In this document: positions 1-64,000 of the stretch, piece after piece
How the letters are laid out: every line of letters begins with the position of its first letter
Position numbering within the stretch: position 1 is the first letter of the stretch
Source of the DNA: Anaeramoeba flamelloides
Taxonomy: Eukaryota > Metamonada > Anaeramoebidae
Length of the DNA: 64,000 bases
Assembly: GCA_027625915.1 (NCBI GenBank)
Contig: JANTQA010000047.1
Span: forward strand, 16,244,001-16,308,000
Direction of reading: 5' to 3'
The notes under the pieces: generated by a model
What the model was told of the DNA's origin: nothing
Database searches by the model: none
Seen by the model: only the letters and a program-made list of their open reading frames with translations
Program-made: the position numbers and the translations under genes

Positions 1-472
1 TATAAGTAGAAAAAAAAGCAATTTTCAATCTTTTTGGAAAAATATCAAATATTTATAAAAATATTTCAAAAAGAAGAATTTTGTTTGAATTTATTTACTA
101 CTGATTAATTTTCTTTTATATTAGAAACCAATATATCACTATTTGATAAGACAACATTTGAAATCCAAAATCAATTCTCCTATTCACAACTTGCCAAACT
201 ATAATTTATTATACTTTCACTTAATTGAAATTATTTTATATTTTTTAGTTGTTGATTTTTGTGAGTTTTCTTTTTTATTAAATTTTTTTTTTTATAAAAA
301 AAAAACAAAAAAATTTTCTTCTATTAATTTTACCTTTTTTGGCTTAATTAATCTCTATTAAATAATAATTAAAAAGATTAATAACTGTAGATTATATAGA
401 AAAAGAAAAAAGCAAAAAGAAAAAGAAAAGGAGAAATTTAAAATTAAAAAAAGAATTGATTAAATAGAATAA
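1..472. repeat. AT-rich flank with a dispersed repeat
   Basis: No gene is visible here. Roughly 1-300 can be aligned by eye with 63020-63300 at the other end of the window; both contain the order poly-A patch, AGAATTTTGTTT, CAATATATCA, ATCCAAAAT and ACTTAATTGAAATTATTTT. This suggests a dispersed repeat whose ends I cannot place. The part next to 473 is the 3' flank of the phospholipase B-like gene. Confidence 0.45.
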
Positions 473-3400
473 TTAATCATCATAATCCAAAATATGATCA
501 TTAAGTTCTCCAGTTTGACTATTAAAATCCCATTTAACCCAAGGGAAATGGTATTCGTCAGGTAAACCAAGGTGTTCAAGAACGGAATAATTGGTTGAAA
601 ATTTAAAAATCGGTTGTTGTACATAAGTAGGGGAGGAAATAGCTTCAACAATTAAATTTTTAGCAAGTTCATAACTTGTAACTTTTGAATCTAAGGCGCC
701 AAATGCTGTTCCTCTAGACTCACCCTTTGCGTTTAAATCATATCTGGAAGCTGGGGCATTGCCTGGATTTTTTTTACTAAGTGGGTCGTGTTCCCAATTA
801 TTATATCTCATGAGGTTTTTCATTTCCTCGAGGGTATTAACCGACGAAGCATTCCTTCTCAGGATTTTTGCCCTTGGGCAATCTTCATAGCTCCACCATG
901 TTTTATCAGATGGATATCCAGAGATATTAAAGATATCTTTAAAATAAGGAATGTTATAAGAGGGCATATATCCTTGTTCTACAAAGTGATCAGTAATATC
1001 TGCCTTTTGCACAAATCCCGGGATTTGCTCAAGTGCCCACAAGGTTCCGGGACTTGGTTTCGTTCCAGGAGTAAATTTTTTATAATCCAAAATAAGCCAT
1101 TGATTATTATATGTACCAGAATTTTCCCTTTCAAAGACTGATGCCCATTGTTCTCCACTGTCGGCCATATAATTTGCAATCCTAACACGCACCCATTCCA
1201 GGACACATTGTGGTACAACCAAATCATATAATGTGGTATTAAATATTTCATTTGTTGTTTCAAGAGTACATAATCCTGAAGATAACGTATAATGATCATC
1301 AAAAGAAAATAAGAAGCCTGGATATGATGAAAATGTCATTGATGGTGCTTTAATGATATCATTTTGATAGTTGAAATTATAATGCTATTTATTTCATAAA
1401 AAAGTATATTAATGAGAAAGTATTGAAATTAAATATTGGTTATTGAAAAAGGTTTTAGATTGTCAATTTAGGTTAATGGATATTTGTTTTTAAATTGTTG
1501 ATATATTTTAACAATAATTCATAATATTTTTCTCTCAAAAATAAAAAAAAATATACATCAGGTATTCATCACCATTTACATTATTTTTATATTCATCTGA
1601 ATATTTCAGAGAATAATGTGTTAGTAACCATATTAAAATTTGAATATATTTGAAATTGAAAAAAATAATAAAAAATGTTATTAAAATTAATAAATAATTA
1701 TTTGACTTAAAGTGTATGGCAAAGAATATCAAAGGATCGATCTGAAAATGATTTGAAACAATGTTAGTGACTTTTTTTTTTTTTTAATTCCAGTAATCCA
1801 AAAAACCCGTGCCCAAAGCTTAAAGCCAGTTTATCAAAATAAAATTAGTGATTATTTTTCTTCTTGTTCCAATTGAACAACTAATTTACTACTCAATAGT
1901 ATACACAAGTTCAAATCAATTTTGAAAGTAAAACACTTGATATTTTCAGTAAAATTTTAAATTATTCATGCAAATAGTTCAAAATTTTTAATAATATTCA
2001 CAATTTTTTGAATTTTTTTATTTTTTTGATGATTAAAATTTTTATGGAACTTTTACACTGAGTTTCTGTGTAACTTTTACAATTATGAATTAAATTTGTT
2101 TATAATTTTTCCTGATTTTTCCCATTTAGAAACTAGGTTTATTGTTTTTTTAGATAAGTAATACAATATGTTGCAAAATAAATGGAACAAAATTTTCATT
2201 CAGCTTAAAGAAAAGATTTTTTATCCGGAGTAACATTTCAAATTTTTATTTCGTAAAATAAGCTTAAATTATTTATTTTACCTTTTAGGATTGGGAACTT
2301 TGATGACTGGTTTTAAAATTCTTGAGATGGTTTTTTTTTTGGAAAACCTAATGAAAATATTGATCTTTTTATTATACAATTAACAGTAATTTCCTAAATT
2401 AACTCTAATTATTTAAAGAAAAAAATTTTGAATTTGATCCTTTATTTTTGGTATGTTTTTTTAATAATAGAACTTTAAGAAACTCGTAACACATTTAAGT
2501 ATTGTTTATTGTTCGATTTGGTTGATCTTTGAAAGTATAAGTCTTCTCTAAAAAAGAAATTCCTGCTTATTTAAAAACAGGGATCATATTCAATCTGAAC
2601 GTGTTATTTGGACAATGGTAAAAATGTTAATTATATATATATATATTCCCAACGTAAAGATTGGTACAGAACCCCACTTACAGGTTTTGTGATGCCAACT
2701 GATACATTGACAGAAAAATTTGTTTGCCGAAAATTAAATGAATATAAATTTTTGATATCCTTTTTCGTTTGAGAGCACAAGAAAGAAATAAGAAAAAAAA
2801 AAAAAAATTACAAACCTTAAAAACTCTGTTCATTGAACCAAAAGTAAACCAAGCATCTTGACCAAAGAAAATGTCTTTATACCCCTCAGTTAATCTAACA
2901 AACCCAGTGCAATGGTCTCTTAATAATGTGTAAGTCATGATTTCATCATGGGTCATTTCGTCAAAGTTTGGTCTTAATTCTGGTGAGACTGCTGTGGCAA
3001 GATCCAAAAGATCACCTGCGGTGTTGTACATCCAGAGATCGAGTTCTGTGAGTTGTTCTTGAGCTGGTGCCATTAATTGGTAACCTTCAGTTAGACCTTC
3101 AAATTGGGAAACCACCAAACTTGTAACTATCCAGTAATCATCAGTTGGATTATTTTTGATCTTTTCTTTAGTATATTCAAGGTTTGTGTCTAAAAAGCTC
3201 CAAAGAGCTGCAGGCCAAATCTAGGCGATTATATTGTTTTTTTTTTTTTTTTTTTGAGGATTTGCAGCGAAAAAAGAATGTAAGGCTTAAAACCCGTGTT
3301 TCGAAATAAAAATAGTTCATTTATCTTTTTCTTGTCTAAATACAATACAATTTAACGATAAAATTCTAGACTTCAATTTAAAACAATTATGAAGGTAAAC

Positions 3401-5369
3401 CCCTGAACTCTTTTGAGTAAATTTTCAATTATGAACGGAAATTTATTTTAGGGACTAGTTAACATAAAAAAAATCTTCAAGCAAAATAAATAGTAAATTC
3501 AAAAATGTTATACCACATCTACAAATCGAAAAATGGTGTAAAAATCTGATTACGATAAAAGCAAACTTACTTTCAAAGCTTTTTTCCTAAATGAATTATT
3601 GTTTTTAAAAAGTTGATCCATTTTCCACATTTTTGAAGAGTTCAAAATTTAACATATTTCTTTAATTATTTTAAAAAAATATTATTTTCCTTGAAAGAAG
3701 ATAGAAATCTTAATATCTATACAAGAAATGTACTAAAATACACTTTAAAAATGAAACCAACAAGTTCTAAAATAGTCCAATATAAAAAAACTATTTATTT
3801 TCAAAAAAATTAAATTAATTATTTTTAACTTTAAAAAAAATATAATAATTTGATTCAAAGAAACAGTTCAAATCAATTTTTTCTTTTTATTAAATTAAAA
3901 TATACGAGAAAAAAAAACAAAACCATTAAATTAAAAATTCTCCATAAATACTTTTTTATCACCCATGAAATTCAACTTATAAACTAAAGAAAACTTTTTT
4001 ATTTCGTTGTTTATAATCAATAATTAATGTCCCAATCTTAATTTTTTCTGTGAGTTATTAACAACCAAAGATTAAATGTGACAATAGACTTTACAATTAT
4101 TTCTCAATTTTTAAAAGATTTTCCAACAAATAAAACTAAATCAAATTTAATATTTTAAATAAAAAAAAAAAAAAATATTATCAAATAACTGATTTTAATA
4201 ATAAAATTTCCTTTTTTTTACTCTGAATAATTAGAAAATAATATTGTAGAATCTTTTAAATTTCAAGAAATTTAATAAATATTTGTGAATAAAAGAGATC
4301 TTCAATTTTTTTAGATCTTCAAGGAAACAATATTTGATTTATTTCTATTGTATTTTTAAAATAAGATTAAAGTTTCAAAGGGTATTTTTTTTACAGACTC
4401 TCTGAAATGAGTAAAAGTGAGATTTCTTCAAAATAAAAATTTTTTTTAAATTATTTTTTTTATAATTTGATCCAAAAATACAACAAAAAATAGATCAAGA
4501 TCTTTTTACTGAAAATAAATTGGGAAAAAGAACTCTTTTAAAATTTATAACTCATTTCTCTCAAGTTGATAAACGAAGTTTTCTATTGAGTTTAATTGTA
4601 TAGTTGTGTAAATAATTACTAAATTAACTTTATGAAAAAAAATAAATAAGTGTTATTATTCCCTTAAAGTTATATCTCAATTTATTAGAAATTGTTAATT
4701 TTTTTATGAAGGCAAAAATTTCTCTTTAATTGACGAATTTTTTTTTAAAATTTCTCCAATTCGATCCTGAATGTTTATAATTTCTTTTTTTAATAATAGA
4801 ACTTTTAAGAAACTAACAACATATTTACTAATTGTTTATTACTTTCAAAGGGAATTGAAAAGAAAAACTTTCTAGAAAAAAGAAACATAGCTTATAATTT
4901 TTGTAACACGGGTTTGAAAATTCTTTCTAGATTATTTTAACAACACCCAAATATATTGTTTTGGTATGAAAAAAAGATTGAAAAGAAACAATTAAAAGGG
5001 AAAAATTAAAAAAGAAAAAAAAAATCAAAATAATCCACATACCCCACCTCGGACATAATGATGAAGAAACCAATCCAAAATGTTGTGTCTGTGTTGGAAC
5101 ATTCTTGTATGGGTTAGAGCACCTTCAAGGAGACCAGCTGCATGAGCTTGGACTTTGTCATCAAAATTTTTATTTGTTTGTACAACTAATCTTCCCCATC
5201 CAACTGTGTCAAGTGTATCCTGATACTGTGCTCGTGATGCTCCATTTTCATCATAGACACCTTCTTTATAACTGTATTTTCCTCCAGTGTAATAAACTGT
5301 TGCAGATGTTGCCTTGCAAGAGAAAGGCAACAAAAAGGCAATGAAAATTAAACCTAATTTAAGATACAT
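473..5369 (-). CDS. Phospholipase B-like lysosomal hydrolase (PLBD family), 3 exons
   Basis: Predicted exons are 5369-5043, 3220-2816 and 1384-473, all joined in phase 0 by GT-AG introns, giving 547 residues, close to the usual family length of 550-590. The start ATG at 5369 is followed by a signal peptide (KLGLIFIAFLLPFSCKATSA). Family landmarks follow in order: DTVGWGRLVVQTN and AAGLLEGALT in exon 1; VVSQFEGLTEGY and LLRDHCTGFVRL in exon 2, with the Cys near residue 213 matching the N-terminal nucleophile of this Ntn-hydrolase-type family; and SSYPGFLFSFDDHY, QWLILDYKKF, LWALEQIPGF and GYMPSYNIPYF in exon 3. The family acts in lysosomes or phagosomes as an amidase/phospholipase-type hydrolase, matured by cleavage before the nucleophile. 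Thr follows the Cys here where Ser is usual. Both introns (5042-3221 and 2815-1385) are long and filled with repeats. The frame looks intact throughout. Confidence 0.93.
1385..2815 (-). other. Intron 2 of the PLB-like gene, repeat-filled
   Basis: The donor is AAG/GTTTGT at 2815 and the acceptor AAATAG ends at 1385. The intron carries a dispersed repeat at about 1790-2620 that reappears around the 1.2 kb element in intron 1 (about 3280-3440 and 4680-4925) and at about 7330-7745. Shared landmarks are CCCGTG near one end, TACTCAATAG, and TTTAATAATAG followed by a run ending TTGTTTATT. A short TA run lies at 2632-2646. I see no coding exon here. Confidence 0.5.
3221..5042 (-). other. Intron 1 of the PLB-like gene, with nested repeats
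   Basis: The donor is GG/GTATGT at 5042 and the acceptor CCTAG ends at 3221. The intron contains a dispersed repeat (about 3280-3446 and 4668-4925, ends AAACCCGTGTTTC and its rough complement ACACGGGTTT) that is interrupted by the 1.2 kb TTAA element at 3447-4667. Nothing in it looks coding. Confidence 0.55.
3447..4667 (+). mobile_element. 1.2 kb TTAA-flanked non-autonomous DNA transposon, copy 1
   Basis: The ends read TTTAGGGACTAG on the left and ATTCCCTTAA on the right, so they are inverted repeats of the consensus TTAAGGGACTAG with some decay. The interior matches copy 3 (10526-11747) along its whole length: for example AAAAAAAATCTTCAAG just inside the left end, CTAAAATAG/AACC near the middle, and TTGATAAACGAAGTTT near the right end. 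No transposase reading frame is present. The copy lies inside another repeat in intron 1 of the PLB-like gene. The TTAA target fits piggyBac-like transposition; the GGG start (rather than the CCC usual for piggyBac) leaves the superfamily open. Confidence 0.75.
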
Positions 5370-5936
5370 TTTTGTCCAGTTTTACAATTTAAAAAATGGA
5401 AGAAATTGTGTTTTCGTTTTCTATTTAAAGAGATTAAAAACTCTTTTTTTCCAACTTTGGTAACATTGGTTATCATGATCTTTTTTGTATTTTCTTTTGT
5501 TGTTTCTCGAAAAAAAAACCAAACAAAAATATTTTCAAATTTTGGCTAATTAGAGGTGAAAATATTGCATGTTGATTTACCTTAAATGATAACTTAAATT
5601 TTAATTATGCTTTTTTTTTAGGTTTAAGTTTAGGTTTATGCAGATATAAATTCAGATGTACAGACTTGACTTTGATGTAAAAACTACCCAAAAAAAAAAA
5701 ATTCTCTTGTGGGAGGTCTGTATCAAAGCAAGGTAAATTTATTTTATTTAACTTTGAGATCAAAGAAATGCCCAAAAAATGTAATTTAAAGAGTTTTTTC
5801 AAATTTTACCTGATCTTGAATTAATGAAAAGGGTCTTCAATATTAATAGTTTGTTTCAAATATTTCATAGTCATCAAAAACCACTTTTGTGAAATAAAAA
5901 AAAGAGATTTTAATATTTTTAAATGACTAGCCTTTT

Positions 5937-6873
5937 AAGGTTTACTATCCCTTAAATTTGAAATAAGATTATCTTGAGTTGGGTATAGTGACTTATTAAT
6001 TTGGTTAGTAGTGGATCGATTTTGGATTTGGTATGAGTTTTAATACACAAGAGTTAATGTGAATGTTGTAAAAAATAGATTTTTTGCAATTTTAGAGATA
6101 AATAAAGAGTTCTATACAATTACCCACAATTAAGTAATATTAAACATAATATCTGATTATATTAATAGACTAATAAGAATTTTAATCAAAAAATCTTTTG
6201 GTAAACACCAATCTTCTCATTTTGAAAAAAAAAACAATTTTTCAAACAATGTATTGGTATTTACCAAACGATTTTATATTGAAATTCCCGTTTGATCCCA
6301 AAAATCAAAAATGGGTGTTTTGTTTACTATTACTAAATTGTGGGTAATTTCATGGAACTCTTTATTTATCTCTAAAATTGCAAAAAATCTATTTTTTACA
6401 ACATTCATATTTACTCTTGTGTAGAGGTTCAAAATGGCAATTTTTGACAATTTATTATTTTTTTTTTTCCGAAATCCAAAATGGAGAGTGTAAGATTAAT
6501 AGATTGGTAGGTGTTTAAGAATAAATTTAAATTCATGGGTTGTCGAAGAAAATTTTTTAACATTTTTTTGTCAATTAACTTTATGAAAAAAAATTGTTTT
6601 TTAAAAGCACCTAATAAAACCAAATCTAATAAGAAATTTCAATCAACAACCCCAAAACCACATTTTTTTATAACAAAGTTCCAGCCAATTAATCTTAACA
6701 CTCCATTTTGGATTTCGGAAAAAAAAAAAAAATAAATTGTCAAAAATTGACATTTTGAACCACTATTAAAACTCATACCAAATCCAAAGATTGATCCACT
6801 ACGAACCAAATTAATAAGTCACTATACACAACTCAAGATTATCTTGTTTCAAATTTCATGGATTATAAACCTT
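5937..6873. mobile_element. Foldback element with three hairpin arms
   Basis: An outer inverted repeat pairs about 5937-6058 with 6764-6873 (shared AAATTTGAAA and AATCTTGAG; GTTTGG/ATTTGGTATGAG). Inside it sit two independent hairpins: about 6055-6130 pairs with 6340-6422 (AGAGATAAATAAAGAG against its complement), and 6424-6520 pairs with 6678-6763 (TTCCGAAATCCAAAATGG against its complement). Drawn out, one strand folds into a three-way junction. There is no coding frame. The right end abuts the TTAA MITE at 6872. Confidence 0.75.
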
Positions 6874-7053
6874 AAGGGAATAGTCTCTTTTATTATTTTT
6901 TTTTTGAGCAATTTCAAAATTAGGGTTCCTTATCTAGAAATATTTGTAATATTGAATATAAAAAGGATTTTTCAAATCTAAGTAATTAGCAAAACATCCT
7001 CTCAATCTCTATTAAATTAAGGTAAAAAAATTTAATTAAGATTAGTCCCTTAA
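6872..7053. mobile_element. TTAA-flanked MITE, copy D
   Basis: The left end is TTAAGGGAATAGTCTC and the right end GATTAGTCCCTTAA. Interior landmarks shared with the other three copies are TGAGCAATTTC/TGACCAATTTC, GGTTCCTTATC, AATATTGAA and CAATCTCTATTAAATT. Length is about 180 bp. It is the same family as 19008-19188, 21697-21875 and 51693-51873. Confidence 0.8.
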
Positions 7054-8690
7054 AAGAATGTTCTATAATTAAATTATTTTGTAATTGAGGGATAAAGGAT
7101 ATTTATTCTTTAGTGTTGAATTAATCTAAAAAATCTAATAAAAATATAATTGAACCAATAATTATTATATTTTTACAAAGTATAAAAATTAGAAATTTTT
7201 TTTATTAAATTTTTTTTCTAATTCAAAGATATAAACGAAAATAAGAATATCTCGGCATTTAAAAATATTAATATATAACCATCCAAAAGTAAATATTTTC
7301 TGAATTTGTTAATTTTAAGTTTTGGTTGGTAATCTGATCAAAAGAAAGTGTTCTAAAATCCAATAAACAGATTTCAAAAAATAAATCCATTCTTTTTATC
7401 TTTTTGTTCCAATGGGGCATCTAATTCACTACTCAATAGCATATCTAAGGTAAAATCATTTTTGAAAGTAAATTATTATCTCTTTTTAGTAAATTTACAA
7501 TTAGAACTGAAATTTGTTTAAAATTTTGCATAATTTTATTTTTTATTTTTTGGTTTGATAGACGAAAAAATTTTCTCTTGAAATTTACTCTATTTTTTCG
7601 AGAAAAAAATACTTCAATATTATTTGTTTATTTTTTGAATTTTTTTATTTAATAATAGTACTTTAAAAATTGGTACCACATGATTCTATTGTTTATTGTC
7701 TTTTTCTTTGATTGATTAATATATTTCATATTCTATAAAAAAATTAATGTTTTTTTTTTCTTTGAAACACAGATTAAATTTTTCTGAGCTTAAAATTTTG
7801 AAAATTGTAATTATTAAAAGAAAAACAGAAGAATTAATTATAGGATTTAACTGGCGATACAATTACTTATATTTATTAATATAGTTGAAATAATAGTGAT
7901 AATAAGAACCAATCTTGATAAATTTTAAAGATACTCTAATTTAACCAATGTTTTTTTTTTTTCAGGTATATGAAGTGAAGATAAGAATAAAGATACATAA
8001 AATACTTTGTTCAAATGTAAATGAACTTTTGAAATTAGATCTTGAATTAATGTAAATGGTTCAACAATATTAAATACTTTCATTTCAAAAATTCCTTAAT
8101 AATTGATAAAAGTTTGTTTTCATAATAAAATTTGTCCAAAATCGAAATTTATCATTTATTAATCAAGATTTTTGGTCTGATGAAATTTAATAAATATCTT
8201 TTTTTTTTTTTTGATATTTTTAAATTAAGAGATCTTGCTAATTAAGAATTTACTTTTTCATAAACTTATCTATAGTCTTTTTTTTGTTTTTTTGTTTGAG
8301 TTTATTTCAGATATTTCTTTACTGTACTTTATTGTTAATTTCTAGTGTTTTGAACAAAAAAAATACAACTTATAAAATTATATTTAAATCGATACACATT
8401 CTGATAAATCTTTTCAAAATATGAAATTAATACATAATAATAATTTTTTTTTACAGTAGAAAATTACTGGGAATTCTTTATTAAATGTAAATAAAATTCT
8501 ATTGACTTTCCTTTTATAAATAGAGAACAGAAATTATGAACCATTTCTTTAGAAAAATCCTTTTTTTAGTAAAAAAATAAAGATGATGCAACTTGTTTCC
8601 CATTTAACATTGAAATACCAATAACTAATTCTTGAATATATAAATAACCTCTTCAGTTTTTTTTATTGTTCAAAAATAAAATTTTGATGT
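7054..8690. other. Intergenic AT-rich stretch, repeat debris
   Basis: About 7330-7745 resembles the dispersed repeat of the PLB introns (TTGTTCCAATGGGGC, TACTCAATAGCATA, AATAATAGTACTTTAA). I see nothing recognisable in the rest. Confidence 0.4.
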
Positions 8691-9929
8691 ATAAGGAACG
8701 ATTAAATCTTATTAATTTTTTACAATGGGTAATAGAACACTTATTTGTGTATATATATAACAATAAACCTGATAAATAAACACCTTTTATCAACTTTTCG
8801 GAAATGAGTTATCATTTTTAAAAGAGTTCATTTTTTCTCAATTAAACATTCACTAATAAGATCTAACCGTTTTTATTTGGATTTTTAGAATTGATAATCA
8901 AAAAATCAAGAAAAATTTGTAAAAATTTTTATTTTCGAAATAATCTCACTTTTATTAATTTGTGAGTTTATATGAACAAATAACCTTAAAATTTTAATCT
9001 TGTTTTTGAAAAAAAAAAAATAAACCTAAATAATGAATCCTTGAAGATCAGTAAAAAAATGATTATTTGTATTATTCACAAACATTCATTAAATTTCTTG
9101 AAATTTAAAAGGTTAACGAAATTATATTTTTCAAATATTGAGCATATAAAGAACAAAGTATTATTATTAAAATCAGTTATTTGTGGAATTCTTTTTTTTT
9201 TTTTTTTTTTTTTTATTAGAATTTTTTATTTGAATTTAATTTATTAATTTGAAAAAATTAAAAAAATAGAGAAATAATACTTAAACCTATTGAGATATTT
9301 AATCTTTTGATTAATACCAACCGAACTGAAAAAATTAAAATCGGTTTATTAATTATTAATTATAAATAATTCAATTTAAAAGTATTTCTTTAGACAATAA
9401 ATTGAATTTTATAGGTTTTAAAAAAGTATTTTGGGGAGTTTTCGTAATTTAAGGGTTCTGTTTTTTTTATTATATTTTTTTGTTAAGCAATTGGATAAAA
9501 TCAATTTGAATTGTTCTTTTCACAAATAAATTATGTTTTTTTAAGTTTAAAATAATTATTGTAATTATTTTGAAAATAAGTAGCTTTTATATTTCAGAGT
9601 TATTCAAAAAATTTCTGGTTTTATTTTGAAAGCATACCTTGTACACTCTCTCCTTTCAAGATAATAAGATTTATTTCTTCTTCAAAGAAAATAATTTATT
9701 TTATAAATAATTCAGAAATATGTTGAATTTGGAACAATTTTGGAAAAATAGAAAAATCGTCAGACTTTTAAAAACAATAATTCATTTCTGAAAATAAGCA
9801 TGAAAAGAAAGTTTGGTCTTTTGGTAATCAGATTTTTACTTTGTTTTTCAATTTCAAGATACGGTAAAAATTTTTTTAATTTGTTAGTAAATTTACTTGA
9901 AGATTTTTTTTAGTTTACTAAAACCTTTA
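8691..9929 (-). mobile_element. 1.2 kb TTAA-type transposon, copy 2 (reverse)
   Basis: This stretch aligns with the reverse complement of 10526-11747. Landmarks in order are TAAGGAACGATTAAATCTTA at its start (decayed end), TTATCAACTTTT, ATCATTTTTAAAAGAG, TTAAATTTCTTGAAATTT, TTAAAATCAGTTAT, and ACTTGAAGATTTTTTTTAG with TTTACTAAAACC at its end. Both TTAA ends have decayed, so it looks older than copy 3. It stops about 110 bp upstream of the DCN1-like start codon and so may form part of that gene's 5' region. It encodes no protein. Confidence 0.65.
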
Positions 9930-10041
9930 CTTTAGGTAAATTATTGACACAAACCAAATTAGAACAAAAAAACAAATTGTAAACAACGTTCGTCTTCAAC
10001 TTGTAAGTTTTCATTTTTTTTCAGCTTTTATTCAAAACAAT

Positions 10042-12715
10042 ATGGTAATTTTTCTTCAAATATTTTCTTCAGACTTCTTATTTTGGTTTCCTCTTTTGTC
10101 TTTTTTGCAAACAAACACAAAACTTATTTTGTCTTTCCTTGAAACAGAGCAATTTGTCAAATGAAGAAAGAAACAAAGTAAATAGATTTACCTCGATCAC
10201 AAATGCAAGGTAAGAACTTTTTGTCTTTTTTTTACAACCTTTTTTTACTTATTTAGTCAAAATGTTTTGTTTGATTCATCACATTGACTATTTTCTTGAT
10301 ACTTTGAAAAAACAAACAGTGAAAAGAGGGCTATTAATATGTTAAAAACATATTCTTGGAATGTTGATCGAGCAATTGACGAATTTTTTAATCAAACAGA
10401 AAAAAAAAGTACATCTTTCAATGAATACCAGCAACAAAGAAAAAAGAATTTAGAAAAACAAAAGCAATTAAAAAACCAAAAACCAAAAAAAACATGGGTT
10501 GATCGAAACAAAATTGAAGTGCTCTTTAAGAAACTAGTAAACTAAAAAAAATCTTCAAGTAAATTTACTCACAAATTAAAAAAAAATTTTACCGTATCTT
10601 GAAATTGAAAAATAAAGTAAAAATCTGATAACTACAAAGATCGATTACTTTTAATACTATTTTCAGAAATGAATTATTTTTTTAAAAAAGTCTGATACCT
10701 TTTTTCTCATTTTTGAAAAGTTCAAAATCCAACATATTTCAGAATTATTTAAAAAAAATTATTTTCTTTGAAAGAAGATTGAAATCTTATTGCCTGTAAA
10801 GGAAGTGTACAAAAATACACTTTAAAAATGAAACCACTAAGTTCTAAAATAACCAAGTTTAAAAAATCTACTTAATCTCAAAAAAAATACATTATTTATT
10901 TTAAACTTGTAAAAAATATAATTTTTTGATTCAAAGAACAGACCAAATCTATTTTTTCTAGGGATTAAATGAAAAAATCTCAGAAAAAGAACCAAAGAAT
11001 CGAATTAAAAATTCTCCCGAAATACTTTTTTAAAACCTATAAAATTCAACTTATTATCTAAAGAAATACTTTTTAATTTGATTATTTATAATTAATAATT
11101 TTAAACCAAATCTTAATTATTTCAGTAAGTCATTAACAACCCAATGATTAAATGTATCAAATAGGTTTTACATTTATTTCTCAATTTTTTCAAGATTTTG
11201 CAACAAATAAAACAATTCAAATGCATATATCTAATAATAAAAAAAATAATAGATATTATCTAATAACTGATTTTAATACAAACAGTTCCTTGTTTATACT
11301 CTTGGAATTTGAAAAAGTATATTGGCAAGTCTTTTAAATTTCAAGAAATTGAATAAATATTTGTGAATAAAATAAATGTTCAAATTTTTTAGATCTTCAA
11401 GGATACAATATTTGATTTATTTTTCATGTATTTTTAAAATAATATTAAAGTCACAACGTTACTTGCTCATAACGACTCTCAGAAATTACTAAAAGTGATA
11501 TTTCTTCCAAAATTAAATTTTTTTGCAAATTTTTAGTTTTTCTAATTTGATCCAAAAACCCAACAAAAAAGGATCTAGATCTTTTGACTGAAAATTTAAT
11601 TGGAAAAATGAAATCTTTTAAAAATGATTATTCCTTTCTCTAAAGTTGATAAACGAAGTTTCTTATTGGGTTTAATTGTATCCTTATGTAAATAATTACT
11701 CTATTACCTTTGGGAAAAAAAATAAATAAGAGTTACTAGTCCCTTAACAAGTACAAGGGTAATTTTTTTTTTTTAAACTATTTCCTAATTTTCTTTCATT
11801 CTTTTTTTTTTCAATTTCTTTTATCGGGAACATTTGACGGATTTTCTCTGCAACACTAACAAATTTTTTGAAACATTTGTTTCTCTTGAAAAACAAACAT
11901 TTGTTTTGAACATTTTTCCTCTTGAAAAACAATCAATAACAAATTTTTTTTCTTCTTTTTATGCACTTAAAGACAAAGAAACTGGTTTAATAGAATACGA
12001 TGGAGTAGAAAGATTCCTCACAGATTGTGGCGTTGATTTAATGGCTGTTGAGTCCTTAATTCTCAGATGGCACATGAATGCACAAATCATGGGTGCTTAT
12101 TCAAAAAAAGAATTTTGTGACGGGCTATTCAAAATCAAATGTGAGAACTTGGAAGATCTTAAGGAGAGAATTCCTTTCTTAAAAAATGAACTTGAAGACA
12201 AAGCAACCTTTGACGATTTTAATTCTTTTGTTTTTAAATTTGCAAAAGAAGATCCCAACCATCGAGTCCATATGTAGTTTTCAATATTTTTCTTATTTTT
12301 TATACTTTTTTTCCATTTCTCTTTCTGTAATTTCCCTTTATTTTATCTTTTTCTTTTTCTTTTTCTTTTTCTTTCCTTTCTTTTTAACCGTTCTTCTGAT
12401 CTGTTTCTTAAATTTTTTTTTTTTGAATTGATTTTCTTTACCAAAAAAACCAAAATACTTTGACCCCAAATAGTCGATAACACAATTGCAGTTGCATTGT
12501 GGCCACTCTTATATAAGGACAAATTTAAACTTTTAGACAAATGGTTAGAATTTTGGAAATTAGAAGAGAATAAAAAAAAAACTATTAGCGAAGATTTATG
12601 GGATACTTTATCTGAATTCTCAAGAACTATTAAAAGTGTTGAGGATTATGATCCAATGGAAGCTTGGCCAGCATTATTAGACGAATTTATAGAATGGCTC
12701 GAAGAGCAAAACTAA
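10042..12715 (+). CDS. DCN1-like protein (cullin neddylation factor), exon 3 split by a transposon
   Basis: Predicted coding segments are 10042-10044 (ATG alone), 10148-10209, 10320-10529 plus 11748-11758 (one exon interrupted by the element at 10526-11747), 11973-12273 and about 12474-12715. The N-terminus SNLSNEERNKVNRFTSIT continues through SEKRAINMLKTYSWNVDRAI, a UBA-like domain. A PONY domain follows: DCGVDLMAVESLILRWHMN, YSKKEFCDGL, ALWPLLYKDKF and MEAWPALLDEFIEWL. DCN1 proteins bind cullins and the E2 Ubc12 and act as scaffold co-E3 for NEDD8 transfer. Oddities: without the element the exon reads CTC TTT AAC AAG TAC AAG G, a normal DCN1 sequence (LFNKYK); and the exon 4/exon 5 junction does not resolve in frame with GT-AG signals (donor in phase 2, both candidate acceptors at 12473 and 12491 need phase 1). 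It could be a working gene with unusual processing or a young pseudogene. Confidence 0.85.
10045..10147 (+). other. Intron directly after the DCN1 start codon
   Basis: ATG at 10042-10044 is followed at once by GTAATTTTTC, and GAAACAG ends at 10147. Joining ATG to AGC AAT TTG restores an N-terminus of normal DCN1 type. No ATG in frame exists in the exon beginning at 10148. The start codon and the next codon are therefore predicted to lie in different exons. Confidence 0.65.
10526..11747 (+). mobile_element. 1.2 kb TTAA-flanked transposon, copy 3, inside the DCN1 coding exon
   Basis: The left end is TTAAGAAACTAGTAAAC and the right end AGTTACTAGTCCCTTAA. TTAA occurs once at the inferred empty site (CTCTTTAACAAGTAC) and at both ends here, so it is a target duplication checked by the coding frame. 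The interior matches copies 1 and 2, and no transposase frame is seen. GT at 10537 (CTA/GTAAAC) and AG at 11739 (TTACTAG/TCC) could act as splice sites. Removing 10537-11739 leaves the reading frame open and adds five codons to DCN1. Confidence 0.85.
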
Positions 12716-13330
12716 ATAAATTGAAAAGAGCTTGGATTCATTCTATAATTAAGCTCTGGATCTTCAAATAATTAATAAAAACAAAAAAATTTACCGCAAA
12801 ACAAAAAGAAATAACTTATTAATATTAATGCTTTTATCATTTTTTTTTTTTTTTTATTAAAATTTGATATACATACTGAAATTAAGAACTAGAATTAAAA
12901 TTTTGTTAAATCAACATAAATTGTAACAAAAATATTTTTCATTTTTTATATTTATTTGTTAATTGGTTTTTCTTATTTTTTTAAAAAATAATTGAATTTT
13001 TAAAGTTAGAGGAACTAGTTAGTGCTAATTTCACAAATTAACTCAAAATTAAAGAGTTTATTAGTATTCCAACCTTTTAGAATAAAAATGATACTGATTT
13101 TACACAATTGAAAATGTAAATTTTAAAAAATTATCTTATTACAATTCAGAATATATCTAATAACTGACTGATTATCTTGAATTATTCATAATTAGAATAA
13201 GATTGAATACATTAAAAAAAGGAATTTTTTATTTATCCATAAAAAAAGTAATAAAGGAGTAGATTGGAATGATATATATTATAATTAATAACAGTTGACA
13301 ATGATTATTTCTAAAAATGATATATAAACT
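12716..13330. other. Intergenic AT-rich stretch
   Basis: This is the 3' flank of the DCN1-like gene. I see no gene, and no structured repeat apart from poly-T at 12839-12855. Confidence 0.4.
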
Positions 13331-13520
13331 AATCAAACCCATGTTGGGAATTTATTCTTAAATTTCAATTTGGTTTTAGAAAAAAATATGATCTGGTAAT
13401 GCATTACGAAACTTCTTAAATACTTATATTAGCCGAGATAAATCAAGTAATGAAAGAAAAGATGATATAACATCTCTTATTATGATAGATATTACTAAAT
13501 TCTTTGATTGAATTTAATTA
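13331..13520 (+). pseudogene. LINE reverse-transcriptase fragment
   Basis: Conceptual translation on the + strand gives FQFGFRKKYD and, in the same frame further on, SLIMIDITKFFD. These correspond to the QFGFR and D-[IK]-KAFD motifs at the start of non-LTR reverse-transcriptase domains. It is short, with an internal stop, and no other LINE motif lies next to it. It is a relic of LINE A or a relative. Confidence 0.6.
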
Positions 13521-13711
13521 TTAAATAATGAAAAAAACATTAAAAAAATTTATTTTTATTAAAATTATCAAAATCCATTTCTTAAAATATTATCAAGAGA
13601 AAGATTTGTTCGATTTCAAAGGAACATTTTATCACATATTCTATTTGCTCTTCTTTCATAATTTATTTTATAAAAAAATTTTGCCTTTAACCAACAATTG
13701 TCAAATATATA

Positions 13712-13912
13712 TACAGCCAGTTCCACTTTTAAGGCACAAACGTTCTACGAAATTTAGGGCACAATAAAAATCTCAAATTAAGTCACAAAAATCAGATTCT
13801 AGTAAAATAAATTGTAAAAAAAAAAAATTTCAAATTTTATCCCTTAATTTGAAATTTTTTTGTGCATTAAATTTCATTGAACGTTTGTGCCTTAAAAGTC
13901 GAACATACTGTA
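13712..13912. mobile_element. Tc1/mariner-type MITE, copy 1
   Basis: TACAGCCAGTTCCACTTTT on the left matches the complement of AAAAGTCGAACATACTGTA on the right. The terminal TA pair and CAG start are typical of Tc1/mariner ends. Arms of about 85 bp share AAGGCACAAACGTT and CTCAAATTAAG with their complements, so the whole 200 bp can fold into a hairpin. Copies at 29581-29782 and 31114-31312 are better preserved. Confidence 0.8.
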
Positions 13913-14007
13913 GATTATTTGATATTTTTATTTTAAAAGGATAACTGAGGTTTAAATGAAAAATAAAGGTTAATTTATGGAAATTTTTTTTATTTTGAAT
14001 TAAAATC

Positions 14008-17000
14008 TACAACTAATCCAAAGATACCCTGAAATTTTATCAATACCAAAATTTGAAGTTGATATAAATTTTCAAAAAGTTCAATATGAGAATAATATAG
14101 TATATATTAAAAAAAAAATTCCTAAATGAGTCTATATTCAAGAATTTTCTCTGATTTTCAATAAATAAATTTTCAGAACCAAAAATGACTCTAAACATCG
14201 TAAATTCATGAGGAAACTACATTAAATTTACTCTAAAAAAAGTATTTATTTTTTTTTTTTTTTTATTATTTAAGGGAGGAGGTATTGACCCCTCTTATTT
14301 GTCTGAATTCCTAAATTTTTATTTAGGAATTTAATTAAAGACTCTAAAATAAGTTTATTACCCACTAAGGCTAATAAAGAGTTTGAATCCTTTTTTATAA
14401 TAATATTAGAAATATTATTATTATTTAATATTTTAGATATATTAATTTTTTTTAATTCAGATATCCAGATTTTGCAATTATTTTCATAGGCTGAGCAGTT
14501 CCATAGAAAATGGTCTAAATCTTCAATAATATCTAAATTGTTTATTTTTTTACATAATTCACATAGTTTTGATTTGTTTTTATTCATAACATAAGAGTAC
14601 CTGTTAAGGTAATTTGTAAAATTTATAAGTTTTAAAATTGAAGTTGAGCCCTTCCATTTTAAATATCTTTGCTGCTTATTTATAGTATTATTGATTTGTA
14701 CTATTTTTAGATATTCTTGAACTTTCCAACTTGGACTATTTTCTAAGTTTTTAATTCTAAAATTTTCTAGTTCATTTTCCAATTGTTTTAAATTTTTGGA
14801 GTACCAATTTATATTTTTGATTCTTTTTTTTTCTAAAAGGGAGATAATTAATTAATTCATCATAATGGAGGATTTTTAATTTTTTGAATTAACTTAAATC
14901 TTCTTTTTATATATCGTTATCCTTACGGGATCAATTTTTGCTTCAGTTTTATAAATAAGCCTTGGTGAGTGTGGGTTGATTAATAAAAATTTTGTAATTT
15001 TTTTATTAATCCAAGTATCAATATCTTTAAAATCTGTTTTTTGTTAAATGAAATATTTCTAAACCATATAATAATTGGCTATGTAATACAGCTTTAAAAA
15101 ATTGAATTTTTTAATCCATTAGAAAAATTTTTTTGTTGTAAGATATTGATTAACTTTTTAAAATTGGCCTTAACTTTATCAAGGTTGAATTTTAAATGAG
15201 TTTTTTTATCTAGCCAAATACCAAGATATAAAATTTCTTTTGGAATTAAGGTTTTTTTAGTTTTATCATCATTAGGATTCATTCCAAAATCTTTTATTAT
15301 TTTAAAGATTTTTTGTAATTGAAAATTGATTTCTATTAATGATCCTTTCATCAGTAAAATCAGATCATCTGTAAACATTTGAATATATAACGCTAGTGAT
15401 TTAATTTTTTCTAAGAGAAAATGGGTAATAAATCCAAATAATAAAGGAGATAATGGATCTCCTTGGTAAACACCAATTCCTTCTTTTGAGTAATAAGCAA
15501 GTAGATATTCTACAATAATTTCATTTTTTATAAATTTTTTAATTGAATAATAAATAAGTGAATGGTGAATAGAGTCAAAAACATTTTTGTATATCTATTG
15601 TAACAATATAAATATTTTCTTTTTTAAATTTATTTTTTATTTTTTGATGTTCATTCAATAAGTTTAAAACTGCAATTCTAGTATCTAATTTTTTTTTTCA
15701 ATCCAAATTGGTTTTTTGAAACTAAGTCCCAAGAATCTTGAATTCCGGCATATAAAAATTTAAGAAAAAATCTTGGGAGAGTTTGATTAATTGAAATTGG
15801 TCTATAATTAAGTGGAATACCTTCATCGCTAGATTTATGAATGAATAATAAATTTCTTTTTTTAATAAATTTAATATTTTTTTGAGAAATATCATTAATC
15901 CAATTAAAAAATATTTTTTGGATTGTTTTTTATAAAGTTTTCATAATTTATATAAAATTCACTACTTTGATTTTTTTATTGTTTTTATATTGTTTAATTT
16001 TATCAAATTTATTGACAGATTTATTTTTTTGATATTTGATAATTTCTTTGATTTTAGTAATTGAGAATATTTCTTCTATTTTAATATTTAATAAATTATT
16101 TTTTATCTAATGTGAAATTTTTAATAAAATTTAGAATATATTTTTTTTGGTTTTTTTACTAATAGATTTGACAAACCCGAAATATGAAGTTTCCATATTT
16201 TCATTATTAAGAATCATTTTACTCGAAGTTTCTCTTAATCTATTTAACTTTTTCCAAAAGTTTTGATTTTCTTTAAATTCAATATTAATCTGGTTTATTA
16301 ATTTAAAATATTGTTTACTATTCCTATCTTTAATTTCTTTAATTAATTCATTATTTTCAAATAATTTATTAATTAAATTATATAATTTTAAATCTTTTTT
16401 TGGTATATTTAATATAATTCTCTCTTTTACTTTAAATTGTTTTTTAAAGATTTTAAAATTCTTTCCATTTAATTGATAATTATTATTTTTATAAAAATTT
16501 ATAAAGTCAACATGAAACTTTGCAATATCTTTAATTTTGTAGACATTTTTAATTTCCCAGTTTTTATTAATATTAAATTTATTTAATATTACATTATGAT
16601 CACTAATTTTATTTTTTATGGTTTTTGATTTGATAAATTTGTGGTTATTAAAGTTAGTTATAAAATAATCAATGTTATTTTTTTTTCTACTTGGCTTAGT
16701 ATTTAAAATAATTTTAAAGTTGAATTTTGAAAAATAATTTATTTGATTTTCATTCAAATTAAAATCTCCCCCGATAATTGTATTACGGTTTTGATATTTT
16801 TGTAATAAACCAAGGATTTTTTCATTTATTTCTTTATTCCTGTCATGTCTCTTGTATTGAAAATATTTTTTCAGAAATGAGTTGATATGAAAAATAAACT
16901 TCTAATGTGATCGAAAAATAAATACTTTTTTCTTGATATTATGGGAATTCAATTCACTGATTTTATCATTATTAACTTATATAAGTTTTGTTATTCTTAT

Positions 17001-17078
17001 ATTCTTAGATTTGAAAATTTATATCAACTTCAAACTTTGAGATTGATAAAATTTCATGGTAGCCTTGGATCAGTTGTA
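14008..17078. mobile_element. Palindromic TA-flanked MITE split by LINE A
   Basis: The left half (14008-14240) and right half (16870-17078) carry inverted ends: TACAACTAATCCAAAGATAC and the complement of GGTAGCCTTGGATCAGTTGTA. The halves match the uninterrupted copy at 23860-24262 (GAAATTTTATCAATA, TTGAAGTTGATATAAATTT). LINE A (14262-16865) lies between them, so the MITE is older than that LINE insertion. Confidence 0.75.
14262..16865 (-). mobile_element. LINE A, APE-type non-LTR retrotransposon, 5'-truncated
   Basis: Read on the minus strand, the order is endonuclease motifs (GGDFNLN near 16765, NNIDYFITN near 16675 and ISDHNVIL near 16600), reverse transcriptase (TRIAVLNLLNEHQ near 15670, then IYIVTIDIQKCF; GIGVYQGDPLSPLL near 15470; MFTDDLILL at 15378), and a C-terminal zinc motif C-x2-C...H-x4-C (CELCKK...DHFLWNC near 14510-14560). 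A poly-A tail appears as poly-T at 14249-14268. The endonuclease start is missing, and the body carries several stops and frame changes, so the copy is dead. The final open stretch is 14782-14270. The insert lies in a palindromic MITE. Confidence 0.85.
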
Positions 17079-17490
17079 ATTAAAAAAAAATAATCATTTC
17101 AACGGATTTAAAAATGTTCAAATATTTATTTCTGCATTTTGATAAAATTCTACATATAGTTTATTATTTTAAAAAAACAAAAAAAAATAAAACAACTATG
17201 AAAAAAATATTTGATAACAATTTACTTCTCAATAATAGTTTAAATTTTAGATTATTTAAATATTTTATATTAAAACAATTAATATATGTGTTAGAAATAT
17301 ATAAATAAACAAATAAACAACTTAAATTCTTGGATTAATTTTTTTATTTCTAACAAATGCAAAATAAACAAAAATTCACAGTTTCTTATATATAAAATAG
17401 AATTTAAGTTAAAAATATTGAAATTTCAGTAAATAAAAAAGAAATTTTAATTTCAAAAACAAAAAAAAAAGTTATTTTCCTTTTTTTTTT
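17079..17490. other. AT-rich gap between repeats
   Basis: I see no gene or recognisable element here. Poly-A and poly-T runs lie near its right edge. Confidence 0.4.
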
Positions 17491-17732
17491 TATTATTTAA
17501 CAGAGGAGTTTTAAATTCCTCTTATTTACCCGAATTCCTAAATTGTGATTTAGGAATTTTGTTAAAGACTCAAAAATAAATTTATTATTCACCCAAGCTA
17601 ATAAATATGATGAATCTATTTTTCTAAAAATATCAAAAATAGTAAGAATATTATTTTTTAATATATTAGAAATGTTAATTTTTTTTAATTCAGATATCCA
17701 GATTTTACGATCATTTTCATAGGCTGGGCAGT

Positions 17733-17818
17733 CGTTAGGTTTTCCAGGATTCAAAAGAATTGAGTAAAATCTTTGATTTTACTCCATTCTTTTGAATTCT
17801 GGAAAACCTAGACACGAT
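17733..17818. repeat. Small palindromic element in LINE A
   Basis: GTTAGGTTTTCCAGGATTC at the left pairs with GAATTCTGGAAAACCTAGAC at the right, with AAAAGAATTGAGTAAAATC pairing with GATTTTACTCCATTCTTTT inside. The arms are about 38 nt with almost no loop. It interrupts otherwise continuous LINE A sequence, so it is an insertion. Confidence 0.75.
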
Positions 17819-17997
17819 CACAGAGAAAATGATCCAAATCTTCAATGATATCTATTTTTTTTTTTTTTGATTTTTTGCATAATTTACAATATTTTGATTT
17901 TTCCATGTTCATAACATAATAATATCTATTTAAATAATTTGTAAAATTTCTGAGTTTTAAGATTGAAGTTGAACCCTTCCATTTTAAATATCTTTTG

Positions 17998-18085
17998 TCG
18001 TTAGGTTTTCCAGAATTTAAACGAATTGAATAAAATCATAGATTTTTCTCTATTCTTTTGAATTCTGGAAAATCGCCGTTAGCTT
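17998..18085. repeat. Second small palindromic element in LINE A
   Basis: GTTAGGTTTTCCAGAATTT at the left pairs with GAATTCTGGAAAATC at the right; the centre has ATAAAATCATAGATTTTTCT. It belongs to the family at 17733-17818, 59117-59190 and 59925-59990. Confidence 0.7.
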
Positions 18086-18343
18086 TTTTTTTATTTCTAA
18101 ATTAAAAAAATACGAGGCACTTGATGACACATCTGTTTGTTACTATTATTTTGAATAGAAATTATTTTTCATTATTTTTGAACTTTCCAACTGGGACTAT
18201 TTTTCAGTTGTTTAATTGGATATTTCTCAAGTTCTAATTCTAATTCTTTTAGGGTGTCTGATTGCCAGTTAATATTTTCCAATTCCTGTTCAAAAAAGTT
18301 AAATTCTTTCTCAATCAATTTTTTCTTATTCAAAAATATTATT

Positions 18344-18730
18344 TCAAAATATTAAAAATAAAAATAATAAAAAGGTTTGTTTTTTATCATTATAAATAAT
18401 TAAATTGACGAATTCATTCAGGGATGTAAATGAAATAGTAATAATTGTAAGATTCTCTTTTTGGGAAAAAACTATTAAAAGGTAACTCATTGATCCTTTA
18501 TTTTTTCCAATCCTATAGAAATCCTGTGAAAAATCCAAAAAAAGGGATAACTTCCCATCAAAAACAATACAATTTCTCAAAAGCCGGCTAAAACACCATT
18601 GGCACTTAATCACAAGACGGATAATTGAAATCATTTTATATTTATCCAGTGCTTTTCTTGAAATTATTTCCCAATTTGGATGATTAAATTTTATAAAACC
18701 TACCAAATATTTAGTCTTATCATTTCTCAT
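18344..18730 (-). CDS. Unrecognised open reading frame, 128 codons
   Basis: An ATG at 18730 opens a 128-codon frame on the minus strand. The first ~110 residues have mixed composition for this AT-rich DNA (PNWEIISRKALDKYK, CQWCFSRLLRNC, SMSYLLIVFSQKENL); the last part is low-complexity. I recognise no family. It may be one exon of a spliced gene or a chance frame. Confidence 0.25.
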   Translation of the reverse strand: MRNDKTKYLVGFIKFNHPNWEIISRKALDKYKMISIIRLVIKCQWCFSRLLRNCIVFDGKLSLFLDFSQDFYRIGKNKGSMSYLLIVFSQKENLTIITISFTSLNEFVNLIIYNDKKQTFLLFLFLIF

Positions 18731-19007
18731 AAAGAAAGGTTTTTAAAAATTTTTTTAACAAGAAGAAAATTATCATAACCTCACAAAATCTTTTTTGAAA
18801 TAATCTATCCTTTGAAATCACTCTGATTTTTTTATGAACTTTCTTTACTTTTTTACTTGTCGAAAAAATTTGAAGAATAGAAAATAATTCTGCTCCTAAA
18901 AGACCTTAAATTAGGATTTTTTTTTTTGTTTTTAAATTTTTTTATACAAGATCTCTGACTTTTAGATCAAAAAGAATCAACTTTTCAACAACTAAATTGA
19001 ACAAAGC

Positions 19008-19188
19008 TTAAGGGACTAGTCTACATTATTTTTTTTTTTGACCAATTTCTTAATAAGGGTTCCTTATCAAGAAAAAAGTTTATTATTGAAAATAAACAGG
19101 GGTTTTCAAATCTAAGTAATTGACAAAAAAGGGTCTCAATCTCAATTAAATTTAGGTAAAAAAATTGAAATAGAGATTAGTCCCTTAA
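19008..19188. mobile_element. TTAA-flanked MITE, copy B
   Basis: Left end TTAAGGGACTAGTCTACATT; right end GAAATAGAGATTAGTCCCTTAA (last 14 nt shared by all copies). The interior GGTTCCTTATC and AAATAAACAGG landmarks match the other three copies. Confidence 0.85.
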
Positions 19189-19611
19189 CAGTTTTTCATA
19201 TTCTCAATAATCCTTAGTAATTGATTATAGCCTCAGCTGAATGAAATGTTCATCACTCACAAAAGATGTGAAAAATTAATTGGTATTATTTATTTTAAAG
19301 TGTGTGGTAATTGGAAAAGAGATTGCTAGAAAATGGTCAAAGAACAATAGAAAAAAAAAAAAGTCTAAAAAAATACAAAAACACTTTTTTATTGGATAAG
19401 AATTGATCAAAAAAACAATATTTTTCTCAAAATTGATCCATATTGTTGTTCAAAAGCTCACCCTCAAAAATGATTTCCATGGGCTTTGTCATAAAAAGGG
19501 ATCAATTAGACAAAAAATAAAGTAATCTGAGTAAGACAGCTCAAAATAAACATGAAGCTTCATTTCAAGTCAAGTCTCTGTGTTTTTCATCAAAAGAAAT
19601 CAGATTGAGTA

Positions 19612-20195
19612 CTAATCGCTAAAGACAATTTTGTTTCTTTGTTGAAATCTTTTTTTTTTTGTTTTTTTTCTGTGAGGTTTTTTTGATTGTTTTTTTTTTT
19701 TGGTTTGTTTTTCTGTTTCAGAACTCGAAGTCGAAGAAAAAGAGGATGAAGACAAAGAATAAGAATCCAAGTTTGAAGATAGGGATAACGAAGACGATTC
19801 AACATCAGACGAAGATGAAGATCCTGTTAACTCTGGTAACTTTTTGATGAAAGGCTGGGTTTTAATATTTCTTTCAACCAACATTTGCTTTATTTCTTCA
19901 CATTTCGGGAACCTATGTTCCTTAATACGAGAAAACAGTAATTCGTCCCCAATATAGATATACATTGCATCTCATTCATCTACTTTTTCTCCAACAACTT
20001 GGTATCCATTTTCTTGTAAAAATTTAAACATTTTAAAGTATTTTCCTCGAACACTTTTAGTTTACAAAATAAGAAAGAAAAAAGAAAATATCAATTTAAA
20101 AGAGAGACAACAGAAAGAATATTGAAAAAAAAGGAAGAACACTCATACACTCATCCATTCTTCCATTTGATTGTAACCAAATTTGGATTACTCAT
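19612..20195 (-). CDS. Rdx/SelW-like candidate selenoprotein with two in-frame TGA codons
   Basis: Exon 1 is 20195-20149 (ATG at 20195), the intron is 20148-20054 (GTATGAG...AAAAG) and exon 2 is 20053-19612, giving 163 codons including the stop. MSNPNLVTIKWKNG is followed by TGA (codon 15), then VVRGKYFKMFKFLQENGY and QVVGEKVDE, a second TGA (codon 43), then DAMYIYIGDELLFSRIKEH and RFPKCEEIKQML. This follows the SelW/SelT fold: beta strand, redox loop, helix, then a GAFEV-like strand pair and closing helix. The first TGA aligns with the selenocysteine of the CxxU loop in SelW, although Lys replaces the usual Cys. A Ser-rich then Lys-rich tail follows and is not part of the usual family. Whether the TGAs are read as selenocysteine depends on a SECIS element I could not confirm; a decayed copy is the alternative. 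Confidence 0.6.
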
Positions 20196-20681
20196 TTGAA
20201 AAAAAGGGTTGAAAATAGAAAAAATGATCTTTGTGTCACTTATTTGTTTCAAAATTAAATACAATTAATGAGTTCTGTAAGAAATTATAAAGTGCTGTAG
20301 TGAACAAAAATGAATTTTTGAAGCTACCATTAATTGTCTAATCAAAAGATTAATATTTTCAGAAGTATTTCCAAATAATCATATTCCAAGAATTAAAAAA
20401 AATTATCATAATCCTCAATTCGAAAAAAGAAATTAATAATTTAAGGGTAAAGTCATTTATACTCGATTTTCTCAAAACTTAAGGAGTGACTTGAAAACTA
20501 AAAAGGGTATTGTGAAATTGTACCTCTTTTGGTTGAAAAAATTCAATAACTTTCAAAAAAATTTCATTATATCTCTTTGACAAAAAATTCAAACAAAGAA
20601 AAATAAGTTAAAAAGAAGATTCTCAATTTTAAAAAGGCAATCTAAAAAAAAGATAAAAGTATTCTCAAAAATATACTGTAG
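20196..20681. other. Intergenic 5' flank of the Rdx-like gene
   Basis: AT-rich; I see no gene and no clear repeat. Confidence 0.35.
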
Positions 20682-21153
20682 TCAAAATAAAGAGTGCAAA
20701 AAAATTTAATGCGTGTTTCATAATAAAAAGCGTGTTTTTTTGTTATCGAAGACCTATAAATTAACCAATCAAAGAAACCAATAATAAACCCTAAAAAAAT
20801 GGTATTGGTTTCTTAAAGTTTTATTATTTAAAAAGAAATTCTAAAAATGAAGGATCAAATTGGAAAATTTATCTCAAAAAATAGAGTTAATTTTTAAGCA
20901 AATTTTAATCATAAAAAAAACAAAAAATTTCAAAAAAATATGAGAATATTCTGAAAAATTTTCAACTATTTGCATGAATAATTTAAAATTTTACTGAAAA
21001 TAACCAGACCTTTAGTTTCAAAATTGATTTGAACTTAATTATACTATTTGTTAGTAGATTGGATGTTGCCTTGGTACAAGAATAAAAAAAACACGGATAA
21101 TATTTTGAAACACGGATTAAGTCATTTTGCACGCTTTATTTTGATCACTGTAA
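20682..21153. mobile_element. TIR element of about 470 bp
   Basis: TACTGTAGTCAAAATAAAG on the left matches the complement of CTTTATTTTGATCACTGTA on the right; both then continue GAGTGC/GCGTGC and reach CGTGTTTCA. TA at the ends and a CAGT-like terminus suggest a Tc1/mariner-type MITE. The interior AACTATTTGCATGAATAATT matches the complement of part of 1960-1985 in PLB intron 2, so the family is dispersed. Confidence 0.6.
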
Positions 21154-21696
21154 ATCAAAAAAAAAAGTATAAAATCATTATCAATTTCAAAAAAACAAAT
21201 TTATTAAAAAAAAATACTTGCATTTTTTAAAAATTTCCAAGGGTGAAATTTCTTCAATTTTAAACAAATTGTTATTTTTAAAGTATACAATTAATTTAAT
21301 TCGATTTAATCCTATTTGTGATTAGATTATAACTCTCTATATTTGATAAAGTAAGGATTTTGTAACATTCTTGAGATATATAATAGCTTATTTGATTGAT
21401 GAAAAAAATAAAAATAAAAATCTTTGAAGATCTCAAAATTTTCCAAAGAGAGAAACTTCGAAACTAACATTTTTGTTTTCAAAATGATATTTCACAACCA
21501 TTTAAATTCAAATTGAGTGTATGTTTTTTGACACATTTTTCTAAAAATGGTTATCTTTTTTGATTTTTTGATTTTTTTGAGATCGATCACACTTCACATG
21601 TTGACTAGTTTTTGATTGCTATTAGTAACTCATAAAAGTTAATAAATTTTTTTTTTAGATTTCAGAAAATTATTTTTAACCGTAATAACTCAACTC

Positions 21697-21875
21697 TTAA
21701 TGGACTAGTCTCTATTATTTATATTTTGACCAATTTCTAAATAATGATTCCTTATCTATAATATGTTTAATATTGAAAATAAACAGGTGTTTTCAAATAG
21801 TAGTAATTGACAAAAAAAATTTTCAATCGTAATTAAATCTAGGTAAAAAAAAGTTAATAGAGATTAGTCCCTTAA
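21697..21875. mobile_element. TTAA-flanked MITE, copy C
   Basis: Left end TTAATGGACTAGTCTC; right end AGATTAGTCCCTTAA. The interior matches the other copies (GATTCCTTATC, AAATAAACAGG). Confidence 0.85.
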
Positions 21876-23859
21876 GCTGATTTGAAGAAATGAAAAATAT
21901 GAAATTTTACATTATGTAAAAATTTTTTTTGAAAAGTTGAATGAAAATTTTGTTCCATTTATTTTGCGACAAATAGTATTTTATTTTAGTGAATAAAAAC
22001 ATTTTTAAAAACAAGTCAAAAAAATTGTGAAAAAGTAGAATTCAATTGGTTTTTAAGGATTTTTAAAAATTTTTTTTGTATCAGCCCTTCTTGTTCTAAA
22101 TAAAAAAAATGTGGAATAAAAATTTCACTTCCTGTATTTTTTCCTTTCTCAACTCGAGATTACAAATTAAAACTTTCTTCTCTAGGATATTATCTTTAAA
22201 AAGATCAAAAAAAAAAATGACAACCTGCCAGAATTTTTTCAATTGATAATTTTATACACACAATAACCACTTGACTAACCAACCCCAAAAAGTTGAGGGT
22301 TATCAAGGATACTCTAAGATTAAATTATGTTCTGATTGTGAGTAGGTGTAAATCATATTAGTGTTCTATGGTTCAAATTTCTCAAAAAAGTTGTTTGGGA
22401 AAAGAATACCATTTTTGTTGATCTCCTGGATTTAGAAAAGATCCTTTTAATTGTAAAAAACCCACATTTTCCAAAAAAAAATTTCAATACAAGATAAATT
22501 TCAAGGTTGAACCATGAATCATAAAGACTTTAAAATTTAAAAATATACTTTCTTATTGGATTAGAATCACCATATATTCTATATAATTAATTTATTTTGT
22601 AACTGGGTGTAAATTGTATTAGTGATAAGTGGTTTAATATTACTAAAATTCTATTATAAATCTTATTGCACAATAAATTATTACATTTTTTACTAAAGAT
22701 CAATTTTAAAAATTGTCATTTTGGAATTTTTTTTAATTCCTTTTCCAAATCTAAAAATAAAAACCCAAAATACAGTATTCTGGTATTTAATAATTTAGAT
22801 TTAGAACTTCCAAAAGTAACTATTTTTAGAATTTTTGAATTTCAAAGATTAACTCAATAATCATCAACATAAAAGTACAAAGACTGATTAGTTTTGTTTG
22901 CTTTTGATAAGTCTAATTATAGTATCAATATATTCACATGATTTGAGAAATAATTTGACAAAAAACTTTATTCGTTAATTATTTAATTTTTTAAAACAAA
23001 CGAATTTTTTAGTAACTAATCTACATTTCGCCATAAATTTAAGATAGATATTTTATCACTTTGTAGTCTGAATATTGATAATTCAATCATAAAATTTATG
23101 GCGAAATGCAGATTTTATTCTGAATTTGCTGGGGTTTTTTACTATTAAATAATCATTTTTAATTGATGAGATCAACAAATATTACTACTTGGCTAATCGA
23201 TTTTTAATAGACATTTAAACACTCACACACTAATGTGATTTACCTGAATTTCAGCAAACATTAATCTAAGGGTTCTCAGGGGTAGAGTCTACTCCCTTAA
23301 ATTTGTCTCATATTGAAGATTCATAGACAAAAAAATTTCTATTTTTCAAAACCATAAATAATCAACTCTTAAATTATTTTTGAATTATTTTGTAACATTG
23401 TAAACATATTGGAGACACAAATGACTTTATAAAAACGAAATAAAAATAACCAACCATTGGGTTTTTAAGGTTGATTATTATTGAGCTAATCTTTGAAATT
23501 ACAAAAATGAAAAATATAATAGTTACTTTATGTGCTCTAAAGATGAATTATTAAAAACCAGATTAATATAATTTTCTGTTTCAATTTTTTGAGATTTAGA
23601 AAAGGAATTAAAATAAATATATTTTATAAATATAAATTTTAAATTTGATCATTAAGTAAAAATATAATAATTTATTTTGCAATAAGATTTATATTAGATT
23701 TTTGAGACATCATATCCACTCATAATTAATATAATTTCCTTCAATAATAATACATTTTCAATTTAGATTTATTTTTGATAGATTATAATCCAAAAAAAGA
23801 AGAAAAATGTAGCACTTTATTGTAACTTATGAATAATAAATATATTTTTGAGACTTTAA
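21876..23859. other. Intergenic repeat-rich stretch
   Basis: I see no gene. A compact inverted repeat lies at about 23022-23118: TCTACATTTCGCCATAAATT against the complement of AATTTATGGCGAAATGCAGA. About 22310-22650 carries two partly similar blocks containing GGTGTAAAT and ATTAGTG. The rest is plain AT-rich DNA. Confidence 0.4.
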
Positions 23860-24262
23860 TACAGTCAATAAAAGCTACCGTGAAATTTTATCAATAAGAA
23901 ATTTTGATGTTGATATAAATTTTTAAAAATTTCAATATTAGAATAATAAAGCTCATTATAAAAAAAAAAATTCATAAATTAGCCAATATCCAAGAATTTT
24001 TACTGATATTCAAAAAATAAATTTTCAGAATCCAGAATGGCTCTAAACATCAAAAATTCATAAAGAAACTACATAAAATTTCCTCTTAAAAATGAATTTA
24101 TTTTTCGATCACATTAGAAAAATATTTTTCATATCAACTGATTTATTAAAAAATATTTCCAATATAAACTTTCTTATTCTTATATTCAACTTTTTAAAAA
24201 TTTATATCAACATCAAAATTTGATATTGATAAAATTCCACGGTAGCCTTGGAACAGCTGTAA
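23860..24262. mobile_element. Palindromic TA-flanked MITE, uninterrupted copy
   Basis: TACAGTCAATAAAAGCTACC at the left pairs with GGTAGCCTTGGAACAGCTGTA at the right. Arms of about 70 bp share GTGAAATTTTATCAATA and TGATGTTGATATAAATTT with their complements. The TA duplication and CAG terminus suggest Tc1/mariner mobilisation. Confidence 0.75.
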
Positions 24263-25014
24263 ATGTACAAAAAAAGAAAAATAAATATGTCGTTTGGATA
24301 GACAAGAGGAATAATCAGCTCTTCTCGTAAACAATAAAATATTTATAAAAAAAAGAAATAAAATTTTATTAGGCAACAATATTTTTTAATAAAATATGAA
24401 TAATTACCCTCACTAATATACAATTCAGCAAGAAGTAAATTTTATTTAATATTTAATGTTTTGAAATTGGAATTTTTTTTGTTTTCTAGCATTTCAAGGG
24501 TTTGGTTTACTAATATTTTTGGTTTTTCGATCTTATTTTCATATATTATTATTTTTGATAATAATAAAGAAATTTTCATTTTTTCATTTGTTTTAAATGG
24601 TCGTTCATCATCTTCATCATCATTATCATCACCAAGCCAGAATCTATTTATTTGTAAATTCTATTGGTACAAAAAAAACGAAATTAATCGAAATTTTTTC
24701 TCTTTATTATAATTCGAATCCCAATATATCTTTTTATACATGAAGATCAAAATGTTGTAAAGACAACTATACTATTTTTTTTTTTAAAATTTCACTATTT
24801 TGGGGACTAATATTTAGAAAAATTGGTGAACTTTAAAAAAGCCACGAGTAATCTTGAAAACTTTCATACAATTTACTTATATTCCAATATACTTTTCAAC
24901 ACTTTTCAAAGGGGAAAAAGCTTGGTAAAGCTCATGAGATATTTTATTGAGAAATTTCTGTACACCAAAATCATTTTTTCATTTTAGCTTCAACTCACCC
25001 GAAAAAAAAAGAAA
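24263..25014. promoter_or_regulatory. 5' flank of the membrane-protein gene
   Basis: AT-rich, with no gene. The last ~50 bases before the ATG at 25015 are A-rich (CCGAAAAAAAAAGAAA). No defined promoter element could be picked out. Confidence 0.3.
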
Positions 25015-26626
25015 ATGAAAAAATTTGGATTCAAGTTTGGAGTAATTATTTTCATTCTTTTCTCATCTAATTTCTTTTTACAGCAGCGATGTCTTTGTGA
25101 GGAACAAAAATGTGAAGATCACCCAGACAAAATTACCAATGAGTTCCAAGTCAATGATTATCACGAAGATACACAGGACTCACCAAAAATGGCAGTCTTT
25201 CCTGAAAGGAATAACATTTTGGTTGTTTGGAGAAGTTGGAACCGAGAAGGGTGTGTTACTAGTCTTTATGGAAGAATATTGAATGAAAAAGGAGAAGCCA
25301 TCAGTGGTGAATACCGGCTATCTGAATCTTTTGAAGGATGCCAATATGCAGACTTAACAGTTGGTGTGATTAACGAAACACATTTTGTTGTTGCTTATAC
25401 AAAGGCGGTCAACGAAGAGACAACTTTAGGGGTTTTTATTAGTCTGTACGAGCACAAAATGAACGAGAGCAATAGGTATGGTGGACAAATAATGAAAGTT
25501 GGTAACGAGTTTCAAATAACAAACACAACAGATGTGTCTATACTGACAACACAAAAGAATTTGGTCAATTGTGTTTTAAATGCAGAACATATTATGATCG
25601 TTTGGGAGCTTTACAACGATAATAATTACCAAATTCGTGGGCAATTACTAGCGATTAACGGAGACACAAAGGGCACTTTCTTTAAGAAAATATCCTCAGA
25701 AATTGCAATAAATGATTTTGTTCAAAATAAAGAACTGTTTCCAGACATCACCAAAACCAACCAAGATGGCGAGAAGTTTCTTGTTGTTTATCAGAAGAAT
25801 TTGGATGAGGTTAGTATTCAAAATGATAAGAATGATAATAATCACAAGAATAACAATGCGAATAATCACATGAACAACATTTATTTCCAAAACTTTCAGA
25901 TACTACAAAATGAAGAGGGTATTGAAAAAATAGGAAGCCCAGTACAAGTTAATACTCAAAATATGAACCACTATTCACAAGATTCTCCTAAAGCCACATC
26001 TTTCTTAAATTATCAATATTTTATTATTGTTTATCAAACATCCCCTTCAACAATTTATGCACAAATATACGATTCAACTGATGCGAGCAAAATAGGAAAA
26101 GAATTTATCATTAATGATCTCTACAATACATTTTCGAAAGGCTCGCCATCTGTTAGTGAATTGCCAAATAATAATAACGATTACAATTCCTTTACGGCTA
26201 TTTGGTCAAGTCTTGAAGAAGATGGTTCTTCTGAAGGTATTTTTGGGCAATTATTTCACTTTAATCCAAAAGCAGATGCCAACAACAAAATACAGAAAAT
26301 TGGTAAGCAATTTCAAATAAACAATGAAACTTTTGATGATCAAAAAAACGGTCTTGTTCAAAATATTGATAAGAAGAATAATGATTTTATTGTTGTCTGG
26401 ACAAGTGAATTCCAAGATGGAAGCGGGGATGGTATTTTTGGACAGATTTTAAACCCAAATAATGTTAATATCCCACCTTTTTTAAATAAATCTGAATCGT
26501 TAGCAGACCATTTGGTTTTTAAAAACCAACAATTTGTATATCAATTCTCGAAAGATCTTTTTATTGATCCAAACAATGAAAATTTAGATTTTGATAGTAA
26601 TTTAATTTCCCAAAATCTTGAATTGC

Positions 26627-26673
<47 letters not shown>

Positions 26674-27801
26674 ATATCACCATCATTCTCATCGACAGTA
26701 GCACGATCTAAAAATAGTAATTTACCAGATTGGTTGACATTTGATAGCATTAATAGAAGATTTTCTGGAATTGTACCTTCAAATAATTGTGAAGAATCGA
26801 TTCAAATTGAAGTAATTGGCAAAGACAGTTGCAACAAAGCAGTATCAGACAAATTTTCTATAATTTTTAATGAACTTAATCAAAAACCATATTTAAATAG
26901 AAAATTGGTCAACCAAATAGTATTGGATTTAAAAAAATTTTCTTATCAATTTGATCTGGACACCTTTCTTGATCCAGATAACGATTTGCTAGATTATAAT
27001 GCAATACTTGAGGATAATTCCGAATTACCCGAGTGGTTAAATTTTGATTGTAAGGATCGAACTTTTGAAGGAGTCCATCCCGATCTTAATGGAGCCACTG
27101 AGAAAATTATAAAAATAAAGGTTGTCGCATTTGATAAGTGTAATAATCAAGTCTCAGGTAATTTCCAATTAACCGTTTTAAATTCAAATAAAATATCAAT
27201 AATTGCGACTACTGCTGTCTCAACTATAATAACTATTTCCCTGATGGTATGTATTTGCTGTTGCATATGTTGCCGAAGAAAAAGAAGGCGAATTATTACG
27301 GACAATCACAATTTCGTCAATAATTATACCTTGGAGAATACTAATGAAGATTCCAGTGAAATGGAATTTACATTAAGTTTAGATGATGACAATGATAACA
27401 TACCACTAATGGATCGCAATAACATCGATAACATCAATGTTGAGGGTATATACAACATTAACCAAAATAATATTGTTCCTCAAAGAAGAGATTTAAATAT
27501 CGATCAATTCCCCAATAATAATAATTTTAACAACACCGAGAATTATATTCAATATTTGAATAGAACTGGGCTTGATAGTGGATTACCCAATAATATCAAT
27601 CAAAATACAATTCCATACATGGATAATAATATAAATACGGGCATGAATACTAATATAAATCCAATTACAAGCGGGAATGTAACCGCAGATATGGCTTTTA
27701 ATTATAATTATATTCCAGATCCAAATAATAACCAATCTAACATTAATTCGGATCAAAATATTTCAGGCCCAATTATACTGGAAAGGTCTACAAATAATTA
27801 A
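25015..27801 (+). CDS. Type I membrane protein with beta-repeats and two cadherin-like domains
   Basis: A single intron-less frame of 928 codons. Residues 1-29 form a signal peptide. The ectodomain to about residue 490 repeats a module of the form EFQVND...DSPKMAVFPE...ILVVWRS...G.YGRIL, with later copies at EFQITN/LMIVWEL, FQINNET/FIVVWTS and DGSGDGIFGQIL; such modules may build a beta-propeller-like surface domain. Two dystroglycan-type cadherin-like domains follow at about 500-620 and 625-725 (LPDWLTFDSINRRFSG; FLDPDNDLLDY, LPEWLNFDCKDRTFEG). A transmembrane helix (about 730-752, ending in a CICCCICC cluster) is followed by RRKRRR and an Asn-rich cytoplasmic tail. The Ser run at about 538-553 is a TCA repeat that interrupts the first cadherin-like domain. 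It is likely a surface adhesion or recognition receptor; the ligand is unknown. Confidence 0.85.
26628..26672 (+). repeat. TCA microsatellite coding poly-Ser
   Basis: About fifteen TCA units in frame, giving a Ser run inside the first cadherin-like domain of the membrane protein. Its length probably varies between isolates. Confidence 0.9.
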
Positions 27802-28554
27802 TTTCTCATATTTTTTTTTTTTTTTTTTTCTGTTTAATACAATACTTTTATTTACAATATTGACTTTTTATTACTTTAAATTATCAAAAAAAAAAAAAAA
27901 AAAGTAAATAATATTTAATTAAATAAAGTAATTGTAGTTTTACATTTCAATTTACGATAAAGTTTAAAAAATCGTGGTAGTATATAAAATCTCTATTATC
28001 AACAAAATTGATATATTGATAAAAACGGATATATTCAAGACAAAAGTCTTGTTAAATTACAAATCGTGATTCTACAAAATCTCGAGATTTTTTGAAGTAG
28101 CTTGATAAATGTTAAAATATTGTAGATTAAAAATTAATCATGATATACTTGCCATTTTCCAGTCAAAGAGGCCCAGTTTTATCGAGTGGATTGTATGTTT
28201 TTAAAGGATTTTAATCGATATTAGTAGAAAATTTATTTTTGGAAATTTCAAATTTCAAATGACTTTCTCATATTTTCTCGCTTTTTTCTATTTTTTTTTT
28301 CTATTTATTTTCTTGTTTATGAAAAGTCAATTTGAAAAAAAAAAGTATTCTAAATCCAAATTAATGTTAATACAATTGAAGTTATGTAATATGTTTTAAA
28401 TCGAATGGGTTTATTATTAAAATAATCTTATAATTAAAAATTTTAATTTTCCAAAGAAATTGAGAAATTGTTGAATGTGATGATTCCAAGGAAAGAGTTC
28501 CAATGTTTTTTTAACATTTTATTTTTTAGGGAAAATTAAAGTTTGTTATTTGTT
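27802..28554. other. 3' flank of the membrane-protein gene
   Basis: Poly-T (27811-27829) and poly-A (27886-27902) runs lie just after the stop. I see no gene. Confidence 0.35.
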
Positions 28555-30330
28555 TTTATTATTGATGAGGAAGTGTAAATTGCAATCTAAGCGACATCTT
28601 ACTTAAATTACCTCGCAGGAATTTAGGCGTAAAATCATTGATTTCATAATTATCAATTAATGAAAATAATTTTAAGCAGTCTTTACTTAAAATTATTTCA
28701 TTAAAATTTAATTCTCTTAATTTATTTAAAAAAATCAATCTATCTTTTATATAGGAATGACATACCCATAAAAAGTGATCAATATTTTCTATTAACTTAC
28801 TATGTTTTATATATTAAACATAAAGTTCAAAATTTATTTAAGTTTTTATTTGTTACATAGTAATATATATTTAAACGGTTACTAGTAAATGTTCTGAATT
28901 TTAGAATTCTTGAGCTTGATGGATAACTTAAGTATCTTTGATTAATAAATATTTTCTTTTTGATTTTTAATTATTATAAAATATTCTTGTACTTTCCAAC
29001 TGGTGGATTTCAACAACTCATAATTATAATAATTATAAATTTCGTTTTTAAAAAGCTATAAATTCTTTGAATTCCAATTAATTTTAATGTTATACTTTGA
29101 TTAAATATCATTAGTTTATTCAGATAGGTAAGAGATAATTTTTTTAAGTTATTTTTGAATTTAAATTTTTTCAATTTAATTAAATCTTTTGAATTCAATT
29201 GATTTTATTGTTTATTCAGTGATTAAATTTTATTAATTTTTCCAAATTAAGCTGGGGGATGAATTTTCTAATTTCTTTTGGAATTTTAATTGAAATTTAT
29301 TTCCTGAGATAACCAAATTTTTCAATTAAATTCTATTTTATAAATAAGAATTCGTTTATTTCGGTTTATTTTATATATTTCGGTAGTACCTGTGTTAAAG
29401 CAGGAGTTTGGATAATTCAGGGTTTCAATTTTATAGTTATCTATTTCTAAACCATATGTTAATTGATTTTACATACAAGATTTTAATACTCTAGTTTTTA
29501 AATTATTTGTTGAGGGAATTGTTATTAAATAATTGTTTGCAGATATTAAATGTTTCTTTAGCTTTTTTTAGGTTAGATACTACAGTCAGTTTCACTTTTA
29601 AGGCACAAACTATCAACGAAATTTAAGACTCCAAAAAAATCTCAAATTAAGGCACAAAATTTGGAATTTTTTTTTTTACAATTTATTTTTACTAGATTGT
29701 GTATTTTGTGCTTTAATTTGAGATTTTTTTTGAGTCTTAAATTTCGTTGAAAGTTTGAGCCTAAAAAGTGAAACTGACTGTATATGAGAAATTTTTTCGG
29801 AATAAATTCTCAAATATTTAATCTTCTTAAAAACTTTTGATATTTCTGTTTTCTCTTTGTTAGGTTTAAATTTAAATTGAATTATTATTTGATATATTCA
29901 ATTTAATTTCTGATTTAATTGATTTGTATTTCCTTTTCTAATTTAAATTAAATCATCTGAAAACATTTGATTATGATTTTTTAATGATATTAAATTTAAA
30001 AAAGAAAATTTGAAATAAGAGAAAATAAAGTAGTTGATTAAGGATCCCCTTGGAATATACCAAGTCCTTCTCCTTAATAATATATTAATAAAAAAATTTT
30101 AGATAATTTGATTTAAAATAAACTTTTATATTTTTTTTTCTGATTTTTTTAAAATTAATTGAATCAAAAAATTTTGCTATTTTAATCATTATGATATAAA
30201 TTATATCATTTTCATTTTCATTTTTTGGATTTTATTTGATGATATATATTTAAAAAAATTAAGACCGAAATTCGATTATTATATTTTTTTTAAAACTCAA
30301 ATTGTGACGTAAAATTAAAATTTATTAAGG
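28555..30330 (-). mobile_element. LINE B, second non-LTR retrotransposon family, decayed
   Basis: On the minus strand the remnants read NRISVL near 30290, GEGLGIFQGDP near 30060, QMFSDDLI near 29955 and a C-terminal ENIDHFLWVC near 28770. The 3' end is ATTGATGAGGAAGTGTAA at 28560. The same 3' end recurs at 46690, 47135, 48444-48536 and 63315-63410. Many stops break the frame. A mariner-type MITE (29581-29782) is inserted within it. The family is related to LINE A by its RT motifs but has a different 3' tail. Confidence 0.75.
29581..29782. mobile_element. Tc1/mariner-type MITE, copy 2, inside LINE B
   Basis: TACAGTCAGTTTCACTTTT on the left and the complement of AAAAGTGAAACTGACTGTA on the right form near-perfect terminal inverted repeats, with TA at both ends. 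Confidence 0.88.
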
Positions 30331-31113
30331 TATTTCTTTTATAAATATCAACACTGTTGTGAAGATTGTTATTTCTCATTTTTCTGATTAATCTTATATT
30401 AGTTGATTCTTAAAAAAAAATTGAATTTTTCATTTTGAGTTGTGATACTTTCGAAAGATATTGGACTTAAATAACATCGATTATCAATTTATATGTATCT
30501 TAATTCCTCTTGACTTCACAGAAGATTCAAGGATAATCGTATACATAACTTGTAATATCACCGTTTTATAAAAATGATATTTTTGTGGGTATGAATCATC
30601 AAATTTTCGTTCAAATAGGTCACAAAAAAAAAATTCTAATTGAGTTATTAAAAATAGTTTTCCATAAATTGATAAAATATTAAAAAAAAAAAAAAGATAA
30701 ATTTTCATTTCTGAAAATTTCATTTAACTTTTTATTTTTTATAGTTAAGATATATGAAGAATAATTTAAAGTATTTAAAAGACAAATTATTGGTTTCTGA
30801 ACTTTTCAATGAAATAATAATAACCATATTGAATAATTTTAATTAAAATGTCTTTTTTAATTTAATTTTGAATAAATATATTTTTAATATAAACTTTCTT
30901 TTTGAATAAAAAAGTTTTTTCTTTTTTTTAATTCAATTTTTTTGGTTTTTTTGGTTTAACTTTCTTTTTTTCTTTTTTTTATCCTATCTCTTTTTAGTAA
31001 AGTAATTGTTTTTGTAAGAATTTGGTATTTTTTGGACACACACTATTTCTTCGTTTCATTAATAGTGATTTCAACCCATTTGAAAAATATTTGGCAAGAT
31101 AAAACATTTTATT
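30331..31113. other. AT-rich stretch without a gene
   Basis: I see nothing supported in this stretch beyond homopolymer runs. Confidence 0.35.
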
Positions 31114-31307
31114 TACAGTCAGTTTCACTTTTTAGGTTCAAACTTTCAACGAAATTTAAGGCACAAAAAAATCTCAAATTATGGCACAAAATTTGTAATT
31201 TTTTTTTTACAATTTATTTTACTAGAATCTGAATTTTGTACTTTAATTTGAGATTTTTTATTGTGCTTAAATTTCGTTGAAAGTTTGTGCCTTAAAAGTG
31301 AAACTGA

Positions 31308-31312
<5 letters not shown>
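31114..31312. mobile_element. Tc1/mariner-type MITE, copy 3
   Basis: TACAGTCAGTTTCACTTTT on the left matches the complement of AAAAGTGAAACTGACTGTA on the right. A TA microsatellite (to about 31340) follows at once, so the target was probably a TA run. Confidence 0.88.
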
Positions 31313-31340
<28 letters not shown>

Positions 31341-31343
<3 letters not shown>

Positions 31344-32258
31344 CTCACAATTTTCAGTATTAATATTTTTCTTCATCTAATTCAAAAATTCAATAAATTT
31401 TTAGTAAAAATAATTTTAAAATGTTTTTTATGATATTTTGAGTAATTTTGAGTAATTTTTAGGAATAATTGGAAATTTTGAGAATTATAAATTAATAGGG
31501 GGTAAGGTTGCCCAAAAAAAGTAGATTTTTTTCATCAAAATTTCAATCGATGCCAAATCAGTTTATTTTAGGTTTTTTTTAATTTTTTTTTGGCATTTTT
31601 TTTAATAAATATTCCAGTTATTCTGTCCCGTTGGGGCGACCATCAAAATGTCTGTGTGAAAAAAGTTAGAAGGAGCTTAAAAACAAAAAAAATCAAAAAA
31701 TCTAATTTTATTAGAAAAGTACAAAAAAAAAAAAAAAAATTCTTCCAATTAGGTACAAAAAATATCAAATCACAATAAACATCCTGTTTAGTAAAAAAAA
31801 AAAATGATTTTTTTTCATCACTTTATATTCAGAAAGTCAAATATTGACTAAAATATTTTTTTTTTTTAATTTCATTTTTTTTTTTAAAAAAAAAAATAAT
31901 TTTTATATTTCCTAATAATTTGTTAATCAATGTTAATTTTTTAAAAAACATATCACTAAATATAACTGTATAAAACATATATCTTTTGGGGAATTTTTAT
32001 GCACTAAAAAAAAAAATTAATGAAAAAAAATATATATATATAAATCAAAAAAATCATTTTTTTTCTAGTAATTTTAATAGGAAAAAAATATGATTTTTTT
32101 TTCACTTTTTGTGAATAAAAAACCCTATTTTTGAAGATATTGGAAAATAGATTTCATATTTCCTTTAGGGGGTATATTGTGAAATGGTTTTTCACTCTTA
32201 AAAAATTTTCGATTTTGGAAAAATTTTGAAAAAAAAAAATTTACACTTCACTACACTA
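31341..32258. other. AT-rich stretch before the repeat array
   Basis: I see no gene. The last bases are a CACTA micro-repeat (CACTACACTACACTACAAGG) that runs into the first array unit. Confidence 0.4.
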
Positions 32259-35077
32259 CACTACAAGGAAAATTTTTTCAAAAAAAAATCTTTAAAATTT
32301 GTATTTTTGAAATACACTCATATAATAAACATTATTATACATAACAATTTTCAATGAGGTTTACAACTTTAATAGATATTAATAGGAATTGAAAAAAAAA
32401 TGAAATTTTTCAGTAATATTTTTTTCATTTTTAATTGTAAAATTTTTGAATTTTTTAATTGACTTAGCAGAGAGATAATTTTCAAGTATTTTTTTAATAG
32501 TCTAAAAGGAAACATATTTTTCAATTTGAAAATAGCCCAAAATATTTCAATCAAAAGATATCGCTAAATTAAATTGAAAAACTGATTTTTTATCTGTTTT
32601 TGGAATATTTTTTATCATTTTTTTTTTTTTTTCCATGTTTGAGTTTTTATATACGTTCCCGGTTTTTTTCTGCAAATTACTTTAACATTTATTCTTTTTT
32701 TCAATCTTAATGTTCAATCAAAAATTAATTCATTTCAACTTTTTCCAATAAAAAAATACCCTGAAAATAGGTGTTTTTTTCAAAAGTCGGTATTTTTTGA
32801 AAAGGGGGGTATTTGGATTTTCAAGAGTTTAAAAGCTATCCTATTTTTATTACATAAAATTATGATAACTTTGAAAAAATAATTTATAAAAGAAGTATAA
32901 CTGAAATCCAATATATAGTTTTGGCTAACTTTAATTTTCGGTATTTAAATTTTCCTTGTAGTGTACACTACACTACAAGGAAAATTTTTTCAAAAAAAAA
33001 TCTCTAAATTTTGTATTTTTGAAATACACTCATATAATAAACATTATTATACATAACAATTTTCAATGAGGTTTACAACTTTAATAGATATTAATAGGAA
33101 TTGAAAAAAAAATGAAATTTTTCAGTAATATTTTTTTCATTTTTAATTGTAAAATTTTTTGAATTTTTTTAATTGACTTAGTAGAGAGATAATTTTCAAG
33201 TATTTTTTTAATAGTCTAAAAGGAAACATATTTTTCAATTTGAAAATAGTACAAAATATTTCAATCAAAAGATATTGCTCAATTAAATTGAAAATCTGAT
33301 TTTTTATCTGTTTTTGGAATATTTTTTATCATTTTATTTTTTTTCCATGTTTGAGTTTTTATATACGTTCCCGGTTTTTTTCTGCAAATTACTTTAACAT
33401 TTATTCTTTTTTCAATCTTAATGTTCAATCAAAAATTAATTCATTTCAACTTTTTTCCAATATAAAAATACCCTGAAAATAGGTATTTTTTTCAAAAGTC
33501 GGTATTTTTGAAAAGGGGGGTATTCAGATTTTCAAGAGTTTAATAGCTATCCTTTTTTATTACATAAAATTATGATAACTTTGAAAAAATAATTTATAAA
33601 AGAAGTATAACTTAAATCCAATGTATAGTTTTGGCTAACTTTAATTTTGGGTATTTAAATTTTCCTTGTAATGTACAAGGAAAATTTTTTCAAAAAAAAA
33701 TCTCTAAATTTTGTATTTTTGAAATACACTCATATAATAAACATTATTATACATAACAATTTTCAATGAGGTTTACAACTTTAATAGATATTAATAGGAA
33801 TTGAAAAAAAAATGAAATTTTTCAGTAATATTTTTTTCATTTTTAATTGTAAAATTTTTGAATTTTTTTAATTGACTTAGTAGAGAGATAATTTTCAAGT
33901 ATTTTTTTAATGGTCTAAAAAGAAACAAATTTTTCAATTTGAAAATAGTACAAAATATTTCAATCAAAAGATATTGCTCAATTAAATTGAAAATCTGATT
34001 TTTTATCTGTTTTTGGAATATTTTTTATCATTTTATTTTTTTCCATGTTTGAGTTTTTATATACGTTCCCGGTTTTTTTCTGCAAATTGCTTTAACATAT
34101 ATTCTTTTTTCAATCTTAATGTTCAATCAAAAATTAATTCATTTCAACTTTTTCCAAATAAAAAAATACCCTGAAAATAGGTGTTTTTTTCAAAAGTCGG
34201 TATTTTTGAAAAGGGGGGTATTCAGATTTTCAAGAGTTTATTGGCTATCCTTTGTTTATTACATAAAATTATGATAACTTTGAAAAAATAATTTATAAAA
34301 GAAGTATAACTGAAATCCAATGTATAGTTTTGGCTAACTTTAATTTTTGGTATTTAAATTTTCCTTGTAGTGTACAAGGAAAATTTTTTTCAAAAAAAAT
34401 CTCTAAATTTTGTATTTTTTGAAATACACTCATATAATAAACATTATTATACATAACAATTTTTCAATGAGGTTTACAACTTTAATAGATATTAATAGGA
34501 ATTGAAAAAAAAATGAAATTTTTTCAGTAATATTTTTTTTCATTTTTAATTGTAAAATTTTTGAATTTTTTAATTGAACTAGTAGAGAGATTATTTTCAA
34601 GTATTTTTTTTACTAGTCTAACAGGAAACATATTTCTAAACTTGAAAATAGTACAAAATATTTCAATCAAAAGATATTGCTCAATTAAATTGAAAATCTG
34701 ATTTTTTATCTGTTTTTGGAATATTTTTTATCATTTTATTTTTTTCCATGTTTGAGTTTTTTATATACGTTCCCGGTTGTTTTCTGCAAATTGCTTTAAC
34801 ATATATTCTTTTTTCAATCTTAATGTTCAATCAAAAATTAATTCATTTCAACTTTTTCCAATATAAAAATACCCTGAAAATAGGTGTTTTTTTCAAAAGT
34901 CGGTATTTTTTGAAAAGGGGGGTATTCAGATTTTCAAGAGTTTAATAGCTATCCTACTTTTTATTACATAAAATTATGATAACTTTGAAAAAATAATTTA
35001 TAAAAGAAGTATAACTTAAATCCAATGTATAGTTTTGGCTAACTTTAATTTTATATATTTGAATTTTCCTTGTAGTG
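32259..35077 (+). repeat. Four head-to-tail copies of a ~700 bp TIR element
   Basis: Units are 32259-32963, 32971-33673, 33674-34372 and 34373-35077. Each begins (CAC)TACAAGGAAAATTTTTT and ends AAATTTTCCTTGTAGTG, so every unit has inverted ends of about 16 bp. The interiors are nearly identical and differ mainly in homopolymer length; shared landmarks are ACATTATTATACATAACAAT, TATACGTTCCCGGTT and AAAGTCGGTATTTTT. Junctions are short: TACACTA between 1 and 2, and fused ends CTTGTARTGTACAAGG between 2/3 and 3/4. The ends resemble the CACTACAAG-AAAA termini of CACTA (En/Spm) elements. No transposase is encoded. Confidence 0.9.
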
Positions 35078-35223
35078 TTGTGTTGAAGAGAAAGAACAAT
35101 TTTAGTAGAGTAACTATTGCACATACAACAGAAAAAGTTATAGTAACATAAAATTGTTATTTGTACATTCTTTTTTGAATATAGGGAAATATTTTCATTA
35201 GGCCACCTATTTCGAGATACATC

Positions 35224-35920
35224 ACTACAAGGAAAATTTAAATATATAAAATTAAAGTTAGCCAAAACTATACATTGGATTTAAGTTATACTTCTTTTAT
35301 AAATTATTTTTTCAAAGTTATCATAATTTTATGTAATAAAAATAGGATAGCTATTAAACTCTTGAAAATCTGAATACCCCCCTTTTCAAAAATACCGACT
35401 TTTGAAAAAAACACCTATTTTCAGGGTATTTTTATATTGGAAAAAGTTGAAATGAATTAATTTTTGATTGAACATTAAGATTGAAAAAAGAATATATGTT
35501 AAAGCAATTTGCAGAAAAAAACGGGAACGTATATAAAAACTCAAACATGGAAAAAAATAAAATGATAAAAAATATTCCAAAAACAGATAAAAAATGAGTT
35601 TTTCAATTTAATTTAGCGATATCTTTTGATTGGAATATTTTGTGCTATTTTCAAATTGAAAAATATGTTTTATTTTAGACCATTAAAAAAATACTTGAAA
35701 ATTATCTCTCTACTAAGTCAATTAAAAAATTCAAAAATTTTACAATTAAAAATGAAAAAATATTACTGAAAAATTTCATTTTTTTTTCAATTCCTATTAA
35801 TATCTATTAAAGTTGTAAACCTCATTGAAAATTGTTATGTATAATAATGTTTATTATATGAGTGTATTTCATTAATACAAAATTTAGAGATTTTTTTTTG
35901 AAAAAATTTTCCTTGTAGTG
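35224..35920 (-). repeat. Fifth copy of the ~700 bp element, inverted
   Basis: CACTACAAGGAAAATTTAAA starts the copy and TTTCCTTGTAGTG ends it; the interior is the reverse complement of the four units upstream. A 146 bp unique spacer (35078-35223) separates it from unit 4, so the two form a ~700 bp inverted repeat. Confidence 0.9.
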
Positions 35921-36293
35921 ATTTATTTGAAATTTAAATTGGATAAGAATTTAGTTGGATTTTCTTTTTTTTTTCAATTCAAAACAGATCTGTTCATTTT
36001 GGATTCTAAGATCACTGTAATATAGAACACAAAAAAGAACCAAGAAAACAAATCCTGACAAACACTTTCAATCTCTTAGTTCTTCATAGTAAAAGACAAA
36101 AAAGGGAAATATAGTTTACTCTTTATTCCGTTTATTTTCCAGAGACTAGCAAAGAGAAATAAAATTTGGTTACTTTATAAATATTAAATAGACACAGGGA
36201 AAAGGGATTTCAATCGGAATGATTCACAAATAAATTTTTTAGAGCAAAAAAATATAACCAAATTTTTTCATTTTTTTTATTTTTTCACTTGTT
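35921..36293 (+). promoter_or_regulatory. 5' flank of the ERGIC-53-like gene
   Basis: This lies between the inverted repeat copy and the start codon. It contains no gene and no clear motif. Confidence 0.3.
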
Positions 36294-39200
36294 ATGAAAA
36301 TAATTTCATTAAAGTCAAAATTCTCTCTTACCCTGCTGTTTCTAATAATTTGCAGTCAGTTTTTCTTTTCAAAATTCGTTGTAACGGGCTTTTTACAAAC
36401 TTCAAGTTACACCCATTCATTTGGGCCTCCATTTTTAGGAAGTCTACGTCACTATGAACTTGGGGAAAGTGCACTTATTTTGTCTGATTCTGTAAGTTTG
36501 ACTACAAATACGAGAAGCCAAAGGGGATCGTTGTGGGGGAAGGTAAAGAACTCGTTCAAGTCTTGGGAAGCAGAAATCCATTTCAAGATCACAGGAAAAG
36601 CAAGAATGGGAGCAGAAGGATTTGCATTTTGGTTTGTTTTTCAATCACCTTTATTTTCTTTTCTTTTTTTTTTTTTTCTCTTTTTCGGTGTTTAGGTTTT
36701 AAGAATAGAGAAGAAGGTTTTTTTAAAATACAAAAAAAGACTTCAATTCATTTTTTTTTGTAATAGCCAAAATAATTCGAAAAATAAAAAAAAAAAAAAA
36801 AAAAAAAAAAAACACGATCGTTTTTTCAATAATAAAATACATTCTTTTCTTTTTTTTCTTTTTTTTTTTTTTACTTTTAATCTGTAACTGTAAAGGTACA
36901 CAAAAGAAAGACTACAACCTGGACCAGTTTTTGGAAATCAAAATAAATTTGATGGGTTGGGTGTCTTTTTTGATTCGTTTGACAACAATGGGAATAAAGA
37001 TAACCCCTTTATCCAAGTGATGCTTGGCAATGGCAAAATTGAATATGAACATTCCAAAGACGGATCCACTACAAGTTTGGGTCAATGCCCAGCTAAATTT
37101 CGTAATACAAAGGGGCCAGCGAAAGTTAAAATAATTTATGAAAATGATGAATTAACAATCCTAACAGACTTTACGGATTCTGGAGTTTATCAAAACTGTT
37201 TAGTTTTACAAAATGTTGATTTGCCTACTGAAAATTATTTTGGTTTTTCTGCCGAAACTGGGTTTTTGTCAGGTATGTTTTGTTATTCAATATCTTACAC
37301 TTTATTTCTTTTTTCTATGTTTTTTTTTTATCTGTAATATACTAAAGCCATTTTGAAAAAAAGTTTGTTTAAAATCTCTTTCGAAAATATTGGAAAACTT
37401 AAATAGACCTATTTTCAGGACTTTATTAAAAACCTTTTGAGTCAAACTTTTTTAAAACTTTCTTTACTGTTGTTTTCCAATTTAAAAATGAAAAATTATA
37501 GTTCGTTTTCTCTAAAAATCATGTTTCATCTCATTGGAAGTTAAAGACACAACACCCCCGTGCAACAATTAAAAAAGAAAACTATCTTGTTTAATTAATC
37601 TTTTCCTTATGGAACTTTTGAGATGGCTGTTGTGGAAAAAATGTGAGATACGTAAAAAAAGTGTGACACTTTTTTTTGTCAAAAATTAAAATTTAATTGA
37701 CTGTTGTGGAAAAAAAATTGCTACACGTCAAAAAAGTGGGAAGATTATTTTGTACAAAATTTAAAATTTAATTGAGAACATTTATAAAACTGATCAAAAC
37801 CACCAGAATTTTTGGAGATAATAAGAACCCAAATGGGGATTAAAGTCTTTTAATAAAAATGGTATCTAACTTATATTTTTTTAATTTCAATTTCATCAAG
37901 TTCGATCCAAAGAAGAATGCTGTAAAAAACTTAATATTTTATTCTAAAGAGGACTAAACCTAATAGAACCTGAAAATGAAGAATTATCACTATTTTTTAT
38001 ATTTGCCATTTTAAATGTTATTTTAAAAATAAGGATTTCTTAGTTTAGTTCTTTGAATTTTATATCAATTTATTCGGACATTTAGTCCTTAATCTTGAGA
38101 ATCAATGCTCTTTTTCAAAAAATAAAGTTTTCAATAAGATTAAGATTTACAATGAAAAATCGAAAAATCAGGAATTGGTCATTTTCACAATTACTTTTTT
38201 TTAACAAGAAACTCCAGTTTTTCAAAAAGTATTTGTATAATAATCCAGATTAAATATCAAGGGTTATCTCTCAAAGTCGTAATTTACTCGATATGAATTG
38301 TCCAAAAAATCTACTTTTGACTTATTTTTTCCACTTTTTACAATCAAAAATAAAGAATTTGATTTTCAAGACATTCTTCTTTGGACCAAACTTGATGAAA
38401 TTGAAATGAAGAAAATCTAAGTTAGATACTATACTTATTAAAAGGCGTTAATCCCCATTTGGGTTCTTATTATCTCCAAAAATTCTGGTGGTTTTGATCA
38501 GTTTTATAAATGTTCTCAATTAAATTTTAAATTTTTGACAAAATAAGTGTCCCATTTTTTTTATGTGTACCAATTTTTTTCCACAACAGTCAATTAAATT
38601 TTAATTTTTGACAAAAATAAGTGTCACACTTTTTTGACGTATCACAAATTTTTTTCATAACAGTCACTCAAAATGAGAATCTAATTTATTTTCGATTATT
38701 CCTTAGATAAATTCTAATTTTATGTGGAAATATCTATTATGGTAATTAAATTGTTTTTAGATACATAAAACAAGAGTTTTATTTTATTTAGATGGTTACT
38801 TTCTTTAATTTCCTATTAAATTTAAATTGAATAACTTTGAGGAAAATTTTTTTACAAAATATTTTTAAAAAACTTAATGTAAATCCAAAACAATCAAACA
38901 CAATTCTCAGATTAAAACACATTCAAATATTTTAAATTGATAAAAATGATTCTGATTATAAAATTTAATACCAAAATTAGATTTTAATTTTCAATAAGTT
39001 TGTTAAATTAATTTTTCAGATTTGGGATTTTTTTTTTTTCTAAATTTACCAAAGGGTTCAAATTAACAGATTGATAATATTTAAACAATAACCCATTTAG
39101 AATGGTTAATGATCACCTGATAATTTTTATATTTATCTCTAAAATTGAACGGTATTTTGTGATTTTTACTAATATTTTCAATTGATCAAAAACAATTAAC

Positions 39201-40888
39201 ATCCTGTTTTTGTCAACCATCAGGATTTTGATTTTGATTGTACTTCAAAAAAATCCAAAGTGAAGTTCAGGGTTTTTTGTCAACCACACAGATTTTGATT
39301 TTAACATTTAAAAAAAAAAATTTCTTTTATCATGTTTTTAAAAATAAGAAAATATTTTAATCTTGAGTAGGCTTATCTCTTTTGATAAAATAGTGACTCA
39401 ATTTTTATTTTATTTATATAAACAAAAATTACAAAAAAATTCAAAACAAAAGGGTTAAAATATTTGAATAACATTTCTCACTTTATTACTGTGCTAAAAT
39501 TATTAGAAACTAGTTTTTTTGATAAATGATCTTTAAAGAATTTAATCAACCCAAGTAATGACAATCACATAAGATACAAAGTAAATAGAATTAATTAAGG
39601 AAAAAGAATTATATTTAAGGTGTGTGATGTTTTAAATGAATTATTACTCTATAAAACAAAGGTAAAATATACTGAATCTTGAATCGAGTTAAATTGATCT
39701 TGTATTGTCTTTTGATAATAAATAGGTTTTGGGGAATTAATCATTTTTTTTAGTTTTTTATTTGAATTAAATTTGCAAATTAACTCGAAATTTAAAAAAT
39801 ACAAAACTTTTGCAAAATCATTATACATTTGGAAAAATACATTAGATTTCAATTTAAAAATAAAAGCAAATTTCCAAAATTAGAAAAATAAAAAAAAATG
39901 TCAAAAATCATGTTGTCATAAATTAACCCGCAAAAGTTGGTTTGTTCTTTAATTAAATCCAGATAATTTATTCTTTATATACGAAAAAATTATTAAAACT
40001 AAATTTTTTTTTTATTTTTTATTTTATAATTCTTATAATCTTTTAAGATAACCATGAATTAATTAGATTTAATCTTAAAGGTCTTTCTACAAATTCAGAA
40101 AATAAACAAAACCCAAAAACAACTGGAAAAAATGATAATATTATTCGACAAAGCATTAAAAGTAGAAAAATAAATGAAAAACTAGAAAAGGAACCAGAAG
40201 AAGACGAAGAAAAGGTAAAAAAAGAAAGTCAAAATGAAAAAAAACAAATTGAAGATTTAAAAAAAATTTTGACAGAAAAACAACTTAATGAAATGTTAGA
40301 CAATTTGATTGAACAAAATAAATTAATTGAAACATATGTTTTCGATATTAATGATTTGAAAAATATTTACCAAAAAGATCCAGATATGAATAAAGTGGAA
40401 AATTTAGTAAAAGATTTACAAGAAAAAATGACTCAAAATAAAAATGAAATTGATTCTATTCGTTCTGATGTATTAAATTTACGAGACAAATTAGTCAATC
40501 AAGTAAATATTTATTTTTTTTTTTTATGATAATGCAAATTATTTATTTTATTTTTATAATTATTGTTAATCCATTATTTATTTTTTATTTTAATTATAAA
40601 TTCTATTTTTAATTTAAATAGGTTCTTAAAAAGAATAAAGAAATTTCACAACAATTAAAAGACTATTCAACTAGTTTTAATAGATTAAGAGGTGATGTTA
40701 GATCAATTCTAAAGTCACAACAAAATACTCAGATCAAACTTGAAAGTGATACTGAAGTGATCCATGATCAATTTAGAAAAAAAACCAGTATGAAATTTTG
40801 GATTTTCTTTAGTTTCTCCCAATTACTCTTTATACTCTTTATCATTTATTGGTTAAGAAGCCAAAAGCAAAGAACGAAATTACTTTAA
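36294..40888 (+). CDS. ERGIC-53/LMAN1-like L-type lectin cargo receptor, 4 exons
   Basis: Predicted exons 36294-36631, 36896-37272, 40048-40502 and 40622-40888 join in frame with GT-AG introns to give 478 residues (ERGIC-53 is about 510). A signal peptide (about 1-31) is followed by an L-type lectin domain: SWEAEIHFKITGKARMGAEG, GFAFWYTKE, GPVFGNQNKFDGLGVFFDSF with FDNNG, IEYEHSKDG and ENYFGFSAETGFLSDNHE. The FFDSFDN segment and following His-x3-Asp-Gly are the calcium and mannose-binding positions of the family. A Lys/Glu-rich coiled coil (about 290-435) and a transmembrane helix (KFWIFFSFSQLLFILFIIYW) follow. The tail RSQKQRTKLL lacks the KKFF ending of animal ERGIC-53 but keeps a terminal LL. 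The protein should carry glycoproteins from ER to Golgi. Intron 3 (2.8 kb) holds a large inverted-repeat element. Confidence 0.92.
37613..38680. mobile_element. Long-TIR element in intron 3 of the lectin gene
   Basis: About 37613-37925 and 38368-38680 are inverted copies of about 310 bp. Matching landmarks: CCACCAGAATTTTTGGAGAT, AAGAACCCAAATGGGGATTA and GATCCAAAGAAGAATG, with their complements on the right. Each arm begins with a tandem subrepeat of TGTTGTGGAAAAAA...CGTCAAAAAAGTG...ATTAAAATTTAATTG. No protein frame is visible. Confidence 0.8.
38681..40047. other. Rest of intron 3 of the lectin gene
   Basis: AT-rich intron. About 39190-39300 has a short direct repeat of TTTTTGTCAACCA...AGATTTTGATT. 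No exon is seen before the acceptor at 40047. Confidence 0.4.
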
Positions 40889-43451
40889 TCTCATTAATTT
40901 TCGATTAAAATTTTGAGTTACTCTTCAATACATTTCATAACTTTTTAAAATAAATAAATCTCAAATCTTCTTTTAAATTTTATTTTTGAAGCTTAATTTT
41001 TTGTTTTATTTGTTTTTTGAAAATATTTGCTTTAGAGTTTTTTACAAAATAAAAATTTTTTACCAGGAATAATCAAAAGAATTTATAATTTTCTCAAACA
41101 GCTGTTTTACTATGGCGAGGAATCAAATTTTTAATCAAGTGCTACTCCAAACTTTCTAATTCACCTATTTTAAGGATTTGAAGTAATACTTTAGAAAACT
41201 TTTATTCCCCACTTTTTTAAAAACAGCTGTTATAGAGTGAATAATTTATTTATGGAGTAAGTGCATATTTTCATCTTTTGAGTGAAATTTTGTATTTAGA
41301 AGTGTAATACGAATCTATTCTTTATCTAAATATATTAATCTATTTATAAAACGAAATTAGGGATTTAAACTTTGTTTCTGACAAAGAAGCCCAACATTGT
41401 TTTCCTATATCAATTATTCTTTATAATTGCTATTTTAAAGAACAAATATGAAATAAGTAGAATAATACACAACAAAGGATAATTGGTCTCCATTTGAAAT
41501 AAAACTAATAATCAATAGATTTTCTTAAAAATAAAAAAAACTCGAATTCTTCGGGAATCCTATTGAGAAAAACAACAATGTTCATTTTGAACTTCTGCTG
41601 GTATTTGAAGATCAAATAAAATCCCAATTTTCACTTGATTTTCCATACTTTTCTTTTAGAAATCAAGTCACCCAAACGAAGTTTGTTGGTATTTGTGGTC
41701 TCTATTTGAAAAAGTGAATGAAAATGAAGTGAAAATTTTTCACATTTATTAAACAAATATCAAGATCAAAGATCGAATTGAATTGCAATAGAAATAAACA
41801 AGATTTCTTTGAAATCATTTTCACTTCATTAGTAACATTAGAATAACAGGTTTTTACCAATATACTATCGATCTTGCATTAAAAAAAAATTTTCAAATGA
41901 AATAGGAGTTTCTAAAAAAAAAAGAAAAAAAGAAAAATCAAAAAAAGTAAAAAAATGATTTCAATTTTTAAATTTCCAAAAATAAATTTCATTTTTCATC
42001 TCCATTCAAACCCTTTAACAATCTTAAATTCACTCTCCATAACTTGTCACCATTGGCCGACAAATGGATTATCTAAGTAGAATATATTCACCAAAAAAAT
42101 AAAATCGAAAAAAATATCAAAAATTTTTCAAAAAAAAATAAATAAAGAATTCATTATATATATTTATATTATATGTAATCTTTATTGTATTTTATTCTTT
42201 CTTATTAGATTTTATTTGAGATAATATTTAATTATTCATTAAAAAAATTTTGTGTTTTTCAACTTTTGAGTGAATCAGTGTCTTTAAAATTGAAATAAGA
42301 ATCCTTTCTTGATCTTAATATGTTGAAATTTTAATAAAAAGAAAGGTTATTTGTATCCTAGTTTCATATATTCATAATTCTAACACATAGAATAATGTTC
42401 TTTTAAAAAAATGAAAAAATATATTTTAATTTTTGGAAATAGTCAAGAAAAATGACAGAGAAAAGCCAGAAATAAATAAGAGAGTATAAAATAATAAAAA
42501 GAAAAAGAAAATTTCGACTGTGTAATGTCTTTTCAAATGATTTTAATTATTAACAAAAAATCATGTTGTTAGCTTTTTTTTTAAGTGAAAGTTAAGTAAT
42601 AAAAAGTCGGTAATACTCTTTTCAACAATTGTGACTCATTTTTTTTTAGTTTTTGATTTTTTTTTTTTTAATTATTAAAATATCGGGTTTTGATAGATTT
42701 AGAATGACTTAAAAGTGAATTACAAATCAAATTTAATTATTAGTTGTTTTTGAATACTAAAAGAAAATTATTTTTCTTCAATTCATTATTTCAGGTAGGT
42801 CCCACTTCTTGAAATGGTGTTAAGTTTTTTTATTGGAATTTTTTTAGTCTCAAATTCTTTTAATTTCTATTAATAAAATTAATTTCCAATTAACAAATTT
42901 TTTTTTTATTAGAATTAATAAATAAAAAAGATAAACAAAAAGTAAAAAAATATATGAATAAGAAAACAACAATAATTTGAAAAGAAAAACTTAAAACTTT
43001 ACACTCAACCTTTGATTAATATCTATAAAATCTGGTAATAAGAGGCACTGTTCTTTTTTTATTGTATTTTTTTCTTTTTTACCTATTTCAAAAAAATTTT
43101 TTTTTATAAAAATGAAAAAACCATTATTCTTGATCCAACTATTTAAAACATAAATTCAATAAAATGTAAATCTTGATTTTTTTAATGACAACCAACTTTT
43201 ATTTTTCTTCACTTTTAATTTAATCAAGTTAAAAAATACTGAACTGAATTTGAAAATAATTCATTTGATAAAAAATGATTTTGACAGAAGAGTGATTCTA
43301 CCACTTTGATATCTTTACTCCTGCTTTGAATTTTCAATAAATAAAAAGTAAAAAATTTTTCGAAAAAAAAATAAATAAAAATAAAATTGATGATAATTTA
43401 AAAATTTTATTAAAACAAAAAATTTTTACTAATGACCACATTTATTAACTT
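40889..43451. other. Intergenic stretch between convergent genes
   Basis: This is the 3' side of both neighbours. About 41096-41232 is bounded by AAACAGCTGTT in inverted orientation and may be a small MITE. I see no gene. Confidence 0.4.
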
Positions 43452-46400
43452 TTAATTATTTTTTTTTTTGTTTTTTTTTTTTTTTTTTGATGAATGCTGT
43501 ATTTTAAATTTTCTAACATTATCGTCTAACGGCAGAGAATTTATAATAAAAACAAATGGCTCATTATAATCTTCATTTTTTTTAATAAAATCAAAAATCT
43601 TTTTGCATTGTTTTTTAAAAGCTATTATATAGTATAAATGTGCTAATTTAACAAAGGGAATACCTGGGTTGTTTTGTATTGAAAAAACCTTTTCTGAGGT
43701 CTTGATGTCTCTATATTCGTGTATTGTTTTTTTCACAATCAAATTGAATCTTATTACAAAATGTTTTTTCACAATTGCTTCTATGATTTTTTTTTCATCT
43801 TTTTTCAAAGAATTAATTGAATTTTTCGCATTTTTCCTTTTCGGTGGCAAATTTAGATTTCCAATTCGATGCTTTTCAATTCGGGACATCTGAAACAATT
43901 TTGATAAATAATGCAAACCATTTGAAGAATTAATGAAATTTTTATGTAAACTTTCCATATAAGTTTTTAATTCTTTTTTGATTAACAATTGAGCAAACTT
44001 TTGATTTATTGCAACCATTTGATAAAAGGTTTTCCAAGCGATTTTATTTAAGCCAAAGTCATCACTGGAGCATAGCCTTGATAAATTTGAATGAAAATTT
44101 GGATCATTATAAATTAAGTCTTGCACGGAATTTACTTTGACTAAATATCGAATTGAATTTAGCATATCCCTTGCAAATTGCTTTTTTTGATTATTTGCCT
44201 TTTCGATGATCATAAATAATTTCATTATATCTTGCTTGTTGATGTTAATCGCAGAAATATTTGTATTGTTTTTAATCATCTGATTTTCAATTTTATTTGT
44301 TAATATTTGCTGTTCGTTGATACCTATGATTAATTCGAGTTTATATAAGCATTTGATCATATTTAATACATATTTACTAATATAAGGAAAGGACGATGAT
44401 TGATAACGTAAGGTTATTTCAATTCTAGAGATTATTTTTTGATATAAAATTTCTGATAATAAATATGATCCTTTTAAAGAGATCATTTGAATATTTTGTG
44501 GGATTTTTTTATAAATTTTGGTAAAAAAATTCGATGTGATTTTTGTTAAAAAATATGGTTTTTTATCTATTGATTGATTTTTTATTAATTTGAATCTTTT
44601 GTATCCAAAATAAATATCTTCATCATCATAATTTTCAGTTTCATCATCATCATCATCATCGTCGTCATCATCATCGTTGTCGTCGTCATCATCACCATTT
44701 TCAGTTCCATCGTTATCATCGTTGTCATCGTCATTATCATTATTATCATAATAATCATTAGATTCAACGTTTTGGATATTGCCATTGTTATCATTTTTAT
44801 TTTTATTTTTGCTTTTCTGATCAATAATCTTAACATTATCATTATTTTTTTTATTTTTTTTCTTCTTCTTCCTCTTTTTTTTAGAATTCTTCTTCTTATT
44901 GGTTTCTTCAAAAATTTCTTTGATCGAATTTATTTTTTTTTGATCTTTTTCAAATAAATTTGTTAGTTCTTTAAATAAGTCCCCTAAAATGATCGATGGG
45001 TTATGAGTATAAACGGATACAAAGAAATCAACAAAACTAGAATTTAACATTTTTTCCCATAAAGTTTGCGATAATTTTTGAATGTGAGAAAACTTTGATA
45101 TTGTTAAATTCCTAATTTTTTGTACTAAATTCACCGAATTTGATTCTAAAATTTTATTAAATTTTTCATTTTTTATTGAAATAAATTGGTAAAAAATAAA
45201 GAAAAAGTATGTTGATATTTGGCTGTTTGAATGTGACATAAATTGAAATATGTGTTTCTCGATTATTTCTGGATTTTGTTTTAATAAAGTTAATAATTTG
45301 GAACAAATTTTTCTATTTGTTGTATCGATAAATTTTAATACTAATTTTGATTTTTTATTTAAGTTGTCGTTTTCAATAATAGTATCATGCAAAGTATTTA
45401 AATAGTAATATATTTGAATTCTGTGACTAAAATTTAATAATTGAGTATTTTTTAATGAGTACTATATTTTTTTTTTTTTTTTTTTTTTTATTAATTATTG
45501 TATTTAATATTAATAAATAAGAAGAATAAAAAGAATCAGAATCAGAATAATAGGAGGAGGAGAAGAAGAAAAGAAGTAGGGAAATGAGAAGGGGAAGGGA
45601 AGGGGGAAGGGGAAGGAGAAGGAGAAGAAGAAAAAGAATAAAAATAATATAAAAAAAAAGAAATTACTTTTTCAAAAAAATATTCTAATTGTCTTTGAAA
45701 AGGAAAAACTTTATGATTGATTGGATTCTGATTGGTTAAACCAAAAATTAAATAATATAATTCCTTTAACTTTTTGTGATTCAAATAATAAGTCAAAATC
45801 TCTGTACAAATTTTCGAATTAATTACTAAGGAAATTAATAAACTAATTTTGGAATAAATTAATTTGGAATTATATTCCTCAAGCATAAATAAAATTGTTT
45901 TAAAATTTTTTGGATTAATTACACTTAAGAATAAATCAGAATATGTTTCAATATTAGATCCGACATTAGTTTTCAATCTTCTACCAATTTTTGATTTTAA
46001 TAATTTTTGAAAAGAATCATAAAACATTTCAATTTGAATTAATTTTTTAATACTAAAAATTGTGAAATTTGGAAACTTTCTTGATAAATATAATGCTAAT
46101 TTTAATTTCTTAGTATGATAAGTTGGTGGATATTTTTTTGGGTTATACCATGAATATATTGAACAATTCTTATAAGATATTATTTGGTCTTTTAATTCTG
46201 TTTCGTATTCTTTAATCAGATTTTTATTTGTTTTGATTATTTTGAAATCAATTGTATTTCTTAAATCATATTCTGGCACAGGAAACTCAAGTTCTGCATT
46301 TTCAATATTCTTTTTACTATCCATTCGAATTCTTTCAGATTTTTTATCCAATTCAGAAATTAATAATGCTGAAGATGACAAGACCGTCGATTGAGTGGAT

Positions 46401-49400
46401 TTATATTTTTTACCCTATTAAAAATTAGTTTTTGGAAATTTAATTAAAATAGAAAAGAAAAAATTAAAAATTATTAAGAGACATAGATTATAAGTTAGTT
46501 CGCTGATTGGTTTGTCATATATATATACTTAGGATGTAATTTTAATTATTTTCAAATCAAATTAAAGTTCATGTTCTTTAAATGGTTTAAAATAATTAAA
46601 GTTTCATCTCTTGATTCACAAAAAAAAAAAAAATTATTATAGTTGGTAATTTACTTGTTATTTATCAGAAATAAATTATCTTTTTATTTTTTTTTTTTTT
46701 ATTGATGAGGAAGTGTAAATTACACTCGAGTGTGCCCTTTTACTTAAATTCCCTTTCAGGAATTTAAGCGTAAAATCATAGATTCTACGATTATTAATTA
46801 ATAAAAATAATTTTAAGCAGTCTTGACTTTGAATTATTTCATTAAAATTTAATTCTTTTAATTTATTTAAAAATATCAATCTATCTTTTGTAAAGGAAGA
46901 ACACACCATCAAAGTGATCAATATTTTCTATTATCTCTTTATGTTCATATTTTAAACATAAAGGACAAAATTTATTTGAGTTTTTATTTATTATATAGTA
47001 ATATCTATTTAAGCAGTTAGGAAATGTTCTTTAAGCAATTTATTGTTTTTATTTCATAATTAAAAATTTCTAATCAATATGTTAATTGGCTGAATATAAA
47101 AGATTCAAAAAATCTTTTTTTTTTTTTTTTTTTTTTTATTGATGAGGAAATTAGCTTTTTATTATTTTTTTTTTTTCATTTTTTGCCTGGCTAAATTTTC
47201 TTGAATCCCTGAAAAAAAGCCGAAAATACTCGAAAATGGAAAATATTCTGATTTTTTCAAACACATCCTAAATCATAAAGATTGTTGTTTAAATAGTGCA
47301 CGTGCTTTTTCGATTTAATTTTATCATTAAAGGAAAAAAACTGTTAAATGTTCCAAAATCTTGAAAAAAAAAATTATTTCATTATTTTAATGCTCTTGGT
47401 AATTGTTTTTTTAGATAGCTTTATTGGCTTTTAAAAGCATTAAATGTTAACAAATTTAACAAAAAGAATCAGTACAATAATCGCCGGTAACGGGTCTGGA
47501 TTTTTTTTTGTAAAATGAATTGTTTTTAAAAGAATCTAAATTAAATTTTCCTAAAAAAATAAAAAAAAGCCATCAATTGAAAAAATTTTTTGAATCAAAA
47601 TTCCTCAAAAATAGATTGCTAGATTAGATTAACATAATTCAAAAGTGGGCTTTATTTTTTAATTTAAAAAGATATTTTGTAAATTTGACTTTCTCTTTTT
47701 CTTTTTTTTCAAACAAATAAAGAAAATCATAAAAATATTAGATTATTTTGAATGTCTTTTAAAATAATTTGATTTTTTTTATGTTATTGGAAAAAAAATT
47801 TAAAATTTTACCTAAATATTAATAATTAGTAATATTACAGAATAAAAACAAAAACAAACACCAGTCAAAGTTTATTTTCAATTATTTAAGACTTGTTTAA
47901 AAAAAAATGAATATTTTCTATTTTCGAATATTTTCGGCTTTTTTGACAATTCCCCAATTTTCTTTATATTGGGAAGAAGAGTTACAAAGTGAAAAAGATC
48001 AACTGATTATTCGCTAATACCAAGATTCTGAAATACGAAAGTATGAGTAACTTGAAAATAAAAACAAAAAAGCAAAGTCAAAAAATATCAAAGGTTAAAA
48101 GCAAGCAAATGAGATCAAAAAGAAAAAAAAAGAAATGAACAGTAATTACAACTATTAAATAACGAAACCTCACAAATGAAAAATTCATGATAAACTATCA
48201 AACTAAATTAAATTAACCAAAAGCATCTTGGTTGTGATTTTGAGTGTTTTTAATTAAAGATAACATTGGTTGTTTTTTTTTATATTTTTTACCAATTTCT
48301 TCTTATAAACCCTTTTTAAATTTCTTTTTTCGTTTTTTTTTTTCAACTTTTCGATTTTTTGTTTTTGTTCCTTTTTTCTTTTCAATTTTTAGTTTTTGCT
48401 TTTTTAAACATAAAAAAATTTGGGTATGTAATTCCTTTGTGCAATCATGAAATCTATGATTTTACGCTGAAATCACCTTTGAGAAATTTTAGTAAAATGG
48501 CATCTAGAGTGTAATTTACACTTCTTCAATAAGAATAATAAATTTATTTTTTTTTATTGAAATAAAATCTTAAAAGTTTGTTTATAGATTTTTCTTTTGA
48601 TAACATTAAAAAATAAGTGATCTTTGTAATTTAAATACAATGCTTTCGAAATAATTATTTGACGAAATTAAAATCAAATATTCAAATATCAAGTTAAATC
48701 ATGGTGTGATATTAATAATGTTTTTTTTCTAAAAGAATTTTATTAAATTTATTAGGATAATAACGACTGTTCTCGTACTTTAATCCGAATTTCAAAAAAT
48801 TGAAAAGAAAAAAAAATATTGTTTATTAATTATTTTGTGAAAATAATGAATTAATTACCTTAATTACACCATGAAGCTTTCCAAGAAGTAAACATGAATT
48901 TGAGCCATAGTATTTTTGATTAAATTGGATTTTTTTATATAATCTACGAAAGATATAATCTAAATTTTTCTATTTAAAAGGAAAAAAAAAAAGAATTATT
49001 TTTTTCAAAATAATATTATTCATAAAAATATTAATATTATTCATAAACATATTAATATGAGAATTCAAAATTTATATTAGAATTAAAAAATAAATATTAG
49101 AATTCAAAAATAAATGCCAATAATAATGATTAAAAAAACAAAAAAATTACCTTTGTTGTTGAATCAATTTTTTTATTTTTCGTTTTTCTATTTGTTGTGT
49201 TCATAAGTTTTACATTTTTAGAATTAGAATTTTTGTTAATTAATTTGATTTTTTTCTGTTTTTTGAGTTTCATATTTTTGATATGGTATTCTAAAATAGG
49301 TGAATTTGAAGATTCAACTCTCGAATTATTCTTTCTTCTATTTTGTATAGAATTTAAAAAGGAACCATTGTTTGTTTTTTTTTTTTTTTTTTTCCTGTTT

Positions 49401-49769
49401 TGGAAAGGTGAGAATTTTGGTGAATATAAAATTTCTTCCAGTTGATTGTTTTCGAGAAGATAATCATGTGTTTTTGATTTGGTCATGCTTTTACTCTTGT
49501 GATGATGGCGATCATTTATAAAATGGTTGTTTTTTTTATTTTCTAATTTGGATGGAATTAATTTAATTTGCTTTTTTAGTTGTAATGGGTGCATTGGCAC
49601 TGTGGTAATATTTTTTGATACAATTTGTGTCCATCTCCGATAGGCTCGTTCAAATTCTTCAAAAGTTTCGTAATAATCTGGTGATGGTTCCATTGGTACT
49701 AGTGTACTTCCCCATTGTTCTTTTTCAAGTAAAAATTTACTAATATTTTGGTCAAGTTGTTTTTCATTG
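43452..49769 (-). CDS. Large unrecognised helical-repeat protein, at least 4 exons, 5' end not found
   Basis: Exons predicted on the minus strand are 49769-49151, 48969-48859, 46414-45668 and 45461-43452; the last three junctions are all phase 0 with GT-AG borders, giving at least 1161 residues. The N-terminal part has LEKEQWGSTLVPMEPSPDYY and FEEFERAYRRWTQIV, then a Lys/Asn-rich linker. Exon 2 gives LDYIFRRLYKKIQFNQKYYG. Exons 3 and 4 are mostly helical, reminiscent of ARM/HEAT-type repeats (KIRNLTISKFSHIQKLSQTL; LCSSDDFGLNKIAWKTFYQM), with a Lys-rich then Asp-rich block at about 44590-44900 and a basic C-terminus. I do not recognise the family. No start codon lies in the first exon seen (its acceptor is CTTAAG at 49770), so an upstream exon is missing. 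The 2.4 kb intron 48858-46415 holds LINE B fragments and could hide further exons. Confidence 0.7.
45462..45667 (-). other. Intron with a GA-rich (polypurine) tract on the + strand
   Basis: On the + strand 45551-45640 is almost pure purine, including GGGGAAGGGAAGGGGGAAGGGG at 45591-45612 shown here in two overlapping parts: GGGGAAGGGAAGGGGG and GGGGGAAGGGG. It is the most GC-rich piece of the window. On the gene strand it is polypyrimidine upstream of a poly-A patch and the acceptor AATATAG at 45462. Confidence 0.8.
46415..48858. other. Repeat-filled intron of the large helical gene
   Basis: It contains a LINE B 3' fragment on the minus strand (about 46690-47035, with NKFCPLCLK), a very short LINE B 3' tip at 47117-47152, and a plus-strand LINE B 3' end at 48444-48536. 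Poly-T precedes the minus-strand fragments as expected for A-tails. No exon was recognised, though small exons could be missed. Confidence 0.55.
48444..48536 (+). mobile_element. LINE B 3' end fragment
   Basis: ATCTATGATTTTACGCTGAA through GTGTAATTTACACTTCTTC to CAATAA is the complement of the LINE B 3' end at 46690-46790. A similar piece lies at 63315-63410. Confidence 0.7.
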
Positions 49770-50396
49770 CTTAAGAATTTGTTTTTATTTTGTTAATTAA
49801 ATTAAATTTATAAAAATATTTATTTGTTTATTTTTTTATTATTATTATTGAATTTAGTCATTACATTTTGATAAAATAAAAGGTAAGCATTTGAAAATTA
49901 TAAAATTAATTGTTATTAAAATATAATCATTTTAAAAATTTTGTTTTATTTTAGAACTTTATCAAAATTCAAAATATTTTCTTAAAAAAAACTATATTGT
50001 TTTTTCAACTTTGAATTCTGAATATTGCTGGTTCAGCCTTTAAATTTGTCTCGAAATTCAAATTTTTTTCTAAAATTATTGGGTTTATTTACAAAAATAA
50101 GGATAATTGATGTGATAAGATTAACTATTATCCTATTTTATTAATCAGATGTTTATAGGCATTTGAACCAATATGATTTACCTTCAATTACAATATATTA
50201 TAATTTTTGACTTTTCCGTACAAGACCCTAATCACTTAACATCAAGGTAAGATAATTTTGGTTACATATTAAGTCGAAAAACTTATTCAAATTATTTGGA
50301 ATTGAAGTTACAATAGTTTTTTAGTTTTTGAGATTGATTTTCTTTTGTTTTTTTCTTTTCCAATTCTTTTAAATTTTTGGAAATTGAAATCAAAAA
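49770..50396. other. Upstream of the large helical gene, no exon recognised
   Basis: AT-rich. A missing 5' exon of the minus-strand gene may lie here or further right, but I cannot identify it. Confidence 0.3.
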
Positions 50397-50945
50397 AAAA
50401 AATTAAAAATAAACTAAATTCCAAAAATTTGGGCACAGTTTAAACAGTTGAAATAATAACAATACCACACTTTACATTCAAATTGGAAATAATTTTGATT
50501 TTACCAACTATTTCATTTTTTTATCTTTTTTTTTTTGTTTTCATTTCCTTTTTTGAAGTTAAGTAATCTGTTTCCTTAGATCTGGAATTTTTTTTCGATG
50601 GTTGATAGTAGGTTAGTGTTGAGTTTATTAAATAGAAAAATCACATACAATTGGTCGAGGGTATCTTATCATTTGATCGATCAACAATTGTTGGTGAAAT
50701 TTCAACAAATTTACCAATACATTTTTTGTTACGCTCGTTTCATTATTTTGGACAGAACAATTTTTTTTTTTTTTTGTTTTTTTTTTCTTTTATCTGGATG
50801 GAAACGATTTCTTATAAAAACCTTAATAATCTGTGAATTAAATGTGGTTTTATATTACGTTTGGAAAAATATAATAAAATGGGTTTTTTTTTAGCTATTT
50901 TTGATTTTGGATGTTTCCAAATTTTTGGAATGGGGTTTAGTTGAA
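50397..50945. repeat. Dispersed ~550 bp repeat, copy 1
   Basis: It matches 52075-52622 along its length: CAGTTTAAACAGTTG, ATCTTATCATTTGATCGATC, CAAATTTTTGGAATGGGG. Its ends are loosely inverted (AATTCCAAAAATTTGG against CCAAATTTTTGGAAT), suggesting a TIR element. Low-complexity frames inside it are not genes. Confidence 0.7.
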
Positions 50946-50957
50946 TACTCTTTCCAA

Positions 50958-51352
50958 CACGTGTACAAAAATGATTTCTTAATTTTTCCTGTTTTTTGTT
51001 AAAATTGTGGTTTTTTCATTAACCATGATACTTTTTTTGGTATTCCCCCTCAAGATTCAGGAAACTTGTCAATATATTTGATGTTTTAAATATGACAATC
51101 AATTCCATTTAATAAAACGATTGGAGATGTTTGAATTTGAAAAAAAAGTATTTTCGATTTTCTCTTGATGTTTCTACTCCAAATCGCTTTCTTTCTTTTT
51201 TAAATACTACAGAGCGTTGTTAAAAACATCAAATATATTGACAAGTTTCCTGACTCTTGAGGGGGAATACCAAAAAAAGTATCATGGTTAATGAAAAAAC
51301 CACAATTTTAACAAAAAACAGGAAAAATTAAGAAATCATTTTTGTACATGTG
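50958..51352. mobile_element. Foldback element with near-perfect 130 bp arms
   Basis: 50958-51087 pairs with 51222-51352. Matching pieces include TACAAAAATGATTTCTTAAT, GGTATTCCCCCTCAAG and ACTTGTCAATATATTTGATG against their complements, with only a few mismatches. The central loop is about 130 bp. No coding frame. Confidence 0.85.
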
Positions 51353-51692
51353 AAAAACAATAATTAACCATTCTGGAAAAAAGTTGCAGAATCGATTTTA
51401 ATTTTAAAATGGCACATAACGTTCTCATTTTCAAAGATTTTTTTTACATCTATTTTTTCGTTTACTTTGAAACGAAAAACCAAATCCAAAAATTAGATTG
51501 ATTATTTGAATTCAAATAGGATTCAAATCAACACAATTAAACCAAAATTTAAGAATTGTTCAATTTACCAAAATTTGAGATTTTAAATTTAAAACCTTGG
51601 CAAAATTGAATTTTTTATGTTTTTTTTTTTTTTTTTGCTAATATGAATTTTCTATTCTTGTGAAATTGCGTTAAAGATTTTAACAATAGGTA

Positions 51693-51873
51693 TTAAGGGA
51701 CTAGTCTCTATTATTTTTTTTTTTTGACCAATTTCAAAATAAGGATTCCTTATCTAGAAATAAGTCTAATATTGAAAATAAACAGGGTCTTTCAAATCTA
51801 AGTAATTGGCAAAAAATTTTCTCAATCTCTATTAAATTTAGGTAAAAAAATTTAATAGAGACTAGTCCCTTAA
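51693..51873. mobile_element. TTAA-flanked MITE, copy A (best preserved)
   Basis: Left end TTAAGGGACTAGTCTCTATT and right end AATAGAGACTAGTCCCTTAA are perfect inverted repeats of 20 nt. Its right TTAA is shared with the left end of the next element. Confidence 0.92.
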
Positions 51874-53244
51874 GGGAGTAGCTACACCATAAGGCATGAT
51901 AAAAATTTGAGAGAGATGAGATAAGAACATTTTATTTTAGTGGCGCGTGATCGTAGATTCTCTAAAAATTTTTTTAAAAAAATTATTTGATATTTTTTTT
52001 TAGTAATGTTCAACAATTAAAAAAAAGAGATTATTGATAAAATAGTTTTTTTTTTTTTTTATTTTTTTATTAAAATAAACTTAATTCCATTAATTTGGGT
52101 ACAGTTTAAACAGTTGGAAAAATAACAATAACATGATTTACATCCAATTGGAAATTAATTTTAATTCAACAAACTATTTCATTTTTTGTCTTTTTTGTTT
52201 TTGTTTTCATTTTCTATTTCTGAAGTTACTTAATCGGTTTAGTTAGATCTGAAAATTTTTTATAAATGGTTGATAGATGGTTACATTTGAGTTTCTTAAA
52301 TAGAAAAATCTACATACAACCGGTGCATGCTATCTTATCATTTGATCGATCAACCATTGTTGGTGTAATTTTAACAAATCTACCAATATATTTTTTGTTC
52401 AAACTCTTTCATTTCAGCTCGTTTCCTTATTTTGACACATTTGTTTTGATTTTTTGTTTTATATTGTTTTCTTATATTTGGATGAAAATGATTACTTAAA
52501 AAACCATTAATACTATGTTACTTAAATGTGGTTTTATATTAAGTTTGGAAAAATATCATAAATTGAGTTTTTGTTTCCCTATTTTTGATTTTAGATGTGT
52601 CCAAATTTTTGGAATGGGGTTTAATTTTTTTTTTGGGGGGGATGATAATTTCAGATTCTTAGAATAAAACTTATAGCTATTCTGTGGTTTAAACTTTGAT
52701 AACATATAATCATATTCACTTCTCATATTCCACTAAACCCAACGATTTAAAACCCTAACAAGTAGTAATTTGACTTAATTATTCTTTTTTTGGAATCTTC
52801 TAGCTATTTAAGTCCCATTTATGTTTCCTTTTATGATTCTCTCAATTGTAATATTGTTGTTCTTTTTAAACAAAATCCATTAATCCCAAATGCCACTAAT
52901 AAAAAAATATTTCTAATTGCTTTATGTTGTCAGGATTAAAAAAATCTCAAAAATGATGAAAAAATAAAAAATGAAAAAATTAAATGCCACAATAGAATGT
53001 TGAGAGAAGGATAAAAGATAAGTCATTCAACACTCAAAACACTATTTTAAGTAATTCAACTCAAGATTCTATTGTGGCAATTTCTTTGAGACTTTGAAAA
53101 AAAAATTTAAAAAATTAAATGAATGAAGTACTTTAAATAATAAAAATCGATGAGGTACAACCAGAGTAAAAAATGTTATTTTCTGATCCTCTTCAGAATT
53201 GCAAAAAAGTGAAAAATTTTTCTTTACCGTGGCTACTCCCTTAA
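51870..53244. mobile_element. TIR element with TTAAGGGAGTAGC ends
   Basis: TTAAGGGAGTAGCTACACC at the left pairs with GTGGCTACTCCCTTAA at the right. It contains the second copy of the 550 bp repeat (52075-52622) and a small inverted repeat at 52984-53085 (TGCCACAATAGAAT against ATTCTATTGTGGCA). The terminal GGGA and TTAA resemble the MITE family next to it, but the ends differ after the seventh base. No protein is encoded. Confidence 0.65.
52075..52622. repeat. Dispersed ~550 bp repeat, copy 2
   Basis: Direct repeat of 50397-50945, about 1.7 kb downstream in the same orientation, with moderate divergence. Confidence 0.7.
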
Positions 53245-53430
53245 TCCAGTTTGTGGGATTTCATTTTCATAATATCTTGATTGATCTCGAAAAAAATAAG
53301 TAGAAAAATATTCCTTTATATTAAAGTTTGACAACTAAAATCCGATTTGTCCATTTTTTTTTCCGAACAACAATTGTTCCAGGAATGCCAACACCAAAAA
53401 AGTTTGTAAAAAAATAAAAAAGGAAAATGT

Positions 53431-55095
53431 TTACTTCTCGTTTGGATCTTTTGACAAATATTTATATAAAGCAGTTTCTTGGTAAGAAGAAAGAAAATAG
53501 GACTCATCAGGCTCAAATTGTGGTTGTGTTCCCCAAGAATTGTCTTGATTAAAAGAAGATTCTTTTGTGATATTACCTTTTGAAGTCTCACGTGTAGCGT
53601 TCAGTTTTGTCTTTGTTTCTTCTTGGTTTTGTTGTTGGTTAGTTTTTTTCTCTTTTGTTAGTTTTTGAATTTCTTGATCTTCATTTCCAGAAAGTGAGAC
53701 AGAATTCCCTTCTTCAATTTCCCCACTGATTAAATCCCATTCGGTTGTTTCAGAAGTCGCCAAATCCTCATCCTTAAATTTTTTTTTTTTTTTTTTTTTG
53801 TTGTTGTTGTTGATGATTATTTTTCATTTGATTTAAATACTGGCGAAGACTTGGAAGGTGGCGAAAAAAAAAAAAAAAAAAACAAGAGAAAGAGATGGAT
53901 TTTTTCTTACGTTAAGTGTTTGTTGAGTTGGTAGATTATAATAGGATCCAATAATATCAGGTAAACGAAGATATCCAAGTAATTTTTGGATCTTGTCGCC
54001 CCATTCTAACGCATCTTTTTCAAACTAATGAGAGTATTAATATATAAAAAGAAAAGTAAAATAATTATGTTTGGTTGAGGACTTTGGAGCAAAATTTCTT
54101 TTTTTTTTTTCAGCAACTGTCAATTGAAAAATAAATCGAATAAAATTTTCTTTCAACTTTCCAAAAAAATATTTATTAACGATCAAATACAAAATTTCAA
54201 CTCTTTAAGATTTTAAATCTTGTTTGTGTTGTAAGTTTCACCTTTTAGAGTCAATGACTTTAGTGGTTTTTTGAAATTTTTCTGCAAAGTTAAAGGAAAA
54301 TTTTGATTGGTTAATTTTGAAATTAACAGGACTTTAGTCTTGTTATAAAAAACTGTTTTCAAAATTTGATTTTCTGTGAATTAGTATTTAACTCGGACAA
54401 TCAAACCAAATAAATAAAATAAAGTTAAAGAAAAAACTTTTTGATTTACTTGTTCATAATTTGTTGAGGTTATAGGATCTGGAAAGTTAGGAAGTTCGTT
54501 GATGTCTACTGATGCGAATTCCTCAAGATCATTTTTTTTTTTTTGTTTCTGGGTGTTTGCTTCTTCCTCTTCGGTTTGGTCAGAATATTTAAGTTTTTCA
54601 TTTATTGGTAAATAATATTTGTCATAAACTTCTCCTTTTGAGCCAAGATAAAATGGGAACTGAACAGTTTGAGAAAGTTCTCTTGGGCTTGGTGGAACTT
54701 CTTGTGTTATGATTGGTGGTCCAAGATAAGTTCCATCTTTTAGGATGTGTTTGTTTTTTTTTTTTTTTTTTTTTTATTTTTTTTTGATAAAAGATAGGTG
54801 TTTGAAAAGAGAAAGAGAAAAGTTTGAAAAAGTGGTGGTGGTGAAAACTAGAAAAAAAATTTTTTTGGCTTGTTGATAAAAAAGATTTTCCTTTCAAGGG
54901 TTTATTACTTATCCCAAAGTATTCTTTAAATTTTGTTTTTTTTTTTCTTGGTGACTTATTTGGGGTTTTGGTTGGGGTTTTTCTCAAAAACGTTTGGTTG
55001 AGGATTGGATCTTTTTTGCTAATTGTTCCTTGAACTTTGTTTTTTATTCTTAATCTACTTTTTTTTTTTTTTTTTTTGTTTATTTTTTTGCTCAT
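53431..55095 (-). CDS. Unrecognised 329-residue protein, 4 exons
   Basis: Predicted exons 55095-54849, 54736-54450, 54024-53911 and 53772-53431 sum to 990 nt with consistent phases and a TAA stop. The N-terminus is very basic (MSKKINKKKKKKSRLRIKNK) with TPTKTPNKSPRKKK, a nuclear-localisation-like stretch. The middle has TYLGPPIITQEVPPSPRELS and VQFPFYLGSKGEVYDKYYLP. Exon 3 codes an amphipathic segment (WGDKIQKLLGYLRLPDIIG). The C-terminal exon is acidic and polar, ending YQETALYKYLSKDPNEK. I do not recognise a family. The consistent splice phases and ordinary composition argue that it is a real gene. Introns are short (about 110-425 nt). Confidence 0.7.
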
Positions 55096-58000
55096 TTTTG
55101 ATTGTTACGAACTGGTTGAAGTGCTAATTTGATTTGAAACAAACCAAATTAATAAAAAAATTTAACAACAAAAAATGACTTTGTTTTTATCTGTCAGCGA
55201 ATTATTTTTTTCTTGAAAGGAGAATTGGTTACACCCCAAGATGAGATTTTAAAATGTATTCTTGAAAATTGAATTTTTAAGAAATGTTCTCTTTTGCGTC
55301 TTCCAAATAAAAATAGAAAGTTCACCTTTAAAATAATATCAAATTTTTGTCATATTATGAGAAGAAAAAAAGAATTCTTTTAAATTCTCTTTGAAATTGT
55401 TAACGTTTATTTATTTCTTTGAAATTTTGAAGGGAAATAAAAAATTAATTCATTTAAAAAGTGAATTTATTCAAATAGTTATTGTTTGTTGTCTTATTCC
55501 AGGTAAATGTCCAGAATTAAGAACGTTATACGAAAGAGGATAAAAAATATATCGATCACATGTTTTTCCAATGAACTGTGAAGACCTGGAAAATCTGTGT
55601 TGCAAATTAAAAGTTTTGTTTCATTTTTAAGAAAAGATACATATTAATTATTAATATAAACTTATAATAAAACTCAAGTAATATATGGCCTTGCTTTCTT
55701 ATGCTTTATCTTGAAAAAAATTCAACAAGAGAAGGATCAAAAGTAAAAATGTTTCTAAAAAAATAGAGAAAAATTTTTAAAAAAGTTAATTTTACAAAAA
55801 AAAAAGATCGTTTTAAAAAATTGGTAAAAGTATGAAGAAAATTCCATTGCTAATTTGAAATTTACAAAAATACCAAGGGGGTTTCTTTCAAAATTGATTT
55901 GAACTTTGGTGTATGATTTAATACAAAACTAGGTTTTGTAAAAGGGTAAGTAAAAAAAACAGGGTTTTAGTTGAAACAAGGATTTATACTTTGAACTATG
56001 CTTTTTTTTGATCCGTTGTATTATTATTAATGATATAGATTTCAATATTAGAGGTAAGAATAGTTTGTTGGATAACCTTCCATTGTGAGAGTTGTTATTG
56101 ACTTATAATCAAAATACAACAAGTATGGAAATAATTATGATTTCTAATTTTTGAAAATTTTTAATTGTCTGAACCTGACAGAAAAAAGATTTTAAGAATA
56201 TTAAGAGAGTTTGAAACTTTGAAACCGAAATGTCATCCACTACTCTATCTGTGAAAAGAAGAGTCAAAATAATTCAGATTTGAATCTTTGATTTTTCAAT
56301 TTTTTTCAACTTTTTTTTTGATTCAAATTTTGGTTTTATTAAATTAGGTTTTGGTCCTTGAAATATGTTCATTCAAGAGTTGAAATTAATCAAGTAATAT
56401 ACCAAAAAATAGAACTGGGCGGTTGTATATTCTAAACAAAGCTTTTCTTTTTATGATCCAAACACTAAAATCACATTTTTGAATATAAATTCTGAAAAAA
56501 AAATCAAAAAAAAGAGTTCAATTTAAGTCTATTTAGGTAGATTTGTATATTTTACTGAATTTTTTTAGAGTTCAACTAATGAATTACCTTGTCTTTTTCA
56601 CCCCACCACCATTTATTATTATTTTGCTAAAACTATTTTTTCCAAATTTGTTTTCAAAATTCTTATTTCAAATATTTTTCTCAAAAAATAACCAAAAAAA
56701 AAAAAGATTATTGATTTAAAATAAAGATTTTTCAATTCCAAAATAAAAAACAGAACAAAAAGAACAATCCACAGAAAATATCGAAAAAATTTCAATCGTA
56801 TTCAAAATTATTTTCAGTTCTCATTTTAATATAAAATAAATAAATTATAAAATCAAACAAATATATCCAATAAATCTTTATTTTATCAAGAAAAATTCAA
56901 AAAAAATCCGATTTTCTGCAAACAATCAAGAATTAGAAAAATTAAATGAAAATAGGAATTAAAAGTTATTTTTTAAATTCTTAAGAAATCAAAAACAATT
57001 TTTTAATCAAAAAATTTTCAAAAAATAATTTTGTATTTCCTTCAACAATTAAAAAGAAAATTTAAGAAAGAAGAAAAAAACAGTATCAATTTTACAGATA
57101 AGACCAAGTAATAAATAAATATTTTTTTTTTATTTTTTTCAAGCTCATTATTTTGATTTCCATTTTTTTAATTTGTTTGTGCATATTTGATAATTGGTTA
57201 TATTCGACCCACCTATTTATTCAAACCCCCGATTTATTTTTTAAATAAATCATTTTATGTGATTTAATTTTGAAATAAATTATGACACTCAGAATTTGTA
57301 AAATATACATACAGTCTTAAATTAAATAAAAATAAAAAAGGAAAAAAAAAGAAAAAAAAAAAAAAAATACAAAGATGGATACTATAAAAAAAACTCAAAT
57401 TCAAAACTTTTAACACAATAAAATTCAATTTTTGAAAAAAAAACTCTTTTTTAATACACTCTCCTAAAAATACCAAATTAGAACCACCCACCCTTTGAAA
57501 TGATTAACATTTGTTTATAAATTACAATACTCGCAAAAGAAAAAATAAATAATTATCAATACTAATAAATCATCATTGTGTTAAAAATTTTGGATGTAGC
57601 AAAAAAAAAAAAAAACGGATTGGTAAATTTGTTTGATAAATTATTAGTATTATTGATAGAAAAAAAGAGTTAGATATCATGAACATATATTATTTGAGTT
57701 CTTCCATTTGAAAAAATTCAATTTTTATAAGATATCAACCATTCGAAAATATTTTTCTCAAAAAAAACAAGTTTCCTTATTCAAAAAATGAAAGGAAAAC
57801 AAAAATTAAAAGATGAAAAAATGGTTTAAATATTTTTCAAAAATCCAAATTATTTCTAATTTGAATGAAATTGTATTATTGTGATTCTTTTAACTGTTTT
57901 CGCTGTACTGAAAATTTTGAATTTTGGAATTCCATTACATTATCGATTCTTATCAATCAATAATGCATGAGCTAGATTTTTTTTCTAAAACTAATTATAT

Positions 58001-58250
58001 TGGAATAAAAATCTCTTGGATTTTAGTATCACATTCTCAAGTCAGATTTTTTTTTAAAAAAATAGACAATAATTGTTATCAAAATTGAATTTTTACATTA
58101 GAAAAACTTTAAACTGATTATCAAAAAAAATAATTACTCTCTAGAGACAATAGATAAAAAAATAATTGACCCTTTTAGTCAGATTTTAATGTGCTAGGAA
58201 TTGATAAATAAATCAGAAAAGAAAATGAAAATCAAATAAGAAAAAAAAAT
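55096..58250. other. Long stretch without a recognised gene
   Basis: AT-rich, with homopolymer runs. About 55860-55990 resembles the dispersed repeat that carries CCGTGTTTC elsewhere in the window (for example CAAAATTGATTTGAACTT). About 57100-57490 is loosely similar to 63440-63740. Nothing coding is supported. Confidence 0.4.
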
Positions 58251-58254
58251 TATG

Positions 58255-59070
58255 ATATAAAGTTGGATTAGGGGTTTATCAAATAGACCCGTTATCTCAT
58301 TAACCATTTGGATTTAGAAGTTGTTTTTAATAAAAAAAATTAAACATCTTGCTAAACTTGTTGAAAAATTTTGTGAATGATTTGATTTTAATCATGGAAT
58401 GAACAATTTCAGAAATTGATAAAAAGTTAGTTATAATTTATTCAATTATTCATAAATTTGAAATGAATCCAAATATAGATAATCCATTATAATCAAAAAC
58501 TTTAACAAAAATTAAATATATAGAAATTTGGTTAGAAAAAGAAAAATAATTATAAAAAAAAATTTGAAAAAGAAAAAAGATTGTTTTAAAAAAATAATAA
58601 AAATTTTAACCAAAAAAAAAAAAAAAAACTAGCTAATGGAGTAATATTACAATGGTTAAAATCTATATGTATAAGTCAATTATTCCATATAATAATAATT
58701 TTTATTGTGAATCAATAATCTTTTGACTCTATTGATGTTTGGATAAATCAAAAAATAAAATTTTTTAAAAATTAATCAACATACTCCAATAAAAGTTTAT
58801 AGAACTGAAGCAAAAATTGACCAAGCCAGGATCTCAATTTACAAATGAAGATATAAACTCAAAAAGAAATGAGAAATTCTCGGGTTTGAACACATTTCAG
58901 ACCAATCTAAATATTAAATGTAAAAAAACCAAATATTAATTAGGAAAGTAGAAAACTTCAATTTATTCAATGTTCATCTTAATCAATTAGAGATTAAAAC
59001 TTAATAATAAAGAGCTCTTGGTGGAAAGTTCAAGAATATTTAAAAATTCTTAGATCTAATAATAATATTA
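58255..59070 (+). pseudogene. LINE A remnant
   Basis: On the + strand, LGVYQIDPLSH near 58268 corresponds to the GVYQGDPLSP RT motif, and EMNPNIDNPL with IKYIEIWLEKE near 58460-58550 matches the LINE A segment GMNPNDDK...ILYLGIWLDKK. It is heavily decayed, with many stops. Confidence 0.65.
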
Positions 59071-59109
59071 AAAAACAGTCATGTTTTCAAGTGCTACCAA
59101 ATAAAGTAG

Positions 59110-60080
59110 AGTGCATATCTTTTCCAGAATTCAAAAGAATAGAGTAAACTCTTTGATTTTTCTAGAGACTTTTAAATTTTGGAAAAACTAATCATGGCTT
59201 TCTTGATGTTTTATCTGTTAAGTGTCTAGGTTTTTTTTGAGTTTTTCCATTTTATTTCTTAAGTGTGTTAGGGTTTTTTGAGGTTTTCTATTTTATTTGT
59301 GAAGTGTTCTAGGTTTTTTTTACTTTTAGAAATAAACAGAAAATTTATTAAAATTTTCGGTTTATTTTTTTTTTTCCATTAAAGAGTGGGTACTAAAAGT
59401 CCACCTGTTTGCCCGAATCCCTAATTTGAATTAGAGATATTGCTGAACCAAGTGAGAGCTGGTCATTTCTCCCAAAAATCGGATCCGCTCCATAAATTAA
59501 GAGGGATTTTGTTCCAATTCCCTTTAGTTTTATAATAGTCAAAAAGATTCAATTCATTCAAACGATTTCCTCAAAGAATTAGTGGTTCTAAGAAGCATAA
59601 GCCCGATTTTTAATTAAAATTACACCGTGGTGGCTATTTGAGAAAATGGTAAATAATAAGAAATAATGGTTAAGGGAATAGAACCCCGGCCTTCAGATTG
59701 TACACTGGGTTGTGTTGCCACTGACCCATACCGGTTCTCAAAATTTTCGGTTTATTTCTAAAGTAAAAAAAACCTAACGAAAATCTTTTGATTTTCCAAA
59801 TAAAAAGTAAACTCAAGAAAACCTAACAGCGGTGTTTTTTACTTTGAGAAACGAGAAGAAAATTTAATAAATTTTCTTTTAATTTCTAAAACTCAAGAAA
59901 ACAAAACTAACCGCACTTTTCCAAAATTCAAAAGAGTCGACTAAAATCATAGATTTTTCTCCATACTTTTGAATTCTTGAAAAGATAAACACTTTTTTTC
60001 CATTCAAAAGAATAGAGAAAAAGACTTGATTTTACTCAATTCTTTTAAATTAAAAAAAAATAACCCAATGAAAAGTGTCC
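59110..60080. repeat. Cluster of small palindromic elements
   Basis: Palindromes of the 17733 family lie at about 59117-59190 (CCAGAATTCAAAAGAATAGA), 59925-59990 (CCAAAATTCAAAAGAG...CTTTTGAATTCTTG) and 60002-60050. Another, around 59290-59800, pairs TTTTTTTTACTTTTAGAAAT with its complement ATTTCTAAAGTAAAAAAAA and was later opened by the SINE. GTTAGGTTTT-type words recur throughout. Confidence 0.65.
59368..59739 (-). mobile_element. tRNA-derived SINE with a 17 bp target duplication
   Basis: On the minus strand the 5' end GAGAACCGG is followed by a pol III A-box-like TGGGTCAGTGG (59729-59719) and a B-box-like GGTTCTATTCC (59685-59675), 33 nt apart as in tRNA genes. A ~300 nt body follows. The tail TTAGGGATTCGGGCAAACAG...CTCTTTAATGG and poly-A resemble the LINE A 3' end. 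Direct repeats AAAATTTTCGGTTTATT at 59350-59366 and 59740-59756 flank it exactly. It is probably mobilised by LINE A. Confidence 0.85.
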
Positions 60081-60371
60081 AAAGTTTTTTTTATTCTTAT
60101 TTTTGTTTCTAAAATATATTGTTTTTCTAGTCAAAACAAAAATTCAAAAAAAACCTAACTATCTGTAAGAGGAAATTAATTTCCTCTCTTCAAAATAAAA
60201 AAAAAAAAAAAAAAAAAAATTGAATTTTAGTTTAAGTAAAGATTTATGTTATTACCGTTTAACACGTTCAATAAGATACAATTTGAAAAAATTATTTATA
60301 TTTTGATTGAACATTCGGAAATTTTTACAAAACTTAGTTTATTTGAATTATGTTCATTGTAACGACTTTAA

Positions 60372-61505
60372 TTAGTTTTTGGCAGTGATCTTTTTTTTTT
60401 TTAATTCTTGTTTTTCTGTTTTGATTTTTTCATCTTTTTCATCTTGATCGTCCTCTTCAATTTTTCTTTTTCTTTCATTATTTTCTTTGCCATTTTCATT
60501 TTTCCTTTCATTCCCTTTGGCTTCTTCTTTATTCCCCCCTTCCATTTTCACTACAATTTTTTTTTGGTCTTCTTTAACAGATAGAATATTTATTTCTTTT
60601 TTTTGGACAGAATTATTATTTTTTGTTTTTGATGGATATAATTCTTTTGTACCACATTTTGTAAATTGTAGTATATCTATTTTTTTTGTATTTGGGATTA
60701 CCTTTTCATTTTTATATTTTTTTTCATTTTCAACCTTATCACAAACCGTATCTTGATTGTTTTCCAACCCATTCTGATTCCCTTCTTTTTTCTTTTCATT
60801 ATTTTCTTTTTCTTTTTCGTTTTTCGATTCATCCTTTTCGGTTTTGTCTATTCTTATATTTTTGTTAATCAAACTATTTTTGTTATTAATACTTATTTCA
60901 TAATCTGTCTGTAATAAATCTGTAACAAGATTTTTTTCGTTTAACATCCAAGGATGCTTCAATGCATCGTCTATATTAATTCTCTTTTTAACGTCAACAG
61001 TTAATAGCCTTTTAATTAAATTTTTTGCAGCAAGAGAAACTTTGGACCATTATTGCTTGGGGAAAGAAAAGTCACCAGTGGATATTTGTTGCACTAATGA
61101 TTTAGTATGGTTTGGCCTATCGGTGAATGGCATGCCCCCACTTAACATGACATATAAAACAACACCCAATGACCAATAATCGCATTCTTTGCCATATCCA
61201 CCTTTCCCCGTTTGGCAAAGAACTTCGGGTGCTAAATAATAATATGTACCGGCAATAGTTTGCATACATTGATCTTGCCCTATTATTCTGGAAACTCCAA
61301 AATCTGCCACTTTTATATTTGTATCACTTTCCTTAGTAGACAATAAGATATTTTCGGGTTTTAAATCTCTGTGAACAATCCCCACAGAATGTAAATATTG
61401 CAAAACATCTAATAATTGTTTAAATATTATCCTTGTTTCATCTTCATTATAATGCCCTTTGCTCATGATTTTGTCACCAAGTTCTCCACCAGTAACACTT
61501 TTCAT
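60372..61505 (-). pseudogene. CHK2-like protein kinase, C-lobe and tail, with in-frame TAA
   Basis: From about 61500 the minus strand reads SVTGGELGDKI, LQYLHSVGIVHRDLKPENIL (HRD catalytic loop), VADFGVSRIIG (DFG), AGTYYYLAPEVL (APE region), YGKECDYWSLGVVLYVMLSG and FSFPKQ; then TAA at 61052-61050; then WSKVSLAAKNLIKRLL and INIDDALKHPWM in the same frame. The pattern LLSTKESDTNIKVADFG and TGKGGYGKECDYWSLGV is closest to CHK2/Cds1 checkpoint kinases. A 190-residue Lys/Glu-rich tail ends at 60372. The glycine-rich loop and catalytic Lys of the N-lobe are not seen up to 64000, so they lie beyond a long intron or are lost. The stop falls where the family usually has Glu, Gln or similar before the Trp. 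Call it a probable pseudogene; a functional gene with readthrough is less likely. Confidence 0.75.
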
Positions 61506-63010
61506 AGAAATTTATTAGATTGATCACATATAGATATATATATATATATAGAGAGATATATAAAATTAGTAGTTTTTTCGAGGATAAAAAATATTTAATT
61601 TTGAAAAATACTAAAAAAATACAAGGTAATTTTTTTAAACATTAGGTGTTTTTTGATAAAAATAATTTTTCTCCTCAAAATTATCATTTTACATTTTTTT
61701 GGGATTATTATTATATTTATTTTAAAAATTAGTTTTCGTAAAAACCTTTTTACAAAATCAATTATTTAGAAATTCTTTCAAAATATTTTATAAATTTATA
61801 TTTATTGTTAATCCCTTAATGGCTGTTAAAACATTTAAAGAATAAGAAATAATTATAAAAAAAAATAATCATAAATAGTTCATAAAACTTTTAATTGTAG
61901 AGATATTTATTTCTTCGCAAAAAAGTAGTATTTTTTAAAAAGGCGAGATTAAAAATATTGGTGAATTTTTCTCTAGCCAAAATTAGGACTATAACAGTAC
62001 TAACTTCTGATTGATTATTGATCACATTATTGTTTTTTTGTCAAAAAACAATATATTGACTATTTTTTTGGTGACTTTCTCTGATTCCCAAAAAAAAAAA
62101 TAAACTAAGGCTTAACTCTGTGTTCACTGTTTTTTCTATTTTATTTTTTATTTCATAAGATATCTTTTGAAAATATCCTAGTTCCCTTTCCAATTCATTT
62201 TTTTTAAAAATTACTTACACTTGTTTGATTATATATTTTTTTAAAGATCTTAAAAATTTTTAAAGAAGCTTATCTTACATAATTCACAAGATAATTTTCA
62301 AAGGGGCAGAAGTAAAAATTTTTTAAAAATGATCTTTCAAAAACTGTCAAAAATGAAATCCTAAAGAAATGTAAAAAACAATATAGTGCAAAAAAATGTT
62401 TTTATGAACAGTTCAGAAAACAGTTCAACAAACAATTTTCAACTGTTTTACAGATTCTTTGAAAAAACCTTTTTTTGTTCTACATTTTTAATTTGATACA
62501 ACAAAAGAAAAAAAAAAATATTAGATTTGAATTTTACTTTGTTTCTTGGTAACTTCTTGCCTTTTCTTTGTTGTTTGGCTGGGTTCAATAAAATATCTTA
62601 TTTTATTCGCCACTTTCTTGCTCCTCTAATTTGAACATTCTTTTATCCCCACTCGAGATCCAAAAGTGCAGATATATATTTTTTTCTTTTCACTCAAGAA
62701 ATCGTAATCTTTAAAAACAAGCTAAAGCTCTCGTAAAGATTCATATTTCTCTCAAGACAAAAAGAAAAAATATCTCCGATGTTGGGTCTACACATAAAAA
62801 TAATATATATACTTTTCCTCGCGATCGAATGAATAATAACAGTTATTTGTAGATAATTTTTCTTTATTTTTTTATTAATTTAAATGAGATTTTTTTCATT
62901 TCTCATTTTGAAATTAATAATAGGTTGTTTAAAATAATGTTTCATTAAAGTAAACAAAATAAATTTTTAAACTCAAACCATTGTTCAGAATTCTCAGAAA
63001 AAAATAAAAT
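61506..63010. other. Upstream of the kinase, no exon recognised
   Basis: A TA/GA run sits at 61530-61562. The rest is AT-rich, without a recognisable N-lobe exon or other gene. Confidence 0.4.
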
Positions 63011-63019
63011 AGATATCAA

Positions 63020-63300
63020 ACCAAAACTACTTAAAATACAAATTTCAAGAAAAAAAAAAGTATTTTTTAAATCTTTTTAATAAATCTCGAATAGTTATAA
63101 AATATTTTAAGAAAGAATTTTGTTTCAATTTTTTTTTGATTGCTAGAGTCAATATATCAACATTTGAGGAAATGATATGGGAATCCAAAATAAAATTTTC
63201 CATTTATAATAAATTCGACTCTAATTTATTATATTTTTACTTAATTGAAATTATTTTTCTTTTTAATTTTTTGTTTTTTCTTTTTAAGCCATAAAGAAAA
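63020..63300. repeat. Dispersed repeat, second copy
   Basis: It resembles 1-300 in the same orientation. The unit boundaries are unclear. Confidence 0.45.
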
Positions 63301-63314
63301 TATGAGTATATCAC

Positions 63315-63410
63315 CCCTGAATAATCTAGAAATCTATGATTTTATACTTAAAGTTCCTTTGGGAAATTTAAGTAAAAATACCTATAGAGTGTAATTTACA
63401 CTTCTTCAAT
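63315..63410 (+). mobile_element. LINE B 3' end fragment
   Basis: AATCTATGATTTTATACTTA through GTGTAATTTACACTTCTTC to CAATAAATAAAG matches 48444-48536 and the complement of the LINE B 3' ends at 28560 and 46690. Confidence 0.7.
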
Positions 63411-64000
63411 AAATAAAGAAATAAATGTTTTTTTTTGTATTTTTTCTTGATCAATTTTTTAAATTATTTTGATTTCCCATTTTTTAATTGGTATGTAAAT
63501 ATATTACAATGGGGTATCTTACACTCTTGTTTTTTTTATTAAAACATTAGTATATTTGGTTAAAGAAATGATTTGAAGAATTTACTTTCGAATCAACTGA
63601 GGCACTCAAAATTGGTAAAATGTACCTACTTCCTTGACAAAAAAAAATTTTTACAAGATTCAATTTCAAAAATATAAATAACAAAAAAAAAAAAGGATCT
63701 AACAAAGATAAAAATCCAAATTTTAAAAAAAAATTCAAACGGTTTCAATAAATACCCAAACAACAAAAAAAAAAAAAAGAGTTTTAAGGGATCAATACTC
63801 TAGAAAACAGGACAAAATTTCAATGTATTTTATTAGCGATATTCTCTACTTGTAAATTTTATAGACACAAAATCTCAAAAAATTCTGATTCGACTAAGAA
63901 ACTCAGAAAAGATAATTTTTTTAGTGAGATCAATTTTTTTATTCTATTTTTTATTCTGAAAAAGAAAAAAATTAAATTCATTTTATTTCTTACATTATAA
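63411..64000. other. AT-rich window end
   Basis: Loosely similar to 57120-57490; I see no gene. Confidence 0.35.

Follow-up and report, generated by a model that had tools for sequence, protein, structure and literature searches.

The window, by which we mean the whole 64,000-nucleotide stretch that was analysed (C48:16244001-16308000 in a 254-Mb assembly of 76 contigs from an AT-rich, intron-bearing eukaryote), contains a five-exon DCN1-like gene on its forward strand, the third exon of which is interrupted by a transposon of 1.2 kb. The gene and its insertion are made up of the following features, given in window positions:

10042..10044, + strand: DCN1 exon 1, the ATG followed by GTAATT, an arrangement shared with the paralogues L010-L012
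10148..10209, + strand: DCN1 exon 2, where the UBA-like domain begins
10320..10529, + strand: DCN1 exon 3, portion left of the element (UBA_4 match at window:10300-10542)
10526..11747, + strand: non-autonomous DNA transposon with TTAA target, 1,222 bp when the TTAA at either end is counted
10526..10529, no strand: left copy of the TTAA target site, with the left inverted end directly after it
10530-10540: left inverted end of the element, GAAACTAGTAA (consensus GGGACTAGTAA)
10537..11739, + strand: hypothetical intron, GT...AG inside the ends of the element, 1,203 nt, which would add 15 nt in frame
11744..11747, no strand: right copy of the TTAA target site, with the right inverted end TTACTAGTCCC directly before it
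11748..11758, + strand: DCN1 exon 3, portion right of the element, CAAGTACAAGG, then the donor GTAATT
11973..12269, + strand: DCN1 exon 4
12270..12473, + strand: intron between exons 4 and 5, whose donor is broken (it starts ATATGTAG)
12474..12715, + strand: DCN1 exon 5, the last, with most of the Cullin_binding domain and TAA at its end

When the exons are joined at one TTAA, the result is an open 274-aa protein without a stop that matches the proteins of the paralogues over their length. The region of exon 5 (window:12464-12712) corresponds to positions 38-118 of the 118 in profile PF03556. For the closest paralogue, L010, the encoded protein matched both UBA_4 (PF14555, E 1.7e-11) and Cullin_binding, also called PONY (PF03556, E 8.6e-26), and it matched human DCN1-like protein 1 (PDB) with an E-value of 1.1e-43. 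Judged from the presence of both the UBA-like and the Cullin_binding domain, the host gene is a member of the DCN1 (cullin neddylation) family.

An earlier note on this DNA had placed a TTAA transposon within a coding exon of DCN1 at 10519-11758. The element is indeed located there, with exact borders slightly inside that interval at 10526-11747; the exon letters are CTCTTTAAGAAACTAGTAAACT on its left and AGAGTTACTAGTCCCTTAACAAGTACAAGG|GTAATT on its right. From these flanks an empty site with a 4-bp TTAA duplication had been predicted, and a search for an uninterrupted paralogue had been suggested. Our search with one exon returned four close copies, namely the window gene, L010 (93%), L011 (89%) and L012 (88%), the remainder being at most 51% identical. 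L010, on contig C33, reads GTGCTCTTTAACAAGTACAAGG|GTAATT without any element, letter for letter as predicted, and the insertion site is also uninterrupted in L011 and L012. Each of these three paralogues has a frame of 274 aa, the ATG followed by GTAA, and GT-AG borders at its three remaining introns.

The paralogues fall into pairs by synonymous divergence: dS was 0.25 between the window gene and L010, 0.34 between L011 and L012, and 0.42-0.68 for the cross pairs. The window also contains, 49 kb downstream, a protein kinase gene (named by eye) whose closest match elsewhere, at 89%, is on C33; that match is 35 kb away from L010, on the same strand. Upstream of the window DCN1, at a distance of about 11-12 kb, lies a phospholipase B-like gene (PF04916, E 4.1e-110), and the two genes stand head to head at three places, namely in the window and at L011 and L012; no close copy of the phospholipase B-like gene was found near L010. 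We infer from these few genes that the window DCN1 and L010 are collinear counterparts, probably derived from a segmental or chromosome-scale duplication. In contig coordinates, the collinear DCN1 and kinase genes span C48 16255972-16305511 and C33:12042613-12077872, and further places that look like large duplications were seen at C48:13.35 Mb and C33:9.45 Mb.

The inserted element belongs to a family with a consensus of 1,217 bp, both ends of which carry the terminal inverted repeat TTAAGGGACTAGTAA, 15 bp long when the TTAA is counted. Left ends occur at least 215 times in the genome within 2 mismatches, compared to 0 for a reversed-pattern control, and there are at least 40 near-full-length matches with 85-100% identity (window copy included; 40 of 6,095 candidates were scored). 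From 53 loci we delimited 54 copies, leaving out L027 and four short loci as duplicates; 48 of them measure 1,213-1,239 bp, and the other six 1.4-2.5 kb. Since TTAA stands exactly at both ends of 42 of the 54 copies while the neighbouring bases outside are mixed, TTAA is the target. The window element differs from the consensus (48 copies) at 35 of 1,216 compared columns and has no notable coding frame, the longest stop-to-stop frame inside it being 61 codons.

Two older copies of the same family are present in the window, at 3447-4667 (+, 81% identity to the consensus) and at 8692-9920 (-, 77%), the latter ending upstream of DCN1, some 120 bp from its ATG. At L057 (C48:11409700-11415140) two family copies of very unequal age lie end to end with an overlap of about 4 bp. 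Ends of the type TTAAGGGACTAGTAAT or -AAG mark a sister subfamily, which occurs at 20 places in the genome; the one place that was read holds a non-autonomous copy of 1.2 kb that is 83% identical and has no frame of more than 100 codons.

The likeliest source of mobility would be a piggyBac-type transposase encoded elsewhere in the genome. The piggyBac transposase domain PF13843 has 68 matches in this genome and none in any of 14 control genomes, and the family resembles non-autonomous, MITE-like elements of the piggyBac type in its duplicated TTAA, its short inverted ends, its lack of a transposase frame and its many copies. It differs from them in that no autonomous partner was found: the ends of the element were absent from the 1.5-kb flanks at the four piggyBac loci that were read (of 68). 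Four family copies that looked long measure 1.6-2.5 kb. Moreover, piggyBac ends begin with CCC, unlike the GGG at the ends of our consensus. Kolobok elements also target TTAA, and their ends start with G-rich bases; in these two respects the family is like Kolobok and the T2-MITEs of Xenopus.

The window DCN1 carries a second lesion, in the splice donor that follows exon 4; neither this lesion nor the collinear intact copy appears in the earlier note. Position 12270 is an A in the window, where all three paralogues have a G, so that the donor reads ATATGTAG compared to GTATGTAG in L010 and GTAAGTTG in L011 and L012 (GTAAGT among the paralogues). Retention of this intron is predicted to leave 196 of the 274 residues, and use of the nearest downstream GT (12274) 197 of 274; either way exon 5 is lost, and with it positions 38-118 of the 118 in Cullin_binding. 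This lesion would persist even if the element were removed. As a change of a single base, it may also be an error of the assembly. Both lesions, element and donor, are private to the window copy. The earlier note had argued that the insertion should kill the gene unless it is removed from DNA or RNA. The unspliced frame does reach a stop a few codons into the element, but the need for removal finds no support and mostly dissolves, since the window DCN1 is one of four close copies, of which the other three are intact, and has the second lesion at 12270.

We also compared private changes, defined as coding differences at which the other three DCN1 copies agree. In the window gene, 16 of these are synonymous and 4 nonsynonymous (P = 2e-9 if there were no constraint), compared to 6 and 2 in L010; the larger total of the window gene (20 vs 8) has a p-value of 0.036. 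Five of the 20 window-private changes crowd into DCN1 codons 2-7 (exon 2, from 10148), possibly as a result of gene conversion or a mutation cluster. With just 4 of 20 private changes nonsynonymous, the window DCN1 was constrained, and thus functional, for most of its branch, and a sustained loss of constraint is ruled out.

For the element itself, the distance to the consensus (2.9%) was dropped as a measure of age, as 28 of the 35 substitutions are common to other copies. The remaining 7 are absent from the 47 other aligned copies, which puts the private age of the insertion at about 0.6% or less, compared to about 11% private synonymous change in the gene. A 40-mer that is diagnostic for the window element has no further occurrence in the genome within 2 mismatches, and no parent copy was identified. 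Under neutrality about 3.9 nonsynonymous changes would be expected since the insertion and 4 were seen in total, so these data do not separate a dead window gene from one still under selection. Given the constraint along most of its branch, the window DCN1 probably died recently.

We consider it probable that the locus is an ordinary case of a transposon landing in one gene of a duplicated DCN1 family, the carrier most likely being a pseudogene of recent origin. That a non-autonomous, cut-and-paste transposon with TTAA target inserted into exon 3 of one of the four DCN1 copies is recorded in the sequence itself. Under this explanation, the insertion would have been tolerated because the carrier had redundant paralogues, and the carrier, now without a working frame and with the donor of its fourth intron lost as well, would have become a pseudogene. 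One caveat is that decay is invisible, as outside the two lesions the reading frame contains neither a stop nor a frameshift. The same dead gene could also have arisen in the reverse order, with the donor mutation preceding the insertion; the privacy of both lesions to the window copy is compatible with this order, which we regard as possible but the less probable one. That the two flanks of the element come from different genes or from a chimaeric assembly is hardly credible and is ruled out by L010, in which both flanks are contiguous with identical letters across the join; exon and intron sequence runs on beyond the flanks in both copies, and the test of single-gene origin set by the earlier note agrees with the open joined frame of 274 aa. 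Nor do we give much weight to programmed excision, by which a piggyBac-type transposase would remove the element from the DNA of the somatic or expressed genome, as in ciliates, with the assembly showing the germline form. TTAA target sites do permit precise excision, and piggyBac-type domains are present in open frames of 417-544 aa. However, a long joined frame was seen at just 4 of 54 copies, other genes in the window are uninterrupted (one over 937 codons), and the donor lesion would remain after excision. In addition, the introns of 103-214 nt and the use of TAA as a stop are not ciliate-like. All in all, this makes programmed excision very improbable.

An alternative at the level of RNA is that the element acts as an intron in place, from the GT at 10537 to the AG ending at 11739, such that the gene may still be expressed. 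The ends of the element contain A|GTAAAC and TTACTAG|, and the predicted splice (10537-11739) would yield an in-frame, stop-free product of 840 nt with five added residues (VLFKKLSLNKYK). Across the family, 48 of 48 copies retain the GTAA of the left end and 42 of 48 the AG of the right one, and the coding sequence is free of stops and frameshifts outside the two lesions. On the other hand, the ACTAGT motif is its own reverse complement and belongs to the inverted ends, so that it is not necessarily a splice signal; one third of insertions would be in frame by chance; and the gene has lost the donor that follows exon 4. Action as an intron is on balance very unlikely. Slightly less probable still is the full version, in which a TTAA transposon with splice-like GT/AG in either orientation would be spliced from a coding exon of a live gene with a five-residue insertion; in that case the change at 12270 would stem either from an error in the assembly or from a second hit of very recent date.

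To our knowledge, no introner-like element of this kind has been described in this lineage and transposon type. If the family as a whole consisted of introners, it might be enriched in genes, but such enrichment was absent, the copies being if anything under-represented in long open frames, in contrast to elements that splicing routinely removes: joined frames of at least 100 codons were found at 4 of 54 copies (window included) and at 215 of 1,168 TTAA sites in the window, a weak test with a p-value of 0.044 and one 64-kb window as its control. In flanks, the comparison rate was 16.8% of 937 TTAA sites in joined frames of at least 100 codons. Among the four copies in such frames, those in the window and at L006 look like real genes, while those at L021 and L061 do not. 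At L006 (C24:8698190) the joined frame is 489 codons long and WD40/BTB-like (named by eye), and the copy sits five codons ahead of its stop. The frame test thus goes against the whole family being introners, and on this measure the family does not behave like them.

As described by Gozashti et al. (2022, PMC9860276), introners share with the window element the ends of DNA transposons and a GT...AG inside them, and some, such as those of Aureococcus, bring both splice sites with them and add codons, which favours the intron reading. According to the same paper, introner families have median lengths of 30-654 nt, compared to 1.2 kb here; the window family differs further in being under-represented, rather than enriched, in coding frames, and its splicing is a prediction.

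Returning to the ordinary transposon hit, the locus offers a clean and datable example of an insertion into a gene that has duplicates, and matching segments keep the empty site. If this likely explanation holds, nothing beyond gene loss after duplication would be involved; the locus would nevertheless allow a concrete test, at the RNA level, of the idea that TTAA transposons are able to function as introns.

Other mobile elements also lie in the window. A 167-bp element at 13729-13895 with the ends TTAAGGCACAAACGTTC and GAACGTTTGTGCCTTAA represents a second TTAA-type family, and similar ends were seen near 29598 and 31279 as well as at the piggyBac loci L068 and L070. Finally, 14270-16901 (-) is occupied by a fragmented LINE-like retroelement with a match to RVT_1 (E 2.4e-14) and an endonuclease match that falls under its cut-off.
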